Shown here in pieces: positions 1-63,112 of a stretch of DNA of 63,112 nucleotides (positions are counted from its first letter, which is position 1; every line of letters starts with the position of its first letter). Source of the DNA: a virus; the IMG/VR virus record IMGVR_UViG_3300044988_000895, positions 1 to 63,112 of that record, one strand, 5' to 3'. Position numbers and translations under genes: made by a program. Below the pieces are notes generated by a model. That model did no database searches and was not told the origin of the DNA. It was given only the letters and a program-made list of their open reading frames with translations.

Positions 1-760
1 ATGGTCCAAACTGAATTATGCTACAAAAATTAGGCAATGGACCAAAGTTTATGATCGTTGGTAATGTTGGTAATGGACCAAAACTAATTATCGTTGGTAT
101 GGTTAAAGGACCAAATGAAATAAGTGTTGGGCAAGTTAATGGACCAAAATTTATAAGACTACAAACAGGGAATGGACCAAAACTAATTATCGTTGGGAAT
201 GTTGGCATAGGTCCAAAAGTAATTATCGTTGGGAATGTTGGCAGTGGACCAAAAGTAATTATCGTTGGTAGTTTCAATGGTCCAAACTGGATTATGCTAC
301 AAAAATTAGGCAATGGACCAAAGTTTATAATTGTTGGCAATGTTGGTAGTGGACCAAAGGTAATTATCGTTGGGATATTAATTGGACCAAAGGTAATTAT
401 CGTTGGGAATGTTAATGGACCAAAACTAATAATTGTTGGTATATTTAAAGGACCAAATGAAATAAGTGTTGGGCATATAATTGGACCAAAGTTTATGATG
501 CTGCATACTGGAAATGGACCAAATTCAATCATAGTTGGGAATGTTGGAAAACTACTAATTACAATTGAAGGAAATGTTGGAAGAGGTCCAAAATCTATAA
601 TCGTTGGTAACTTAAGTGGACCAAAATTAATCGTACTACAAAAATTAGGTAAAGGACCGAAAGTAATTATCGTTGGAATTGGAGGATCTACAACAATAAT
701 TGATGGAATATTAATTGGACCTAATGGTCCAATGTCTAAACAAGGAAATACAATTGGTGG
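1..760 (-). repeat. PTII-x-FGPL coding repeat array with 276-bp higher-order period
   Basis: The core codes for units such as PTIITFGPL about every 30-36 bp. A higher-order repeat is visible: the block beginning tggtccaaactg at position 2 recurs at position 278, exactly 276 bp (92 codons) later, and a diverged third copy is seen near 625-660. Cys-containing units (NFCSII, VCSLI, TCPTLI) recur in the same order. This suggests expansion by segmental duplication of a beta-solenoid-like stretch. Confidence 0.8.
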
Positions 761-1600
761 TGGCTGAACATTAATTGTAGGCAAATTAATTGTAGGTATT
801 ATAAGTTGTGGTATATCTGGAATATTTGGAATTAAAAACTCTAAAGGTTGATTTGGAGTTTGTATATTAGGCTGCTTGGCTATCTCTCTTTCTGAAGGAC
901 TTTGCACAACAGTACATTGGTCTGTATTCACTTGAATCACAGGATCTATTGTGGTATTTGCTGCATAAACATGTGTGCCAGATAAATTAGTACTTGTAAA
1001 TTTACCATCACCGAAGTCGAGTCTGAAACTTTTATATGAACCAGTAATTTCAACATTATATGTTGCTATTGTTCCAGTTACTGGACTAATTGATGTGATT
1101 GCAAAAAAGAAAGTTACATCTGGACATGTGAAGTCGTCAAAAATCACTTCGAGTTCAGATAAATTTCTAATTCTCCAATCCAATGTTGTTTGATCTGTTG
1201 TAAAATTAAAACCAATAAAATTTTGAGTCTTTATAATTGCATCAGCAAGTTGATTGTGGTGTTCTGATACTACAAATCCTCTTATTTCCGATCCAGCATA
1301 ATTATATTTAGTTTTTGTTCCACCTAAATTTCTCGTGCAATTAGTTAATTTATAAACTTTACCATTATTGTTTTTTAATACACCGCCATAATAAAAAAGC
1401 TCTCCACTTATATTTGCATATCCATTGTTCGCCCAAATTTCATTTTCATCTGCATTAACAGGATAAATCTCGATGTTTGCTTCCCAAGGATGATTATCTG
1501 AGGTTGTTACGGTTTCACTGGTGTTATAAACCAAATACAAAGTACGATCAGTATCGTAATTTTTTGGATATACAGGAATTGGGGGGAAATTATTAGACAT
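1..1600 (-). CDS. PKD-like adhesin with PTII-x-FGPL repeats (3' end off window)
   Basis: The reading frame is open on the minus strand from an ATG at 1600 (MSNNFPPIPVYP) to the window edge, about 533 codons with no stop, so the C-terminus is missing. The N-terminal part has the motif SEHHNQLADAI, shared in type with the two upstream neighbours. It is followed by a PKD-like strand pattern ending in FRLDFGDGKF. From about residue 280 onward it becomes a repeat of 9-12 residue units of the form PTIIxFGPLP, with regularly placed PNFCSII and PVCSLI variants. Role: most likely a tail-fibre or adhesin protein at the baseplate tip, inferred from PKD folds and position. No known repeat family was recognised. 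An AAGAGAAG ribosome site and a TAAATA element precede the start. Confidence 0.85.
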   Translation of the reverse strand, partial: MSNNFPPIPVYPKNYDTDRTLYLVYNTSETVTTSDNHPWEANIEIYPVNADENEIWANNGYANISGELFYYGGVLKNNNGKVYKLTNCTRNLGGTKTKYNYAGSEIRGFVVSEHHNQLADAIIKTQNFIGFNFTTDQTTLDWRIRNLSELEVIFDDFTCPDVTFFFAITSISPVTGTIATYNVEITGSYKSFRLDFGDGKFTSTNLSGTHVYAANTTIDPVIQVNTDQCTVVQSPSEREIAKQPNIQTPNQPLEFLIPNIPDIPQLIIPTINLPTINVQPPPIVFPCLDIGPLGPINIPSIIVVDPPIPTIITFGPLPNFCSTINFGPLKLPTIIDFGPLPTFPSIVISSFPTFPTMIEFGPFPVCSIINFGPIICPTLISFGPLNIPTIISFGPLTFPTIITFGPINIPTIITFGPLPTLPTIINFGPLPNFCSIIQFGPLKLPTIITFGPLPTFPTIITFGPMPTFPTIISFGPFPVCSLINFGPLTCPTLISFGPLTIPTIISFGPLPTLPTIINFGPLPNFCSIIQFGP

Positions 1601-1608
1601 CTTCTCTT

Positions 1609-1616
1609 TATTTAGC
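1609..1616 (-). promoter_or_regulatory. Late-promoter-like element GCTAAATA
   Basis: The minus strand reads GCTAAATA, eight nucleotides before the ATG at 1600, with AAGAGAAG between them. It matches the last six bases of the T4 late promoter consensus TATAAATA. The same TAAATA core is found at comparable positions before several other genes of the window. Confidence 0.4.
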
Positions 1617-1624
1617 GTTTATAG

Positions 1625-3889
1625 TTAGAAAATAGACATGTTAAATTGTGTTCCTATTGGTCTATAAGAAACATTGCTAAAAGTTAGCGTTGTTTCATTG
1701 AATTTGATAAATGCTTTTGCACTATAATCAAAACTCAAATAGGCAATTTTATTAGAATCAGAAGTAGCAACGAGCGTTTGATCCTGTCCATCGAATCCGA
1801 CAATTGTATTATCTTGAAGATATCTAAATGATGCAGAATTAACACCAGTTCCACCTGTTTCCCAAACATTTGTATTTTGGTTATATGCAGATATAGCTCC
1901 GGTGTTATTGAAAAAGTAAACTCCTTGACTCAATGGAACTAATTGTCCTTCAAGTTTTGCCGTTCCAGACATATCAGTTAATTTTTTGATATCTTGAAAA
2001 TATTCTGATGTTGATCCAGAGGTCTTATAAAAACTTTTAATTCTGAAAAATGTTCCAACACCTTGATTTCTCAAAAAGAATCCAGATGTATCTTTCCAGC
2101 ATGATCTGTAAACGCTCATATGACCTTGATTTGGATTGCCACTAATGTCAAATGAAACTTCGTTATTTTTCAATTCCTGAGCGCCACTTTTATAATTCGA
2201 AGTAGTTAAATTTTCAGTAATAGTGGAAAGATCATTTAAATTTAATTTATCTTTAACTTGATTTGTAAGACTAGTTCCAGAAATTTGCGGTGTTGTAATA
2301 TTTCCTAAGATAAAATAAATGCTATTTGCACTGTGCAATTCAACCCAATTCCATGGTCTGGAAATTGGGCTTTGAACTAAATAAGTTTGTGTAAAGCCAT
2401 TGAACTCATGAAAATTAATTGATTCGAGAATTGGAGAATCTACAGCATTTCTGCCACTTGCATAATAAAGAAGTCCTACGCCACCATTCCCAGAAGGTGT
2501 TGTTCCTCTTGGTGAAAATCCAACATTTCTTTCAAATTCTTTTTTTTGTTGAGCTTCATTTGTTGCACCATCAAGAAATGTTTTATTTCTTGATATTGAT
2601 ACTGCAGTACTAAATCCAGTTTTAAATGTTTCACTTATCAATCCAAATTCAGAACTTTTAATTTGATTTGCTGAATAATAATTCCATAGCCATAAATTAT
2701 ATTTTTCAACAACATCAATAGCATTATCATAGGTTGTAATTCTATATGCACCATAAGCAGTATCGCATCTTAAATGTAAGTTGTAAATTCCACCAACACT
2801 ATAAGACCCACGGACATTAGATGAATTGTTATGAACAAGATCATCAGCCAAATACCAAGTATATGTTGTTACTGGATCAATTGGGTCTAAACCAGAAACT
2901 TCTTCTCCAGAATAAGTTTTTCCAGTATTTGGATTGATGCCAATAGGAATATCTGCATCAACAAATACATTTACTGGAGTTCTTAATACTGGAGTTGTTG
3001 TGTATGGACCACCACTTGGAATTCCATTTACAATTTGTGATTGACCAGTTCGAACATTGAAATTTATAACTGCTTTTTCTGGTGCTGAAACTCTCGCATT
3101 AACAAATTGTGGGAATACAACTGTATCTGTTCCAAAATCATTCGTTACTGTCAATGAAACATCATAAATTCCCGGTCTAGTATAAACTTTGGTAATTGTT
3201 CCACCATCTAAGTCTTCAACTAAAACATTATCTTGAGAAATAGGACCCTCAGTCGAACTTATTGAACTGATAATAGATGAAGTGTTGTCTCCAAAATCCC
3301 AAATATAACTAATTGATCCTGATGTTCCATCTGTGCCTAATCTAAAACTTAAATCTTTGAATTGTACTGTAAAAGGAATTAAACCTATCGATTTATTCGA
3401 TGTAAACCAAGCCTTTGGAATCAATGCTATACTTCTAAGATAATTGATTCTTTCTTCCATGGTTCCAGTTAATGGAAAATCTGCAATTTCATCTTTTTTA
3501 CCAGCCGTTTCTTGAATTGCAATTAATGCATTTTTAATTGCATTGTGATGTTGAGCCATTACATTTTGAGTGATATTTGTTATATCTTTTGGTTTTGCAG
3601 TATCAATAAATCCGGGCAACAACTCAAGCTCATCAAAAGAAATTTGAGTTCTGCTTCCATAGTAAAAAGACAATGATCTAAATTCTGCGTCACTACATTG
3701 CTCCGTCAATGTGATAATTCCAGTATCTGGAAATCTTCCTATGATTGTAGTGTCACCATAAACTGTAATGGAGTTGTCGCCGGGATTATAGTCTTGTGAA
3801 AGTTTTACACGCAAACTATCATGAACTAAAAATAGATTATCATCTGTGTCTATGCTTGTTGGAAAATTAGATACTGAAGGTATTGTCAT
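1625..3889 (-). CDS. PKD-domain virion protein, probable tail fibre/adhesin (754 aa)
   Basis: A large extracellular-type structural protein. Near residue 110 it carries AQHHNAIKNAL, the same module as [11 protein letters not shown] in the upstream neighbour. A PKD domain covers roughly residues 160-275, with the hallmark YIWDFGDN and a later YDVSLTVTNDFG strand. A second PKD-like unit (TYTWYLADD, then YNLHLRCDTAYG) follows around residues 330-400. The C-terminal 350 residues are rich in Ser, Thr, Asn and Gly, with no recognised enzyme motif, and may hold a binding or beta-propeller-like domain. The start codon overlaps the upstream stop by one base (TAATG), so translation is coupled. Function as a host-binding appendage is inferred from the PKD fold and the tail-gene context. 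Confidence 0.85.
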   Translation of the reverse strand: MTIPSVSNFPTSIDTDDNLFLVHDSLRVKLSQDYNPGDNSITVYGDTTIIGRFPDTGIITLTEQCSDAEFRSLSFYYGSRTQISFDELELLPGFIDTAKPKDITNITQNVMAQHHNAIKNALIAIQETAGKKDEIADFPLTGTMEERINYLRSIALIPKAWFTSNKSIGLIPFTVQFKDLSFRLGTDGTSGSISYIWDFGDNTSSIISSISSTEGPISQDNVLVEDLDGGTITKVYTRPGIYDVSLTVTNDFGTDTVVFPQFVNARVSAPEKAVINFNVRTGQSQIVNGIPSGGPYTTTPVLRTPVNVFVDADIPIGINPNTGKTYSGEEVSGLDPIDPVTTYTWYLADDLVHNNSSNVRGSYSVGGIYNLHLRCDTAYGAYRITTYDNAIDVVEKYNLWLWNYYSANQIKSSEFGLISETFKTGFSTAVSISRNKTFLDGATNEAQQKKEFERNVGFSPRGTTPSGNGGVGLLYYASGRNAVDSPILESINFHEFNGFTQTYLVQSPISRPWNWVELHSANSIYFILGNITTPQISGTSLTNQVKDKLNLNDLSTITENLTTSNYKSGAQELKNNEVSFDISGNPNQGHMSVYRSCWKDTSGFFLRNQGVGTFFRIKSFYKTSGSTSEYFQDIKKLTDMSGTAKLEGQLVPLSQGVYFFNNTGAISAYNQNTNVWETGGTGVNSASFRYLQDNTIVGFDGQDQTLVATSDSNKIAYLSFDYSAKAFIKFNETTLTFSNVSYRPIGTQFNMSIF

Positions 3890-4938
3890 TAGCTCACCAC
3901 GATGTTTTCAGAAAGGAATGCTTTTTTGCTATTTGAGTTTTCCAACACCAACATTAAACCGGGAATATATGAATTTGGTTTATCGTACACAAATTGAACC
4001 TCATGAATGTTGGAATTATTTTCTTGATAGCTTTGATTTGTAACTGGTATTCCATTAATGGTGCCATTTCCACCAAATATCCAGTATCTTTGACTTATAT
4101 CGCCATCTGTTTGATCAACAAATTTAAAGATAGTTGGAGTTAGTGAAAGCTTTAATGCTGTTTCTTTAGATATACCAACTGTTGGTGTTACATAAAAAAA
4201 TGTTGTAATTTCTTGCTTACTAACTGTTATGTAATTACTTTTTGTTGCAATTCCTTGTCCTCCAAGGACAGAAACCACATTCAATTGAACACTATAAATT
4301 CCTTCATTTTGATATGTATGTATTGGGTTTTTTTCTACGGATGTTGTTCCATCACCAAAATCCCACAAATAACGAATGATTGGACCAGTACTAAAATTTT
4401 GAAATCTAATAGTTAATGGCGGAACTCCAATGATCTTATGCGCCCTAAATATAGGCTTTGGAGCTAAGAATATATTTTCTTGTCTTTTTAATATTCCATT
4501 AAGAGATTCTGATGTCGGATCACTACTAGTACCCAAATCAACTTCCATATTATAAATTGCATCTCTTAAAGCATTATGATGTTCTGCCATCACAGAATGT
4601 AAAACATGACTTCCAGTTGACCAAGTAGATTGTCTTGATCCTGCAAACCCACGAACTAGATCGCTAAAAACATTGTTTGTTTTTGCTGCATAATATATCA
4701 ATTCATAATTTCCAGCTTTGCCGGAAGGAGGACCTATGCGAAGTAGACCTTTACTTGGAAACATAGAATTGTCATTTACAATTATATATTTACCATTAAA
4801 AGAAAGTGATTGACGCAGAGTTGTTTCTGCATTATTTCTTGCTTCATATAAAGATTGGCTATTGTCAATACCACTGGGGAATGTAGATAAACCACCAATG
4901 GTATAACCAGCATCTAAACTTGAAATTCTAATTGCCAT
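3889..4938 (-). CDS. PKD-domain virion protein (349 aa)
   Basis: A shorter paralogue of its downstream neighbour. It has an N-terminal segment of about 130 residues with the module [11 protein letters not shown], followed by a PKD domain at about residues 170-262 ([11 protein letters not shown], then [15 protein letters not shown]) and a C-terminal beta-rich tail. PKD domains are immunoglobulin-like folds used in adhesins and phage tail proteins. It overlaps the coiled-coil gene upstream by 11 bp and the gene downstream by one base, so the three are surely one transcription unit. Possibly a shorter fibre segment or an adaptor that the longer paralogues replaced or extend. Confidence 0.85.
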
Positions 4939-5623
4939 TTAATTCCTGCTTTTGGCTTATCGCCTGTTCTGCTTGATTTTTCATTTGAATCATTTTCTTG
5001 TGCATACTATCAAGATTTTTCACTGTTTGACCCTTAATTGGAATGTCATCTGGAAGAGCCAAAACAGTTTCAATTAGCTCTGTATCTACCTGCGACTGCA
5101 ACAACATTTTTAAATTTATTTTTTGCAATAGCTTTTCTCCCCAATATTGTTTTTGAGATTCCAAATCGTCATAATCCTTTAAAGGCTCAACCACTTCCAA
5201 ATTTCTAAATGAAAGCACAAAGAAATTAGCCTCTTCCTCTAGGTTCTTTTTCTTTTTAACAAGAGTTTCAATATTCTTATCAGCCATAACTCTCTGTCTT
5301 TTTGCTTTTCTTAGCTTGATTTCAGATATTTTTAAAGAATCAGAAGGCTTTCCCATTGATACTTTTTTATCATATATGGCTATCATCTTATTTATGTTAA
5401 TATCAATCAATTCTAGGTTGTCCTTGCTTTCATCTATCTCTAAATCTAATGCTTGTAGAGATTCATATCGACTTTTTATTTCTCTTAAACATTGCCACAT
5501 TTTAGATTGTGTGGTAGGTTCTTTATTTACAATGAAATATTTCATTTGGAAATAACTATGCCTCTCAGCCATTTCGTAATTTAAAATCTCATTCATTTGC
5601 TTCAAAATGTTCGTGTTTTCCAT
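4928..5623 (-). CDS. Coiled-coil protein preceding the PKD adhesins (231 aa)
   Basis: Not recognised as a named family. It is rich in Lys, Glu, Leu and Gln. Residues 45-150 have heptad-like spacing (for example [18 protein letters not shown]), indicating a long coiled coil. It starts with a good AAGGAGAA ribosome site and leads the minus-strand operon of three PKD proteins, overlapping the next gene by 11 bp. A fibre chaperone or a fibre-attachment rod protein would both fit. This is inference from context only. Confidence 0.75.
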
Positions 5624-5697
5624 GATTTTCTCCTTAATATATTAGAGTTTCAAATCTCCATTGATTTCTTTTTAAAATAAATTAAAATGGATTTTTT

Positions 5698-5705
5698 CTT
5701 AAATA
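5698..5705 (+). promoter_or_regulatory. Late-promoter-like element CTTAAATA
   Basis: CTTAAATA lies ten nucleotides before the ATG of the deoxyribosyltransferase-like gene. The intervening ggagcgaaac holds the ribosome site. It sits in the 92-bp divergent gap between that gene and the coiled-coil gene on the other strand, where promoters for both are expected. Confidence 0.4.
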
Positions 5706-5715
5706 GGAGCGAAAC

Positions 5716-6219
5716 ATGCTGGCGGGATCTTCAGTTTATTTGAGTGGACCAATCGAATTTAATGATCTTAATTGGAGAACGGAACCAATTAATATACTTG
5801 AAAATAATTTTGGATTAAAGATTTTTGACCCATTTACAGACCCAAAACAACAGTGGTTGCCAGAAATCTCTTTAGCCAAAGAAACAAAAAATTTTCAAAG
5901 AATGAAAGAAATTGCAGAAGAATTTGTCAGAAAAGATTTAGGAATGGTCTATAAATCTGATATTCTCATAGCTTGTTTGCCATATAAAATTCCAACCACA
6001 GGAACACATCACGAAATTACAGAAAGCTGGAGAGCCATGAAGCCAACTTTACTTGTATGCCCAACAGGAATTGAAAACTTGCCAGTATGGTATTTTGGCT
6101 TATTTCCATTAAATCATATGTTTGGATCATGGAATGATCTATATGTATATCTAGATCGTGTCGATAAAGGTATAGAATACGATGATACTTGGTATCTTTT
6201 AAAGCAAAGATGCTCTTAA
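5716..6219 (+). CDS. Nucleoside 2-deoxyribosyltransferase-like protein (167 aa)
   Basis: The N-terminal SSVYLSGPIEF followed by WRTEPINIL and GLKIFDPFTDP is the pattern of the nucleoside 2-deoxyribosyltransferase-like superfamily, which has a Rossmann-type fold and cleaves or transfers the N-glycosidic bond of nucleosides or nucleotides. A central DLGMVYKSDILIACLP and GTHHEITESWRAM match the acidic and Glu-containing active-site segments of the family. Length is normal. It is the only plus-strand gene within a long minus-strand tail operon, with its own ribosome site (aggagcg), so it looks like an inserted accessory gene. It could act in nucleotide salvage, modified-base metabolism or NAD-related chemistry. 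The substrate cannot be told. Confidence 0.65.
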   Translation: MLAGSSVYLSGPIEFNDLNWRTEPINILENNFGLKIFDPFTDPKQQWLPEISLAKETKNFQRMKEIAEEFVRKDLGMVYKSDILIACLPYKIPTTGTHHEITESWRAMKPTLLVCPTGIENLPVWYFGLFPLNHMFGSWNDLYVYLDRVDKGIEYDDTWYLLKQRCS

Positions 6220-6746
6220 ACTAAGCCAGCACCAACCACTGCTTTAAATTTATATCCATGCCTTAAAGCTTTTTCAGCCCAAAGAGATTTGCATTCTTGG
6301 AGCGTACTCATTTGAGGGATATCACCAAGATTTTGATGTGCATTTCTATGTATTAATATTCCATTAACTGTTCCATCAATGAAATTTAGCTTTCTATCAA
6401 CAATTGGAAATAGAATGTCTTTTTCGCTTTCAATAAAACAAGAATATTTTCTGAAAATTCTATTTCTTATAGATGTACCAGATATAATTATCAGATTCCA
6501 TTCTGATGGAGAATTTTTTATTCCCTCATTGATTAATGAAGAATAACTATTTCCAGCTTTATATGTTGGGCAAAATTGTGAAATTTCTTTTTCATTTTCT
6601 GAAGATATATTGCTAGTAACAACGCAAATAAATGGGCTTTTATTGAATTTGCTCTTAATTGAAGATACTGTTATCTCAACTAGTTTTGGGTTGTTTTCTG
6701 GAACAATAATAATGAATCCATAATTCAAATCTTTTGGCTCATTCAT
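6216..6746 (-). CDS. Small glycosyltransferase-like (GT-A fold) protein
   Basis: The N-terminal YGFIIIVPENNPKLVEITVSSI resembles the opening of family-2 glycosyltransferases. Later SSLINEGIKNSPSEWNLII occupies the place of the usual nucleotide-binding region, but the canonical DxD is replaced by SGT. At 176 residues it is shorter than a full GT2 enzyme, so it may be inactive or minimal. Its ATG lies in the same frame as the preceding gene, separated from it by a single TGA and three codons, and the ribosome site is weak. Its stop overlaps the convergent plus-strand gene by four bases. Confidence 0.55.
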   Translation of the reverse strand: MNEPKDLNYGFIIIVPENNPKLVEITVSSIKSKFNKSPFICVVTSNISSENEKEISQFCPTYKAGNSYSSLINEGIKNSPSEWNLIIISGTSIRNRIFRKYSCFIESEKDILFPIVDRKLNFIDGTVNGILIHRNAHQNLGDIPQMSTLQECKSLWAEKALRHGYKFKAVVGAGLV

Positions 6747-6755
6747 TTGAAATTC

Positions 6756-7607
6756 TCATGAAAGTGAAATGTCAAAATCTATTCTTATTATATCATTACT
6801 TGTTAGTGCAATATCAAGAGCAAAAGATCCATTAGCATAATCTGGAGTAAATTTATTTTGAACCCAAGGATCGGTTGGATCACTAGTAGGAACATAAACT
6901 GAAGCACTATCATTTATACTAATTCCATTGATGTACACTCTTAAGCTTCCTTCAATGTACGGAGTGCTTATTGCAGTTACTGTATAATCAATATAATTTG
7001 ATGTTATTGGCTCAACATTATAATAATGATTGTGAAAATAAGTTGTTCCAATGCCTAATATTGGCTTCAATACATATGGCATGGTAGGTCCAGAAGGACC
7101 AGTTATTTCCCAATAAATATTGTCAGATGCTTCAAAAGATATAGTTCCTTCTGGAATTGTTATGGTACTGCTAGGAGTTACTACTTGAAAATCAATATCT
7201 GTCGCCTCTTCAGCGATTAAATTCAACTTAGATCTTTCTACATCTAACATTCTGACATAAGAAACTGGATTTACAACACTCGAAAATCCAAGCGTTGTGT
7301 TGATATAACTCAATGTTCCAAAATCTTCTGATTTTGATCCATCTGTATGTTCTGCTATATTGTGAAGAGACTCATCAACCGCAGATGGTCTTAAATCTCC
7401 ATTTTCATCAATTGATTGATCTATTCTATTTGCTATATTTCCTTGAGTTCCAGCACCACTACGAATAATATTCGAAACATTTTCCAATTCATTGTTTATA
7501 AGAACATCTCTTTCTGCCAATTGTTTAATTGGAATGTTATCATATGTATAATGATATGGGTTCTGAGCAGAGTATTCTGGTGTTGGGAGTCTTGATAGAT
7601 CAACCAT
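6756..7607 (-). CDS. Fibre-like virion structural protein (283 aa)
   Basis: The N-terminus (MVDLSRLPTPEYSAQNPYHY) is followed by a helical stretch (LAERDVLINNELENVSNII) and SLHNIAEHTDG, which loosely recalls the HHN module of the PKD proteins. The C-terminal 150 residues are beta-rich (YFHNHYYNVEP, YTVTAISTPYIEGSLRVYINGI), as in phage fibre or tail-tip domains. A clear ribosome site (aaaggataaac) precedes the ATG. It ends with TGA, and the same frame runs on into the next gene. A baseplate-attached fibre is the likely role, from composition and position. Confidence 0.65.
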   Translation of the reverse strand: MVDLSRLPTPEYSAQNPYHYTYDNIPIKQLAERDVLINNELENVSNIIRSGAGTQGNIANRIDQSIDENGDLRPSAVDESLHNIAEHTDGSKSEDFGTLSYINTTLGFSSVVNPVSYVRMLDVERSKLNLIAEEATDIDFQVVTPSSTITIPEGTISFEASDNIYWEITGPSGPTMPYVLKPILGIGTTYFHNHYYNVEPITSNYIDYTVTAISTPYIEGSLRVYINGISINDSASVYVPTSDPTDPWVQNKFTPDYANGSFALDIALTSNDIIRIDFDISLS

Positions 7608-7759
7608 GTTTATCCTTTGTTCTTATATATGACTTTTTTTATTGTTTTTCTTACCGACAATTTTCCATTGTTTTGGGAAAGAATTTACAATGTAATATTT
7701 ACTGTTGTTTTTTTATATTTTTCTTCTTCTTGCTTTTTTTTATCCAACCAATAATTCAT
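7608..7759 (-). other. Gap with possible frameshifted small gene
   Basis: After the SET gene an ATG overlaps its stop (ATGA) and opens a short lysine-rich frame (MNYWLDKKKQEEEKYKK) that ends after 24 codons. From a run of seven A, the +1 frame continues with a protein-like stretch (KYYIVNSFPKQWKIVGKK) to a stop about 20 bases before the next ATG. One extra A would give a basic protein of about 45 residues. It is either a broken small gene, a recoded gene or a homopolymer sequencing error. Confidence 0.3.
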
Positions 7760-8274
7760 TTTAAACCACCAAGATCATATAAATTTAAATCTAAAAATTT
7801 CTTCCACAATTTAATATCTGTTTTATTTTTTGATTTTTGCAAATCAGACCAAGCGAGAATTTTTTGCCACTCATCTCCATAGTTTCCCAATATCTCTTCG
7901 TCTTTATGAACATCTTTTAAAAATTCATAAGCAACTTCATAATTTCCAAGATAAGTTATTTGAACATTACGCTTTGATTCATCCGCTATATGATTCACAA
8001 TTCCAGAATATCCAAGTGGTATAATAAAAAAATTACCACAATCAACTTCTCCATTGGGTAACGATATCAAACTTGCTGCAAATTTATAAGAATTTGAAAA
8101 TGTCGTGCATAAATCTGCAGGACTATCCTTTTCAACAAGAATTCCTTTAATCATCAATCTATCATTTTCAAGTATTTTTGTTCTGGCAAATAAACCTTTT
8201 CCAGCACCAGAAATAGTTGACTCTTTGATGTAGAATCGATCATCCATTTCATGGAATGTTAGTGGAGAAGTCAT
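7756..8274 (-). CDS. SET-domain protein (putative lysine methyltransferase)
   Basis: The 172 residues show the SET signature in order. SGAGKGLFARTKI (residues 22-34) is the cofactor-binding start of the domain. VNHIADESKRNV (93-104) matches the N-H-x(n)-N motif, and VAYEFLKDVHKDEEILGNYGDEW (114-136) carries the closing motif with the presumed catalytic Tyr132. SET enzymes transfer a methyl group from S-adenosylmethionine to a lysine side chain of a protein. They are common in eukaryotes and in some bacteria and large viruses. The gene sits inside a tail/baseplate operon and abuts the next upstream gene. Target candidates are virion proteins or host proteins. The pre-SET and post-SET cysteine clusters of histone enzymes are absent. 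Confidence 0.7.
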   Translation of the reverse strand: MTSPLTFHEMDDRFYIKESTISGAGKGLFARTKILENDRLMIKGILVEKDSPADLCTTFSNSYKFAASLISLPNGEVDCGNFFIIPLGYSGIVNHIADESKRNVQITYLGNYEVAYEFLKDVHKDEEILGNYGDEWQKILAWSDLQKSKNKTDIKLWKKFLDLNLYDLGGLK

Positions 8275-8544
8275 TTAAATACTTCCTTTTTCAATAATTA
8301 AAAGAAATTCTTCGAGAGTTATGTTTCTGCCACAAAAATCAGAAAAACATTCTAAAAAATGATTTATTATAGACATGATGATTGATTCTTTCATATCTGG
8401 TTTTTGATCAATCATTTTTTTTGCACGATTGATGGACTCTTTGTCAAGACCCCAATCAAAAACTTCATTGTCTAATACTAACATCTTTACATCTTTTTTA
8501 AGATCTTGACATTTTATATCCAAAATTACAATATTTCTTGCCAT
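8275..8544 (-). CDS. Hypothetical small acidic protein (89 aa)
   Basis: Not recognised. It is predicted mostly helical (LDKESINRAKKMIDQK, ESIIMSIINHFLECF) with an LTLEEF-like C-terminal helix, and contains two Cys in ECFSDFCG. It lies directly between a baseplate-type structural gene and the SET gene, so it is co-transcribed with tail genes. A chaperone for its neighbour is possible but unsupported. Confidence 0.6.
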   Translation of the reverse strand: MARNIVILDIKCQDLKKDVKMLVLDNEVFDWGLDKESINRAKKMIDQKPDMKESIIMSIINHFLECFSDFCGRNITLEEFLLIIEKGSI

Positions 8545-8558
8545 ATTTTAACCAATCT

Positions 8559-9038
8559 TTATACAAATGATAAACGCCAATTGAAAGTTATTTGCATGGA
8601 GGAGGTTTTATTTAAATCTGCAAATGTTACCATGCTATATAAATCGCCATTTGACATTTGAAGTGCCATTTCATTGAGAGCGTATCCATTAGCATCATCA
8701 AATGTTAACACAGATGTGAAAACAACTTGACTTGGAATATTTGGATCAATTTGACTAATGACTGGCTTGCTCGCTCTGGTAATACCAAATAAACCAGTTC
8801 TTTGAGTATCAACATACTTAAGAGTTCCGCCACTGGTTCCTCCATCACCAAAAAGCATACGATTTATGAAATAATCATAAGTGCTTCCGATACTATTGGC
8901 TAGACTTTTGGCTAAGGCTTCTCTGCCCTTACGCAAAATAGTATTTTTTATTTCGGATACTTCTTTGCTACCATCTTTATATTCGATGATTCTTTCTACC
9001 ACGCCAACTACGGTCATTGCTTCATGTTGATTTGTCAT
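8559..9038 (-). CDS. Virion tail/fibre-type structural protein (159 aa)
   Basis: It has the pattern of a widespread phage tail protein family: an N-terminal strand region with KNTILRKGREALAKSLAN, a glycine-rich FGDGGTSGG loop, and a C-terminal ALNEMALQMSNGDLYSMVTFADLNKT stretch ending in a short aromatic strand (FNWRLSF). Such proteins are usually peripheral baseplate or fibre components. The start codon overlaps the stop of the large baseplate gene in an ATGA arrangement, so translation is coupled. Confidence 0.65.
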   Translation of the reverse strand: MTNQHEAMTVVGVVERIIEYKDGSKEVSEIKNTILRKGREALAKSLANSIGSTYDYFINRMLFGDGGTSGGTLKYVDTQRTGLFGITRASKPVISQIDPNIPSQVVFTSVLTFDDANGYALNEMALQMSNGDLYSMVTFADLNKTSSMQITFNWRLSFV

Positions 9039-12000
9039 AATTCGCCTTTCTTCGTATTTCCATCTTGGTAATCTATTATAAATTCAATCTTTTCATTTTG
9101 CTTCAAAGATTCAACAAAATTATCTTTTGGTTGATCTTCTGGTTGATCTTTTGATGCAATAGACATTATTGGATTGATGTTTTCTGAATTTCCTGTCATT
9201 TCACTGCCTCGCCTATCAATTCTGTTAAATGTAACTTCTGGCAAATCAAACTGTTGTCCTGCTATAGTTACATTTTGTGTTTTGGTGTATCTATAAATGG
9301 TGTAACTTTCTGAAGTACCACCAGAAGAGAAAGTCTTCCAATACCTGTCTGAACCTTCGAGAGTTATTGTAGTATTTCCCGATGGATTGTTGCCATCAAT
9401 TTCTTGTATAAAATATAAATCTCCATCAATTTCAATCAAATAATTCTCTTTGAAATAATCATTCTCCAATGGAGTTGATATCAAATTATTGGCTCCATTA
9501 ACAATACCAAGCGAAGATTCTAAATCGCCAACTATTTGAATTTTAAAACCTTTATGACTCATATAGCCAATCTTATTGTCAACTAATCTTTGGAATATTT
9601 CAAGACTTGTTCCAATAACATCGCCATTTGTATAATTTTCAATGTAAAATTGATCGACAGTTCCATCAACAAAACCACTAATCCTATATTCAACACCAGA
9701 AATCTTTTGATAAAACCCAACACTGTAAATATTTCGAACATCATGAAAATCAGAATTTAAAACTTCAGTTCTTCCTCTTGCAGTAACTATAATGCTGCCA
9801 CTTGTAGATGTGAATAATAAATTGTCATCTTTATCGTATGCCTCATAAGAAACAGAACTTACAGATGTTGGCGGAAGTGTTCCATCATCTTGTAATAATA
9901 ATATTTTATTAGGCAGAATGTTTAAGATATCATAAGCTGTTGCTGAATATGCAATAATTTTAATTTTCCACGAACCAGACGAATATCCTTCAGTAACATC
10001 CCAAAGAGATTTAAATTCAGCAAAATCTTTACTGCTATCTGAAAAAGAAAAGATATTATCTTGATATATGTTTATACTACTTGTTGAGTCAATTGGATTT
10101 GAAATCCTAAATGAAAATGCTCTTGAATCAAGTCCTAATAAAGAACCAGCAAATACGGAATTGGTTTCATCCAATGGTTCTGATACTGTATTTACTTCAA
10201 TTGTATTTGCAACAGGATTTTGAATTGTATACTCACCAGCTAAAGTACCACCCAAAACCTTTAAAATTCCTGTTCCATTTAAAACTACGCCAATTTGTTT
10301 AAAATTAACTTCACCAGAAAATAAAACTACACTATCGTTATAGGCAATACCAGATCCAGAATTTACAATAGTAGAACTAGCTAGTGCATTTCTCAATACG
10401 GCAGATGTAGTAAGACCGTTTTTCATGCCCCTATTAAACCACATTTGTGCATTTCCAGAAATGATAAAGTTGCTTTGCTTGTAAGTCATAAGAGCCTCAA
10501 TTTCTTCAATTGGTGGCATTATGACTTCTTCAAAACCTCCATAAATATTCATTACATGTAAAATTGCATGAAAAGGTAAAGATTCACTGAGAACTTCATA
10601 AGCCTCAACAATCCTATCATCACTTAAATTTTTGATTTCTAAATCTATGTTATATTTGCTGCTCAAACTACTAAAGCACGGATCGATGAAATTCTTGTCA
10701 ATATCGCATGGATCATTTGAATTTCTAATCGATCCATTGTATTCATCCATGTTATAAATGTTTTCTGAAAATGGAAATTCTGTTTTTACTTTCCCGAATA
10801 TAACATTGTCATGGAATGGATTTTTTGTCGGAATAATAACATCAAACAAAGGATCTGTTTCTTCAATCAATCTTACATTCCAATTTTTTAATGGGTACTC
10901 TTGATCTCTTTCATCTCTGGTGTCAGAAAGCGATAAAGTTCTTACATAATCTTCTATCGATTGTTCGGAAGGACTATTGATCTCATTATATTTATATACT
11001 AATCTGATCGAATCGCCTTCTTCTAATGTTATTGGATTTACCGAAAGAGTATCACCAATCCATTCTATAGTTGAAATACCATCTATATTTCCAAATTCAA
11101 TATAATCTGATGTTAACAAATCCCATGTGTCACTATCAGAATAACGAATATATAATTCAAAATTATTTAAATCTAATGACAATGCTGTTTTTTCTAATAC
11201 AAAAGTATTTAAATTTCCGTCATAAGTAAACACTTCTTGCCAAGTATAATCGCTAATTACTTGCCACAATCTTGTATACTTTATAAATTTAATTCCAGAT
11301 TGATCCAAGGATTCTATTAGACCACTTATGGTTCCTTTCTTCTTGAAGATTGGCATCGCTCTCTTTATTTGTCTTCTCCACAAATAAGGATCATTTGATT
11401 TAAGCTTCAAGCTGAAAAGATTTGATAGAAATGGCAATAATTTTTCATTCACTACATTTGCATCAAATAAATCAATAATTTGATTCGCATAATCTTCAAT
11501 AATGGTAAATCCATCGGCAGTAGCTAAATTCAATTTGTTTATAACATCTGGAGTTCTATCAAATTCACTAAATCTTATTTTGAATATTTCTGGAGTATAT
11601 CTTTCAAATAAAGTCGCATATTTTTCTGGAACAGTAAAATGCGATGGAACTGCTGTGGCTCTTGTATCGCCTAATAAATTAAATTTCTGATGACTTGATT
11701 TTGTTGTTCCGGCAATTACAGAAGTCCAAGTAAAACAAATGAAATAATCGCCTTCACGATATCCTTGAGCATCCCAAATATATTGAAAATTACCATATAA
11801 AGTATTTCCATTTGCGTCTGTAGACACTTTTGTAATTAATGCATTATCTTGGTCTGTAGATAGCCAAGCTGGAAATTCTGGATTGCCAAGAGTGAATACT
11901 GGTGTTGCATCTTTGTAATAAAATTTTTGTTGCGTAATACTTGATTCGAGATTGACTCTATTCTTTCTGGCTTTAAATATGTTTTCTTCAGTTGGATAAT

Positions 12001-12232
12001 CACAAGCTAATTTCTCAGATTCTAATGTTGTTTGTAGTTTTTCTTTATCATAAATTTCTTGAGTATATTCATTGACGGTTGGATCAATAAAACTTCTTTC
12101 TATAAAATATATTACTATTTTGTCAACCCTATAAGGATCGGACAATAAACAGCCATCATCATCTGGAGTTTCTAACTCAAAAATGATTTCATCAGTTATT
12201 TTTGGATTCTCAGATATTTTTTTTTGTGCCAT
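9035..12232 (-). CDS. Baseplate wedge protein with P2 gpI-like domain (1065 aa)
   Basis: Around residues 235-320 the sequence EKLLPFLSNLFSLKL, DPYLWRRQIKRAMPIF and KKKGTISGLIESLDQSGI matches the core of the P2 gpI / tail protein I family, which links the J-type wedge protein to fibres in contractile tails. The much longer length and the many beta-rich segments downstream make it comparable in role to T4 gp7, a wedge scaffold carrying outer domains. It lies immediately downstream of the J/gp6-like gene, as gpI does in P2. The last 60 residues are polar and charged. Domain boundaries beyond the I-like core are not clear. Confidence 0.75.
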   Translation of the reverse strand: MAQKKISENPKITDEIIFELETPDDDGCLLSDPYRVDKIVIYFIERSFIDPTVNEYTQEIYDKEKLQTTLESEKLACDYPTEENIFKARKNRVNLESSITQQKFYYKDATPVFTLGNPEFPAWLSTDQDNALITKVSTDANGNTLYGNFQYIWDAQGYREGDYFICFTWTSVIAGTTKSSHQKFNLLGDTRATAVPSHFTVPEKYATLFERYTPEIFKIRFSEFDRTPDVINKLNLATADGFTIIEDYANQIIDLFDANVVNEKLLPFLSNLFSLKLKSNDPYLWRRQIKRAMPIFKKKGTISGLIESLDQSGIKFIKYTRLWQVISDYTWQEVFTYDGNLNTFVLEKTALSLDLNNFELYIRYSDSDTWDLLTSDYIEFGNIDGISTIEWIGDTLSVNPITLEEGDSIRLVYKYNEINSPSEQSIEDYVRTLSLSDTRDERDQEYPLKNWNVRLIEETDPLFDVIIPTKNPFHDNVIFGKVKTEFPFSENIYNMDEYNGSIRNSNDPCDIDKNFIDPCFSSLSSKYNIDLEIKNLSDDRIVEAYEVLSESLPFHAILHVMNIYGGFEEVIMPPIEEIEALMTYKQSNFIISGNAQMWFNRGMKNGLTTSAVLRNALASSTIVNSGSGIAYNDSVVLFSGEVNFKQIGVVLNGTGILKVLGGTLAGEYTIQNPVANTIEVNTVSEPLDETNSVFAGSLLGLDSRAFSFRISNPIDSTSSINIYQDNIFSFSDSSKDFAEFKSLWDVTEGYSSGSWKIKIIAYSATAYDILNILPNKILLLQDDGTLPPTSVSSVSYEAYDKDDNLLFTSTSGSIIVTARGRTEVLNSDFHDVRNIYSVGFYQKISGVEYRISGFVDGTVDQFYIENYTNGDVIGTSLEIFQRLVDNKIGYMSHKGFKIQIVGDLESSLGIVNGANNLISTPLENDYFKENYLIEIDGDLYFIQEIDGNNPSGNTTITLEGSDRYWKTFSSGGTSESYTIYRYTKTQNVTIAGQQFDLPEVTFNRIDRRGSEMTGNSENINPIMSIASKDQPEDQPKDNFVESLKQNEKIEFIIDYQDGNTKKGEL

Positions 12233-12237
12233 TGTAA

Positions 12238-13794
12238 TTATTCGTAAACGAATCCTAATTCAATAATGTCAGATCTAATTATTTCATAAAATTTAGTTGT
12301 AACAATATTTGTAGCCCCTAAAGTTATATCATCTGTATTAAATGTAATATCAACTGATTTAATTTCCTTTAAATCAGAAAATTCTTTTATTAGATCATTT
12401 TCTTTTAATGTTTTGCCATACTCCCAACGATTAATACTGAAAAATGCATCTATTCTATTTGAAATTTTAACTCTAAGCTCATCTTCAAATTTTCGATATA
12501 ATTTATCCATTGTGATTGAAATATTTACATCAACATTAACAACTACTCCGTCTTTTATACAAACATAATCTGTGATCATTTTTTTTGATTCTATGTAAGA
12601 CATCAATTCTGTTTTTAGTTGATCACTAGCAACTTCTAAAGTGTTTTTATCTTTTCTTGAAAGAATATAAAGATCTATAATATTTGCTGCACATCCATGA
12701 TTTCTTAAAACAGCAATAGATTTTCCAATCTGACCATTATATGGTGATACATATAAGTCGGCAAGAGTTTTATAATCTAAACCTGTAACTGCTCTGTCTT
12801 GAGTTCGAAGATACATTGGCAATTTTCTTCGAATGTCTTCAATCGTATCTCCATCATATCCATATTGTGCTTTTGTGTAATTGTTCAAAAATACACCTAT
12901 TGGATAATTTAATCCGGGAACATTAACCAATACAGAACTTTGTGTTGCGTTTGTTACAAGATTTCCAATAGTTCCACCGCCAGTCCTATAATAGATGCTG
13001 ATATTAGATCCTTTGGATGGAACCATACCAGCAACTCCATTTCCAAAAATGAAATATGCTGAAAAATTTGAATCAAATTCAACTCTGTATTCTCTAAATG
13101 GTTGAGACTCAGTGAAATAATCAACTTTATTCCACATAACTCCATCTACAAAAACTTGCATAGAATCATATATGACTGATTGTTTTCTAGATTGAATTGT
13201 TTGATTTCTAGATCCGTTGCTGGCGATTTCTTCAAATATTGTTTTTCCTTGTAGCCCAATAATACTGGCATTTACCACACTATTTGCTGAAATTATAATG
13301 TCTTCATCAAAAATAGGATTTCCATCTGAGTCAGCTGAAAATAATTCTATTTTTACTGAGGTTCCTCCGCCATTGACTTCAAATCCGATTGGCGTTGGTA
13401 TTCTTACATCTGTTGTGATTGGATTGTTTATTGATGCTGTCCAATAACTTTTCGCTGCTACTGGTGGTTGTGGATTGTAACCAACTAGTTTGCAAAGCCT
13501 AAAAGCATTGTCAATTTCAGAAACAGTATCAATGAAAATTTCATTTGCGATTTGATCCAACTTAAATGAAAGTGTATCTGCTATAAATGCCCAATTTTCA
13601 ATAAGCATAATTGCTAGAGATGATTCTACAAAATCTGTAAACTCATTGGAAAATCGTTGCTGTGTGAATTCAATCAATCTTGTTTTCATAGACCAAAAAT
13701 CTTGATTGGTATAATTCAAATTAAACACATTAGGCTTGCCGATTACTTCGGAAGTTGCGTAAGGTTCAATATTAAATGGACAATTATTTGTCAT
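12238..13794 (-). CDS. Baseplate J-like wedge protein (T4 gp6 equivalent)
   Basis: The 518 residues fit the baseplate J / T4 gp6 family. An early helical region (IEFTQQRFSNEFTDFVESSLAIMLIENWAFIAD) leads to a core with RIPTPIGFEV, then YDGDTIEDIRRKLPMYLRTQDRAVTGLDYK, the family's most conserved stretch. A C-terminal part (VDVNISITMDKLYRKFEDEL) follows. This protein dimerises to form the inner wedge ring that holds the baseplate around the hub. It is flanked by the gp25-like and gpI-like genes, the usual order for contractile tails. Confidence 0.9.
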   Translation of the reverse strand: MTNNCPFNIEPYATSEVIGKPNVFNLNYTNQDFWSMKTRLIEFTQQRFSNEFTDFVESSLAIMLIENWAFIADTLSFKLDQIANEIFIDTVSEIDNAFRLCKLVGYNPQPPVAAKSYWTASINNPITTDVRIPTPIGFEVNGGGTSVKIELFSADSDGNPIFDEDIIISANSVVNASIIGLQGKTIFEEIASNGSRNQTIQSRKQSVIYDSMQVFVDGVMWNKVDYFTESQPFREYRVEFDSNFSAYFIFGNGVAGMVPSKGSNISIYYRTGGGTIGNLVTNATQSSVLVNVPGLNYPIGVFLNNYTKAQYGYDGDTIEDIRRKLPMYLRTQDRAVTGLDYKTLADLYVSPYNGQIGKSIAVLRNHGCAANIIDLYILSRKDKNTLEVASDQLKTELMSYIESKKMITDYVCIKDGVVVNVDVNISITMDKLYRKFEDELRVKISNRIDAFFSINRWEYGKTLKENDLIKEFSDLKEIKSVDITFNTDDITLGATNIVTTKFYEIIRSDIIELGFVYE

Positions 13795-13795
13795 C

Positions 13796-14224
13796 CTATG
13801 CCCCCAATGGTATTTCTAATTTTAATTCTTGTATTTTCGTAATTTCCAACCTATCGAAAAATGTTATTCTTATAAGTAAAACACTTTCATTTGTAGGATT
13901 TTCATCCAATGGATTCGCACTATCTTTATCTAAACCGCTTTGAATATATATGTTTTCTATTGCTACTCTTGGTTCCCAAGTTCTTATAGAAAATGCAATC
14001 ATATCTCGTGCTTCACGCACAGTTACTGGATCATTAGGATTAAAGAACAACTTTCTTAACGGAGTTCCATAATTAGCCAACATCACTCTCTCTCTTGGAT
14101 TGGTTAGCAATAGAACAATCAAATCTGATTTTATTTGATCGATACCATGTTGAATATAAAAAAAACCTTTCGGAGTTTTTGTAATTGGATATGGAACACC
14201 TTTAAAACTTTTTATATTAATCAT
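13796..14224 (-). CDS. gp25/GPW-like baseplate wedge protein
   Basis: A typical gp25 family member of 142 residues. GFFYIQHGIDQIKSDLIVLLLTNPRERVMLANYG contains the N-terminal helix and the conserved PxER-type loop (NPRERVM). It is followed by LRKLFFNPNDPVTVREARDMIAFSIRTWEPRVAI. gp25 primes sheath assembly and is one of the most conserved parts of contractile injection machines. Its start overlaps the stop of the gp5-like gene by four bases. Confidence 0.93.
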   Translation of the reverse strand: MINIKSFKGVPYPITKTPKGFFYIQHGIDQIKSDLIVLLLTNPRERVMLANYGTPLRKLFFNPNDPVTVREARDMIAFSIRTWEPRVAIENIYIQSGLDKDSANPLDENPTNESVLLIRITFFDRLEITKIQELKLEIPLGA

Positions 14225-16470
14225 GAGTTAATGCCTTGTTCGTCAAGATTTCCGTCACATTTATTTTTAGCAAAAGGCAACATACTAAATATGCTCATAC
14301 AAGGATCTTTATCTCCTAAACTACCAATAATTTTTGAACTTGCCCTAATTGCACCAGTAGATGGATCATACATAAGAATCATTCCAATTTTTGGAGAATC
14401 CTCTTCTCCAGCAGTTCCAGCTAATAAAGCTATAAATTCTTTTGCAAAGAATATGTGCGATTTATCTGTCATATTTACATAGTAATTTTTGGTGTAAACA
14501 AGTTTGAATTTACTGATAATTTCAATCTTATTTGCAGGTTTGGAGCAGCCACCAATATCTCCAATAACTTCAATGTGATCATCAGTTGTGGCAACTATAT
14601 GATTTCCAGCAACTCTTAAGAAGACATATCCGGGACCATCTTTCTTTTCTTGATATCTGTGAATATGAGGACCACGACAATTGTCATGGTGAGGACAATA
14701 TATTTGAATATATTGTTGATCAGTTTTTTGTTGATCAAAATCATCACGCATGGAAAATTCAAGACCATAGCCACTTCTAATTTTTACATATGCTTTTTTC
14801 GATAGTGGCTGTGGGTCTCCTCCATGACCAACTGGATTTTGTTCTTCGTTTTGTTTTTCTGGAGAGAGACTTTTTCTCGAATCATAACAATAATCAAGTT
14901 CCTCATCAATCATTTCAAATTGATGTTTACTTGATGTTTGCATGCTTATACCATGATGTTTACCGGCTATGCATTTTTGTTTTTCATGATCGTTAAGCTC
15001 AATTCTATTGCCATGAGCAGTAAGAAGTTTAATCCCATTCCATTCGCTTCTTTTATTTGGTTCATCTTCCAAATCACTCATTTCAATCATATGTCCAGTA
15101 GTAGACTTCATATAAGTTCTACCTTCATAAACATCACCAGCACCAAAATTAAATGGCTTAGTACTTCTTTCCCAATCTGGAATGCCTTCGGGGTGACGAA
15201 CAGAATCATCCATTACAAATGTATGACCAGAAACAGACATTAATTGAATTCCAGTTTGGGGAAGATCACATGTGTTGTTTTGTGGAGTTTCTGGTCCTTT
15301 ATATGGACGACATTCGTTTTCGTGTTTAAAATAAGGATTTTGACCAATTTGATCTTTGTAATGTGTTGATTTTGGATGACCAGTTCTTGCATTTGATTTG
15401 AATTTTGGAATTAATTGCCCACACATGGGAATTTCTGAAGTTTTTTCTATTATTGGTTGAATATTTTTTGCATTTTGCTCTTGGTTTGTTAAAGCCTTGC
15501 CACCGTCACTCAAATCGGTATAACTTTCTGCATTAACATTATCTCCAGAAGAATCAGTTGCTGCGATTTTTCTATCAATACCAATTGATCTTGCCAAATC
15601 TGGATATGGCATTTCTGGAACACCAGCAAGACAACTCACATCATCATCTGGAACTATTTCTTTAGTATTTGGATATGTGACTCTACAATCTGGATGCGCC
15701 CACTGACCACCATAATGAAGATGGTCATCCTTCATCATAATCCAATTACCAGTACTTGACATTAATTCTATTCTTTTCCATCTTCGATTACACTTAGGAT
15801 CTCCATCAACCATTTTAAGCATATGCTTTTCTGGAGTTTTAAATCCATAAATGTTTGGATATGTTATAAGCTTTTGAACTTCTGGTTTATCAGCAAAATC
15901 AAGAATAGATGTTAAATCAAAACCATTGTAAGACTCTGTATTCCAAGGAGGCAAAACTTGCGACCCATCATTTGGACCAACAAGATATCCTTTTCTATGA
16001 CCTTCATGAATCTTGTTATATTCATCCATGAGTTGATTAACACCCCAATTGTGACCTCCGTCTGGACCACGATTTCTAGACCATACAGTTCCAATATAAT
16101 ATGCCGAAGATCGATTACCACTTTCGAAAATTAAAGCAACTGATGATCCTGCAGGTGGAACCCAACTTAAACCAGAATCATCAAATCCTCCCATGGCTGA
16201 AATTGGATTAGCCCAAGGAAGCTCTTTTATCAAAACATTGGCACGGTGTAGTTTTGGATGAAAAAATTTAATTCTATTTTGCTTCCATATGTCGATTGTT
16301 TCAATTACCAAACCAACCATAACACCAAAGAAAGTATCTTTAGTATCTGGAGCTTTATTTTGTTGATCAGACCTAGAAATTGCTTTTGTTGAATAATCAA
16401 CATCTCCAAGTTGAAGCTGCAAACTTTCAATTCTTCTTTCGAGCGTAGCAATTTTTTCATTTAAACTCAT
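14221..16470 (-). CDS. gp5/VgrG-like central spike protein without visible lysozyme domain
   Basis: After a short N-terminal coiled coil (LERRIESLQLQLG), residues 45-150 form an OB-fold like that of T4 gp5 (FGVMVGLVIETIDIWKQNRIKFF, later SSVALIFESGNRSSAYYIGTVW). The rest holds several short modules ending in metal- or beta-helix-type strands (HTFVMDDSV, GHMIEMSDLE, GNRIELNDHEK, KHQFEMIDEE, DHIEVIGDIGG), spaced as in VgrG spike proteins. No lysozyme or other peptidoglycan hydrolase motif was seen between OB-fold and needle, unlike T4 gp5. It pierces the outer membrane at the tail tip and pairs with the hub gene directly upstream. Confidence 0.8.
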   Translation of the reverse strand: MSLNEKIATLERRIESLQLQLGDVDYSTKAISRSDQQNKAPDTKDTFFGVMVGLVIETIDIWKQNRIKFFHPKLHRANVLIKELPWANPISAMGGFDDSGLSWVPPAGSSVALIFESGNRSSAYYIGTVWSRNRGPDGGHNWGVNQLMDEYNKIHEGHRKGYLVGPNDGSQVLPPWNTESYNGFDLTSILDFADKPEVQKLITYPNIYGFKTPEKHMLKMVDGDPKCNRRWKRIELMSSTGNWIMMKDDHLHYGGQWAHPDCRVTYPNTKEIVPDDDVSCLAGVPEMPYPDLARSIGIDRKIAATDSSGDNVNAESYTDLSDGGKALTNQEQNAKNIQPIIEKTSEIPMCGQLIPKFKSNARTGHPKSTHYKDQIGQNPYFKHENECRPYKGPETPQNNTCDLPQTGIQLMSVSGHTFVMDDSVRHPEGIPDWERSTKPFNFGAGDVYEGRTYMKSTTGHMIEMSDLEDEPNKRSEWNGIKLLTAHGNRIELNDHEKQKCIAGKHHGISMQTSSKHQFEMIDEELDYCYDSRKSLSPEKQNEEQNPVGHGGDPQPLSKKAYVKIRSGYGLEFSMRDDFDQQKTDQQYIQIYCPHHDNCRGPHIHRYQEKKDGPGYVFLRVAGNHIVATTDDHIEVIGDIGGCSKPANKIEIISKFKLVYTKNYYVNMTDKSHIFFAKEFIALLAGTAGEEDSPKIGMILMYDPSTGAIRASSKIIGSLGDKDPCMSIFSMLPFAKNKCDGNLDEQGINS

Positions 16471-16489
16471 ATTATTTTTCCATTTATTT

Positions 16490-17992
16490 TTAATCTGTTT
16501 CGCCTACAAAAGTACCATCTCCAGTATTGTCCATGAAAGGACCTTCAGATCCATCGCCACCAATAGGATCATCAGCACTAAGTTCTGCATTTGGAACTGG
16601 TAAACTTACAGACAACTTAGTTATAAACTTACCAGCTTCAATCTGATGATCTACGCCCATGATCATCCATTTCTTATTTGATAAAATTTTATTTATTGGT
16701 GGATCTGCAAGCCAAGTATCACAATTTGGAGAATCTTTATCACCTATTGAAAATGGACTTATAACTACAATAGAAACAAATCTTCCAATAGTTTCGGTCA
16801 AATAATAAAAATCTTTAGCATTTCCAATTATGCTTAGTTCTCCCTTTATGCTTCTAGCTTGATCGAAAGGTTTATTTGCTGTAGTGTGAGCAGCAGTTGA
16901 TTTTTCTAAAAGAATAACTCTGCTTTCTTGAGGAACAGAGTAATCGTATTCGCTAGGTATTGATTGAGCATTACCAGAACCAGAAGCTTCAATTGGACTT
17001 AAATTGGGATCTTCTTTATTTTTAGCCATTTGGCTAGAAGTGCCGCCACCAGAAACACCACCAAAACCACCAGCATCAAGAATCCATTCTATTTCTGGAT
17101 TAAATTCAATAACTGGACTGCAATTCCCACCATTTACTATATAAGTTTTTTCGACACTCTTGCAGTCGCAATTTTCATCTGGCAGACATTGATCATCCTC
17201 ATGTATGATTAATCTTGGACCAGTTTTTTCTGATGGATCATATTTAAAATATACACCAAGTTCGAATCCTTGAGTTCTTATTATGCTCACCCAATTTCTT
17301 ATAACTGACAAAATAGGCAATTCATTCGGTTTCCAAATTGCTTGAATTCCATCACCACCACCAGTAGGAAATTCAAATTCTAATTCTTCTCCATCCCTAT
17401 TTATAAAAGCAACTTCTATTGGAGGGTCTTCTTCTGCACACATGTCTATGATTGCTTCTTTTAATGTTTTTAAATTTCCTTCTGAACCTTGAATTTTTTC
17501 TATTCTTCTGTCATTATGCCTTTGCATTAAATCTGTACATTCTAATTTTATTTTTGTAATACCTTTATCAATATTTGTAAAAAGCTTTTTAGGCATGAAA
17601 TGAATCCAGTCAGATAGTTCCTCTTTTACTTGTCCGCTTTGACAATCTTTAAGCAACCATCCAAATCTAAATTTATTTTCAATTGTTTCTTTTTCCGCAA
17701 GTTTTATAGTTTTATTGAGAAGACGAACAACATCAGCATAAGCATTTGAGCCTTCTCCCAACAATTCAAATTCAACTTTCATTCCTCCATTTGCTTGTTG
17801 AAGTCCATACTGCATTGAACTTATTACCATTTTATGTGGGCTTTGTTCAAATGAATCATTTCCACAATTTACTTTGAATGTTCCATTTTTCATTTCCATT
17901 TCAACATAAGGAGCATACACCTCTGATTCTGGAGGTATTTCTATAGATCCACATACATATTTTTGTATTTCTTCATTTATTATACAAGCCAT
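16490..17992 (-). CDS. Baseplate hub protein, gp27/gpD-like (inferred)
   Basis: A 500-residue protein placed directly before the spike gene, where hub proteins of the T4 gp27 / P2 gpD type lie. The C-terminal stretch WMIMGVDHQIEAGKFITKLSVSLPV resembles the last strand region of hub proteins, and the first 100 residues contain two beta-rich blocks. A Cys-rich insert (CLPDENCDCKSVEKTYIVNGGNC, counted across two motifs) and a Gly-Ser linker lie in the middle, and the C-terminus is acidic. Homology is weak by eye, so the assignment rests mostly on gene order. Confidence 0.6.
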   Translation of the reverse strand: MACIINEEIQKYVCGSIEIPPESEVYAPYVEMEMKNGTFKVNCGNDSFEQSPHKMVISSMQYGLQQANGGMKVEFELLGEGSNAYADVVRLLNKTIKLAEKETIENKFRFGWLLKDCQSGQVKEELSDWIHFMPKKLFTNIDKGITKIKLECTDLMQRHNDRRIEKIQGSEGNLKTLKEAIIDMCAEEDPPIEVAFINRDGEELEFEFPTGGGDGIQAIWKPNELPILSVIRNWVSIIRTQGFELGVYFKYDPSEKTGPRLIIHEDDQCLPDENCDCKSVEKTYIVNGGNCSPVIEFNPEIEWILDAGGFGGVSGGGTSSQMAKNKEDPNLSPIEASGSGNAQSIPSEYDYSVPQESRVILLEKSTAAHTTANKPFDQARSIKGELSIIGNAKDFYYLTETIGRFVSIVVISPFSIGDKDSPNCDTWLADPPINKILSNKKWMIMGVDHQIEAGKFITKLSVSLPVPNAELSADDPIGGDGSEGPFMDNTGDGTFVGETD

Positions 17993-17999
17993 TAATTCC

Positions 18000-18323
18000 T
18001 CAATTAAAAGTTTCTGGTATAAGTATACTTAAACCTGATTTAAAATCCCAAATATCACGGATATTATTTTTTTCCATTATTTTCCACCAGAACATAGAAG
18101 TTCCATAAAAGTCTTGCGATACTAAGTCTGGTCTATATTCGGTTGATTTATTTATAACAGTATATTTATCTCTATCACCAGATGAAATATTTCGTCTTCT
18201 ATAAAGAGGAAATGTAATATACTTATCTTCACCATAATAAATTACTTTGTTATCTTCATAACGACTTCCTGAAGCAACCATTTTATTAGCTAATATTTTT
18301 GTAATTTCTATTTTATTCGCCAT
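18000..18323 (-). CDS. LysM-like/gp53-type baseplate protein (107 aa)
   Basis: The second half, YRPDLVSQDFYGTSMFWWKIMEKNNIRD, followed by SGLSILIPE, matches the LysM-like pattern of small baseplate proteins (gp53-like wedge proteins and P2 gpX-like proteins) in which a start-of-process D-x-x-S and a closing LxIP are conserved. Such proteins sit at the baseplate and link wedges or hub. It is preceded by a strong GGAGG ribosome site and its start abuts the previous gene. Confidence 0.7.
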   Translation of the reverse strand: MANKIEITKILANKMVASGSRYEDNKVIYYGEDKYITFPLYRRRNISSGDRDKYTVINKSTEYRPDLVSQDFYGTSMFWWKIMEKNNIRDIWDFKSGLSILIPETFN

Positions 18324-18898
18324 TAAATACCTCCAGTGCCAGTCACAACAATATCTTCTGCAAATGGTAAACTTGAAGAATTATATACAACTTCAAAATT
18401 TAAACTAACATCAACTTTATATGGACATCCAGTTTCTTCATCCCACGGAACTTGGGAATCAAATTTCACATTATAATCCAACAGTACAACGCATAAAGGA
18501 ATAGTAGCCAAAATATCTTTGCATTTAATTTTCATAATTGGAGGAGGAGCATAAGGAGCAGATGCTCGTTTTGGATAAACATGTGCTTCTAACCATCTTA
18601 GTGTTGTCATTATTGCTTCTGCAGAACGACTACCTGATTTTTTTTGCACAAAAAAATGACATTCAACACTAATATTTCTATTGTCTGAATTTGAATAAGC
18701 TTTGATTGGTGCTGACCTACCAATTCCAGTTTCATCATTGTATTTTGCTGATTTTTTATCACTTATATCTGGAATATTATCAAAATACATTTGTATTGAA
18801 TTATCACTTGCGTATAAATTTCCATTTGCCGACAAATCACTTTGCAAATAACAATCTTCAATCTTTTCTAATCTACCATCGCCATTTGTTGCTCTCAT
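18323..18898 (-). CDS. Tail tube/baseplate junction protein (probable tube initiator)
   Basis: The segment KYNDETGIGRSAPIKAYSNSDNRNISVECHFF is typical of a family of small proteins found between tape measure and LysM-like genes in large contractile phages. It contains the conserved GRSAPI and a following RxISxxxxF strand. The length of 191 residues, the beta-rich composition and the position are consistent with a protein that starts tube assembly on the hub (the role of T4 gp48/gp54). The exact equivalence is inference. Confidence 0.6.
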   Translation of the reverse strand: MRATNGDGRLEKIEDCYLQSDLSANGNLYASDNSIQMYFDNIPDISDKKSAKYNDETGIGRSAPIKAYSNSDNRNISVECHFFVQKKSGSRSAEAIMTTLRWLEAHVYPKRASAPYAPPPIMKIKCKDILATIPLCVVLLDYNVKFDSQVPWDEETGCPYKVDVSLNFEVVYNSSSLPFAEDIVVTGTGGI

Positions 18899-18907
18899 TT
18901 TTTACCT

Positions 18908-21900
18908 TTATTTAGTGCCAGATCCAACATTAGTAACTCCCTTACCACCCGTTTGGAGGAATGATCCATAAGCCCACTTAGTATTCATGAATGGTTTGTT
19001 TCTAACTTTTCTTGCTTCAGTATCTCCGCCCATTCCCCCTGCACTTGATTTAGTACTATTGTCTGTGTCACCAAGTGCATCCTTTATCTGAGTAAGAAGT
19101 TCTACCATTTGTTCGTTTAATTCAGTTTGAGTTACTGCTTCGGATGCAATTTCAGTCAATTCTGGCGAAGAAACGGTGGAAGAATTAGGTTCTGATGTCA
19201 CAACTTCTTTTTGAACCTTTTCTCTCATACTAGGTTCTGGAGGTATTGCGGTAGCTACTGGATTATTTGCTTCCATTGCACCACCAGAAGCACTCAATCC
19301 GCCAATCTGACTTCCTGCAGCATTTGTCAATTTTGCCATAGCACCGAATTGAGTTTCTAAACCAGAGATATCATCAATATTCATTCCGGGTAAATTCATT
19401 GAAGACATATTTAACATAATGTTAGACATGCCAAACATTGCCTTTTGAATTTCAATTAACATGTCGGCAACAAGTTTTATTCTTGTCAAAGCTTCTGTTA
19501 ATTCTGTCGAATCTGGCAAATTATTCATGATTGGATTGATAATTCCGTTGGTAAGGAATGAAGAAATACCAACCCAATAACTTGAGAATGTTTTTATGCT
19601 TTTATATATTTTTTCAATAGGCGATTTAGTGAACCAACCACCATCAGTTAATGGTGCTATATTTTCACTCAACGATGCAGAAACATTATATACTTCCTTT
19701 AAAATATCAGGAAGCACAACAAGACTTTTTGTAATTTCATTTAAAGAAGAAGCATCTGGCAAAGTAGATATTGGTCTTATAATTCCATTATTTATAAAGT
19801 TTGCTATTCCGATCCAATATGATGCAAAAGTCTTAGCAGATTCGTACATGGTTGCTATCGGAGACTTAACAAAAATGTTACTTAACCAACTACCAGTTAG
19901 AGGTTGTATCTGTTCTGAGAATGTGTCAATTACTTTCCTTACACCTATAAGGATACCAGAAACGAAAGTTAATTTGGTCATAACTTCTGTTAATTTTTCA
20001 ACATTAGACATTCTATTTACTGGTTCAATAATACCAATCTGTATAAAGTTTGCTATTCCAGTCCAATAGGATGCAAAGCTTTTAGCTGATTCGTACATGG
20101 TTGCTATTGGCGACTTAACGAAAATGTTACTTAACCAACTACCAGTCAAAGGTTGTATTTGTTCTGAGAATGTGTCAATTACTTTCCTTACACCTATAAA
20201 GATGCCAGACACGAAAGTTAATTTGGTCATAACTTCTGTTAATTTCTCAACATTAGACATTTTATTTACTGGTTCAATAATACCAACTTGTATGAAGTTG
20301 GCTATTCCAGCCCAATATGATGCAAAGCTTTTAGCTGATTCGTACATGGTCGCTATTGGCGACTTAACAAAAATATTACTTAACCAATTACCAGTCAAAG
20401 GTTGTATTTGTTCTGAGAATGTGTCAATTACAACTCTAACCGCTTTAAGAATACCAGACACAAAATTCAACTTGTTTATGACTTCTGTTAGTTTTTCAAC
20501 ATTAGACATTTTATTTACTGGTTCAATAATACCGACTTGTATAAAGTGGGCTATTCCAGTCCAATAGGATGCAAAACTTTTAGCCGATTCGTACATAGTT
20601 GCTATTGGAGAAATGGCAAAAAGTCTTGTTAGCCAATTACCAGTCAAAGGTTGTATTTGTTCTGAGAATGTGTCAATCACAACTCTAACCGCTTTAAGAA
20701 CGCCAGATACAAAATTTAATTTATCTATAACTTCTTTTAATTTATCAACACCCGATATTTTAAATACTGGTTCAATAATACCGACTTGTATGAAGTGGGC
20801 TATTCCAGTCCAATAGGATGCAAAGCTCTTTGCTGACTCGTACATGGTTGCTATTGGTGAAATGCCTAAAAGAGTCTGTAGCCAATTACCAGTCAAAGGT
20901 TGTATTTGTTCTGAGAATGTGTCAATTACACCTCTAACCGCTTTAAGAACACCAGACACGAAATTTAATTTGCTCATAACTTCATTTAACTTATCGACAC
21001 TAGACATTTTATTTACGGGTTCAATAATACCAGTTTGTATGAAGTGGGCTATTCCAGTCCAATATGATGCAAAATTCTTTGCTGACTCAAGCATATATGC
21101 CATTGGCGACATATTGAAAATATTTTGTAACCAGTTTCCAGTTAATGGTTGTATTTGTTGTGAGAATGAATCAATTACACCTCTAACGCCATTTATAATG
21201 TTAGAAATTATATTTAATTTTTGAGAAGTTGTTTTCAATTCTTCAACACTAGACATCTGACTTACTGGTGTGATAATTCCAATTTGTATGAAACTAGCTA
21301 TGCTAACCCAATATGATGCAAAGTTCTTTGCTGATTCAAGCATATATGCCATTGGCGACATATTGAAAATGTTTTGCAACCAGCTTCCAGTTAGTGGTTG
21401 TATTTGTTGTGAGAATGAGTCAATTACTCCTTTAACTCCATTTATAATGCTAGAAATTACACCTAATTTTTGAGAAGTAGACTTCAATTCTTCAACACCA
21501 GACATCTGATTTACTGGTGTGATAATACCAGTTTGTATGAATGTTGCTATGGCTGACCAATAAGTTGAAAAAGTTTGAGCCGATGAAGCTAATGATGCAA
21601 TTGGAGAGCTACTAAAAATACCACCAGAAGTTAAAGGCTCCAAAGCAATTGTTAAAAATTCAATAGTGTTTCTTATTTCGCCAAATATCTCAGTTGATTT
21701 TTTTAATTTGTTACTTGATTCATCAATTTCTGCACTTGGCGATAATTGACTTATTGGTTTTATAATTCCATTAGCAATAAAGGAAGTTATAGCTGACCAA
21801 TACTCTGCAAAAATCTTAGCAGATGAATACAGTGATGCGATTGGTGATTTTGTGAAGAATCCACCTTCAGTCAATGGTTGTAAATTAATGGCAAAAGAAT

Positions 21901-24900
21901 CAAGAGTTTGTCTTATATCTCCAAAAATTTGCGTTACACTTTGCAATTTTGTAATTATTTCTTTTAATTCTGAATCATCAGGCAATAATCTGAGAGGAAT
22001 AATTATTCCGTCTATTAAAGCGTATGCTATTCCGCTAAACCAAGCACCAACTATTTTAGCTGCTGAAAAAATTGCGAAGTCAAAATACCCAGAAAACATA
22101 AGTGACGATAAACCATCAGAAAGTCTTTGAATGAATACAGGTATTTCTCTAATGACCAAATCCATATTGCTTATAGCTTGATTTGCTTTTTGTAAATCTT
22201 TTGAATCAACCATTCCAGAAAGAATAGGCTCAATAATTCCTTCCTTCAAGAATGTTGCAATCGTATAAAAATAAATTTCAAATATAATTGCATTTTTTGC
22301 AAGCATTGCCATGGGAGAATCTTTCATGCAATCTTTAGGGTCTAAAAGACCTAATAAGCTTGAAAGTGAATTTATTACTCTTGGTATAGTTGGCAATAAC
22401 TGTGCCATCATTGTGATAATGCTAGTTGCTTTGGCTATAGTTTTGGTATCTGGCAAAACTTCTAAAATTGGTGTAACTATACCATCTCGTAAAAACTCTG
22501 CCACAGATACAAAATACTCACTAAAAATATCTTTAGAAGATTTTATCATTTTCATTGGTGCTTTTTTCATTGCATCTCTACTTACAACCAATGGAATTAA
22601 ACCTTGTGCAGTTTGATTGATAACTCGTGGTATATTTGGAAGCAATTGAGCTATCATTGTGATGATACTAGTGGCTTTAGCCAAAATTGAAGCATCTGGA
22701 AATTCTTCTAATATTGGCATCACTACGCCATCTCTTAAAAATGCTGCAGTTTCTCTGAAGTAATTTGCGAAATCTTCTTTTGATTCTGAGATTGCTTTAA
22801 GCGGAGCTTTTTTAATGGCATCTTTACTTACAACTAATGGTATTAAACCATCTGATACACCTTTTATAACTTTTGGAATTATTGAAATGATTTTGCTTAG
22901 ATTAGTAAGTATGCTTGTTGCTTCAACGATTTTTGAAATTGGAACATCAGAAAAAGCTGTATTGATTTCTACTACTATTGCATCTCTAACAAATGCTGCT
23001 ACTGTTCTAAAATATTTTGCAAATGCATCTTTATTTTTCATAATCGTTTCAACTGGAGTTTTTGCAAAGAAACTCTTTGATTCAGTCATTAACCCAATTG
23101 CAGCTGCAAGATTTTTGATGATTGGAGGAACTGCACTTATGGTTTTAGCCATAGACTGCATAATTACTGCAGCAGAAACCATTATTGAAGGATCTGGAAA
23201 TGTCGCCAAAACAGGAGTTACAATTCCATCTCTAATAAATTGACTTATAGCCAAGAATGTTCTTTGGAATTCATCCTTATTTTTCATAATTTTTGTTATT
23301 GGAGAGTCACTGAAAATTGACTTAGACTCCATGAGTCCAAATGTTTGATCTACACTTTTCAAAACAATAGCTGTACTTCTCATTATCGATGCTGTTTGAC
23401 ATAATCTTTCTGCGGCAGTTTTCAATTGTCCAGAATCACCAACTGATAAGGCTGGCTTAACAATGCCATCTTTAACAAATTCTGCTATCGCTATGAAACT
23501 TCTTTGAAACTCATCCTTGTTCTTCATGATTTTTTCCACAGGAGCTTGTGAGAAAAATGATGCTGGGTCCATGTATGCAATTACGCCCATCATTCCTTTT
23601 ATTACTCTTCCAGCACTACCAAGCACAACTGCCATTCTTGTAAGTTGTAAATTAGCATCAATCAAATCGTCATCAGATGCCATGTTTTTAGTAACTGGAA
23701 TTACAATGCCATTAGTTATAAACGATGCAACCTCTGTAAAGAAGTTTCTCATTGCATCCATGCCAGCCTTGATTTTATCAATAGGAGCAGCATTAAAGAA
23801 TCCAGATTCGGTATAAGGAACTATCTTTGATTGCATTTGTTGAATTACTGGATGAACTTGGCTCAATAATATTCCTATAGCCTTAATCTTCATCCCAGCA
23901 TCTTGTAAGCCTTGAACATCTTTAAACGCTGTGTTCATCGGCTTTACGATTGCATCTGTTATAAACTTTGGAACTGTCGAGAAGAAGCTTTGGAATTGAG
24001 GCATAGCACTGTTAAGCTGACTTACTATACTTCCAGAAAACCATCCAGCTTCAGTTAAAGGAAGAATCTTTTCATTTAAATCTTTAACTGTTTGTGCAGT
24101 CAAACTTACAAGCTCACCAACATTCTTCATGACACTTATCAATCTCTTACCAGTTTCTACATCTACTTTACTTTCAATCTGTTTGACAACTCCAACCATT
24201 GCATTTGTGAAAGAAAGAATACCACTTCCCATAATTCTAAATGCAATTGCTGCTCCGTAAAGTTTCACAAAGTCTTTTACTGCGTTTGTTAATCCGCCAA
24301 CTGATAAAATTTTATCTTTTGCTTTTATTATTTCATCGCTAACTTGTCCTATAGATGCCAAAATGTCTGCTATACCTTGACCCATTTCTTTTGCTTGTTT
24401 TGGATTTATAACTTCACCAACACTTTTAGAAAACTTAACTATAGAAGCAGCATAATTCTTTACTGGAGCCATCATACTGTTAAGTGCGTAGACTCCTTCA
24501 TTCATACTGTCTTGTAAGGTTCCGCCACCAAAAAATTCCCAAAATTTACTATGCATTGGAACTTTTTTCAATTTATCTTTTACTTTATAAATCGCATCAG
24601 TCACAACCATACAACCATCAATTACATCTGCAACACCTTGACCCATTTCTTTTGCTTGTTTTGGATTTATTACAGAGCCAACTGTTTTTGAAAATGTCAC
24701 TATGGATTCAATATATTTCTTAGTTGGCTCCATTATGTCTTTAAGCGCTAAAACTCCTTGATCCATAATTTCAGACAAAGAACCACCACTTACCCAAGCC
24801 CAAAATTTACTATATTTCGGAACATTAACTAACTTGTCTTTTGCTTTGTAAATCGCATCAGTCACAACCATACAACCATCAATTATATCCGCAACACCTT

Positions 24901-27900
24901 GACCCATACTTTTTGCAAGTTTGGGATTTATAACGGAGCCAACTCTTTTTGAAAATGCAACTATAGTTTGAATATAAGTTGTTACTGGTCCCATCATTTC
25001 ATGGAGTGCCAATACACCTTCTCTTAAAGTTTCTTGTAATGGTATTCCTCTAAGCCAAGTCCAAAATCCACTATGCTTTGGAACATTAATTAATTTGTCT
25101 TTTACTTTCATGATCTCTTCATTAACTGAAGCGACACCAGCAAGAATTTCAGCTACACCTCTTCCCATTTCGGTAGCTTTTCTTGGATCTATTATGGAAG
25201 CTATATTTCTTGAAAACAACACAATAGCCATTACATACATTTTGGTTGGATTCATTATTTCTAAAAGTGTGGCTACGCCTTTCCACATTTGATCTGGTAG
25301 TTTATTATTCGTAAGCCAATTCCAAAAACTTCCATACTCAGGGAAATTTGCAAGCTTGTCTTTAACTTTCATTATTTCGTCAGTAACTGCAGCAATGCCA
25401 GCAAGAAGTTCTGCAACATCTTTGCCCATTTGAGTTGCTTTTTTAGGTTCTATGATAGAAGCTAGGAATCTAGAAAAATTAACAACAGAAATTGCATAAT
25501 ATGCGGTTGGAAGCATTAAGGCTCTAAGAACTTTACCGCCAGCATACATTGTTTTTGCAAGTGAATTGCCAATTAAAAAATCAAAGAATCCAGCATATTG
25601 TGAAAGATTTGAAAGTTTATCTTTAGCTTTCATAATTTCTTCAGTAACAGTTCCAACTGCACCCATAATGCCACTAACACCCTTGCCCATTTCAACTGCT
25701 TTTTTTGGTGATATGATTTCTACTAATGAATCATAGAAATTTGTTACAGCAGTAACATAACTTCTAATTGGAAGTGTTAATGCCCACAAAGCCCAAGATC
25801 CAAGATATAAAAGTGGAATAAGAAATATTGCAGACATAGCCAACACACTAATTATCGCCAACTTATTAGCCATTTTTATAATTGAAAGAGCAATAGAAGT
25901 CGTAGCATCAAGAGTCGCATCTAGATTCTCAACAATTTTTTCAGCTTGACCTTTTTCAAAACTTAAAGCATTTGCCATTTTCAATATGGCTCCACTTAAA
26001 AGCAAAATCGCTGGAGTCAATACGAGCAAAGCTAAAGCACCAACAGCTAACATTCCAGCTAGTGGACCAGCATATACTACAAGTGATCCTAGTGCTACCA
26101 ATCCAGCAGTTGCAGACAAAATACCAATAGCAATATCACCAGCACTATTTAAAATCGAAGCGACTGCTTCGGTAGTTTCTTTGGCTTTAGTTGGATCTAT
26201 TTCTGAACTACCCAAAACAGAATCTGCTAATGATATAATGTTAGATGCTAAAGCTATTATTGGTCTAGTCAGAAGCAAAAGTGCAGCTGCTCCCAAAAGC
26301 ATAAGTGGAGCATAGGTGTAAACCATCGTAGCTAAAATGCCTAAATAAGTTAACCCTGCGATTGCAGCAATTATTCCAATTGCAATTAATGCTGCTGCTG
26401 CAATTATTCCAGCTACATTCTCTGCAACTTCAAGTGCCTTTCCAGAATCTAAACCGAAAGCTCCCAATATACCTTCAGACATTTTTATTACTGCAGAAGC
26501 AAGAGTTAATATTACTGGAGTTAAAGCCAATAATGCTCCTGCGCCAAGAAGAAACATCCATCCCCACGCAATATATGTTGAAGCCAAAACACCTAATTGG
26601 GTTAATCCATAAACTGCACCAAGAATTGCAACAGCAATTACTGCTGCTGCTGCAATTACTCCAGCCACAGTCATTCCAATTTCCCAAGCAGTAGATGCAT
26701 CAAGATTAAATGATCCTAAAAGCCATTCGCTCATTCTTATTATTGCAACAGCAAGCATTAATATTGCTGGAGTTAAAACCAATAATGCTCCCGCACCAAG
26801 AGGCATCATCCAAAGCCAAGATGGATATGTTGTAGCCAAAACACCTAATCCAGCTAATCCAGCAACTGCACCAAGAACTGCAACGGCAATTATTGCTGCT
26901 GCAGCAATTACTCCAGCCACAGTCATTCCAATTTTTAAGGCAGTAGATGCATCAAGATTAAATGCTCCTAAAATCCAATCACTCATTTTTATGATTGCAG
27001 CACCAAGAAGCACGATTGCTGGAGCTAAAACTAACAATGCTGCAGCACCGTATCCTATAGTCCATAATGTTAATGGATTACTTAGAAGTAGTTCGGCAAA
27101 TAAGCCTAATTCGAAAAGTTCTGGAAGTGCAGCTATAGCAGCCAATGCGATTAATCCAGCAGCGAGCATGATTGCTGCTACTGTTGCACCAACTCTAATG
27201 ACTGTTTTTAAATCAAGATTAAAAGCACCAAGAATTAAATCGCTCATTTTTATAATTGCAGCACCAAGAAGTACCATTGCTGGACCTATGACTAACAATA
27301 CTGCAGCACCCAATAAAACATTTGCAAAGTCAATTGATTCCCAATTTACTTTTTCTAATTGTTCTATAAGTTCTACCGAAGCCACTGCAATTCCCCCAGC
27401 TGCAACACCTAATGCTACTACTATGGCTGAAACTTCAAGTATTTTAGATAAATCAAGATCAAGTTTTGATGTAATTAATTGTGCTGCTTTTATAACAGCT
27501 GCTCCCAATATGATCAAAATAGGACCAAGTATTGCTACAGCACCAGCTACCATCAATAATTCTTTTGCATTTCCACCTTTGAATTTTTCCATAAATCCAG
27601 AGCTTTTTAATTCTTCAATTTTTCCAAGCAATTCTAAAGATGCGTATGCTATTCCTCCTGCTGCTGCACCAACGGCAACAACAACAGCAGCAGTTTCGGC
27701 AACAGTTGCAAGATCAAGACCAGTAAGCTTTAAAAGCTTACTTCCAAGAAATACTATTCCTATTCCCAAAATCACTAATGCAGCTGCAAGAGCCATTAGA
27801 ATGCCACCAGCCTTTATCAAATCTTCTGTCTTAATATTTTTTATTTGGCTTATTGCATCTTCTAAAAATGAAGAGTCGGCAGCTGGCATGCCCACCTTTA

Positions 27901-30850
27901 CTTCTTCTTTTTCTACTCTCATCATTTTTCCATCATGCTTCATTTGAACTTTTTCAGCCTTCATTTTTTTCTTTTGATGTTCTTCAATCTTGCGTTGAAG
28001 TCTGAAATCCACACCACTTCCTTCTGCTTCTGCTTTACTTTTCAAACCTGCCTTCATCTTTTCCAATCCGCTTTCCGATATTCCTCTTTTTTGTGCAGCA
28101 GCAATTTTTTCTGTATCTGAAATGCCAGCTGGTTTTGGTGGAGCAATCTTGGGAGCAGTAGTTCCTTCTCTAATGGATTTTTGTTCAAGCAATCTTTGCT
28201 TGAGTGCATCGTTAGCTTGTTTGTCTACTTTTCCAACAGTACTTGCCGGAATAGGAGGTGGTGTAGGCGTTGTTGGTGCTGTTGTTGGTTTAGCTTGCGT
28301 TAATGCAGCCATTGGATCTGCTTTGCCAGCTGTTGGTTTAGCTTGAGTCAATGCAGCCATTGGATCTGGTTTACCAGACGCTTGCGGTACTGGTGTCTTT
28401 CCTTTATCTCCCATGCAACAATTTTTAATTGTTTCATGAATTGCAAGAAGGATTTTTTCCAGATGTATATCATGGACGAATATAGATCCTCTTTTTAGAG
28501 CCTTTTCTGCCATTTCCCTTACTTTTGGATCAGAATGTTTTTTCATTTCTTCAAGAGATTTTTTATCAATTCTGAAATCACTAGAAGTATCTGATCCTTC
28601 TTTACCCCATCCTTTTGCCCAACTCCAAAATCGTTCTATATGTCTGCCCAATCCAACTACACCAGCCACAACAGCCAATAACGGAACAATTAATTTTCCA
28701 ATCCAAGAATTGAATATACTACTCAATCCATTTTGACTTAAATTTCTAAGCGTGTCATTGATTTCCATTAATGATTGGGCAGAAGATGACACAGGATCAA
28801 GTTGTGCTTTACTTGCAGTCGAAGCTTCTTGTTCTGCTTTTGTAATTTTCGCAGTAAGCTCACGAATTGCAGTTGGATCTTTTATTGCTTTTTCAATTTC
28901 ATCACTACTTATTTTAAGTTCTGCTTTTCCCGCATCTTTAAGTTGTTTATTTACTCCATCAAGTGCATTGGTGATTGCTCCTCTTGCAACATCAGTTTCA
29001 GATGTCCATGCTACACCTAAAGCTTTAAGATCACCTTCAAATGTACTTCTTTGTTTACTGAATTTTCCTAATGCTTCTCCCATATCTTTCGAAGAAGAAG
29101 CAGCTTTATCTATAGACGCTAACACTTCCATGGATTTGCTAAGTTTTAATTTTCTTTCTTCTTCTACAATTCCAGCCCTTTCCTCAAGCGTTAAATTCTT
29201 TTGTTTTTTCTTATTTAAATTATCTAATTTGTCTGATAATGTTTCACTTGATGCACCAACAGCTTCTAATGTATTTAACAATTCTCCAGCTTCCATACCA
29301 TAAGCAGCTTTAAGAGAAATATTCATTCTTGCTTTTGTGAAATCATCCATGTTTTCAAGACTAGCTCGCATTTCTTCGGCATTATTACCAGCAATGCCAA
29401 ATTGACCTGCTATACTTTTCATTCCTTGATATAAACCTTGTAAGCTCTTTTTATTCTTTAAAAGACTTCCACTTAAAAGTTCCGATGTCAATCCAACTCT
29501 ACTTGCACTTTGTGCAAGCAAAGTAAATGTTTCTGAATTTCCTTCTAATAATTTATTTGTAGATGATAACATCGTTAAAATTTGAGAACCATCAGCACCA
29601 AATTTCTTGAAATTAGCACCAAGTTCAATTATATTCTTATAACTCTGAGCAGTTAAATTTCCTGCTTTTTGCATGTTCTTTGAAAATTCTGCACTAGAGT
29701 CTATAACTCCCTTTAATTTGTCGCCAGTAAGACCAGTGAACCTAGCAACATCTCTCATCCCACGACCCATGTCAGCAACTTCAGCTGTATTCATGTGGAG
29801 ATCAGTCGCCATGGTTTGGAATGTATCTTTCAACGATTCAGCTTCCATTCCCAATTGCCGTTCTGTGTTTAATTGTGCGACAGTAATTTTTTGTGCTATT
29901 TTGGCATTTTTAATACCTATTTTCATAGTATCGATATAATTTTTTGCAAATACATCACGACTAACACCTGTTGCTTTTACTGTTTTACCAAAATCTTCAA
30001 AAGATTTATTTAATGATTTGCTATTTTTTGTTGCTCCTTCAATTTCATAAGCTATCGCTCTGGTTTGTTGTATGATTTCAATATCTTTTCTTATTAGCCC
30101 ATCAAGCATTTTGCCAAAAACTCCACCTGACAAACCAAGTAAACCTTCACTTATCCATCCTTCTATAGTCCTAGCAGTTTCTTTTCCTTGTCTTAACATT
30201 CTTCCATAAAAAGCTTTTTGTTGCTTTTCTGTTCTTTTAAATGCTGTTTCAATATCTTTTTCGCCACCACCACCGCCACCACCACCTTTGTCGCCACCGC
30301 CACCACCTTTGTCGCCACCGCCACCAGCATAATCCGCTGGTAATTTAAGTTCTGGAATGTCAGTTGTTACAACTCCCATTTTTTTTGCTATATTTTTTAA
30401 GTCTTTGCCAATATCTTTTAAAAGATGTTCGCAATGTATATCGTGAGTGTATATTGAACCTTTGTGAAGACCTTTTTTAGCCAAATCTTCCATTGATTTA
30501 AAAGCTTTATCATTGCTTTTATTTTTTTTGTCTTTTTTTTCTTTTGGATTTTTTTTATTTTCTTCTTTTGAATTTTTAATTTCTGTCAAAACACTAATCA
30601 TTTGTTTGATGTAATCTTTTTGTTCTTTTATGTCGTTGGAGAAACTTTTTGTATATTGTTCAAATAAAGATGTAAGTTTTGAAACTGAACCAGATGATGT
30701 AGATTCAGAAGATTTCCCACCAACAGTCTTAGCTTCACCAACTCCAACCTTTAATCCACTACTGAGCAATTCTTTAATTTGCCCCAAGGTCATATTTGAG
30801 GTGTTTTGACCTTGTATGAATCTTCCCAAACTATCTGTCATCTCTGCCAT
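18908..30850 (-). CDS. Giant tail tape measure protein (3980 aa)
   Basis: The gene position before the baseplate block, the extreme length and the composition identify the tape measure. The N-terminal 1000 residues hold polar helices, a poly-Gly/Asp-Lys stretch at about residues 177-197, and the two HDIH motifs at about 140 and 793. FGDTMATDLHMNTAEVADMG-type helical text around residues 340-380 (TMATDLHMNTAEVADMGRG) is the usual minor-tail TP901-like region. Residues about 1020-1690 contain many hydrophobic segments (for example ALVILGIGIVFLGSKLL), the membrane-active part. The rest is composed of tandem repeats of 83-87 residues. At 0.15 nm per residue of helix the protein predicts a tail near 600 nm. 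It starts without an obvious TAAATA but with aggaatttta before the ATG. Confidence 0.9.
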   Translation of the reverse strand: MAEMTDSLGRFIQGQNTSNMTLGQIKELLSSGLKVGVGEAKTVGGKSSESTSSGSVSKLTSLFEQYTKSFSNDIKEQKDYIKQMISVLTEIKNSKEENKKNPKEKKDKKNKSNDKAFKSMEDLAKKGLHKGSIYTHDIHCEHLLKDIGKDLKNIAKKMGVVTTDIPELKLPADYAGGGGDKGGGGGDKGGGGGGGGEKDIETAFKRTEKQQKAFYGRMLRQGKETARTIEGWISEGLLGLSGGVFGKMLDGLIRKDIEIIQQTRAIAYEIEGATKNSKSLNKSFEDFGKTVKATGVSRDVFAKNYIDTMKIGIKNAKIAQKITVAQLNTERQLGMEAESLKDTFQTMATDLHMNTAEVADMGRGMRDVARFTGLTGDKLKGVIDSSAEFSKNMQKAGNLTAQSYKNIIELGANFKKFGADGSQILTMLSSTNKLLEGNSETFTLLAQSASRVGLTSELLSGSLLKNKKSLQGLYQGMKSIAGQFGIAGNNAEEMRASLENMDDFTKARMNISLKAAYGMEAGELLNTLEAVGASSETLSDKLDNLNKKKQKNLTLEERAGIVEEERKLKLSKSMEVLASIDKAASSSKDMGEALGKFSKQRSTFEGDLKALGVAWTSETDVARGAITNALDGVNKQLKDAGKAELKISSDEIEKAIKDPTAIRELTAKITKAEQEASTASKAQLDPVSSSAQSLMEINDTLRNLSQNGLSSIFNSWIGKLIVPLLAVVAGVVGLGRHIERFWSWAKGWGKEGSDTSSDFRIDKKSLEEMKKHSDPKVREMAEKALKRGSIFVHDIHLEKILLAIHETIKNCCMGDKGKTPVPQASGKPDPMAALTQAKPTAGKADPMAALTQAKPTTAPTTPTPPPIPASTVGKVDKQANDALKQRLLEQKSIREGTTAPKIAPPKPAGISDTEKIAAAQKRGISESGLEKMKAGLKSKAEAEGSGVDFRLQRKIEEHQKKKMKAEKVQMKHDGKMMRVEKEEVKVGMPAADSSFLEDAISQIKNIKTEDLIKAGGILMALAAALVILGIGIVFLGSKLLKLTGLDLATVAETAAVVVAVGAAAGGIAYASLELLGKIEELKSSGFMEKFKGGNAKELLMVAGAVAILGPILIILGAAVIKAAQLITSKLDLDLSKILEVSAIVVALGVAAGGIAVASVELIEQLEKVNWESIDFANVLLGAAVLLVIGPAMVLLGAAIIKMSDLILGAFNLDLKTVIRVGATVAAIMLAAGLIALAAIAALPELFELGLFAELLLSNPLTLWTIGYGAAALLVLAPAIVLLGAAIIKMSDWILGAFNLDASTALKIGMTVAGVIAAAAIIAVAVLGAVAGLAGLGVLATTYPSWLWMMPLGAGALLVLTPAILMLAVAIIRMSEWLLGSFNLDASTAWEIGMTVAGVIAAAAVIAVAILGAVYGLTQLGVLASTYIAWGWMFLLGAGALLALTPVILTLASAVIKMSEGILGAFGLDSGKALEVAENVAGIIAAAALIAIGIIAAIAGLTYLGILATMVYTYAPLMLLGAAALLLLTRPIIALASNIISLADSVLGSSEIDPTKAKETTEAVASILNSAGDIAIGILSATAGLVALGSLVVYAGPLAGMLAVGALALLVLTPAILLLSGAILKMANALSFEKGQAEKIVENLDATLDATTSIALSIIKMANKLAIISVLAMSAIFLIPLLYLGSWALWALTLPIRSYVTAVTNFYDSLVEIISPKKAVEMGKGVSGIMGAVGTVTEEIMKAKDKLSNLSQYAGFFDFLIGNSLAKTMYAGGKVLRALMLPTAYYAISVVNFSRFLASIIEPKKATQMGKDVAELLAGIAAVTDEIMKVKDKLANFPEYGSFWNWLTNNKLPDQMWKGVATLLEIMNPTKMYVMAIVLFSRNIASIIDPRKATEMGRGVAEILAGVASVNEEIMKVKDKLINVPKHSGFWTWLRGIPLQETLREGVLALHEMMGPVTTYIQTIVAFSKRVGSVINPKLAKSMGQGVADIIDGCMVVTDAIYKAKDKLVNVPKYSKFWAWVSGGSLSEIMDQGVLALKDIMEPTKKYIESIVTFSKTVGSVINPKQAKEMGQGVADVIDGCMVVTDAIYKVKDKLKKVPMHSKFWEFFGGGTLQDSMNEGVYALNSMMAPVKNYAASIVKFSKSVGEVINPKQAKEMGQGIADILASIGQVSDEIIKAKDKILSVGGLTNAVKDFVKLYGAAIAFRIMGSGILSFTNAMVGVVKQIESKVDVETGKRLISVMKNVGELVSLTAQTVKDLNEKILPLTEAGWFSGSIVSQLNSAMPQFQSFFSTVPKFITDAIVKPMNTAFKDVQGLQDAGMKIKAIGILLSQVHPVIQQMQSKIVPYTESGFFNAAPIDKIKAGMDAMRNFFTEVASFITNGIVIPVTKNMASDDDLIDANLQLTRMAVVLGSAGRVIKGMMGVIAYMDPASFFSQAPVEKIMKNKDEFQRSFIAIAEFVKDGIVKPALSVGDSGQLKTAAERLCQTASIMRSTAIVLKSVDQTFGLMESKSIFSDSPITKIMKNKDEFQRTFLAISQFIRDGIVTPVLATFPDPSIMVSAAVIMQSMAKTISAVPPIIKNLAAAIGLMTESKSFFAKTPVETIMKNKDAFAKYFRTVAAFVRDAIVVEINTAFSDVPISKIVEATSILTNLSKIISIIPKVIKGVSDGLIPLVVSKDAIKKAPLKAISESKEDFANYFRETAAFLRDGVVMPILEEFPDASILAKATSIITMIAQLLPNIPRVINQTAQGLIPLVVSRDAMKKAPMKMIKSSKDIFSEYFVSVAEFLRDGIVTPILEVLPDTKTIAKATSIITMMAQLLPTIPRVINSLSSLLGLLDPKDCMKDSPMAMLAKNAIIFEIYFYTIATFLKEGIIEPILSGMVDSKDLQKANQAISNMDLVIREIPVFIQRLSDGLSSLMFSGYFDFAIFSAAKIVGAWFSGIAYALIDGIIIPLRLLPDDSELKEIITKLQSVTQIFGDIRQTLDSFAINLQPLTEGGFFTKSPIASLYSSAKIFAEYWSAITSFIANGIIKPISQLSPSAEIDESSNKLKKSTEIFGEIRNTIEFLTIALEPLTSGGIFSSSPIASLASSAQTFSTYWSAIATFIQTGIITPVNQMSGVEELKSTSQKLGVISSIINGVKGVIDSFSQQIQPLTGSWLQNIFNMSPMAYMLESAKNFASYWVSIASFIQIGIITPVSQMSSVEELKTTSQKLNIISNIINGVRGVIDSFSQQIQPLTGNWLQNIFNMSPMAYMLESAKNFASYWTGIAHFIQTGIIEPVNKMSSVDKLNEVMSKLNFVSGVLKAVRGVIDTFSEQIQPLTGNWLQTLLGISPIATMYESAKSFASYWTGIAHFIQVGIIEPVFKISGVDKLKEVIDKLNFVSGVLKAVRVVIDTFSEQIQPLTGNWLTRLFAISPIATMYESAKSFASYWTGIAHFIQVGIIEPVNKMSNVEKLTEVINKLNFVSGILKAVRVVIDTFSEQIQPLTGNWLSNIFVKSPIATMYESAKSFASYWAGIANFIQVGIIEPVNKMSNVEKLTEVMTKLTFVSGIFIGVRKVIDTFSEQIQPLTGSWLSNIFVKSPIATMYESAKSFASYWTGIANFIQIGIIEPVNRMSNVEKLTEVMTKLTFVSGILIGVRKVIDTFSEQIQPLTGSWLSNIFVKSPIATMYESAKTFASYWIGIANFINNGIIRPISTLPDASSLNEITKSLVVLPDILKEVYNVSASLSENIAPLTDGGWFTKSPIEKIYKSIKTFSSYWVGISSFLTNGIINPIMNNLPDSTELTEALTRIKLVADMLIEIQKAMFGMSNIMLNMSSMNLPGMNIDDISGLETQFGAMAKLTNAAGSQIGGLSASGGAMEANNPVATAIPPEPSMREKVQKEVVTSEPNSSTVSSPELTEIASEAVTQTELNEQMVELLTQIKDALGDTDNSTKSSAGGMGGDTEARKVRNKPFMNTKWAYGSFLQTGGKGVTNVGSGTK
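18909..18916 (-). promoter_or_regulatory. Late-promoter-like element ACTAAATA
   Basis: ACTAAATA on the minus strand overlaps the tape measure stop codon and lies ten bases before the ATG at 18898, with AAGG as ribosome site. It would give the post-tape-measure tail genes their own late transcript. Confidence 0.35.
19841..21583 (-). repeat. Seven 249-bp (83-residue) tandem repeats in the tape measure
   Basis: An anchor word (ttcgtacatg and its variants) occurs at 19841, 20090, 20339, 20588, 20837, 21086 and 21335, exactly 249 bp apart each time. Units code for the pattern SFSEQIQPLTG, then SPIATMYESAKSFASYW and GIIEPV. Neighbouring units are nearly identical at DNA level, which indicates recent duplication or gene conversion. 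A more diverged unit precedes at about 19592. Confidence 0.9.
24339..25904 (-). repeat. Six 261-bp (87-residue) tandem repeats in the tape measure
   Basis: Equivalent positions at 24339, 24600, 24861, 25122, 25383 and 25644 are 261 bp apart. Units code for the pattern KQAKEMGQGVADIIDG followed by AIYKVKDKL. This second family is distinct in sequence from the 249-bp family but has almost the same period. The 24600 and 24861 units are the most alike. Confidence 0.8.
26515..27270 (-). repeat. 252-bp (84-residue) hydrophobic repeats in the tape measure
   Basis: The word ctggag recurs at 26515, 26767 and 27019 (252 bp apart), with a diverged copy 261 bp further on. The units code for Ala/Leu/Ile/Val-rich segments such as LVLAPAIVLLGAAIIKMSD, followed by LGAFNLDASTALKIGMTVAG, each with about two potential membrane helices. 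Confidence 0.75.
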
Positions 30851-30909
30851 TAAAATTCCTACTGTATTTTGAGTTTTACTTAATAGATTGTCACTTTCTC
30901 AATTCGTAT

Positions 30910-31461
30910 CTAAATTACTGGCGTTGCTTCCGCTGCCGGGTTTGTTAGTCGGGTTATTTGTTCTCGAACAGACTTACGAATCGCTTCGACTTCTGAAGGA
31001 TTAATTGACCTTACTGAAGCGAGAACATTGAGTAGAAAAGCACAATCTAAAACCTTGATCTGCCTTATTCCACTTTTCTTATATTGTCTAAAGGCACTGA
31101 TCAGTGGTATATATTGCTTTTGTTTCAAAGAATCGTAGGTAAAATTAGTATTATTACAATTACTTTGAAGAAGATTTCTAATCTCATTAAAACTTAAGTA
31201 ATGTAAATTAACTCCTCGCAAATCAATTCTATTTTTCGTCTTAACCAAATAATCTCTATCGGTCACCAAAACCAATGGATAAGGATCATGATTTGGCTTG
31301 TTAAATGTGTAATTGAAAGCAATAAGTGTGCCTTTTTGAATTGTTTGATTCATCTTAACAATTGAAGGACCAAATTGATTTGCTGGCAATGTTCCACCAT
31401 ATATGCTTTTTCCAAAAGCACTGGCATTTAATTGAGCAGGTGTGAATAGGTTTGGGATCAT
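30910..31461 (-). CDS. Conserved-type virion or assembly protein (183 aa)
   Basis: Not identified by name. The centre, YPLVLVTDRDYL followed by RGVNLHYLSFNEIRNLL, is a pattern seen in structural proteins of T4-like phages. The N-terminus starts with MIPNLFTPAQ. The ATG at 31461 was preferred over one six bases earlier, because that one overlaps the CCTAAATA element and no Shine-Dalgarno site exists for either. It is the first gene of the minus-strand tape measure block. Confidence 0.65.
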   Translation of the reverse strand: MIPNLFTPAQLNASAFGKSIYGGTLPANQFGPSIVKMNQTIQKGTLIAFNYTFNKPNHDPYPLVLVTDRDYLVKTKNRIDLRGVNLHYLSFNEIRNLLQSNCNNTNFTYDSLKQKQYIPLISAFRQYKKSGIRQIKVLDCAFLLNVLASVRSINPSEVEAIRKSVREQITRLTNPAAEATPVI

Positions 31462-31466
31462 TGACA

Positions 31467-31474
31467 TATTTAGG
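31467..31474 (-). promoter_or_regulatory. Late-promoter-like element CCTAAATA (possible leaderless transcript)
   Basis: CCTAAATA on the minus strand is followed by five bases (TGTCA) and the ATG at 31461, with no Shine-Dalgarno site. In T4, transcription starts about six to seven bases after TATAAATA, so a transcript would begin at or next to the start codon. Confidence 0.45.
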
Positions 31475-31513
31475 ATTCTAAATTCAAAAACTATTATATT
31501 AAAAGAGGTAAAT

Positions 31514-31933
31514 ATGATTGATGAACTAATGAAGCAAACACTATATGAGGCACAAGAAATGTTTAGGCTTCATGGAGAAATGATACCGATTTTATTTATG
31601 AAACTTCTAAATGTAGAAGAAATGGTCATCGAATATCCAGATATGAATACACCTCAAGGAAATGCTGAAAGTATTACAAAAATAAAAAACATGATTGAAA
31701 GTGGCGAATTGTTAGAATATATTTTTATGACAGATGGTAAGCGAAAAAACAATCAGCTTTGCTTAGTGGTTATTCGGGCAAGTCACAAAAAAGAAACTCA
31801 ATATATTTGTTCTGTATATGAAGATGAGGATTATGAATTTTCTAGTTGGGAAATTTTTGATGGTAGCAAACTACATGCTAATAAAAATTCAATGAATAAC
31901 TTATTTGGCAGAGTTAATTGCAAATTTAATTAA
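31514..31933 (+). CDS. Hypothetical protein (139 aa)
   Basis: Not recognised. Begins MIDELMKQTLYEAQEMF with a helical N-terminus and continues as a mixed alpha/beta protein with QLCLVVIRASHKKETQYICSVY. The ATG at 31514 was chosen because it has an agaggtaaat ribosome site. An upstream in-frame start would overlap the divergent minus-strand gene. It is the first gene of the plus-strand block. Confidence 0.6.
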   Translation: MIDELMKQTLYEAQEMFRLHGEMIPILFMKLLNVEEMVIEYPDMNTPQGNAESITKIKNMIESGELLEYIFMTDGKRKNNQLCLVVIRASHKKETQYICSVYEDEDYEFSSWEIFDGSKLHANKNSMNNLFGRVNCKFN

Positions 31934-32067
31934 AAAATCCATAAGTCTAATGATTTCAATTACTTAAGAAAAATAAAAATAAACATAATTTTAAGTTACA
32001 GATTCAAAAAAAGTAATATACTAATTGTAGATTTGATTGTAGTTTTTTATTACAAAGGTATATTGCT

Positions 32068-32508
32068 ATGAAGTACAGATGCCCAAAATGTGATATAAGC
32101 CTAGAGTCTAATTATAGCAGATATTATGTTTGGAGATGCGAAGAATGTCTTCATAAGGCTCGTGGAATACATTGGGATGCTAATATGGTAGATTATTACC
32201 TAAAAGCCATTCCATTTTCTCCATTATTTTGGAAAAGATATATTTTTACGCCTTCGGATAGGACATATGACTTCAAATTTGAAGGTGGCGGTCCAGATGT
32301 AACTGCTTGTCCTTTTTGTGGCAGCGATGTCTATGGCAATAATGGCAGTACCAAAGATGGTTCTTGGCCATCTGTATGCAGTTCTTGTTGTCGTTCTTTG
32401 CCAATTCATCAATATAAAGAAAAAGAAACCAATATAGTTGAGGAAAATATTCCAGAACAAAAAAAACCAGATTATGAAAAGCTACGAAAGCTCATAAATA
32501 GACTATAA
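32068..32508 (+). CDS. Double zinc-ribbon protein (146 aa)
   Basis: Four cysteine pairs are visible: CPKC (residues 5-8) with CEEC (about 29-32), and CPFC (about 88-91) with CSSC (about 108-111). Each set is spaced like a zinc ribbon. The middle is aromatic-rich (PFSPLFWKRYIFTP) and the C-terminus is charged. Nucleic-acid or protein binding is likely. No enzyme motif was found. A ribosome site (aaaggtat) precedes the ATG, and the next gene follows 11 bp later. Confidence 0.65.
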   Translation: MKYRCPKCDISLESNYSRYYVWRCEECLHKARGIHWDANMVDYYLKAIPFSPLFWKRYIFTPSDRTYDFKFEGGGPDVTACPFCGSDVYGNNGSTKDGSWPSVCSSCCRSLPIHQYKEKETNIVEENIPEQKKPDYEKLRKLINRL

Positions 32509-32519
32509 GGAGGTAATGC

Positions 32520-33080
32520 ATGAATCAGCTTATAGAGAAAAATTTGAGCGATCTAATATCAAGTGTTGAAGGCAAAAATGTAGGCATTATTTCCGCCTTT
32601 CGTTCTGCCTATGATAAAAAAGAAAATCTAAGAAGGACTAAAGAGTTGCAAAATGATTTGAATCATGCTGGTCTTAGATTTACTAAACTGACAGGTCATT
32701 ATATTGAAGGTTTTGGATCGAAATCTGAAAAAGCACCAAAAAAAGAAATCTCTTTTCTTGTTTTTGCCGATAAAAATGATGATGACAAAGGGCTTGAGCA
32801 AATAATGAAAGAATTAGGCGAAAAATACAACCAAGATTCAATTATATTCAAGCCATTTGATAGTGATAGTGCCACTTTAATTGGAACATCTAAACATGAT
32901 GAATACGGAAATAAGATAGTATTTCCCGGATTCAAAAAAGAAATTGAATTGGGCGAATTCAAGCCCGATAAAATGGGAGATTTTTATTCCAGAATGAAAG
33001 GCAGAAATTTTGTTTTTGAATCTTTTGTCTTTCAGCCTTTTTCTTTGTTTGTTGAGAACAAAGATAGAATTCGAGCATAA
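32520..33080 (+). CDS. DUF3293-like protein (186 aa)
   Basis: The stretch NVGIISAFRSAYDKKENLRRTKELQNDL, then TKLTGHYIEGFG and EISFLVFAD, resembles DUF3293 proteins in order and spacing, including the opening SAFR in place of the usual TAWN and the G-H/Y-x-EG turn. The function of that family is unknown. A very strong ribosome site (taaggaggt) overlaps the previous stop codon, so the gene is translationally coupled and probably well expressed. Confidence 0.55.
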   Translation: MNQLIEKNLSDLISSVEGKNVGIISAFRSAYDKKENLRRTKELQNDLNHAGLRFTKLTGHYIEGFGSKSEKAPKKEISFLVFADKNDDDKGLEQIMKELGEKYNQDSIIFKPFDSDSATLIGTSKHDEYGNKIVFPGFKKEIELGEFKPDKMGDFYSRMKGRNFVFESFVFQPFSLFVENKDRIRA

Positions 33081-33083
33081 CAA

Positions 33084-33431
33084 ATGCCTGTAAAACAATT
33101 GTATCTTTGCAGTTCCTGCAAAAAATCTGGTGTTAGAAGCATCAGATCAAAAGTTTTTGAATCATTTTTTTGCCCAAAATGCAAAAAAGATACAACTCTA
33201 TTTTTGCCGAAAGAGAAATTTGTGAATCAAGATATTATCCCAATGGAAAATAAAATTAAAAGTGTAATCAAAGAAGAAAATCACACTATAGTCGAAGAAG
33301 AAAAATGCATTGAAATTAAAAATTCAGATTTAATCAAAGAAAATGGAACACATATGTTTTCAATAAGAGATGTTGTGACATTTATGCTTGGATTCATTAT
33401 CGCCTTATTTTTAATGAAATTTTGTTTGTAA
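33084..33431 (+). CDS. Zinc-ribbon protein with C-terminal membrane anchor (115 aa)
   Basis: An N-terminal zinc ribbon is formed by CSSC (residues 9-12) and CPKC (about 30-33), followed by an acidic and lysine-rich linker and a C-terminal hydrophobic helix (VVTFMLGFIIALFLMKFCL). This suggests a tail-anchored inner-membrane protein with its metal-binding head in the cytoplasm. The ATG lies three bases after the previous stop. The role is unknown. Confidence 0.6.
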   Translation: MPVKQLYLCSSCKKSGVRSIRSKVFESFFCPKCKKDTTLFLPKEKFVNQDIIPMENKIKSVIKEENHTIVEEEKCIEIKNSDLIKENGTHMFSIRDVVTFMLGFIIALFLMKFCL

Positions 33432-33444
33432 TTCTACATAAAAT

Positions 33445-34008
33445 ATGAAAATAAAAACATTACTTGGCGAACCAAGATTGAATCGCCTTAGAATTTACAC
33501 ACAAATGACCAATTGTATTTCTGGATCTATCGCAGAAATCGGTGTATATAAAGGTGGAAGTGCTTTGTGTATTGCAAGACATAAAGCAAAAGAAAGAAAA
33601 TTTTATTGCTTTGATACATTCGAAGGAATGCCACCAACCAATAAAGAATTTGATAATCATCATAAAGAAAAAGATTTCAATGACACTGATTATTCTTCAA
33701 TCAAAGAAGTTTTGGAAAAATTCCAAGAAACAAAAGTTTTTAAAGGTAAATTTCCAGAATTTAATTCAGAAGTTATAATAAATGAAAAATTTTCAATGGT
33801 TCATATAGATGTTGATATCTATCAAAGCTACAAGGATTGTCTTGAATTTTTTTATCCAAGAATGGTTTCTGGTGGAATCATGACTTTCGATGATTATAAT
33901 CAAAAAACATGCTTGGGAGCAAAGAAGGCAGTAGATGAATTTTTTCAAGATAAAAAAGAATCATTAATTTGGACTCTTTCATCTCAAATAAGCATTGTCA
34001 AACAATAA
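33445..34008 (+). CDS. TylF/macrocin-type SAM-dependent O-methyltransferase
   Basis: Motifs appear in family order. SIAEIGVYKGGSALCIAR is the S-adenosylmethionine binding loop, FYCFDTFEGMP is the characteristic TylF segment, and FSMVHIDVDIYQSYKDCLEFFYPRM followed by GGIMTFDDYN carries the metal-binding acidic residues. TylF relatives methylate hydroxyls of sugars in antibiotics and surface glycans. At 187 residues it is shorter than TylF itself but complete across these motifs. It would fit phage- or host-glycan modification together with the sugar genes further on. Confidence 0.8.
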   Translation: MKIKTLLGEPRLNRLRIYTQMTNCISGSIAEIGVYKGGSALCIARHKAKERKFYCFDTFEGMPPTNKEFDNHHKEKDFNDTDYSSIKEVLEKFQETKVFKGKFPEFNSEVIINEKFSMVHIDVDIYQSYKDCLEFFYPRMVSGGIMTFDDYNQKTCLGAKKAVDEFFQDKKESLIWTLSSQISIVKQ

Positions 34009-34485
34009 TTACAATTTATTGAATATCAAGCTGCTATAATCGGACCCGCCAGTTTTAAGAACATAACCACTATCTGGTTTTGTTCCTGCAAGTTCTTCTT
34101 CTGCTTTTCCAGTCAATTCAAAAAATCTATTGATTTCTCTTTTGACATTTTCGCTAACTCTTTTAGCTGCTTCATCTGATTCAATGTTGTCGCTCATGTG
34201 ATCAGCGAACATTTTTTCTAAATCAAGAGAATATGCTTTTCCAAATGGCTGTGTGTCTTCGGCATTTTGAATTTTATAGGCATAAGTGTCTCCTATTGGA
34301 TAAACCCTAATTCCTTCAAAAGTAAAATTTTCATTTGGAGCATAAACAAAAAGATAAGGATCATCTTCGGACAAAAAAGATTTTACCTTTAAAGAATCTT
34401 TTCCAGACTTTAAAATCTTCTCAATTAATTTTAAATGATCTCTAGATTCTCTCTCACGATGATTAACAAATTCATTAAATTGCAT
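34009..34485 (-). CDS. Hypothetical protein with packaging-signal-like N-terminus (158 aa)
   Basis: Begins MQFNEFVNHRERESRDHL, which matches the M-x-F-x-x-[FW] signal seen in several proteins of the window. The remainder is alpha/beta (SEDDPYLFVYAPNENFTFEGI, then a helical region) with no known motif. A good aaggag ribosome site stands before the ATG. It follows the metallopeptidase gene on the same strand with a 15-bp gap, so the two may be co-packaged. Confidence 0.6.
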   Translation of the reverse strand: MQFNEFVNHRERESRDHLKLIEKILKSGKDSLKVKSFLSEDDPYLFVYAPNENFTFEGIRVYPIGDTYAYKIQNAEDTQPFGKAYSLDLEKMFADHMSDNIESDEAAKRVSENVKREINRFFELTGKAEEELAGTKPDSGYVLKTGGSDYSSLIFNKL

Positions 34486-34500
34486 TATAATCTCCTTAAA

Positions 34501-35823
34501 TTAACGAGCAAGTGATTTGTCTCTTTGCTCTCCATCTGTTTTTACTACTTTTTCCCAGCTGCTTTTTAAATAGTTTTTAAATTCTTTGTGTAAATTTTCT
34601 CCTGTTCGTAATTTATGACGATCAATAATATTTACATTTATATTTAATTGTTTAACATCATAGTCATAGGAGTCTGGATTTTTTTCAAAATGCTCCCAAG
34701 CTTTATCGAAATTTGATGGATCTTTACCAGTCAATTCTGAATATTTATTTTTTAGTTTTCCCAATCGAACTGCGATTTCATTTTTATCAAATAAATATTT
34801 TTCTTTTTTATCTTTTAGTTTATCGCCAAATAAAATATTTTCTTCTGGTCCAACATCTTGCATGGTATGACGAAGTTCATGTTTCAACGCAACTATTCTT
34901 TCTTCTTCTGAAAGGCTTCCTTTGACTACGCAATATTCTAATTTCTTGCCACCAATGGTTACATAATCACAAAATCCATCGGCATTAATCCCAAAAGATA
35001 ATGGATCGACAAGCAATACTGGTATATTATTTTCAATTCTTGAAACATCTAGCATTTCTTTTGTTTTATCTTTTTTTTGTGCTGCTCCTGCACTACTCAA
35101 TACATCTTTATATTTATCGCCATAACCAGACTGAATAAAATCTTTTGGCTTATAAAATTTAAAATTTGATTTTGGATCTGCTTCGTTAAGCCGAAGACCC
35201 TTGTCGGCAAATTTCTTATTTAATCCACGAACTAATATTTTCAAATCATCGTCTGACCACTTATGATCTTCTCCTTTTTGTGCAACTTTTTCGTCTTCTT
35301 TTTTTTCTGGATTTTTTTGGTCAAAAGTTGGAGTTTGAGAAAACTTTAATCTTAAAGTGAAATCTTTATTTTGATTAGAGTTTATTTTCTCAGCTAATTC
35401 TTTTGCAAAAATAGGGCGATTAAGATCTTTTATATCATAAACACGATTTGGATAACCATATTTCTTTGGTAATTTTGCATTTACCATTCTGATGATATCA
35501 GAAACATCTTTTACGGCATTATAGCTTGAATTTTTAGCTGGAATATTAATTGTTAAAATTCCATTTTCAAATTCATGTGTAATCTTAGGAAGACTTGCTG
35601 TTTTTACTGGCATATCTGGTGCTGCTTTAGCATCGCCACCTCCAAATAATCCACCAATACCCATTAAAAGTGGTGCAGCATACTTACCAATCGATTCATT
35701 ATTTATATCGTCATATAAATCTATGTCTCTTTTTTCAAGGAATGATTTGAAGGCATCGCTATATGAAGCCATGCCTTTTAAACTAATATCATCTCTTTTT
35801 TTAATCCATTCTGAAAAAATCAT
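34501..35823 (-). CDS. Zinc metallopeptidase-like protein with packaging-signal-like N-terminus (440 aa)
   Basis: Residues 315-319 read HELRH, with a further Glu in NEIAVRL about 30 residues later, the arrangement of a gluzincin-type zinc peptidase. A Gly-rich patch (LLMGIGGLFGGGDAK) near residue 55 suggests a processing or membrane-contact region. The start at 35823 (MIFSEWIKKRDD) was chosen over a start 17 codons earlier, because it has an agaggaat ribosome site and avoids a 43-bp overlap. This N-terminus resembles the capsid-targeting type. Substrate unknown. It could cleave host proteins after injection or virion proteins during assembly. Confidence 0.65.
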   Translation of the reverse strand: MIFSEWIKKRDDISLKGMASYSDAFKSFLEKRDIDLYDDINNESIGKYAAPLLMGIGGLFGGGDAKAAPDMPVKTASLPKITHEFENGILTINIPAKNSSYNAVKDVSDIIRMVNAKLPKKYGYPNRVYDIKDLNRPIFAKELAEKINSNQNKDFTLRLKFSQTPTFDQKNPEKKEDEKVAQKGEDHKWSDDDLKILVRGLNKKFADKGLRLNEADPKSNFKFYKPKDFIQSGYGDKYKDVLSSAGAAQKKDKTKEMLDVSRIENNIPVLLVDPLSFGINADGFCDYVTIGGKKLEYCVVKGSLSEEERIVALKHELRHTMQDVGPEENILFGDKLKDKKEKYLFDKNEIAVRLGKLKNKYSELTGKDPSNFDKAWEHFEKNPDSYDYDVKQLNINVNIIDRHKLRTGENLHKEFKNYLKSSWEKVVKTDGEQRDKSLAR

Positions 35824-35831
35824 TATTCCTC

Positions 35832-37148
35832 TTAGCATTGTCTCATTAGAACTTCTGGAGCATTCGGAACGCATCTTACCAAGACTTTTAAATCACTTGG
35901 ATTTCCGTTATATGGTAATTCTTGCCATACTATTCCACTGAAAGAAGAAGATGACTCCTTCAATATTTGTTGAGATGCGGTAAGGTATAAAATCCCATCA
36001 ATTCTTTCGATGAAATCATTTTCCTCAGTAACTGGCTTCCCATCTTCGTCAAGTTCTCCAGTTTCCTTAATGTAAACAACCTTAAGATCAACTGCTGGAA
36101 CTATTTTTCCATCATCATTTATAAGAGCTTCGGAGTTTTGTGATAAAATGGTCTTCACAATAAGCTTACCTTCCGTATAAGCATTTCTTAAAGATGATCC
36201 TAAATCCCAACCAAGCATGTTTACAGTTCCATCCTTATCAACTACATGAATAATGAATGCTCGTTTTTTGAAGTGATCTGCAATGCTTTCCATTACGATT
36301 CTTCTGCGAAGAACATCTCTTTCTTCTGGACTTCCTTCTTCGAGTCTTTTTTGTTCTGGCTCTGTAAGATAGGTTTCTGGATCTTCCTCTTTTAAACACC
36401 ACTTGCCGATTTCAACTCGACCCCACTTGTCGTTGAATCTGGTTGATATACGAATGGAATAATCTTTTTCATTATAAATAATGTCTTCAGAATTACCGCC
36501 ATTACCAACTTGAATGCTTCCAATCAATGCAGCGATATATTTTCTATGCATATCGCCTTTAGCACCAAGCAACCCTTTAATCTTGATGAAAACATTATTT
36601 AAATCTGGCATGGTTTTCAAAGTCGTATTAATATGATTGGTCAAAGATTTTGCTGGATTGTTTTGATCCAATTCGTTTTTTATAAGCTTTCTAATTTCTT
36701 TAGATGCCTTATCAATATTGGCGTGTTGACGCAAAAAACATATTTGCAAATTATCTTCGACAAATTTTCTTGGATAAGATTCCAAATCTGTATCACGAAT
36801 TTGATGAATAAGATCAATTAACTTATTCACATCATTTTTTGTTGATTCTCTAAAGAAGGTGTCTTGCCATTCCTCGAAATTTTGTTTGCTTTCTTCCTCT
36901 GGCATATCAGGAGATTCTGGATCTTCGGATCGATCTGGAATTTCTTGATCCTGTTCTCCTTGAGGATTAACATTTGGATCTTCTTTTGCTTGTGGAGGCA
37001 CAGGAGCATTTGGGTCCGTTTGTGGTCCTTGTGGTCCTTCTTGCCCCGGAGGTATGCCTAATCCTTGTGCTGGCGGGTTGCCAGATGGGTTCATGGCTGG
37101 ATCGCCTTCTGCTTCGTTAAGCCATTCTTCTAAAGCTGCATTATGCAT
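35832..37148 (-). CDS. Proline-rich structural-type protein of unknown function (438 aa)
   Basis: Not recognised. The N-terminus MHNAALEEWLNEAEGD contains LNE, compatible with a T4-like (L/I)xE cleavage site. Residues 17-90 are a Pro/Gly/Gln/Asp-rich linker (PPAQGLGIPPGQEGPQGP). A helical middle part (FLRQHANIDKASKEIRKLI) and a C-terminal alpha/beta domain (RAFIIHVVDKDGTVNMLGW) follow. It is flanked by the peptidase and coiled-coil genes on the same strand. A packaged or neck/head-associated protein is possible. Confidence 0.55.
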   Translation of the reverse strand: MHNAALEEWLNEAEGDPAMNPSGNPPAQGLGIPPGQEGPQGPQTDPNAPVPPQAKEDPNVNPQGEQDQEIPDRSEDPESPDMPEEESKQNFEEWQDTFFRESTKNDVNKLIDLIHQIRDTDLESYPRKFVEDNLQICFLRQHANIDKASKEIRKLIKNELDQNNPAKSLTNHINTTLKTMPDLNNVFIKIKGLLGAKGDMHRKYIAALIGSIQVGNGGNSEDIIYNEKDYSIRISTRFNDKWGRVEIGKWCLKEEDPETYLTEPEQKRLEEGSPEERDVLRRRIVMESIADHFKKRAFIIHVVDKDGTVNMLGWDLGSSLRNAYTEGKLIVKTILSQNSEALINDDGKIVPAVDLKVVYIKETGELDEDGKPVTEENDFIERIDGILYLTASQQILKESSSSFSGIVWQELPYNGNPSDLKVLVRCVPNAPEVLMRQC

Positions 37149-37677
37149 TTTTTTCCTTATTTTTTTTAGCCTTGTTTATAGCTTCTATTAGTGATCTTCT
37201 AGAACCACCTTCATTTATATTTATGGTATTGTTTTGATTTGCCGCCAGATATTTTGGAAAGGTATCTTTTTCTTTCAATTTTACCCTTGTCATCAAATCT
37301 GCGACCTTAGTCATTTTGTCGGTTATGTCACTTTTTATTTTGACTAAATTTACCAAAGCTTCTTTGCTAGATGAGGTTGCATCTCCATCATTTATAACCA
37401 TTTCGGCAACTGTATCTATAAAAGTACTCACTTGTTGTCTGTCATCTCTTATACAATCTAAAATTTCTACATATAATCCGACTAATTGTTCATCTGATAC
37501 AATACTTACTTTCTCATCCTCGAAATTAATCATTTCTGGCATAGGAACATTGACATTCATTTGTGGAATCACATCTTGAATGTCTTCTATTTCTTGAAAT
37601 TTTGATACCTCCTGTATTTCAACTGTAGATAATTCTTCCAAATTTTCCATTTCTTTTAAGGTGTCTTTTTTGCTCAT
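37141..37677 (-). CDS. Coiled-coil hypothetical protein (178 aa)
   Basis: Acidic N-terminus (KKDTLKEMENLEELSTVEI), then a helical region (LVNLVKIKSDITDKMTKVADLM) and a short basic C-terminus. The ATG at 37677 (MSKKDT) was chosen over one five codons upstream (37692). Neither has a clear ribosome site. It overlaps the start of the next minus-strand gene by eight bases. The opposite-strand gene begins 40 bases away, so the gap is a divergent promoter region. Confidence 0.5.
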   Translation of the reverse strand: MSKKDTLKEMENLEELSTVEIQEVSKFQEIEDIQDVIPQMNVNVPMPEMINFEDEKVSIVSDEQLVGLYVEILDCIRDDRQQVSTFIDTVAEMVINDGDATSSSKEALVNLVKIKSDITDKMTKVADLMTRVKLKEKDTFPKYLAANQNNTININEGGSRRSLIEAINKAKKNKEKNA

Positions 37678-37716
37678 GGTATATATAAGCATAGTATTAA
37701 AAGAAATGGATTACTA

Positions 37717-38121
37717 ATGGCACAACAAAAACAAAATTCGAAGGTCATTGAAATGGAACCATTATATGAAGAAATAAGAAAATCAATAAACGATGTCATT
37801 GATATAACTAGTAGAATTGATGAACGATTAAAAATACTTTATGAAAAAGACGATGAATACAAGGAAGATTTTCAAAGTATATTCCGTGATATTAGTTTAA
37901 TTTTACAAAGATTGGCATCTAATGATTGTGTTGTGCCAACTATAGTTGAAAATTTAAATGAACTAAAGAAAAAGGTTTACGATTTGGAAATAAAAATGTC
38001 AAATGTTAATGTCGCTGTAAAAGACCATGAAAACAAGTGGTCTAAACTGTTAGATTGGACATTTAAGATTGCATTGACCGCTTTATCGGCATTTGCGGCA
38101 TGGAAACTTGGAACTAACTAA
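37717..38121 (+). CDS. XhlA-like coiled-coil protein with C-terminal membrane helix (134 aa)
   Basis: About 100 residues of coiled coil (RIDERLKILYEKDDEYKEDF, LNELKKKVYDLEIKM) lead to a single C-terminal hydrophobic helix (FKIALTALSAFAAWKLG). This layout is that of XhlA/hemolysin-type phage proteins, sometimes found with holins. No peptidoglycan hydrolase lies next to it, so a lysis role is not established. Confidence 0.55.
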   Translation: MAQQKQNSKVIEMEPLYEEIRKSINDVIDITSRIDERLKILYEKDDEYKEDFQSIFRDISLILQRLASNDCVVPTIVENLNELKKKVYDLEIKMSNVNVAVKDHENKWSKLLDWTFKIALTALSAFAAWKLGTN

Positions 38122-38188
38122 TTTAATTTGAAAAAAACACAGCTTAAGTCTGTAAATAATAATGTCATATACTTTGGGGTAAATTTTT

Positions 38189-39649
38189 ATGAAAAATAGA
38201 TTTTCTGAATTCATGCAGATGAAAGAACAAGCAGAAGCAAAGCCTAATCGCATTGTTCCTTCTAAAATTAAACTTAGCAAAAATGATGGTGAATTTATGC
38301 CATTCAATGTTTCGAGGGGCAATAGATCAAATCTAAGAGTATTGATGAAAGCCTTTGAAATAAGCGATCAAATCGGTGTTGGCTATACAACAATCGATAA
38401 GGGTCGTGGAGAAATTGAACCAAAGCTTAAAAGAAAAACAATCCACTTAACTGGTGGTGCCGTAAGAGATCACTTAGCTGGTAAAACTCCAAGAGATTAC
38501 AACCTCGTAACTGATGCAACCGCCAGTGAAATTCGAATGATCCTAAAACATCCAGAAAATAATTTTGTTGAGGTTAAACCAGAAAACAAAGATAAATTTC
38601 AAAATAAATATAAAAATCTTCCAGAAGATTCAAATAGAAAAAAAACATTTTCTGTTTCTCGTTGGGACAAAAATGGAAAAGAAATGGCATTTAAAGTGAC
38701 GATTAATGGAGAAGATTTTGATTTATCCATTATGTCTAAATCTCCCAAAAGCAAATCGTATGATGCTGATTCTTTTGATGCTACTTCAGCTTTAGAAGAC
38801 GATGCAATGAATCGTGACTTCACAATTAATTCTATGTACATTCCATTGAATAATAGCGATGGAGATAATACAGAACTGATTGATCCATTTGGTGGCGCAC
38901 ATCATATAAAAAGTCGTGATCTAGTTAGTGTTAATGACGATTTTGAATCTCGATTTAACGAAGATCCATCAATTGCTATGCGTTTTGCTAAAATGACTTG
39001 CAAATATGGAAATGGTGAAAAACCATGTAAAAAGATTGTTTCTGTCATAAAAGGAAATGAAAAACTTAAAGATATTCCAAAAGATGTTTTCAAAAAAGAA
39101 TTCAATAGTGGATTAGAAGATTCTGGAATTGATACAAGAAAATATATTAAGTTGCTTGATAATCTAGGAATACTTCCATTGATTATGCCACAATATTCAA
39201 TTGATGATATGCAACCAAATATGAAGGGTGATCGCTGGCTAACACCAGCTTACATGCTTAGAAATTCAGATATGGATAATGTTATCGATGCTTTGGTTGA
39301 TAATGGATGGAGCAAAAGCGAAGCATCTGACATTTCTCATCTTATCAATCTTTATAAATGGGCAAAAAGCAGCTATGACCCAAGTATGTTTTATGATCTA
39401 AAACACACAAAATCTGGATTAACAAAATCTAAAATTGGCGATTGGATGAACATGAATGGATTTAAAGAACCTCATGTTAAATCATTCTTAGATCATGATG
39501 ACTCTGATTTAAAACCATATGTTGACACATTAATTGGTAAAAAAATAAATCCGTCTTACGCTGACTTCTTAGGACACAATCCTAAAGGCGAAGATTTTGA
39601 AAGAACAAAGAAATACCTTTCAACAAAAAGATTTTTAGACAATATTTAA
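38189..39649 (+). CDS. CCA-adding/poly(A) polymerase-family nucleotidyltransferase (486 aa)
   Basis: The head domain is clear: HLTGGAVRDHLAGKTPRDYN at residues 87-105, later EDDAMNRDFTINSMYI and LIDPFGGAHHIKSRDL, as in class II tRNA nucleotidyltransferases and PcnB. The second acid of the canonical D-x-D is Asn here (D103-Y-N105), which may lower or abolish catalysis. A long insert separates the head motifs. The N-terminus MKNRFSEFMQMKEQAE looks like a packaging signal. It lies before the helicase gene and near a tRNA gene without encoded CCA, so tRNA repair or RNA tailing are both possible. Confidence 0.75.
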   Translation: MKNRFSEFMQMKEQAEAKPNRIVPSKIKLSKNDGEFMPFNVSRGNRSNLRVLMKAFEISDQIGVGYTTIDKGRGEIEPKLKRKTIHLTGGAVRDHLAGKTPRDYNLVTDATASEIRMILKHPENNFVEVKPENKDKFQNKYKNLPEDSNRKKTFSVSRWDKNGKEMAFKVTINGEDFDLSIMSKSPKSKSYDADSFDATSALEDDAMNRDFTINSMYIPLNNSDGDNTELIDPFGGAHHIKSRDLVSVNDDFESRFNEDPSIAMRFAKMTCKYGNGEKPCKKIVSVIKGNEKLKDIPKDVFKKEFNSGLEDSGIDTRKYIKLLDNLGILPLIMPQYSIDDMQPNMKGDRWLTPAYMLRNSDMDNVIDALVDNGWSKSEASDISHLINLYKWAKSSYDPSMFYDLKHTKSGLTKSKIGDWMNMNGFKEPHVKSFLDHDDSDLKPYVDTLIGKKINPSYADFLGHNPKGEDFERTKKYLSTKRFLDNI

Positions 39650-39657
39650 AGGCAATT

Positions 39658-42504
39658 ATGATTAATTTTAAAAATTGGAAGCTTAATGTATTATTGGAAA
39701 ATACACAGGGAGAAATTTCTGGACCCGGAGTTGAACTCTTGCAGAAAACAGTAAGAGAAATGGCTGATAGAGGCGCACCTGTAGAAGATAATTTGAGTGG
39801 ATTTGGGAAACAGGATTGGTCTACATTCCAAGCTTTGGCTTCTGCTGGTTATGTGACTAGTAAAAGTATTCCAGTTCGTGTTGCATCGCAAATGTTAAAA
39901 CTTTTGTCTCATTATAAAAATACTCAAATTAACAATTACGAAGAAATAAGCAATTTGATTTATCAAGATATAAACAAAGATCAACCTCAAAGATCGACAG
40001 AAGAAAAAGAAAAAGTTAAAGTGTTTGACAGACAACCATTGGTTTATGGAAAAGTTAAAGTTTATATTCCTCATGGCGTTGATCGATCATTGACAATTGC
40101 AATCAATAAAATTGTAGACTCTGAATTCAAATCAGAAGGCGCACAAAAAGAAACAGACAAATTTGGAAATAATAATTATCCAAGATTTAAAAAATTTCAA
40201 CAAGACAAAAATTCTCTTCACATGTACCAAATACATGCAAGAATATTGCCACAAATTATTTCACTCCTAAGAGACAAAGGATATGAAATAGAAACCGAAA
40301 GCTCTAGACCATTACCATTTGATCAAGGTCAAAATAGAAGTCAACAAAGAACAGGTGAAGAAGAAACAAATAAATCACCTGTTGAAATTAAGGATAAGCC
40401 AGAAGAAAAAAAATCAGAAATTCAAGACAAACCAGCATTAGAACAATCTTTAGATGTAATTAGTTTCCAAAACCTTGGTGGAAATAAGATGAAGATTAAA
40501 ATAAATTACTCACAACTAAGCCAAGGTAAAAAACAATTCTTAAAAGAATCAATTCAATATACATTTCCAAGTTACGAATGGATTAAAGATGATTATTCAT
40601 ATATTGTTTCTGGATCATATAAACAATATGCTACATTTGGAAGATTACTCAAAAAATTCAATTACAATGTAGATAATCTTAGAAAAGTTTTTGGAGAAAA
40701 ATCTTCAAGCGGTGGTCTCGAAAGGACAAGATATGAAGGAAAGCATGATGAAGACGAAATCTTCATCAGCAAAATAGAGGAAAAACTACCAGAGAGTTCT
40801 TTTGATTTATATGACGCACAAAAAAAAGGTGTAGCATTTCTTTATGGTCGTGATCATGCAATTCTCGGTGACGAGACGGGACTTGGCAAAACCGTGCAGC
40901 TTGTTTCGGCAGCAGAAATTCGCATGCAAGAAACCAATAGACCTACTATCATCATTACCTTGAAGCCTGTCGTTAAACAGTGGATAAGCACAATTACAAG
41001 TGTTCTTGGCGATAATATCAGTGGAGAAATATCTACAGATGGTTTAAATCCTAAGAAATGGACAGTTTTATATTACGATAATTTCTCTAAAGGAAAAAAT
41101 TTAGAAGATATAGTTAAAAAACTATCAAATGAAAATTTTGGAATTGCCATACTTGATGAATTGCACAAAGTGAAACATGGAAAAGCAACTTGGAGTAAGA
41201 ATATAGCCAAAGTTGTTGCAAATATTCCGACAAGATGGGGAGCATCTGCGACTGTTTCATCGAACAAACCAATGGATGTAAAAAATCAACTTAAAATTAC
41301 TGGACATCATTTGGGAGATGTTGAAGAAAAGAAATTTAAAAGAGATTTCGCAGGAGAAAATGACAACTACGACCAATCTGGAAGAGATTCAGAAGAAAAA
41401 AAGATAGCTGCTGCAGAAAGATTGAATCGCTGGCTTAATCTTTCTGGTGTTTATGTTCGCAGATCAAAAAGCGATGTTCGTGAAATGCCAAATATTTCTG
41501 TTGGGCATGAAAAAACACAAATAAACCAAGACCAATTTGATTCTAAATACAAAACTAAGTTAAGTGGATATAAAAATCCAAATCTACCAGTATCAAAACT
41601 TATTGCCGCAAGAGAAACTGTAGCACAACTCAAAACTGATGATACAACAAAAAAAGTAATTCAAACTGTAACTAATGGATTAAAACAAGATAATCCAGCA
41701 GCTAGTAAAGTTGTTGTTTTTACAAATTTTGTGGAATCTGGAAACCAACTGGTTTATAAAATTTCAGAAGCTTTGAAAAATATCAATCCTAGCTTTTATG
41801 TTTTAACATATATGAGCGATACAAAGAAAAAAGAAAGAACGGCAGTTAAAGGTAAATTTACCGATGATGCCAACGCAAAAGTATTGATCATGTCGATGAA
41901 AATGGGCGGTACTGGTATCGATTTTCCAAATGCTGCTCAAAGCATGATTATCAATGACTTTGATTGGACACCAGAATCTGCAGAGCAAAGCGAAGGTAGA
42001 ATTTATCGAATCAATACCAACCATCCAGTAGATATAAAATATGTTGTTTCAAGTGGTATTGATAGTAAGCTATTTGAAAAAGTTCAACAAAAAAGAAAGA
42101 TTGCAAATATAATTCAACAATATCGTAAAGATTATCAAGATTCAGAACATGATCAAGAATCACTCAATAAAATTGTTCAAAAACAAAAAGAACTTAAAAG
42201 AATTGATGATGAAATGATTGATATAATCAATTCGGAACTTCCCGGTGCTGGTGAAGCTATGAAGGAATCTTTTAAAGACTTCATCGCAAATGATCAAATA
42301 CTTAGAGAGGAACTACTTTATGGTTTTTCTAGAGGATTCTCTATGCCTAATATCAGCGAATGGAGAGAAAAACATGTGCGGGATTACAAGCATGTTAAAC
42401 AAGGATTTGTTGCCGGAAATCCAAGGTATAGTGACAAAAAGATTGATAGTAAAAATCCAAAAAAGAGTAGAAATTTAGCAAAAAAAATTGATGCTAAAGA
42501 ATAA
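39658..42504 (+). CDS. SNF2-family helicase with packaging-signal-like N-terminus (948 aa)
   Basis: The C-terminal two thirds is an SNF2-type motor. It shows the Walker A box GDETGLGKT (residues 404-412), DELH (500-503), WGASATVSSNKP, and then the second lobe KVVVFTNFVESG, TYMSD, VLIMSMKMGGTGIDFPNA and SEGRIYRINTNHPV. The N-terminal 390 residues have no catalytic motif. They hold two similar small alpha/beta units (around 130-210 and 270-340), which may be HARP-like DNA-binding domains. The first residues, MINFKNWKLNVLLE, fit the capsid-targeting type, with LLE a possible cleavage site. The gene starts eight bases after the nucleotidyltransferase and is probably co-transcribed with it. Confidence 0.8.
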   Translation: MINFKNWKLNVLLENTQGEISGPGVELLQKTVREMADRGAPVEDNLSGFGKQDWSTFQALASAGYVTSKSIPVRVASQMLKLLSHYKNTQINNYEEISNLIYQDINKDQPQRSTEEKEKVKVFDRQPLVYGKVKVYIPHGVDRSLTIAINKIVDSEFKSEGAQKETDKFGNNNYPRFKKFQQDKNSLHMYQIHARILPQIISLLRDKGYEIETESSRPLPFDQGQNRSQQRTGEEETNKSPVEIKDKPEEKKSEIQDKPALEQSLDVISFQNLGGNKMKIKINYSQLSQGKKQFLKESIQYTFPSYEWIKDDYSYIVSGSYKQYATFGRLLKKFNYNVDNLRKVFGEKSSSGGLERTRYEGKHDEDEIFISKIEEKLPESSFDLYDAQKKGVAFLYGRDHAILGDETGLGKTVQLVSAAEIRMQETNRPTIIITLKPVVKQWISTITSVLGDNISGEISTDGLNPKKWTVLYYDNFSKGKNLEDIVKKLSNENFGIAILDELHKVKHGKATWSKNIAKVVANIPTRWGASATVSSNKPMDVKNQLKITGHHLGDVEEKKFKRDFAGENDNYDQSGRDSEEKKIAAAERLNRWLNLSGVYVRRSKSDVREMPNISVGHEKTQINQDQFDSKYKTKLSGYKNPNLPVSKLIAARETVAQLKTDDTTKKVIQTVTNGLKQDNPAASKVVVFTNFVESGNQLVYKISEALKNINPSFYVLTYMSDTKKKERTAVKGKFTDDANAKVLIMSMKMGGTGIDFPNAAQSMIINDFDWTPESAEQSEGRIYRINTNHPVDIKYVVSSGIDSKLFEKVQQKRKIANIIQQYRKDYQDSEHDQESLNKIVQKQKELKRIDDEMIDIINSELPGAGEAMKESFKDFIANDQILREELLYGFSRGFSMPNISEWREKHVRDYKHVKQGFVAGNPRYSDKKIDSKNPKKSRNLAKKIDAKE

Positions 42505-42509
42505 TATAC

Positions 42510-42580
42510 GCTTCTGTGGCAGATCAGGATGCACCGCTTTTGTAAAGCGGATTATGTGGGTGCGAATCCCATCGGAAGCT
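42510..42580 (+). tRNA. tRNA-Thr(UGU)
   Basis: A 71-nt cloverleaf is folded by eye: acceptor stem GCTTCTG with CGGAAGC, a short D stem GCA/TGC with GG in the loop, anticodon stem CCGCT/AGCGG around the loop TTTGTAA (anticodon TGT), a five-base variable loop, T stem GTGGG/CCCAT with loop TGCGAAT, and discriminator T. No CCA is encoded. It lies five bases after the helicase stop codon. It would decode ACA, a common codon in this AT-rich genome. Confidence 0.9.
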
Positions 42581-42589
42581 CTAATGAAA

Positions 42590-43210
42590 TTAATTCATTT
42601 TTAAATTTAATTTATTTGCATTGCAATTATTTACAATGTCACTTTTGACCAAATTGATCCAATTTTTATCTTTAGATTCACTTGATGGGTTTTTGTTATT
42701 TTCATAAAAAATTTCGGAATAATTTTCCATCATTCCAATTCCATATGTTTCTACATCTTTTATATTTTTTAAATATTTAGAAGCAAATTCTAATGCTGTA
42801 TTAGAAACACTAATAGCTGTATTTAATGTTATAAAATCATCATTTTCTTTTGATGTTTTAAGGTTGTAGACTATGTATTTGCCTTTAAAATTTAAATCAA
42901 AAACTTCTACAACATTATTGTAAGTTATTGATTTGTCTGGTGATTTTTTAATGTGTGGATTATTTGGAAGTAAAATAAATTTTATATATTTTAATTTTTC
43001 TTTATTTATTTTTGTTGTTGCTTCAAAATCATTTATGCAAAGAACATCACAATCAACAAAATTCATTGCATCATTTCCACAAAAAAAAAGTTCTAATGTT
43101 TTTTCTTTTATTTGAAAAGATGGTCCTTTTCCAAACAAAATCATTTTTTTATAATCTTTTAATTCTTCTTGAACAATAAATATTTTTTCTTTTGTTATGA
43201 TTTTTTCCAT
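42590..43210 (-). CDS. Sialyltransferase-like (GT42/DUF115-type) protein
   Basis: MILFGKGPSF near the start corresponds to the nucleotide-binding opening (GNGPS) of bacterial GT42 sialyltransferases and DUF115 proteins. Later FITLNTAISVSNTALEFASKYL with ETYGIGMM corresponds to the region that holds the catalytic core and the GID-like turn. It begins five bases after the cytidylyltransferase gene on the same strand, so CMP-activated nonulosonic acid is its likely donor. Sequence similarity is weak, and the pairing is the strongest support. Confidence 0.55.
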   Translation of the reverse strand: MEKIITKEKIFIVQEELKDYKKMILFGKGPSFQIKEKTLELFFCGNDAMNFVDCDVLCINDFEATTKINKEKLKYIKFILLPNNPHIKKSPDKSITYNNVVEVFDLNFKGKYIVYNLKTSKENDDFITLNTAISVSNTALEFASKYLKNIKDVETYGIGMMENYSEIFYENNKNPSSESKDKNWINLVKSDIVNNCNANKLNLKMN

Positions 43211-43215
43211 AAAAT

Positions 43216-43836
43216 TTATTTCAATTTATCAAAATCTTTTTGGGTATCAACATCGATCTTTGAATCTATTGGATAATAATATGTATTTGTGTTGTACATA
43301 TTATTATTCAATAATAATATAATTTTAGAATTAAATATAAAAACAAAATGACTAATTTCAAAGCATTTTGGGTAATCTTGTCTTCTGTATAAATTATGAT
43401 AAAATAATTGAGAACCCATATTATTTTCTTCTTCTTTTAAAATAAGAAATGGAGAAACATCGATTTCTTTTTTACACAACAATGTGCTTAAATTGTTTTT
43501 CTTATAAAAAGATAAAATCGATTCAATATCTGACCAATTTCTTTCTGGATATGTTAAATATAAAACAATCAAATCTTCATTTGAAATATTATTTGAATCA
43601 ATAAATTTAACCATCAATTCTTTAGTTGAGGTTAAATCTCCAGATACAGAATCATCACGATCCCACACATTAAAATCACAAGCAATTGCCATCTTTTTAA
43701 TTTCAAAATCATCAGTTAAAACCCACACAAGACTTCTAAATTCTTTAGGGATTTTTTCGGATGTATATTTGAATAATTTTCTATTTTTATAAGGAAGACC
43801 TTTAGATCCTTCTCTTGCTGGTATTATAAATTTCAT
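43216..43836 (-). CDS. Acylneuraminate/nonulosonate cytidylyltransferase-like protein
   Basis: MKFIIPAREGSKGLPYKNRK is the signature N-terminus of CMP-sialic acid synthetases. It is followed by WVLTDDFEIKKMAIACDF and the closing IDSKIDVDTQKDFDKL, which is also typical. The central substrate loop differs from common NeuA enzymes (YLTYPERNW in place of the usual QPTSPLR). At 206 residues it is near the family's usual length. It activates a nonulosonic acid with CTP and forms a two-gene unit with the downstream transferase-like gene. Confidence 0.75.
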   Translation of the reverse strand: MKFIIPAREGSKGLPYKNRKLFKYTSEKIPKEFRSLVWVLTDDFEIKKMAIACDFNVWDRDDSVSGDLTSTKELMVKFIDSNNISNEDLIVLYLTYPERNWSDIESILSFYKKNNLSTLLCKKEIDVSPFLILKEEENNMGSQLFYHNLYRRQDYPKCFEISHFVFIFNSKIILLLNNNMYNTNTYYYPIDSKIDVDTQKDFDKLK

Positions 43837-43851
43837 GTGTTATCCATTTAA

Positions 43852-43889
43852 AAATAAACCATGGAAGTTTAAATTTCCATGGTTTATTT
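43852..43889 (-). terminator. Intrinsic terminator, 15-bp stem
   Basis: AAATAAACCATGGAA at 43852-43866 pairs with TTCCATGGTTTATTT at 43875-43889 around an eight-base loop. T-rich tracts lie on both sides, so it can work in either direction. It lies just downstream of the interrupted secreted-protein gene on the minus strand and before the cytidylyltransferase start. Confidence 0.75.
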
Positions 43890-43907
43890 ATTTTTTTATT
43901 AGACACA

Positions 43908-44492
43908 TTAATCCTTAGGATTAAATATCTCACGCTTTCTGAAAATTATTTCATCTTCATTTCCCTTAGATTTTTTTGCTTCTTTTTCGGCTTCTTCAAA
44001 CCAAATTTTCCACAACAAAGCGATTGAATCTTTGGTTGTAGGACTATGATTTGGCAATGGTCCAAAATCAACATGCTTGTTATTGCCACAATATTGACCA
44101 CTAATCATTACCAAACTATGTCTAGCACATTGACTAACCAATAAATCTTCATCATTAACCCTTTCGATGATATCTTCAAGGTATTTAGTCTTGTACTTGT
44201 GAGCTATAAGCAAAGCAGCAGACTTAATTCTTTCGTCCGAACGACCTAAAGTAGCTTTAAACATTATTTCGTTCATGGAATCTAATTGTCTAGCTAATGC
44301 TTGAACATACAACCAATCTTGGTTAATTCTTTTCTTTTGAGAATCACTAAAAGTTGAACTTCCATCAACTGATGGAGCCTCCAAGTTTCTTACAATGAAA
44401 CCTGCAGGATTATCGTTATCTTTTCAACCAGCTTGTAATTTTGGTGTAAGACCAACATACAATAAGACAATCAAAGTAAAGTACCTTATCAT
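43908..44492 (-). CDS. Secreted protein gene interrupted by in-frame UGA after the signal peptide
   Basis: An ATG at 44492 with a good aaggaaggtc ribosome site opens a classical signal peptide (MIRYFTLIVLLYVGL, cleavage near LQAG). Codon 23 is TGA (44424-44426). The same frame then continues with DNDNPAGFIVRNLEAPSVDG to the stop at 43908, giving about 193 codons if UGA were read. The mature part is helical with repeat-like segments (IKSAALLIAHKYKTKYLEDI), perhaps HEAT-like. The only start after the UGA is a TTG without ribosome site, so the part would be neither translated nor exported by itself. Readthrough, a true null mutation or a sequencing error are the options. UGA serves as a normal stop elsewhere in the window. 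Confidence 0.6.
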
Positions 44493-44562
44493 TATGACCT
44501 TCCTTTCTTAATGTTATTTTACTACATTTCTTACTAATTTAAACTAAACAAAAGGAGATTCA

Positions 44563-45417
44563 ATGGAATTTTTTGTATCAGTGGAATTAACACCACAAAT
44601 CCAATGGCAGATTGAACTTATGATCGAAAGCTTTAATGCATTAAATATGCAGGATAAACTGCTTATTTGCTTTTGTTCAGACTCGGCAGATGATTTTATT
44701 CCAGACATGGTAAAAAATCTTGGGAATCATGTCAATACTATGCTTATTCGTAATCTTGGGAAAACTAGAGGTCATACTGATCTCAATAAATTTTATGGCA
44801 TAAAAACAGCACTCGAAGAAAAACGACTTGGAAAAAAGTTTTTCGTCCTCGAACCAGATATGGTTATTTGTTCACCACCAAAAATCGAAACAGATGAAAT
44901 TTCATGTCATTTCCAAGTAGATCCAACATTTGTTCCAGAATTCATCAATGAACATACAGACCTAGAAAAATATTTTAACATTCAACCAAATGCAATTGAA
45001 TCAAATCAATGGTCCGCAGCAGGTTCTCCTATATGCTTTGTCAATTTTCCAGTTGAATTTTTTGATCAAATGATCTTAGATGCAGAAGATTATGTCTATA
45101 AACAATTTTACTATAACGAAAAAGTATGGAATAGAAGTATGCAGGTTGTTATGAACATGGCTCTTTATAGATACATTGGAAAATATTATAACGCATACGC
45201 AAGCTTTGATTATAAATCTTCTTTACATTCAAAAATTGTGAATAATTTCATTCATTATGAACATGGATATCAACCATTGTTTCATAAAAATATGTTTCCT
45301 TATAAACCACCACACTTTCTTTCGCTTGGCAATCCGTTTAAAACATTGGCAGAATATTCTCCAACGCCAGCATTTCAATTTATTTCCAACTTATCAAAAC
45401 AATACTTGAAAAGATAA
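44563..45417 (+). CDS. Glycosyltransferase-like protein (284 aa)
   Basis: The layout is that of a GT-A enzyme: LLICFCSDSADDF near residue 35, a helical middle part, and KKFFVLEPDMVICSPP around residue 100, where the acidic EPD takes the DxD position used to bind the metal and nucleotide sugar. The C-terminal half has aromatic residues typical of acceptor binding. A strong aaaggagat ribosome site precedes the ATG. It abuts the ClpP-like gene with one base between. It may add sugars to phage or host surface molecules. The substrate is unknown. Confidence 0.55.
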   Translation: MEFFVSVELTPQIQWQIELMIESFNALNMQDKLLICFCSDSADDFIPDMVKNLGNHVNTMLIRNLGKTRGHTDLNKFYGIKTALEEKRLGKKFFVLEPDMVICSPPKIETDEISCHFQVDPTFVPEFINEHTDLEKYFNIQPNAIESNQWSAAGSPICFVNFPVEFFDQMILDAEDYVYKQFYYNEKVWNRSMQVVMNMALYRYIGKYYNAYASFDYKSSLHSKIVNNFIHYEHGYQPLFHKNMFPYKPPHFLSLGNPFKTLAEYSPTPAFQFISNLSKQYLKR

Positions 45418-45418
45418 A

Positions 45419-46039
45419 ATGTATAAAAAAATTAATGTCCACCCTTTGATCAAAACCAAACATGATGATTTATTCGAACAACCAGTAATTATTAGAGTGA
45501 GAAGATTTTCCGAGTCTTCTTGCGAAACTTTTACTGATCAAATCGATAAAGCTGTCAATTCTGGTCAACCATTCATTCCAATTGTAATCGATTCTTATGG
45601 AGGTCAAGTCTATAGTTTATTGGAAATGATCCAAAAAATGCAGCATTGTGGTCTTCCTTGCCACACAATAGTTGAAGGAAAGGCAATGTCTTGTGGTGCA
45701 ATTTTATTCGCCATGGGAAATCAAAGATATATGTCGCCACATGCCACACTCATGCTACATGAAGTTTCTTCGAATTCTTTCGGTAAAATAGAAGAAATTA
45801 AAGCAGATGCTAAAGAAACAGATAGACTCAATAAGTTGCTTTTCAAACTTATGGCAGAAAACTGTAAGAAAAAATACGACTTTTTCCTTAAACTAGTCCA
45901 CAATAGAAATCATGCGGACTGTTACATAACTGCCACAGAAGCAAAAAAACTTAACATTTGCACAGATATTGGCATACCAACTTTCAAGATTGATGTGAGT
46001 TTGAAATTTTCTTTGGAAAAATTCGGTAACAAGTATTGA
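45419..46039 (+). CDS. ClpP-like serine protease (S14 family)
   Basis: IVIDSYGGQVYSLLEMIQKM and GLPCHTIVEGKAMSCGA match the ClpP fold. The putative triad is Ser91 (in MSCGA), His114 (in LMLHEVS) and Asp183 (in NICTDIG). The Ser-His spacing is near that of ClpP, but the His-Asp spacing is about 20 residues longer, indicating an insert in the handle region. ClpP-type proteases are used by HK97-type phages for head maturation and by cells for regulated proteolysis. Here it has no capsid neighbours. It is translated directly after the glycosyltransferase-like gene. Confidence 0.75.
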   Translation: MYKKINVHPLIKTKHDDLFEQPVIIRVRRFSESSCETFTDQIDKAVNSGQPFIPIVIDSYGGQVYSLLEMIQKMQHCGLPCHTIVEGKAMSCGAILFAMGNQRYMSPHATLMLHEVSSNSFGKIEEIKADAKETDRLNKLLFKLMAENCKKKYDFFLKLVHNRNHADCYITATEAKKLNICTDIGIPTFKIDVSLKFSLEKFGNKY

Positions 46040-46106
46040 TTTATTTTCAATTTCGATTAATTTACTCAAGTCGTTTGATTTCATTTACTGCACGGAGGTA
46101 CTTTGT

Positions 46107-46505
46107 ATGCAACCCAAATTGTGGTTGGTAAGTCTTGCTGGATTTTTTGCCCTTTCGTCTTTTACTGCTTATAAATGTTATGATGCAGCAGAATGTCGAA
46201 ATTACATCTCAATGCTCAGATATGAAAATGGCATGTTGATGAGTGAAATTAATATCTTGGAAAGCAATCCAAAATATAATGATGGTTATCGTGATGCAAT
46301 TATAAAAATTGGTGGTCCTCAATCTCCCGGTAGCTATCAAGACGGATGGGATGCTGCCATTAGAGTTTTAGGCGACAATAGCTATGTCCAAGGATATCAC
46401 AATGCCATAAAACAATTCGGCTATACAAAAGATGGTAATCTTCGTTGGCTGATTGAAGAATCAATACCAACTCAAGCAAAACCCATTAACCCAGTTAAAA
46501 AGTAA
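46107..46505 (+). CDS. Membrane-anchored small protein with YxDGY repeats (132 aa)
   Basis: The N-terminal hydrophobic helix (LVSLAGFFALSSFTAY) is an anchor or signal. Three similar elements follow: YNDGYRDAI, YQDGWDAAI and YVQGYHNAI, spaced about 22-27 residues apart. A very good ggaggt ribosome site is present. Outside or periplasmic location is likely. No function was recognised. Confidence 0.6.
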   Translation: MQPKLWLVSLAGFFALSSFTAYKCYDAAECRNYISMLRYENGMLMSEINILESNPKYNDGYRDAIIKIGGPQSPGSYQDGWDAAIRVLGDNSYVQGYHNAIKQFGYTKDGNLRWLIEESIPTQAKPINPVKK

Positions 46506-46518
46506 AGGAATACTATCA

Positions 46519-46776
46519 ATGTTTGAGCAAGAATCTGTAAGTGTTAATCAGATGGCTGGATTTGGAGATGAAATTGTGAAGTTTATAAAAAAAGACACAC
46601 AAGAAATTATCTGCTTTATTGGAAAACAAGATAGCAAAGATATGATCTTTTTTCAAAAGCCAATCGATTGCGAAGATATGATTTCTATAGCTGAATTAAT
46701 CAGCAAAAAGAAAATGAAAAAAGCACTTGCTAAAGGCAATTTTGGGAAAGCTCAAAAAATAGCAAGTAAATCTTAA
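46519..46776 (+). CDS. Hypothetical small basic protein (85 aa)
   Basis: The start MFEQESVSVNQ at 46519 has an aaaggaat ribosome site, so it was preferred over an upstream in-frame ATG within the previous gene. The product has an alpha/beta part (EIICFIGKQDSKDMIFF) and a lysine-rich C-terminus (KKKMKKALAKGNFGKAQK) that could bind nucleic acid. It is the last gene before a terminator. Confidence 0.55.
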   Translation: MFEQESVSVNQMAGFGDEIVKFIKKDTQEIICFIGKQDSKDMIFFQKPIDCEDMISIAELISKKKMKKALAKGNFGKAQKIASKS

Positions 46777-46793
46777 TCGCAAACACTTGAATT

Positions 46794-46840
46794 AATCTCC
46801 ATTGTTTAAAAACACTCATTAAACAATGGAGATTTTATCT
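46794..46840 (+). terminator. Intrinsic terminator, 16-bp perfect stem
   Basis: AATCTCCATTGTTTAA at 46794-46809 pairs perfectly with TTAAACAATGGAGATT at 46819-46834 around the loop AAACACTCA, followed by a T-rich run. It ends the plus-strand unit of the ClpP-like and small membrane genes. About 90 further bases to the sulfotransferase gene hold nothing else that was recognised. Confidence 0.85.
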
Positions 46841-46929
46841 TAACAATCAAAGTTGATAATTTTTATGCCAAAAGCTTATAATTTTTTGTAACTAAATTTG
46901 CATGTGTCTTCGAATAATGATATATAAGA

Positions 46930-47688
46930 ATGCAAGGAGCATTTCAAAGGCATGGATGCCTATATAAATCCATGATAAATCATCATCATAAATTAATTTA
47001 TATTCACCCACCAAAGACTGGCGGTTGGTCTATTACTGATCTTTGGGGAGCAAGATCGCCAATACCAGAAGAAGAAGGAAAATACGAATTTCTCCCAGTA
47101 CATCACTCAATGAGATTTTATAAAAACTTTAATTTCGACCTAAATCATTATTTCATTTTTGCAACAACAAGAAACCCTTGGGATAGAATTGTATCCGCAT
47201 ACTTTTGGTTAAAAAAAAGTGGCGGAGGAAGACTTCCCAATAATCGAGAAGGTAAGAATTGTAGCTTTGAAGAATATGTCGAATGGCTTATGTTAGGTCG
47301 CATCAGTATGAGTCATGATAAAAATAATCGCAATTGGTCGCACCCAAATCCAGTTTGGGATTGGATTACTATCGACAATCAAGTTTCTGTAGATTATTTC
47401 TGTAATATGCACACATTCAAAGAAGACTTCGAATTTGTTATTGATATTTTAGGAACAAAGAAAAGATTGCCACATTCCAATAAATCATCACATGATGACT
47501 ATAGGAAATATTACACAGATAAATTGGCTGAAAAAATCGCTTTTATATTCAAAAAAGATATAGAATACTTTAAGTATAAATTTGATGATAAAAATTACTC
47601 AGACTTCAATCGAATCGTAAATCCAGAAAAAATAGAAAGATATAGAAAGTTTAGATCCTTGTTCATAAAAGGATTCACAAAACTTTAA
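46930..47688 (+). CDS. Sulfotransferase (252 aa)
   Basis: The 5'-phosphosulfate loop IYIHPPKTGGWS (residues 23-34) and the 3'-phosphate motif TTRNPWDRIVSAYF (about 79-92) of PAPS-dependent sulfotransferases are both intact, followed by the usual helical C-terminal half. The enzyme moves sulfate from PAPS to a hydroxyl or amine of a carbohydrate or a protein. Start choice is open between 46930 and an ATG 14 codons later. Neither has a clear ribosome site, but TATATAAATC lies before the second. It overlaps the convergent peptidase gene by four bases. The target may be a phage glycan or the host envelope. Confidence 0.75.
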   Translation: MQGAFQRHGCLYKSMINHHHKLIYIHPPKTGGWSITDLWGARSPIPEEEGKYEFLPVHHSMRFYKNFNFDLNHYFIFATTRNPWDRIVSAYFWLKKSGGGRLPNNREGKNCSFEEYVEWLMLGRISMSHDKNNRNWSHPNPVWDWITIDNQVSVDYFCNMHTFKEDFEFVIDILGTKKRLPHSNKSSHDDYRKYYTDKLAEKIAFIFKKDIEYFKYKFDDKNYSDFNRIVNPEKIERYRKFRSLFIKGFTKL

Positions 47689-48509
47689 ATTCCAAACACT
47701 TTCTTCGCCCAATCATTGCCATATTTTTTTTTGACAAATATACGCAAAGACTCTGCATCGGAAACAGTTCTGAATTTTTCTAAGTATTCTGTAGCCTCTT
47801 TTTCATTATTGTAAATTGACATACTTCTTTCTATATTCCAACGAACAAAAACAGATAAATCTTCAGATTCATAATTAGACTCATTAGAATCTAAAACCAT
47901 AAGTAATGTTAAAACATAAATGTCAAACTCCAACATGTACCTAACTGTTTCGGCACGAGATTTTATCTGCAAATCTTTTCTGGTGGCACTACCATTCGTA
48001 TAACCAACCCACTCATCAAGCAAATATAATGGTCTATCTCCCCATCCAGATGCTTGTTCCACTAAATACAAATTATAAACACTTCCACGCAAGCTATGAG
48101 GTACATTCTTAGCGACTTTCTCAATCCTAGTCTTTGGCTCAAATAATACACAAGCCTTTCCATCTAAACAATAAAATGCATTAATCGCCCTGCCATCATA
48201 TAACTGATTTCTAACATTTGAATTAATTCCATGTGTCGTTTCATGTGCGGAAGTAATCAAATCAGGATCATCGTAATAACCACCATCATCTACATGCGAC
48301 CTAATATCAGATAAAACATTTCCCAATCTAAAATCAGGCTTGCTATATTGCTTTACTTTAACCCATTTTGGTTCTGGTAATTTCTTTTCAATTATTTTAT
48401 TTTCAATCACATCTTCTTTTTTTTGATCAGACTTATCTTTAATCTTAAGAAATCCAAAAATAGAACCACATAAAAATGCCATAAAAATCAATAAAAATAA
48501 ATTTTTCAT
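47685..48509 (-). CDS. Exported HExxH metalloprotein (274 aa)
   Basis: A hydrophobic N-terminus (MKNLFLLIFMAFLCGSIFG) is a signal or anchor. Residues 89-93 read HETTH in a SAHETTHGINSN context, a zinc-peptidase HExxH motif. LLDEWVGYTNGS about 75 residues later may supply the third ligand (Glu). The start at 48509 has a gagagg ribosome site and was preferred over a GTG four codons upstream. It is coupled to the lipoprotein gene before it. A periplasmic peptidase role is inferred. Confidence 0.6.
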   Translation of the reverse strand: MKNLFLLIFMAFLCGSIFGFLKIKDKSDQKKEDVIENKIIEKKLPEPKWVKVKQYSKPDFRLGNVLSDIRSHVDDGGYYDDPDLITSAHETTHGINSNVRNQLYDGRAINAFYCLDGKACVLFEPKTRIEKVAKNVPHSLRGSVYNLYLVEQASGWGDRPLYLLDEWVGYTNGSATRKDLQIKSRAETVRYMLEFDIYVLTLLMVLDSNESNYESEDLSVFVRWNIERSMSIYNNEKEATEYLEKFRTVSDAESLRIFVKKKYGNDWAKKVFGI

Positions 48510-48517
48510 TTGTCCTC

Positions 48518-49186
48518 TCACTTGTTTGGTACAACTAATGTATAAGAGTATATCCCTGCAGATCTAAGACCATCTTTGAATGGATCTATATAACCATAAC
48601 CAAAACAAACATCACATGGCAAGAAAAACTTTTTCTTTGTTCCATGACACCAAGGACAAACCTTTCCCACAAATCCGCCTTCCATGTCTGTTTTGAATGA
48701 CCAACTTGATTCAAAATTATTTAAACTTATCCATTCCTTATTGCCACTATCTGGATCAGCGAAACAAAAATTCTCAGAATCATATCCAATCACTACAACC
48801 CAATGCCACATCTCAGACCCACTACGCAACAATGCTATAACTGGCTTTCCATTACTTATTTGTTTTTTCAAATAAGAAATACTTCCCCTCGTAACATAAC
48901 ACTTGCATCCATTTTTATTCAAACCAGAAGCAACACCATTTGGAGTCGAAAAACCAATTCTATCACCACGATATTGTCCAGATACCAATACGGATCTTTC
49001 TAGTTCTGACCAATTTACATCTATACCATAATATCTAAGAACCATCTTGTCACACGCTGGTCCACAAGTAATTCCATCTGGTTGTTTCATAAAATATGAA
49101 AAGTTTTTAAGCTGGTGAGACTTTGGATACTCTACTATTGAACAACCGCCAATTAGGAGTAAAACTATGAGTGATAATCTTGCCAT
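48518..49186 (-). CDS. Lipoprotein with C39-like cysteine peptidase domain and CxxC ribbon (222 aa)
   Basis: A lipobox (LLIGGC, Cys15) marks a lipoprotein. The domain that follows resembles C39-family papain-like peptidases: QPDGITCGPACDKMVLRYYG with Cys41, WHWVVVIGYD with the His, and FADPDSGN with the Asp. A C-terminal DnaJ-like zinc ribbon (CPWCHGTKKKFFLPCDVCFGYG) is an unusual addition. C39 enzymes cleave leader peptides or peptide cross-links. A phage-encoded envelope lipoprotein can serve in superinfection exclusion. The ribosome site (gaggtat) lies inside the divergent gene's 5' end. Confidence 0.65.
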   Translation of the reverse strand: MARLSLIVLLLIGGCSIVEYPKSHQLKNFSYFMKQPDGITCGPACDKMVLRYYGIDVNWSELERSVLVSGQYRGDRIGFSTPNGVASGLNKNGCKCYVTRGSISYLKKQISNGKPVIALLRSGSEMWHWVVVIGYDSENFCFADPDSGNKEWISLNNFESSWSFKTDMEGGFVGKVCPWCHGTKKKFFLPCDVCFGYGYIDPFKDGLRSAGIYSYTLVVPNK

Positions 49187-49817
49187 TGCATACCTCGTTA
49201 CAAATGAAAATGATGTGTCCTTTCCAGAATATCAATGGAGTAACAACACAACTCATACTCAAGAAAATCCAAATTATTTTTTCTATTCTTACAAAGATTT
49301 AAATGTGGCTAAGTTTATCCAACCATGTCTTGATCAAAAAGAAAAACCAAATTACTGGAAAGTTAGGCTTTCTGATATAACTCATAAAGATCCTATGAGA
49401 ATTGTTGGCAAAAAATGTGAAGCTATAGAAAAATGTGATACTATAGAACCAAATAATGACCAACGATTTAATTTTGCTTCACTGTTATCTTTGAATTATA
49501 CAAAAAATAAAGTATTCGTAGAGTGGGTTATGAAATATCTTAAAAATGAAGATCGTACATTCTATACAGCTAATGTTGTAACTGAAAAATTACGACTTAA
49601 AATGCTTATGGAACTACCACAAGAAGAAATTTACCTTTCCAGTACGCATGCTTTAGTAAAAGCTGTACTTACTGGAAATTATAAATTATATTGTGCTGCA
49701 TCCGCACATAAACTTATATGGGATGCACCACCAGAATTAAATGTAGCATCATTTGCTAGTGCAGCCATGAATTTAAATACATCAGAAGTCATAAAACTTA
49801 TAGAATCTGTCTTTTAA
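49167..49817 (+). CDS. Hypothetical protein (216 aa), divergently overlapping start
   Basis: Not recognised. Mixed alpha/beta, with Trp/Tyr-rich N-terminal half (PEYQWSNNTTHTQENPNYF) and Ala/Leu-rich C-terminal helices (LYCAASAHKLIWDAPP). Its ATG lies 20 bases inside the 5' end of the divergent lipoprotein gene, and its aggagtaaa ribosome site lies in that gene's signal-peptide region. Confidence 0.6.
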   Translation: MSDNLAIAYLVTNENDVSFPEYQWSNNTTHTQENPNYFFYSYKDLNVAKFIQPCLDQKEKPNYWKVRLSDITHKDPMRIVGKKCEAIEKCDTIEPNNDQRFNFASLLSLNYTKNKVFVEWVMKYLKNEDRTFYTANVVTEKLRLKMLMELPQEEIYLSSTHALVKAVLTGNYKLYCAASAHKLIWDAPPELNVASFASAAMNLNTSEVIKLIESVF

Positions 49818-49870
49818 GGCGGCTACTATTAAAATCTCTTATCATTTCTTATTCTTTTGTTGCTAAATTT

Positions 49871-49907
49871 AACATTAAATTACCAAATTCAAATCAAATT
49901 TAATGTT
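49871..49907. terminator. Hairpin between convergent genes
   Basis: AACATTAAATT at 49871-49881 pairs with AATTTAATGTT at 49897-49907 across a 15-base loop. T-rich and A-rich flanks make it a plausible weak bidirectional terminator between the convergent genes ending at 49817 and 49914. Confidence 0.5.
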
Positions 49908-49913
49908 TCAATC

Positions 49914-50429
49914 CTATTTCTTTAATACTTCAATTACACTTTCACACACACCATCATAATCGCTCTTTAAATTAGTTACCTTGCCAACCCATGTGTCGTC
50001 TTGAAATTCACGCATCCAATGAGGAGTTGGTAATTTAACCTCACTGCCTATTCTTACTGGCTTATCACATATGTAAGTATATTTATTGTTTACTTGTATC
50101 TTCTTTAACACAGGTTTCTTTTCCATAGGCTTCTTCTTCAATACAAGTTTTCTTTTTTTATTTGGTTTCAATTTTTCAATCGAACTTTCACATTTATCTG
50201 GATTAAAAAACCAAGTGTGAAAATTATCTTCAATATCTGCTGGAAAATGAATAACTTTTACCTTAAAATCTTCTACTTCTTCTTTTTTTATACCTTCTAG
50301 CACTGCATAGCGTTCAACATTTACAGGTGAATTTTCAGGAGCAAGAGATTCCCATAGAAATTCCTTGCCTTTATGTTTAAATGTAATAATCTTTTTGACA
50401 ATATTGTTGTCTCTGGAATCTAATTTCAT
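49914..50429 (-). CDS. Hypothetical lysine-rich protein (171 aa)
   Basis: Not recognised. A short alpha/beta N-terminal half (IITFKHKGKEFLWESLAPE) is followed by a strongly basic linker (KPNKKRKLVLKKKPMEKK) and a beta-rich end. The ATG at 50429 with aggaaat ribosome site was chosen. A TTG 25 codons upstream is open but has no ribosome site. The gap of 109 bp to the next gene holds only the late-promoter-like element described there. Confidence 0.55.
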   Translation of the reverse strand: MKLDSRDNNIVKKIITFKHKGKEFLWESLAPENSPVNVERYAVLEGIKKEEVEDFKVKVIHFPADIEDNFHTWFFNPDKCESSIEKLKPNKKRKLVLKKKPMEKKPVLKKIQVNNKYTYICDKPVRIGSEVKLPTPHWMREFQDDTWVGKVTNLKSDYDGVCESVIEVLKK

Positions 50430-50525
50430 TCGTAATTTCCTGTCATAACTAGTAAAATTTATTTCATTGTAAAGTAAATATAACAATTTTTCTATTGCAG
50501 ACAAGACTTATTTCTTAATTTACCT

Positions 50526-50533
50526 CATAAATA
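50526..50533 (+). promoter_or_regulatory. Late-promoter-like element CATAAATA, part of a duplicated 45-bp cassette
   Basis: CATAAATACTTCT resembles the extended T4 late sequence TATAAATACTATT. Only five bases lie between CATAAATA and the ATG, and no Shine-Dalgarno site exists. The same cassette, with one base change, occurs before the ADP-ribosyltransferase-like gene. Confidence 0.55.
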
Positions 50534-50538
50534 CTTCT

Positions 50539-51978
50539 ATGAACTTTAAACAGTGGCTGGAAAATGAAGAAGAAATAGATGTCAATGTATCTAAACCAAA
50601 TTTGGCGACAACTGTTCCTCCATTAAATACAAGTGCATCCAAACCAAAGTTAGGAATCAGACAGAATAAAAGTAAAGAAAAAGTAGAACAACTTGCATTA
50701 GATTACAAAAATAATGGATATTTTCCTAACGCAAAACATCCATTATTTGGACAATGGATTTCAGATAAAAGAACTGGAGATTCAATCATATATCCATCAG
50801 ATAGAGAAGCATGGAAAGATATGGTAGAATTATCTAAAAGTGAAAATTGGAAATATAAACTCCCAGAAACTCCACCATTTGAATTAGGTAGTGGACATCA
50901 AACCAAGCATAGCTATGCCATAAATAATAATATTAAAAATATTACTTCACGGGAAAATATTATAGAAAATAAAAGTAAAGAAAAGGTAGAACAACTTGCA
51001 TTATTTTACAAAAAAAATGGATATTTTCCTAACGCAAAACATCCATTATTTGGACAATGGATTTCAGATAAAAGAACTGGAGATTCAATCATATATCCAT
51101 CAGATAATATAAAATGGAAAGAGATGGTAGAATTATCTAAAAGTGAAAATTGGAAATATAAACTTCCAGAAACTTTACCATTTGAATACAATTACGAATA
51201 TGATTTAAAAAAACAAAGAAATAAAAGAATAGAAGATCTTGCAATATATTATAAAGACCGTGGAAAATTTCCTAATCCATATGACGAACATGATGAATTC
51301 GCTAGAAATCTTGGTCATTTTAGAATGGGAAATATTTACAAGAATAATATTTCCTCATCAGATAATATAAAATGGAAAGAGATGGTAGAATTATCTAAAA
51401 GTGAAAACTGGAAATATAAACTTCCAGATACATGGAACGAAATTCAAAAAAAAGGTGGCTCTTCTGGCGAGATATATATAAAAAATTTATTAGATTTTCT
51501 TAAAATTGAAAATTACACACAACACAAAGAAACATTTTGTGTTGATAAAAGATGTTTACGATTTGATTTTTCTATTGATCATAATAATCAAGATTATTTA
51601 GTAGAATATCAAGGCAAACAACATTATATTCCATCTTTTTTTGGTAAAACAAAAAATAAAAACCCTCAAAAAATAGCAGAAATTGCTCTTAAGGAATTCG
51701 ATAAAATTAAAAAAAGAGACGAAATAAAATACGATTATTGTTTGAAGGAAAAGCTTCCACTTCTTGTGATTCCATATTGGTTTGATAAAGGTGGTATTAA
51801 AGAATTAATCGAAAAATTTATAAAAGAAGATGAATTTAGCACAATTTTTGCAAATCCACCTGTTCCAGATGATAAAAAAGAATATCACGACAGAATGTAT
51901 AAAAAATATTTAGCAGAATCAAAACCAACATTTGAACAATTTCTAATTGGGAAGAACTTTACATATTTTAATGCATAA
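50539..51978 (+). CDS. Nuclease with helicase-associated-type DNA-binding repeats and packaging signal (479 aa)
   Basis: The N-terminus MNFKQWLENEEEID is a capsid-targeting-like signal. Three repeats of about 110 residues follow, each with LALxYKxxGYFPN then LFGQWISDKR-like and KWKEMVELSKSENWKYKLPE-like segments. They recall the helicase-associated (HA) DNA-binding domain. The C-terminal domain (about 320-440) has GEIYIKNLLDFL, CLRFDFSID, DYLVEYQGKQHY and YDYCLKEKLPLLVIPY, the pattern of a PD-(D/E)XK/Vsr-like nuclease with the acidic and QxH residues in place. A packaged nuclease attacking host or rival DNA, or a homing-type enzyme, would fit. Confidence 0.7.
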   Translation: MNFKQWLENEEEIDVNVSKPNLATTVPPLNTSASKPKLGIRQNKSKEKVEQLALDYKNNGYFPNAKHPLFGQWISDKRTGDSIIYPSDREAWKDMVELSKSENWKYKLPETPPFELGSGHQTKHSYAINNNIKNITSRENIIENKSKEKVEQLALFYKKNGYFPNAKHPLFGQWISDKRTGDSIIYPSDNIKWKEMVELSKSENWKYKLPETLPFEYNYEYDLKKQRNKRIEDLAIYYKDRGKFPNPYDEHDEFARNLGHFRMGNIYKNNISSSDNIKWKEMVELSKSENWKYKLPDTWNEIQKKGGSSGEIYIKNLLDFLKIENYTQHKETFCVDKRCLRFDFSIDHNNQDYLVEYQGKQHYIPSFFGKTKNKNPQKIAEIALKEFDKIKKRDEIKYDYCLKEKLPLLVIPYWFDKGGIKELIEKFIKEDEFSTIFANPPVPDDKKEYHDRMYKKYLAESKPTFEQFLIGKNFTYFNA

Positions 51979-51981
51979 ATA
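51974..51981 (+). promoter_or_regulatory. Late-promoter-like element CATAAATA, second cassette copy
   Basis: It overlaps the stop codon of the nuclease gene and lies five bases before the ATG of the ADP-ribosyltransferase-like gene, again without Shine-Dalgarno site. From here the 45-bp block differs by one base from the copy at 50526. Confidence 0.55.
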
Positions 51982-51986
51982 CTTCT

Positions 51987-52586
51987 ATGAACTTTAAACA
52001 GTGGATGGAAAATGAAGATTACAGAGGAACACATCAAGCTCCAGATAAAGAAGATGCTCCACTTCATGACTTGACCAACACTTATCCAGATGATATCTAT
52101 TCCGATAAAGGTGCTTTGTACTATGGCGATTCTTCACCATTTGATCAGCAATCTATTAGCATTATAAAGTCTGCAAGAGGCAAACCTAATCTAGCAGTTA
52201 AAATATTTAGAGCAGTTCCAGATATCAATAAAGAAACTAATAAACAAATTAAATACTATTACAGCTTAATCTATTATGTAAATCAATTTGGATTTCCACC
52301 AATCGCATCTAAAGATAAGTTCGCCAGTGAATTATATCAAAAGTTGAACTATGATAAAAATAAATTCGTTGAACATTTAAACAATGAAATTAAACAACTT
52401 GAAAATAAAATAGAAAAGAAAATTACAATCAATCCGGGAGATTGGGTTTCGATAAATAGACAATATGCAGTTGATCATGGACAAGCTCATGTAGATAATT
52501 ATAAGATCTTATCCAAAACTGTAAAAGCTAAAGAACTATTTACAGACGGCAATAGTATTCACGAATGGGGTTACGATCCAAGATGA
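51987..52586 (+). CDS. ART-PolyVal-like ADP-ribosyltransferase with packaging signal (199 aa)
   Basis: After the signal-like MNFKQWMENEDYRG, the domain shows VKIFRAVPD (with the probable catalytic Arg), INPGDWVSINRQYAVDHG, and the closing LFTDGNSIHEWGYDP (with the probable Glu). This order is that of the ART-PolyVal group (R-S-E ADP-ribosyltransferase fold) found in mobile-element polyvalent proteins. In T4 the comparable packaged enzyme, Alt, modifies host RNA polymerase right after injection. The downstream phosphoesterase start overlaps its stop (ATGA). Confidence 0.75.
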   Translation: MNFKQWMENEDYRGTHQAPDKEDAPLHDLTNTYPDDIYSDKGALYYGDSSPFDQQSISIIKSARGKPNLAVKIFRAVPDINKETNKQIKYYYSLIYYVNQFGFPPIASKDKFASELYQKLNYDKNKFVEHLNNEIKQLENKIEKKITINPGDWVSINRQYAVDHGQAHVDNYKILSKTVKAKELFTDGNSIHEWGYDPR

Positions 52587-53122
52587 AAAACATATTTTTA
52601 ATTGCTGACACACATTTTGGCGATCAAAAATTATGCAATTTGGAATCTTCAGATGGAAAAAAATATCGACCTTGGAATAAATCATCAGATATGGATGAAG
52701 ACTTAATTCGTAAATGGAACGAAGTTGTTGGTAAAAATGACCTTGTTTATCACCTTGGTGATGTTTCAACTCAAAAAGAAAAATTAAAACTATTAAGAAA
52801 ATGTAATGGAGAAAAAATCCTTATAAAAGGAAATAGAGATAATTTCAAACTTATTCATTACACTACTTATTTTTCAGATATCAGATCGTATTATCAAATT
52901 GATAAATTAATTTTAACCCATGTTCCTTTGTTTCCAGCTTGCATTAAAACTGGAAAAATTAATGTACATGGTCATTTACATAAACAAGAAATTAAACATA
53001 TAAAGTATTTAAATGTGTGTGTTGAAAACATAAATTATACGCCCATTTCTATTGATGATATCAAAGTAAAAACAGGCGAAAACGAATTTAATTCTTTATT
53101 GTTCAAATATAAAACTAGCTGA
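52583..53122 (+). CDS. Calcineurin-like metallophosphoesterase (179 aa)
   Basis: The metal-binding motifs are all in order: FLIADTHFGD, YHLGDVST, LIKGNRDN, THVPLFP and NVHGHLHK, as in the small calcineurin-like phosphoesterases. Such enzymes cleave phosphomono- or diesters of nucleotides, nucleic acids or proteins. The ATG at 52583 was preferred to one six codons upstream because of the ATGA overlap with the preceding ADP-ribosyltransferase gene. Coupling may mean that it acts on a product of the transferase, such as a nucleotide or ADP-ribose, which is inference. Confidence 0.85.
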   Translation: MKNIFLIADTHFGDQKLCNLESSDGKKYRPWNKSSDMDEDLIRKWNEVVGKNDLVYHLGDVSTQKEKLKLLRKCNGEKILIKGNRDNFKLIHYTTYFSDIRSYYQIDKLILTHVPLFPACIKTGKINVHGHLHKQEIKHIKYLNVCVENINYTPISIDDIKVKTGENEFNSLLFKYKTS

Positions 53123-53504
53123 TATAGGCAGTTACTTCACATTGTTTGTCACTAGACATCCAATGCCAACTGAAAACTAATAAATTGTCAACACGATCAG
53201 CACCTTCATCTGGCTTCTCAGGATTAGTCATTTTTTCTAAAGGGAATCTTTGCGTGTAGTCAGGTGTCTTATCACTTACATTGAAGCTTGGAACTCCAGC
53301 CAATGCATATCCATGATCATGAAGAATTTGCTGAATATTAGTCAAAGCATGACCCGGCTTTGGCCAATAATTTTTTATAGATGAAACAGCATTACGAACT
53401 TTATCTTTTGACTTGATTGTGTTCTTGCCTTCTAAAATGTCATAATAATCAGACTCTGAAATGATTCCAGCAAGATATAATTTATAATTCGAATTATTTT
53501 TCAT
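53115..53504 (-). CDS. Hypothetical protein (129 aa)
   Basis: Not recognised. It begins MKNNSNYKLYLAGIISESDYY, has a helical middle part and a C-terminal Trp-rich strand (FSWHWMSSDK). The ATG at 53504 with aaaggaacaa ribosome site was preferred over one eight codons earlier. CATAAATA lies upstream. The stop overlaps the convergent phosphoesterase gene by eight bases. Confidence 0.55.
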   Translation of the reverse strand: MKNNSNYKLYLAGIISESDYYDILEGKNTIKSKDKVRNAVSSIKNYWPKPGHALTNIQQILHDHGYALAGVPSFNVSDKTPDYTQRFPLEKMTNPEKPDEGADRVDNLLVFSWHWMSSDKQCEVTAYIS

Positions 53505-53530
53505 GATTGTTCCTTTGTTTTTGAACAAAT

Positions 53531-53538
53531 TATTTATG
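53531..53538 (-). promoter_or_regulatory. Late-promoter-like element CATAAATA
   Basis: CATAAATA on the minus strand lies 26 bases upstream of the ATG at 53504, leaving room for a normal leader with an aaagg ribosome site. It supports CATAAATA as a promoter element independent of the short-leader cases. Confidence 0.5.
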
Positions 53539-53596
53539 TTTACGCTCTTTAAATTTAGTTGAATTATACTTTATAATTTAGTAAGGGGTATATTTT

Positions 53597-53794
53597 ATGT
53601 CTAATTCAGTAGATAAATGGCTTGCTAATATTATCAATCTTTCTGATCTTCCAGAAACGGATAGATTAATTTTTGGAAAAATCAGGAAAAGAGCAAATCA
53701 ACTCATAAAAGAGGGAAATGACCCTTGTGATGTCATGGTTGAAATATTTCAAGGGGCAATTAATGAGATGAATAGAAGGAATTTAGAAGACTAA
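53597..53794 (+). CDS. Small hypothetical protein (65 aa)
   Basis: Not recognised. Helical and charged (FGKIRKRANQLIKEGNDP). A taaggggta ribosome site precedes the ATG, so translation is likely. Confidence 0.5.
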   Translation: MSNSVDKWLANIINLSDLPETDRLIFGKIRKRANQLIKEGNDPCDVMVEIFQGAINEMNRRNLED

Positions 53795-53798
53795 TTCC

Positions 53799-54125
53799 CT
53801 ATTTTTGACCAAAACTCGTCCTAGCTTGAGATGGATCATTCCACCATGTAGAATCATCAGACTTTTTCTTAATTTCTGCCATAATGATTTTATCTAATTC
53901 ATTTAATTTGGCATATGACTTACCAGCTACCATCAAATCTACCCTATAATCATTAGCTTCTTTGTCTTTTCCATCTAACTTCAAACGAATGTATGGAGTC
54001 AATAAGTTAAGAGGAAACATAGGAAAACTTTTAGACATGCTGTCTATAAAATCACCATGAAGCAAAGGATTCCTATGAAACTTAGGGTCAAACAAACCTT
54101 CTAAATATTGCATAAATGTTTTCAT
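53799..54125 (-). CDS. Hypothetical protein with packaging-signal-like N-terminus (108 aa)
   Basis: The first residues, MKTFMQYLEGLFDP, compare closely with MKTYQEFIAEA of the T4 internal proteins. The rest is mostly helical (FPLNLLTPYIRLKLDGKDKE, LNELDKIIMAEIKKK), with no known motif. It has TAAATA four bases before the ATG and lacks a Shine-Dalgarno site, as do the cassette genes. Confidence 0.6.
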   Translation of the reverse strand: MKTFMQYLEGLFDPKFHRNPLLHGDFIDSMSKSFPMFPLNLLTPYIRLKLDGKDKEANDYRVDLMVAGKSYAKLNELDKIIMAEIKKKSDDSTWWNDPSQARTSFGQK

Positions 54126-54129
54126 ACAC

Positions 54130-54137
54130 TATTTAAG
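54130..54137 (-). promoter_or_regulatory. Late-promoter-like element CTTAAATA (short leader)
   Basis: CTTAAATA followed by GTGT and the ATG at 54125. No Shine-Dalgarno site is found, and the spacing is the same as in the two duplicated cassettes. Confidence 0.45.
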
Positions 54138-54183
54138 CAAAACATATCTCTTTTTTTCAAAATACTAATTCTTTTGAGTATAT

Positions 54184-54366
54184 ATGGTAATGGAAATATA
54201 CATCACAAGCATGGTATTCATCTTCTTTTCATTCTTCTTAGGATATTTTCTAAAAAGAAAATTAGATTGCAAAATCATTGATCAAAGATGTAAACAAATA
54301 TGTGAAAGTGAAATGAACGAATTTAAACAATTGCAGGAACTATTGCGAATCAGAAAATTAATCTAA
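54184..54366 (+). CDS. Small single-pass membrane protein (60 aa)
   Basis: An N-terminal hydrophobic helix (ITSMVFIFFSFFLGYFL) is followed by a charged tail (KQICESEMNEFKQLQELL). Two candidate ATGs lie two codons apart, neither with a good ribosome site. The membrane topology and the following plus-strand genes support it as real. Confidence 0.45.
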   Translation: MVMEIYITSMVFIFFSFFLGYFLKRKLDCKIIDQRCKQICESEMNEFKQLQELLRIRKLI

Positions 54367-54391
54367 TTTGTATAATAAAGGAAAGTAAGCA

Positions 54392-54838
54392 ATGTATTAT
54401 AAAAATCAAAACAAAAAATTGTCAGAAAAAGAGTGGATGGAAAGCGTCATAAGTCAAATGGGATTTAAAACCAAAAGAATAGACGAACAACAACCAGCAC
54501 CTGCACCTGCTCAACAACCAGCAGCACCTGCACCTGCAGCAGCACCAAGTAAAACAATGACAGATTTTTTCACAACAATAAACAGTATGTCTCAAATGTT
54601 GGGCGGAAAAACCGCTATGCCAACAGATCCAAAACAAGCACAAGCATTTAATGCTAATCTTGCAAGTTTAGGAAAATTGTTTCCAGCCCTACAAGCAGAA
54701 ATGCAAAAAGCTCAAAAAGCACAAGCACAACAACCAGCAGCACCACAAGCTCAAGCACAACAACCTCAAAAAGCACAAGCACAACAACCAGCAGCACAAC
54801 AGCCTCAACAAGCTCAAGCTCAACAACCACAACGATAA
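54392..54838 (+). CDS. Ala/Gln/Pro-rich low-complexity protein (148 aa)
   Basis: The N-terminal 28 residues (YYKNQNKKLSEKEWMESV, then QMGFK) match the next gene. A Pro-Ala linker, a helical segment (MTDFFTTINSMSQMLGG, FNANLASLGKLFPAL) and a C-terminal tail of AQQPQKA-like repeats follow. A good aaggaaag ribosome site precedes the ATG. Abundant virion or scaffold-like function is possible. No known family was recognised. Confidence 0.6.
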   Translation: MYYKNQNKKLSEKEWMESVISQMGFKTKRIDEQQPAPAPAQQPAAPAPAAAPSKTMTDFFTTINSMSQMLGGKTAMPTDPKQAQAFNANLASLGKLFPALQAEMQKAQKAQAQQPAAPQAQAQQPQKAQAQQPAAQQPQQAQAQQPQR

Positions 54839-54865
54839 TAAATATAGTTTTTTATAAGAGGTGTT

Positions 54866-55042
54866 ATGTTTTACGAAGATCAAAAAAAAATCAGTGACCA
54901 GAATTGGCTCAACAGTCTAAAAAGACAAATGGGATTAAAAGAATATTCTGATGAACCAGAAAAAAAAGTAGAAAAAAAACCAATAAATGAAAATCTACCA
55001 AAACAAGAACCAGCAAAGAAAAAATCCATATACGATTGGTAG
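54866..55042 (+). CDS. Small paralogue of the preceding N-terminal module (58 aa)
   Basis: The frame MFYEDQKKISDQNWLNSLKR, continuing QMGLK, aligns with the start of the upstream protein (xYxxQxK, then W, then QMGxK). It then ends in a short charged tail (EPAKKKSIYDW). An agaggtgtt ribosome site lies before the ATG. The pair looks like one duplicated N-terminal tag joined to different tails. Confidence 0.6.
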   Translation: MFYEDQKKISDQNWLNSLKRQMGLKEYSDEPEKKVEKKPINENLPKQEPAKKKSIYDW

Positions 55043-55066
55043 AAAATTTATTTACCAACTAAAAAA

Positions 55067-55264
55067 TCAAATAGGTTTGACATATCTAATTTCAGCTATG
55101 CCATTAAATTTAATTTCTGCTTCTGTTGCTACTCTAACAGCATCATCTTTACTTTCATAAAGACCAAAATAATTTAGTTTATCATTTATCCACACTCTTA
55201 CATCCCACCTGTGGTATTTATTTTTATGAACATAACTAAGCCAATTTGAGTAATTATTTTTCAT
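55067..55264 (-). CDS. AP2-domain remnant of an HNH endonuclease (65 aa)
   Basis: WDVRVWINDKLNYFGLYESKDDAVRVATEAEIKFNG is an AP2-like DNA-binding domain, the same as at the end of the four endonucleases upstream. The HNH part is absent. Its start overlaps the upstream stop by four bases (ATGA), so it is still read as the last gene of the unit. It may be a truncated copy or a free regulator. Confidence 0.65.
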   Translation of the reverse strand: MKNNYSNWLSYVHKNKYHRWDVRVWINDKLNYFGLYESKDDAVRVATEAEIKFNGIAEIRYVKPI

Positions 55265-55824
55265 TCATCTCTCCCAAATTCACCATGAAGTTTCTTTCGT
55301 GCAGCTATAGCCACCTTAATTGCATCTTCTTTGTTGTCAAAATAACCAAAAGAATAAGATTTATTATCTTTGTAAATTCTTACTACCCATTTGCCAACTC
55401 TTTTATTCCAATAGACTCCTTTATGTCCAGATGTGTTGTTTTTTTGTATTTTACGATTTCGTTGATTTTGATCAGGCGTTGTTTCTCTGATGTTATCGAT
55501 ACTGTTATTTAATGAATTTACATCTTCATGATCTACTTGTTTGCCTTCTGTCAAATAGCCATTATGTAAAAGAAATATAACTCTACTACATGTAACAAAA
55601 TAAGGTTTTCCATTATAGGTAATATTAATCATCCATCTTCTATATCCATCTTTAGCATGAGTGTGTATATAACCAGCACTCTTATTGGCAAATCTGGTGT
55701 TCCATCGCAAATTTTTTCTAGGAAGCCAAATTAAGCCAGATGTACTAGATGAACTAGTGGAATCTATCTTCAAAATAGATCGAATGTATTTTAATGGAAT
55801 ACCTTGTATAGAATTTCGTTTCAT
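55261..55824 (-). CDS. HNH-AP2 endonuclease, copy 4 (187 aa)
   Basis: N-terminal module SIQGIPLKYIRSILKID, then an HNH core (VDHEDVNSLNNSIDNIRE) and the C-terminal AP2 domain (KGVYWNKRVGKWVVRIY). This is the layout of mobile phage HNH endonucleases that nick at specific sites. All key residues remain, although the usual ADG before N is EDV here. It is one of four coupled copies with ATGA junctions. Confidence 0.8.
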   Translation of the reverse strand: MKRNSIQGIPLKYIRSILKIDSTSSSSTSGLIWLPRKNLRWNTRFANKSAGYIHTHAKDGYRRWMINITYNGKPYFVTCSRVIFLLHNGYLTEGKQVDHEDVNSLNNSIDNIRETTPDQNQRNRKIQKNNTSGHKGVYWNKRVGKWVVRIYKDNKSYSFGYFDNKEDAIKVAIAARKKLHGEFGRDE

Positions 55825-56384
55825 TTATCTCTCCCAAATTCGCCATGATATTTCTTTCTAGCTTCTTCAATGGCTTTTTTGGCATTTTCTTTTTCTGATT
55901 TCAAAAAATAACCAATATGTATTTTTTTGTAATTTACATACAATTTAGCTTCCCATTTTTGTCTTTTTTCATCCCAAGAAAGACCTTTTGTTCCAGAAGT
56001 GTTGTTTTTCCTCAACTTGCTATTTTGAGAATTTTGTGATTGGGTTGCTTCTCTTAAATTTTCGATTGAATTGTCTAATGATTTATTAGTGGCATGATCC
56101 ACCACTTTATCATCTGTCAAATAACCATTATGTAAAAGGAAAACAACTCTGCTGCATTTTATGTCGTGCTTTTTATCGTTATAGCGAATTGTGCATTTCC
56201 AGCTTTCGTAACCACGATTATCTGTATATAGATATCCAGCATGCTTGTTGGCATGTTTGGTGTTCCATGATTTTGTTCCATCTTCTCTTGGAAGCCATGT
56301 CAATTCAGAAGGAGAAGTTAGATCTATCTTCAATATAGATTGAATATACTCCAAAGGTATGCCTTGTATAGAAGTTAGTTTCAT
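55821..56384 (-). CDS. HNH-AP2 endonuclease, copy 3 (187 aa)
   Basis: The same layout as its neighbours. The HNH core VDHATNKSLDNSIENLRE has changed residues (ATN in place of ADG), and the AP2 domain (KGLSWDEKRQKWEAKLY) is intact. It is the most diverged of the four and has one extra stretch (FLKSEKENAKKAIEEA) in the last helix. Confidence 0.78.
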   Translation of the reverse strand: MKLTSIQGIPLEYIQSILKIDLTSPSELTWLPREDGTKSWNTKHANKHAGYLYTDNRGYESWKCTIRYNDKKHDIKCSRVVFLLHNGYLTDDKVVDHATNKSLDNSIENLREATQSQNSQNSKLRKNNTSGTKGLSWDEKRQKWEAKLYVNYKKIHIGYFLKSEKENAKKAIEEARKKYHGEFGRDK

Positions 56385-56944
56385 TTATCTCTCCCAAATT
56401 CACCATGAAGTTTTTTTCTAGCTTCTATAGCTACCTTGATTGCATCTTCTTTATTCACATAAAGACCAAAGTAATATGATTTACCAAATGCAGATATTTG
56501 TACTCTCCATTTTCTGCTATTTTTATCCCAAAAAACATCTTTGTGTCCAGAAGTGTTATTTTTTGGAATTTTGCTGTTCTGATTATTTTGGTCTTTGGTT
56601 ACTTCTCTTAAATTATCAACATTGTTGTTTAAAGAATTGCCATCAGCATGATCAATATCTTTTCCTTCGGTTAGATATTTATTATGTAAAAGAAATACAA
56701 TTCTACTGCATCGTAAGTCATATTTTTTCCCATTATAGGAAATACTTACTACCCATCTTTGATATCCCTTTTTTTTGTTGGTGTGCTTATAGCCAGCCAT
56801 TTTATTTGCATAATATAAATTGAATCTTCCACATTCTCTTGGAAGCCAAATTAAGCCAGATGTACTAGATGAACTAGTGGAATCTATCTTCAATATAGAT
56901 TGAATATACTCTAAAGGTATACCTTGTATGGAAGTTAGTTTCAT
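56381..56944 (-). CDS. HNH-AP2 endonuclease, copy 2 (187 aa)
   Basis: HNH core IDHADGNSLNNNVDNLRE and AP2 domain (KDVFWDKNSRKWRVQIS) are complete. The N-terminal SILKIDSTSSSSTSGLIWLP block is nearly the same as in copy 4, so these two share a recent ancestor or have exchanged sequence. Confidence 0.8.
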   Translation of the reverse strand: MKLTSIQGIPLEYIQSILKIDSTSSSSTSGLIWLPRECGRFNLYYANKMAGYKHTNKKKGYQRWVVSISYNGKKYDLRCSRIVFLLHNKYLTEGKDIDHADGNSLNNNVDNLREVTKDQNNQNSKIPKNNTSGHKDVFWDKNSRKWRVQISAFGKSYYFGLYVNKEDAIKVAIEARKKLHGEFGRDK

Positions 56945-57477
56945 TCATCTCTCCCAAATTCACCATGAAGTTTCTTTCGTGCAGCAATAGCCACCTCGAT
57001 TGCATCTTCTAGTTTTTCATGAAGACCAAAATTTTGTAATTTTCCATTCAGTCGTATTCTCACTTCCCATTTCCCGCTTGCTTTATGCCAAAAAATTCCT
57101 TTATGACCAGAAGTGTTATTTTTTGGCACTTTGCTGTTGTGCATGTTTTCGGAATGCGAAGATTCCCTGAGATTTTCAGAATTGTTGTTCAATGAATCAC
57201 CATCAGCATGATCTACTTCCTTGTCTGGATCTAACTCTTTTTCTTTTAACAGCAATACAATGCGATGAACTATTAGGTCATGTCTTTTGCCGTTATAAGG
57301 CACTTTCATGACCCAATATTTCTTTCCAGTCAGAACTCCCTTTTCCTTATAAGCCTTCAAAGTGCCAGCAACTCCAGATTTTTTTATCCAAGTCAATCCA
57401 GATGGACTAGTAGAATTTATTTTTAATATAGATTGAATATAGGATAGAGGAATGCCTTGTATGGAAGGGAGTTTCAT
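56941..57477 (-). CDS. HNH-AP2 endonuclease, copy 1 (178 aa)
   Basis: First of the array. HNH core VDHADGDSLNNNSENLRE and AP2 domain (KGIFWHKASGKWEVRIR). A shorter linker of nine residues less than the others follows the N-terminal module. Its start overlaps the preceding hypothetical gene by four bases, so the whole array is read from a promoter further upstream. Confidence 0.8.
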   Translation of the reverse strand: MKLPSIQGIPLSYIQSILKINSTSPSGLTWIKKSGVAGTLKAYKEKGVLTGKKYWVMKVPYNGKRHDLIVHRIVLLLKEKELDPDKEVDHADGDSLNNNSENLRESSHSENMHNSKVPKNNTSGHKGIFWHKASGKWEVRIRLNGKLQNFGLHEKLEDAIEVAIAARKKLHGEFGRDE

Positions 57478-58214
57478 GATTTCATCTTCAATATATCTTT
57501 TATCATTTTAGCAATAATTTTTTTTTCAATTTTTATTTTTGGCAAGTGTTCTCCTTCTAATTCAGCACCATTTTCAGAATATTCAACATTCTGATCAAAT
57601 TCACAAGAAAACAATACTAAATTTTTTAAGTCATCTATTTGATAACTCCAAAATACAATATCTTTTATTTTTTTTGAATCTTTTTTGTAAATATCAGGAT
57701 CTGCTTCGTCACTAAAGTGTTCTTTACATGACTTTACTATAAGTTCTCTAGTGCGGAAAGTGTATTCTTTGTCATTTCCAAAGCGGTCTTCATCAGCTTC
57801 TGTTTCAATATCTATAATTACATTAGTGTTGATTGTTTCGAACAAAGCATCAATTGTAGCCTCCATCCATAGAGATGGATTTGGAGCTTCATTTTTATCG
57901 TTGAATAAATGACTCAAAACATAATGCATTGAATAGATTTTTTCGAATGGAGATAATTTTTCAAAGACATAGTTCAAAGGAGGGTTGATTCGAACATCTT
58001 CCTTTAAGGTTTCAACAATTTCATTTATGCATTCGGGTTTTCGAAGATCAACATCTTGTGGCGATTCTAATGATGTCATATCATCGATCATAAAATGTGC
58101 AGCATCAACAAGCAAGTTCTTTAAAGGTCCGGTGATTACTTTTTGACCATTATTACATGTCCACATAGCAAAATATTCTTTCTTTTGTAAAATCGCATTG
58201 GGCAGCAACAACAC
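57474..58214 (-). CDS. Hypothetical protein (246 aa), N-terminus probably broken
   Basis: Not recognised. Helical regions (LLVDAAHFMIDDMTSL, LSPFEKIYSMHYVLSHLF) with an acidic and a lysine-rich C-terminus. The open frame begins at a GTG (58214), and the first ATG is at 58166 (MWTCNNGQKV). Neither has a good ribosome site. The upstream 125 bp encode a protein-like Cys-rich segment in the -1 frame, suggesting that this is the body of a longer gene. Its stop overlaps the first HNH gene by four bases. Confidence 0.55.
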   Translation of the reverse strand: MLLLPNAILQKKEYFAMWTCNNGQKVITGPLKNLLVDAAHFMIDDMTSLESPQDVDLRKPECINEIVETLKEDVRINPPLNYVFEKLSPFEKIYSMHYVLSHLFNDKNEAPNPSLWMEATIDALFETINTNVIIDIETEADEDRFGNDKEYTFRTRELIVKSCKEHFSDEADPDIYKKDSKKIKDIVFWSYQIDDLKNLVLFSCEFDQNVEYSENGAELEGEHLPKIKIEKKIIAKMIKDILKMKS

Positions 58215-58339
58215 ATTGCTTCTTCAGAATTCCCACCTAATAGTCATTCTTCATCCCAATGCGATGAGTGAAAATAACAAACTTGAAAATTATTGTCAAC
58301 ACATCTTGCATGATAAAAAAAAATATGTTTCACTACCAT
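58215..58339 (-). pseudogene. Cys-rich N-terminal segment interrupted by UGA and frameshift
   Basis: From an ATG at 58339 the minus strand reads MVVKHIFFYHARCVDNNF, later YFHSSHWDEE, then TGA (58244-58246), and continues LLGGNSEEAMCCCCP. One additional C in the CCC at 58200-58202 would join the frame of the following gene as PNAILQKK. A Cys-rich start followed by MWTCNNGQ suggests a lost zinc ribbon. The start has no ribosome site, so the segment could also be chance. The opposite-strand gene begins 17 bases away. Confidence 0.35.
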
Positions 58340-58356
58340 TAGAAAGGAATTTTAAA

Positions 58357-58632
58357 ATGATATACTTGTACTCTGGCTTTAGCTTGCTAATTGGACTTTA
58401 CTCCTTACCACTCATGATTGATGTGATAAAATCAAAACATGAGATATCACACCTAAGCACAATAAAGAAATTTCTCTATTTCTTATCGTGCTTCCTTTTC
58501 TTGACATTCCCATTCGTAAACTTCGCAGCTTTCTTCGAAGGAATATCACTGCAATCATCATACTTGTCTTATGTCTCAGGAATCTATGGAATAATCTTCA
58601 TAAGCTTTTATTTCATCGATCTTGAAAAATAA
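58357..58632 (+). CDS. Small multi-pass membrane protein (91 aa)
   Basis: Three hydrophobic segments (YSGFSLLIGLYSLPLMI, FLYFLSCFLFLTFPFV, VSGIYGIIFISFYFI). The ATG at 58357 has an aaaggaat ribosome site and was preferred over in-frame starts upstream that lack one. It is coupled to the acetyltransferase gene three bases later. Function unknown. A holin or a host-envelope effector is conceivable. Confidence 0.55.
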   Translation: MIYLYSGFSLLIGLYSLPLMIDVIKSKHEISHLSTIKKFLYFLSCFLFLTFPFVNFAAFFEGISLQSSYLSYVSGIYGIIFISFYFIDLEK

Positions 58633-58635
58633 ACT

Positions 58636-59160
58636 ATGACAATAAAACTCGGAACTCTTTCTGTCATAAATCAAGACTGTATCGTGTATTTTCCAAACGC
58701 ACAAATAACTGTTGGAAATTACTCTGGAGTCGCACGAAGAGTTACCTTTCTTTGCGGTGGTCCTATTGACCATGCATCAATACATAACCCAACTGTAAGT
58801 AACTTCCGTTTCAAATCACATTACCCAAATTCAAATTACCCAACAGGAAGAGATAAAGGTCCAATCGAAATCGGATCTGATTGTTGGATCGGTACAGAAG
58901 CAATGATATTTGGCGGTACTACTATTGGTCACGGATCTATTGTCGGTGCTAGAGCAGTTGTCACGAAAGATGTTCCTCCATTCGCCATTGTCGCTGGTAA
59001 CCCCGCCAAAATCATCAGGTACAGATTCGAAAAAAATGTCATAGATCAATTAATGGAAATACAATGGTGGAATTGGACTAAAGAAAAAGTTGAACAAAAT
59101 ATAGACCTACTTGCAGATATAAAAAAATTCTTGGAAATACATTATAAAAATGCAAATTAG
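58636..59160 (+). CDS. Hexapeptide-repeat (CatB/LbH-type) acetyltransferase
   Basis: The left-handed beta-helix pattern is clear: IEIGSDCWIGTEAMIFGGTTIGHGSIVGARAVVTKDVPPFAIV (in pieces), ending GNPAKIIRYRF, the standard closing motif. A loop with GGPIDHASIHNP carries the presumed catalytic His. It transfers acetyl from acetyl-CoA to a sugar or an antibiotic-like hydroxyl. Together with the sulfotransferase and TylF genes it points to glycan decoration. An antibiotic acetyltransferase is less likely given the context. Confidence 0.82.
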   Translation: MTIKLGTLSVINQDCIVYFPNAQITVGNYSGVARRVTFLCGGPIDHASIHNPTVSNFRFKSHYPNSNYPTGRDKGPIEIGSDCWIGTEAMIFGGTTIGHGSIVGARAVVTKDVPPFAIVAGNPAKIIRYRFEKNVIDQLMEIQWWNWTKEKVEQNIDLLADIKKFLEIHYKNAN

Positions 59161-59241
59161 CTCCCCTACTATTAACTTTTAACTCCACTATACACGATTT
59201 TTTTAAGACTAACAAATTCCCTAAATGGACTGTTTTACTAA

Positions 59242-60012
59242 TCACTCCGATAATCTCTTATTGATTATCTCAAGATAGGTTGGTTCTTTTTCTATAAGAA
59301 TATAATTGCGATTTAATTCCTTTGCCACTTTACCTACCGTTCCACTTCCTGCAAAGGGATCAAGAATTGTATCACCTTCATTACTCCAACTGATAATATG
59401 ATCGTGAACTAACTTTTCTGGAAATGGAGAATTATGCTTTCCTGTATTAGCACCAGTCTTTGTCGGCATAAACCAAATGTTGTAAAGATATTTAGTGTCT
59501 TTGACAACAACACCATCATCTCTTTTTCTCATCGAAAAATTCCACTCAAATTGTTTTTCTGATTTGTGATTATTGCTGTTGCCAGCAGTCTTTGTCGGAA
59601 CCCTTATAGGATTGAAAGTCTTTGGTCTTCCTTTAGAGAAAACAAACATATACTCAAATTGCTGCTCGTATCTATTGTGATTTAATGGAATTGGATTCTG
59701 CTTCGCATATATCATCGTATCATGTAAAAGGAATCCTACTTCTTTAAAATATAATGCTTGCTTAAATGATGTTCCTGTCTCACTACCTTTAATTGATGAA
59801 TCGCCAACTACCCAAACTACTACACCACCATCCTTCATTATCCTAAATAATATATCAATTGCACCCTTCCAAACATGCTCACCCCAATCTAAACTACCAT
59901 TATATGACCTCAAATTGTCGTAAGGAGGAGAAGTCAAAACCATATCAATACTCTTGTCAGATATCCTTGTCATAACATCCAAACAATCACCAATTATCAC
60001 TTCATTATTCAT
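59242..60012 (-). CDS. DNA N4/N6 methyltransferase (TSPPY type), 256 aa
   Basis: TSPPYDNLRSY at residues 27-37 and the S-adenosylmethionine loop DPFAGSGTVGK starting near residue 218 show the catalytic motif preceding the cofactor motif, which is the beta-class order. It methylates cytosine N4 or adenine N6 in DNA. No restriction partner is present nearby, so it is a solitary phage methylase, probably protecting phage DNA from host restriction. The start overlaps the preceding gene by four bases. Confidence 0.88.
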   Translation of the reverse strand: MNNEVIIGDCLDVMTRISDKSIDMVLTSPPYDNLRSYNGSLDWGEHVWKGAIDILFRIMKDGGVVVWVVGDSSIKGSETGTSFKQALYFKEVGFLLHDTMIYAKQNPIPLNHNRYEQQFEYMFVFSKGRPKTFNPIRVPTKTAGNSNNHKSEKQFEWNFSMRKRDDGVVVKDTKYLYNIWFMPTKTGANTGKHNSPFPEKLVHDHIISWSNEGDTILDPFAGSGTVGKVAKELNRNYILIEKEPTYLEIINKRLSE

Positions 60013-60362
60013 ATCAAAACCTTTTTGCCGTTTGTTTTTATTGTCTCGTAATGCCGACCATCTATATTACTGCCATCTTCATCAAACCAATGTGGCTTTA
60101 CTTTTGGATTGTAAAATATACACTTGCCACTCATCTCTGTCACTGGCTCTATCTTTACATAGTCACACTTTATCCAAGAACATACCGTCTTATTGCCACC
60201 TTCGTAAATAGCCTTGGCTGTCTTTTCTCTATTACACAATACACAATTATATAAAGTCAAATTCACATATCGTGGATCAAAATAACTTTTCCTGCCACCG
60301 TTTTCAGTTACTTGCCATTTCATAAAGTTTTGACCTTTAGCCAAATGAAATCTTACCTTCAT
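60009..60362 (-). CDS. Hypothetical Cys-containing protein (117 aa)
   Basis: Not recognised. CVLCNREKTAKAIYEG and CSWIKCDYV give two cysteine pairs that may bind zinc. A gaggg ribosome site precedes the ATG. It is coupled to the methylase gene and may assist it. Its 5' end contains a 22-bp segment that is copied upstream of the second plus-strand methylase. Confidence 0.5.
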   Translation of the reverse strand: MKVRFHLAKGQNFMKWQVTENGGRKSYFDPRYVNLTLYNCVLCNREKTAKAIYEGGNKTVCSWIKCDYVKIEPVTEMSGKCIFYNPKVKPHWFDEDGSNIDGRHYETIKTNGKKVLI

Positions 60363-60428
60363 GTTAAACCCTCAATAAATGAATATTACTATTTACAAAT
60401 TAAACAATAAAAATTATCATACAAAAAA

Positions 60429-60472
60429 TCAAGAGGAATACTTATGTCAATCAAGAGGAATACTTATGTCAA
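60429..60472 (+). repeat. 22-bp tandem duplication of ribosome site and start codon
   Basis: tcaagaggaatacttatgtc (plus aa) is present twice without gap. Each unit has an agaggaa ribosome site and an ATG. Only the second ATG (60466) is in the frame of the methylase. The first opens a 32-codon frame overlapping the methylase start. Confidence 0.9.
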
Positions 60473-61323
60473 TATTGCATGGATGTTGTATCGAAATACT
60501 CAAAACATTAGAAGAAAAATCTGTTCACTCTTGCGTAACTAGCCCACCTTACTTCGGTCTCAGAGATTATGGAGTAAAAGGACAGATTGGACTCGAAATA
60601 ACTCCAGAAGAATATGTAAGCAAAATATTAGAAGTATTCTCCGAAGTCAAAAGAGTTCTTCGTGATGATGGCACACTTTGGCTCAACCTTGGTGACTCCT
60701 ATGCTCAAAATCAATCAGCAGGAGATAGAGTCACAAAATATTCTCCAAAACAAAAAACAAGCAAAGGAACATATTCATCGGAAGTAAAATGTCCTGTTGG
60801 ATATAAAGTTAAAGACCTAATTGGAATTCCGTGGATGGTTGCCTTTGCACTTCGTTCAGATGGATGGTATCTGCGTCAAGATATCATTTGGCACAAACCA
60901 AATCCAATGCCAGAAAGCGTTACAGATCGTTGTACCAAATCACATGAATATATCTTCCTTCTATCCAAATCCCCTAAATATCACTTCGACCATGAAGCCA
61001 TAAAAGAAAAAGGCGTTATGTCAAAAGGTGATTCTGCCGAACTGGAAGAAAAAGGATATAACACTCGCAACAAAAGATCTGTATGGATTGTTAACACCAA
61101 ACCTTTTAAAGAAGCTCATTTCGCTACATTCCCCATAGATCTCATAGAACCTTGTATTCTTGCAAGCTGTCCAGAAAATGGAACTGTACTCGATCCATTC
61201 TTCGGTGCTGGTACTACTGGCATCGTTTGTATTAAAAATAAAAGAAATTACATTGGTATTGAACTAAACCAAGATTATATCGATATAGCTAAAAAAAGAA
61301 TAAGTGATTTCACTACTATTTAA
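60466..61323 (+). CDS. DNA methyltransferase (TSPPY type), tandem copy 1 (285 aa)
   Basis: TSPPYFGLRDYG at residues 25-36, LWLNLGDSY, the HKPNPMPESVTDRCTKSHEY segment, and the C-terminal DPFFGAGTTGIV make a complete beta-class DNA methylase. The start at 60466 was chosen because the next gene begins with the same MSILHGCCIEIL and because of the ribosome site. It is a close paralogue of the gene that follows and differs mainly in the central target-recognition region. Confidence 0.88.
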   Translation: MSILHGCCIEILKTLEEKSVHSCVTSPPYFGLRDYGVKGQIGLEITPEEYVSKILEVFSEVKRVLRDDGTLWLNLGDSYAQNQSAGDRVTKYSPKQKTSKGTYSSEVKCPVGYKVKDLIGIPWMVAFALRSDGWYLRQDIIWHKPNPMPESVTDRCTKSHEYIFLLSKSPKYHFDHEAIKEKGVMSKGDSAELEEKGYNTRNKRSVWIVNTKPFKEAHFATFPIDLIEPCILASCPENGTVLDPFFGAGTTGIVCIKNKRNYIGIELNQDYIDIAKKRISDFTTI

Positions 61324-61362
61324 CACTTCATAAAGTTTTGACCTTTAGACAAAAGGAATATT

Positions 61363-62277
61363 ATGTCAATATTGCATGGATGTTGTATCGAAATACTCAA
61401 AACATTAGAAGAAAAATCTATCCACTCTTGCGTAACTAGCCCACCTTACTTCGGTCTCAGAGATTATGGCACAAAAGGACAGATTGGACTCGAAACAACT
61501 CCAGAAGAATATATAAGTAAAATCTTAGCGGTATTCTCCCAAGTCAAAAGAGTCCTTCGTGATGATGGCACACTTTGGCTCAATCTTGGCGACTCCTATT
61601 GGAATAATTTTGGTGGTGGTTCCTCTACCATGACCACTGGTAACTCCCAAGCAGTCAAAACCAGAGGAAGATCAAATAAACCTAAACACTCCTATCTGAA
61701 AATAAAAGACCTTATAGGCATACCTTGGCTCGTTGCTTTAGCTCTCCAAAAAGATGGCTGGTATCTAAGACAGGACATCATTTGGCATAAACCCAATAGC
61801 CTTCCAGAAAGCGTAACTGATAGATGCTCTAAATCACACGAATATATCTTCCTTCTATCCAAATCCCCTAAATACTACTTCGATAATAAATCAATCAAAG
61901 TTCCTATGTCCGCCAATAGCACACCTTCTAAGTCTGTTCGTGGCAAAAACCCATCTAGTAATGCACCTATAGGTCAACCTAATCAACTAGGAAGCGGTAG
62001 CCGTGGATGTGATGATGGTCTGGTAAACAAAAGATCTGTATGGACTGTTACTACCAAGCCCTTTAAAGAAGCTCATTTTGCTACATTCCCTATAGATCTA
62101 ATAGAACCTTGTATTCTTGCAGGTTGTCCAGAAAACGGAACTGTACTCGATCCATTCTTCGGTGCTGGTACTACTGGCATTGTTTGTATTAAAAATAAAA
62201 GAAATTATCTTGGCATAGAATTAAACCAAGATTATATAAATATCGCTAAAAAAAGAATAAGTGATTTCACTACATAA
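61363..62277 (+). CDS. DNA methyltransferase (TSPPY type), tandem copy 2 (304 aa)
   Basis: Nearly the same as copy 1 in the catalytic and cofactor parts (TSPPYFGLRDYG, DPFFGAGTTGIV). It has a longer and different middle segment: a Gly/Ser/Thr-rich block (NNFGGGSSTMTTGN), and further inserts before RSVWTVTTKP. That region should set target choice, so the two copies probably methylate different sequences. An aaaaggaat ribosome site precedes the ATG. Confidence 0.88.
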   Translation: MSILHGCCIEILKTLEEKSIHSCVTSPPYFGLRDYGTKGQIGLETTPEEYISKILAVFSQVKRVLRDDGTLWLNLGDSYWNNFGGGSSTMTTGNSQAVKTRGRSNKPKHSYLKIKDLIGIPWLVALALQKDGWYLRQDIIWHKPNSLPESVTDRCSKSHEYIFLLSKSPKYYFDNKSIKVPMSANSTPSKSVRGKNPSSNAPIGQPNQLGSGSRGCDDGLVNKRSVWTVTTKPFKEAHFATFPIDLIEPCILAGCPENGTVLDPFFGAGTTGIVCIKNKRNYLGIELNQDYINIAKKRISDFTT

Positions 62278-62303
62278 TTTAAATGTAATCAATAAGGAAT
62301 ATC

Positions 62304-63112
62304 ATGAATAATTTTAGCTTTAAACAATTCATAGAAAACAAAGATCTTAACGAAGTTGGACAACATGTCTTTCCAGATGATAAAAACGATCCCACTTACA
62401 ATAAACCATTTCATAACAGTACTGTAAAACAAGTAGAAGATGGTGGATATGCAGATACTGAAAATAAATTTTCTAGTGACATGCCTGTATTTAAAATTAA
62501 AAGTATAAAAAATGGAATTGAAGTCGAATTAGGCGGAATGATAAAAAGTAGACTTCTTACAGTTAGTGGTGCTGGTCATAATACTGATCCACGAACTGGA
62601 CAGGGGATGAATCAAGGTGGACAGTCTTTCGATTACAAATATGATAAACCCAAGGAAACCATATGGCCAAATCATCCCGATATAACAGGTTTTTATAAGG
62701 GAATTGGAAAAGATGGCACATCTAATCGTTTTGATTCTTTGCATAATCCCAAACCACAAGAAACCAATTACACCATTGATATTATTTTAAAAAGCATGAT
62801 GAAAGTTGCTGCTCAAATAATCATTGATAATCATCAATACAATCGAATTATAAGTTTTAAGCCTGTTTTTGATTGGCTACAAAATCCACGCAAAGATCGG
62901 CCAGAGTTTGAAACTAGAATTGCCTTGATGTACACCACTTTGGACAAAGGTCTTAAGATGATTATTAGGGAAGCAAGCAAAAAAATCAATACTGGCGATA
63001 AAAAATATACCTTAGAAAAAGTTGGACACGACATACACATATCTTCAGGAAGCCCTCTTGACCTTCGATTAGATAAAAATACAGATGATTATGATAAGGC
63101 TATAGCTGGCGA
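62304..63112 (+). CDS. Hypothetical protein with packaging-signal-like N-terminus (3' end off window)
   Basis: An ATG at 62304 with an aataaggaat ribosome site opens a frame of about 269 codons to the edge. The N-terminus MNNFSFKQFIENKDLNEV fits the capsid-targeting type, with LNE (residues 15-17) as a possible processing site. The body (SGAGHNTDPRTGQGMNQGG, then helical IIIDNHQYNRIISFKPVFDW) shows no known motif. Its relation to the nearby methylases is unknown. Confidence 0.7.
   Translation, partial: MNNFSFKQFIENKDLNEVGQHVFPDDKNDPTYNKPFHNSTVKQVEDGGYADTENKFSSDMPVFKIKSIKNGIEVELGGMIKSRLLTVSGAGHNTDPRTGQGMNQGGQSFDYKYDKPKETIWPNHPDITGFYKGIGKDGTSNRFDSLHNPKPQETNYTIDIILKSMMKVAAQIIIDNHQYNRIISFKPVFDWLQNPRKDRPEFETRIALMYTTLDKGLKMIIREASKKINTGDKKYTLEKVGHDIHISSGSPLDLRLDKNTDDYDKAIAG

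What the first reader, a model, noticed from the sequence alone, without database searches (positions are those of the whole stretch)
51987..53122. ART-PolyVal-like ADP-ribosyltransferase coupled to a phosphoesterase
The R-S-E type domain (KIFRAVP, GDWVSINRQYA, NSIHEWGYDP) follows a packaging-like signal, and its stop overlaps the start of a calcineurin-like phosphoesterase. This could be an injected modifier of host machinery, similar in logic to T4 Alt but from a different ADP-ribosyltransferase lineage. The partner might recycle or reverse its products.
Basis: partly seen in the sequence, partly recalled or inferred. Interest (0 to 1): 0.6.

Follow-up and report, generated by a model that had tools for sequence, protein, structure and literature searches.

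The report
Packaged phage ADP-ribosyltransferase, unnamed family
A phage gene encodes a small enzyme that probably uses NAD to modify bacterial molecules, and it carries an N-terminal tag, shared with unrelated neighbouring genes, that resembles the signal phage T4 uses to load proteins into its head for injection; the phosphoesterase gene beside it looks like a chance neighbour.

Summary
The protein belongs to a large, almost purely viral domain family (PHROG 2579, labelled "ParB C-terminal domain") with no matching Pfam or NCBIfam model. A confident AlphaFold model of an insert-free relative is matched, in the VIA second look, almost only by ADP-ribosyltransferases (Tpt1/KptA, TreX, Vis, cholera toxin A, Certhrax, ExoS), at low Z (4.7 or less). 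Arg75 and Glu193 are invariant; the "S" is T, S or A. It is not ART-PolyVal: PF18760 matches other stretches of the same giant proteins. The packaging signal is supported: 19 of 35 standalone relatives start with a T4-capsid-targeting-like tag, unrelated neighbours share it, some genes lie directly behind gp20-21-22-23, and in close relatives tagged genes tend to carry a TATAAATA-like motif before the ATG. Other relatives are fused to a MuF head protein or giant polyvalent proteins. The phosphoesterase coupling is not conserved. Best reading: a virion-delivered ART, T4-Alt-like in logic, from a lineage not named in the sources I searched. Target and NAD use are untested.

The parts
51987..52586 (+). 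ART-like protein, 199 aa, PHROG 2579 family; domain core residues ~11-199
   Evidence: models; fold matches
51987..52016 (+). N-terminal capsid-targeting-like tag MNFKQWMENE (compare T4 IPII/IPIII MKTYQEFIAE, translated)
   Evidence: same tag on the upstream gene at 50539
51974..51981 (+). CATAAATA, T4-late-promoter-like motif 5 nt before the ATG; CATAAATACTTCTATGAACTTTAAACAGTGG is identical before and into gene 50539
52032..52034 (+). codon of invariant His16
52209..52211 (+). codon of invariant Arg75 (KIFRAVP), predicted NAD-binding Arg
   Evidence: end-to-end alignment ranges with cholera toxin A and ExoS
52224..52421 (+). helical hairpin insert (residues ~80-145), absent from many relatives
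52449..52451 (+). codon of Ser155 (GDWVS); T, S or A across the family
52563..52565 (+). codon of invariant Glu193 (SIHEWGY), predicted catalytic Glu; residue -2 is not E or Q
50539..51978 (+). 479-aa tagged nuclease-like protein (similar to phage intron/homing nucleases in its C-terminal part), ends 8 nt before the ART; probable co-cargo
   Evidence: PHROG 559 E 2.4e-16, 7140 E 1.6e-12; tag and upstream motif
50526..50533 (+). CATAAATA motif before the nuclease gene
52583..53122 (+). calcineurin-like metallophosphoesterase (preferred start 52583); GNRD where the classical motif is GNHD; no tag; judged an unlinked neighbour
53799..54125 (-). 108-aa protein with tag MKTFMQYLE; possible further cargo
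62304..63112 (+). protein with tag (M)NNFSFKQFIEN, runs off the window; N-terminus resembles the tagged gene two upstream of the ART in L045

Best explanation
The gene makes an ADP-ribosyltransferase-fold effector that is made late, carried into the phage head by its N-terminal targeting tag (alongside a tagged nuclease and other tagged proteins), and delivered into the next host with the DNA, where it probably uses NAD+ to modify a host macromolecule. Shown here by computation: membership of a viral domain family with invariant Arg and Glu; a confident predicted fold whose structural matches are ARTs; a T4-CTS-like tag shared with unrelated neighbours; head-operon placement and MuF or polyvalent fusions in relatives. 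Inferred: late expression, packaging and injection of this protein, NAD+ use and catalysis. Unknown: the target. The phosphoesterase is translationally overlapped but most likely an unrelated neighbour.
For: Fold: model of relative L013, pLDDT 92.8, pTM 0.85. VIA second look: the rows are Tpt1/KptA (Z up to 4.7, 69-75 aligned), TreX, Vis, cholera toxin A, Certhrax and ExoS, plus CNFy. By the end-to-end ranges, model R75 falls at cholera toxin A residue 7 and ExoS 319, and E130 (window E193) at cholera toxin A 112, ExoS 381 (one of three ExoS rows), Certhrax 431 and Vis 191, residue numbers I know as catalytic (own knowledge; read from range ends, not from a residue alignment). R and E invariant in 65 sequences. 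Tag: T4 IPII/IPIII MKTYQEFIAE against MKTFKQFIKE, MYTFKQFITE, MKTYTEFLSE and MNFKQWMEN in relatives; 19 of 35 standalone relatives fit an aromatic-x-x-aromatic-hydrophobic pattern, 13 with Glu at the T4 processing position. In the window 7 of 65 ORFs carry it, against 0.68 in shuffles (0 of 2000 reached 7) and 4 of 414 internal Met. Residues 4, 7, 8 and 10 of the T4 CTS govern targeting and processing (PMC9026906). Placement: directly after portal-protease-scaffold-major capsid genes in L074 and kin, between major capsid and tail tube in L104 and L108, among several tagged genes beside a baseplate wedge gene in L095. Fusions: MuF (L005), polyvalent proteins. Motif before the ATG: 8 of 26 tagged against 2 of 106 untagged ORFs in five records, Fisher P 3e-5. 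Against 190 confirmed relatives in viral contigs, only 6 in one genome each of 84,980 prokaryote species.
Against: No significant sequence match to any ART in Pfam, NCBIfam, PDB or T4 Mod/Alt. Fold Z is low and Foldseek itself gave no PDB match with E below 0.39. The residue two before the Glu is mostly I, not the E or Q of characterised protein ARTs. Tag position 10 is N, not E, in the window, so T4-type processing is doubtful. No T4-type prohead protease or major capsid family was found in the window or in the contigs of L044, L045 and L131, though all are fragments. In VH7D the homolog lies between regA and the DNA polymerase gene, and the Eureka one in a stretch of small genes without head genes. 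The tag regex and motif were chosen after looking.
Confidence: 0.66

Rival explanations
1. An ART made and used inside the infected cell, like T4 ModA/ModB, not packaged; the tag is an N-terminal leader of these phages without a role in packaging.
For: VH7D homolog lies between regA and the DNA polymerase gene; Eureka gp128 lies among small genes; window tag lacks Glu at the processing position; no head genes in the window.
Against: Shared tag on unrelated neighbours and its match to T4 IPII/IPIII; head-operon placement in L074, L104 and L108; MuF and polyvalent fusions. T4 ipI, ipII, ipIII and alt themselves lie outside the head operon, so position alone is weak.
Confidence: 0.2
2. ART and phosphoesterase form a functional pair (modifier and eraser, or toxin and antidote).
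For: ATGA overlap implies translational coupling; phosphoesterases of the same PHROG lie about 1 kb and 2.4 kb downstream in L001 and phage 1.081.O.
Against: A close ART relative has no adjacent phosphoesterase (80% identical, L001) and none was found near those at 54% and 51% (L044, L045); the phosphoesterases at 70-71% have no ART within about 6 kb of sequence held; 1912 against 159 phage records; the phosphoesterase lacks the tag; L001's copy is only 25% identical over 103 residues.
Confidence: 0.07
3. An ART-fold protein acting on nucleic acid or a small molecule, or as an NADase, rather than on proteins (compatible with packaging).
For: Best structural rows are tRNA 2'-phosphotransferases; no E or Q at the -2 position; invariant His16 and aromatic residues; polyvalent neighbours include pyrophosphatase, GGDEF and AAA domains.
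Against: Tpt1 belongs to the H-H-h clade, not Arg-Glu; nothing here tests the substrate.
Confidence: 0.35
4. ParB C-terminal domain, as annotated in PHROGs and RefSeq phage records.
For: PHROG 2579 label; RefSeq names.
Against: The predicted fold matches ARTs; no ParB model in Pfam or NCBIfam matches.
Confidence: 0.03

Closest known systems
T4 Alt (head-packaged mono-ADP-ribosyltransferase)
   Same: ART-type enzyme with proposed head packaging and injection; short N-terminal propeptide logic
   Different: Alt is 682 aa and another ART family; no detectable sequence relation to the Mod/Alt profile (weak 3-sequence profile); different leader (MELITELFDE)
T4 internal proteins IPI-IPIII with capsid targeting sequence
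   Same: about 10-residue N-terminal tag of nearly the same pattern on unrelated cargo proteins
   Different: T4 IPs are GmrSD inhibitors (PMC12373910), not ARTs; the window tag lacks Glu at position 10
ART-PolyVal (PF18760), Tox-ART-HYD2 type ARTs of polyvalent proteins
   Same: same giant phage proteins, same proposed delivery
   Different: separate domain in the same polypeptides; H-Y-D against R-[ST]-E; no PF18760 match to this family
MuF-ART fusions (Alt/VIP2 and N4-ART, PMC9503650)
   Same: L005 fuses this domain to a MuF minor head protein
   Different: a family not named in that survey as read here (sections and passages read only)
PHROG 2579
   Same: the protein is a member (E 4e-34)
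   Different: the label 'ParB C-terminal domain' is not supported

Membership tests
ADP-ribosyltransferase superfamily | ART fold | tested here: inconclusive
   Nearly all VIA rows are ARTs but Z is 4.7 or less and Foldseek E 0.8 or worse for the insert-free model
ADP-ribosyltransferase superfamily | NAD+ binding and transfer | not testable with these tools
   needs an assay
R-S-E clade of ARTs | Arg on the first strand | tested here: met
   Arg invariant, 65 of 65, on predicted strand 70-78
R-S-E clade of ARTs | Ser/Thr (STS-like) on the next core strand | tested here: inconclusive
   T 48, S 12, A 5 of 65; no STS triad
R-S-E clade of ARTs | catalytic Glu, usually E/Q-x-E | tested here: inconclusive
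   Glu invariant, but the -2 residue is I, H, W, L, V or M
ART-PolyVal (PF18760) | match to the Pfam model | tested here: not met
   no match in any of the 23 A1 members at E up to 1; model matches other stretches of the same proteins
ART-PolyVal (PF18760) | H-Y-D active site (PMC5512222) | tested here: not met
   Arg and Glu are the invariant residues at the corresponding places
T4 Alt/Mod family | sequence relation to Alt, ModA, ModB | tested here: inconclusive
   hhalign probability 0.04%, but the T4 profile has 3 sequences
T4-type capsid-targeted internal proteins | aromatic residues at CTS positions 4 and 7, hydrophobic at 8 | tested here: met
   window F3-x-x-W6-M7, the same spacing one residue earlier; 19 of 35 standalone relatives
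T4-type capsid-targeted internal proteins | Glu at processing position 10 | tested here: not met
   window has N; met in 13 of 35 relatives
T4-type capsid-targeted internal proteins | presence in the virion | not testable with these tools
   needs proteomics
Calcineurin-like metallophosphoesterase (52583-53122) | DxH, GD, GN[H]D, H, GHxH metal-site motifs | tested here: met
   DTH, GD, GN, H, GHLH present; GNHD reads GNRD; PF00149 above gathering score
PHROG 2579 | profile match | tested here: met
   E 4e-34

The most novel reading that the evidence does not exclude
An undescribed ART family, nearly exclusive to phages and spread across T4-like, MuF-type and polyvalent-protein phages, is delivered in virions as part of a modular cargo set whose genes share an N-terminal tag and, in one lineage, a common late-promoter-like motif, so that the tag can be used to read out a phage's injected arsenal from sequence.
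Probability: 0.45. Interest if true: 0.65.

Novelty: new variant of a known kind. Interest (0 to 1): 0.5.

Why it matters
If true, a common phage family now carried in databases under a label the fold does not support would become a testable ART effector family, and the shared tag would give a sequence-only way to list proteins that environmental myophages inject. It also separates a plausible effector from a neighbouring phosphoesterase that looks coupled but is not linked to it in relatives.

Tried and rejected
Direct sequence searches against Pfam, NCBIfam and PDB found no ART; the weak Ribosomal_S13 and zinc-finger matches fall mainly in the helical insert and were discounted. Foldseek against viral models found the same family but no informative names. 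hhalign to T4 Mod/Alt gave nothing (poor profile). ART-phosphoesterase linkage tested from both sides and not supported. TATAAATA over the whole window is not enriched (7 against 9 expected); only its position before tagged genes is. Searches for papers describing this family, or late promoters before internal-protein genes, gave nothing that settles it. T4-type gp21/gp23 not found in the window or its nearest relatives, which are fragments.

Full report
What is there. The window is a 63-kb virus record, a fragment, carrying tail genes with a 3980-aa tape-measure-like ORF. The ORF at 51987-52586 encodes 199 aa with all three quoted motifs. Its stop overlaps a metallophosphoesterase start; ATG 52583 is preferred over 52565 because the 70-71% identical relatives begin there.

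Family. Sequence libraries give only PHROG 2579, labelled ParB C-terminal domain. Scans of viral contigs confirmed 36 and then 190 relatives (80 kept), while 84,980 prokaryote species yielded 6. Among 96 distinct ORFs in hand, 43 are 260 aa or shorter and 53 are longer, up to 4146 aa on the DNA held. In 65 diverse sequences H12, R75, W89, Y96, H100 and E130 (L013 numbering; window H16, R75, W153, Y160, H164, E193) are invariant. Many members lack the helical insert of the window protein.

Fold. The window model is good (pLDDT 87) but its insert hairpin dominates searches. The model of the insert-free relative L013 reaches pLDDT 92.8. Foldseek gives no significant PDB match. In the VIA second look, which can only re-rank Foldseek candidates, the rows are tRNA 2'-phosphotransferases, TreX, Vis, cholera toxin A, Certhrax and ExoS, plus CNFy. 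Z never exceeds 4.7, so a single row means little; that nearly all rows are one superfamily is the argument. Range ends place the invariant Arg and Glu at residue numbers I recall as catalytic in several of these enzymes; this is inference from ranges, not a residue alignment.

Not ART-PolyVal. PF18760 matches other, non-overlapping stretches of the giant proteins of L016, L076, L097 and L101, and the polyvalent ARTs are described with an H-Y-D site (PMC5512222).

Delivery. T4 IPII and IPIII start MKTYQEFIAE; residues 4 and 7 of that leader govern targeting and 8 and 10 processing (PMC9026906). Relatives start MKTFKQFIKE, MYTFKQFITE, MKTYTEFLSE; 19 of 35 standalone members fit the pattern and 13 have the Glu. 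Unrelated neighbours in the same loci carry the same kind of leader: 24 of 401 ORFs against 0.4 in shuffles over 26 loci, the ART genes themselves included, and 7 of 65 against 0.68 in the window. In L074 and kin the gene follows portal, protease, scaffold and major capsid genes; in L104 and L108 it sits between major capsid and tail tube genes (L108) or just behind both (L104). L005 fuses it to MuF. In the window lineage tagged genes more often have CATAAATA just before the ATG, 8 of 26 against 2 of 106, and the nuclease and ART genes share an identical stretch there. The pattern and motif were set after inspection, so the P value is indicative.

Weak points. The window tag has N at the processing position; T4-type protease and capsid families were not found in the window or in the contigs of L044, L045 and L131, all fragments (L055's contig gave a partial capsid match); VH7D places its homolog beside replication genes, although T4 ipI, ipII, ipIII and alt are also outside the head operon.

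Phosphoesterase. PHROG 547 type, in 1912 phage records against 159 for the ART. A scan of the ART loci found this phosphoesterase type near the gene only in the window, L001 and phage 1.081.O, and the nearest phosphoesterase relatives have no ART in the sequence held. I treat it as an unlinked neighbour. Its GNHD motif reads GNRD.

Conclusion. A virion-delivered ART-fold effector from a family I did not find named elsewhere is the best reading; NAD use, target and packaging of this particular protein remain untested.

Noticed in passing
55261-57477 (-): Four tandem paralogs of 178-187 aa, each opening with a near-identical ...SIQGIPL.YI.SILKI leader; they look like HNH/homing-type proteins by eye.
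   Followed up: no
60379-62277 (+): Two adjacent, very similar DNA methyltransferase-like ORFs (314 and 304 aa); a third methyltransferase-like ORF lies at 59242-60012 (-).
   Followed up: no
38189-42504 (+): Tagged tRNA-nucleotidyltransferase-like protein followed by an SNF2-type helicase whose N-terminus is also tag-like; possible further cargo.
   Followed up: partly
45419-46039 (+): ClpP-like protein matching a head maturation protease PHROG (phrog_94, E 6e-23); a ClpP-like ORF also occurs in L001 at 564-1247.
   Followed up: partly
18-767 (+): Strongly repetitive ORF (GPKLIIVGNVGNGPK units), possibly an antisense reading of a repetitive tail gene.
   Followed up: no
L104:5115-5459, L095:4714-5442, L001:3764-4300, L072:828-1655: Other tagged neighbours contain YRG, YHGT or FHGT-like stretches that look ART-like by eye; no Pfam match.
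   Followed up: partly
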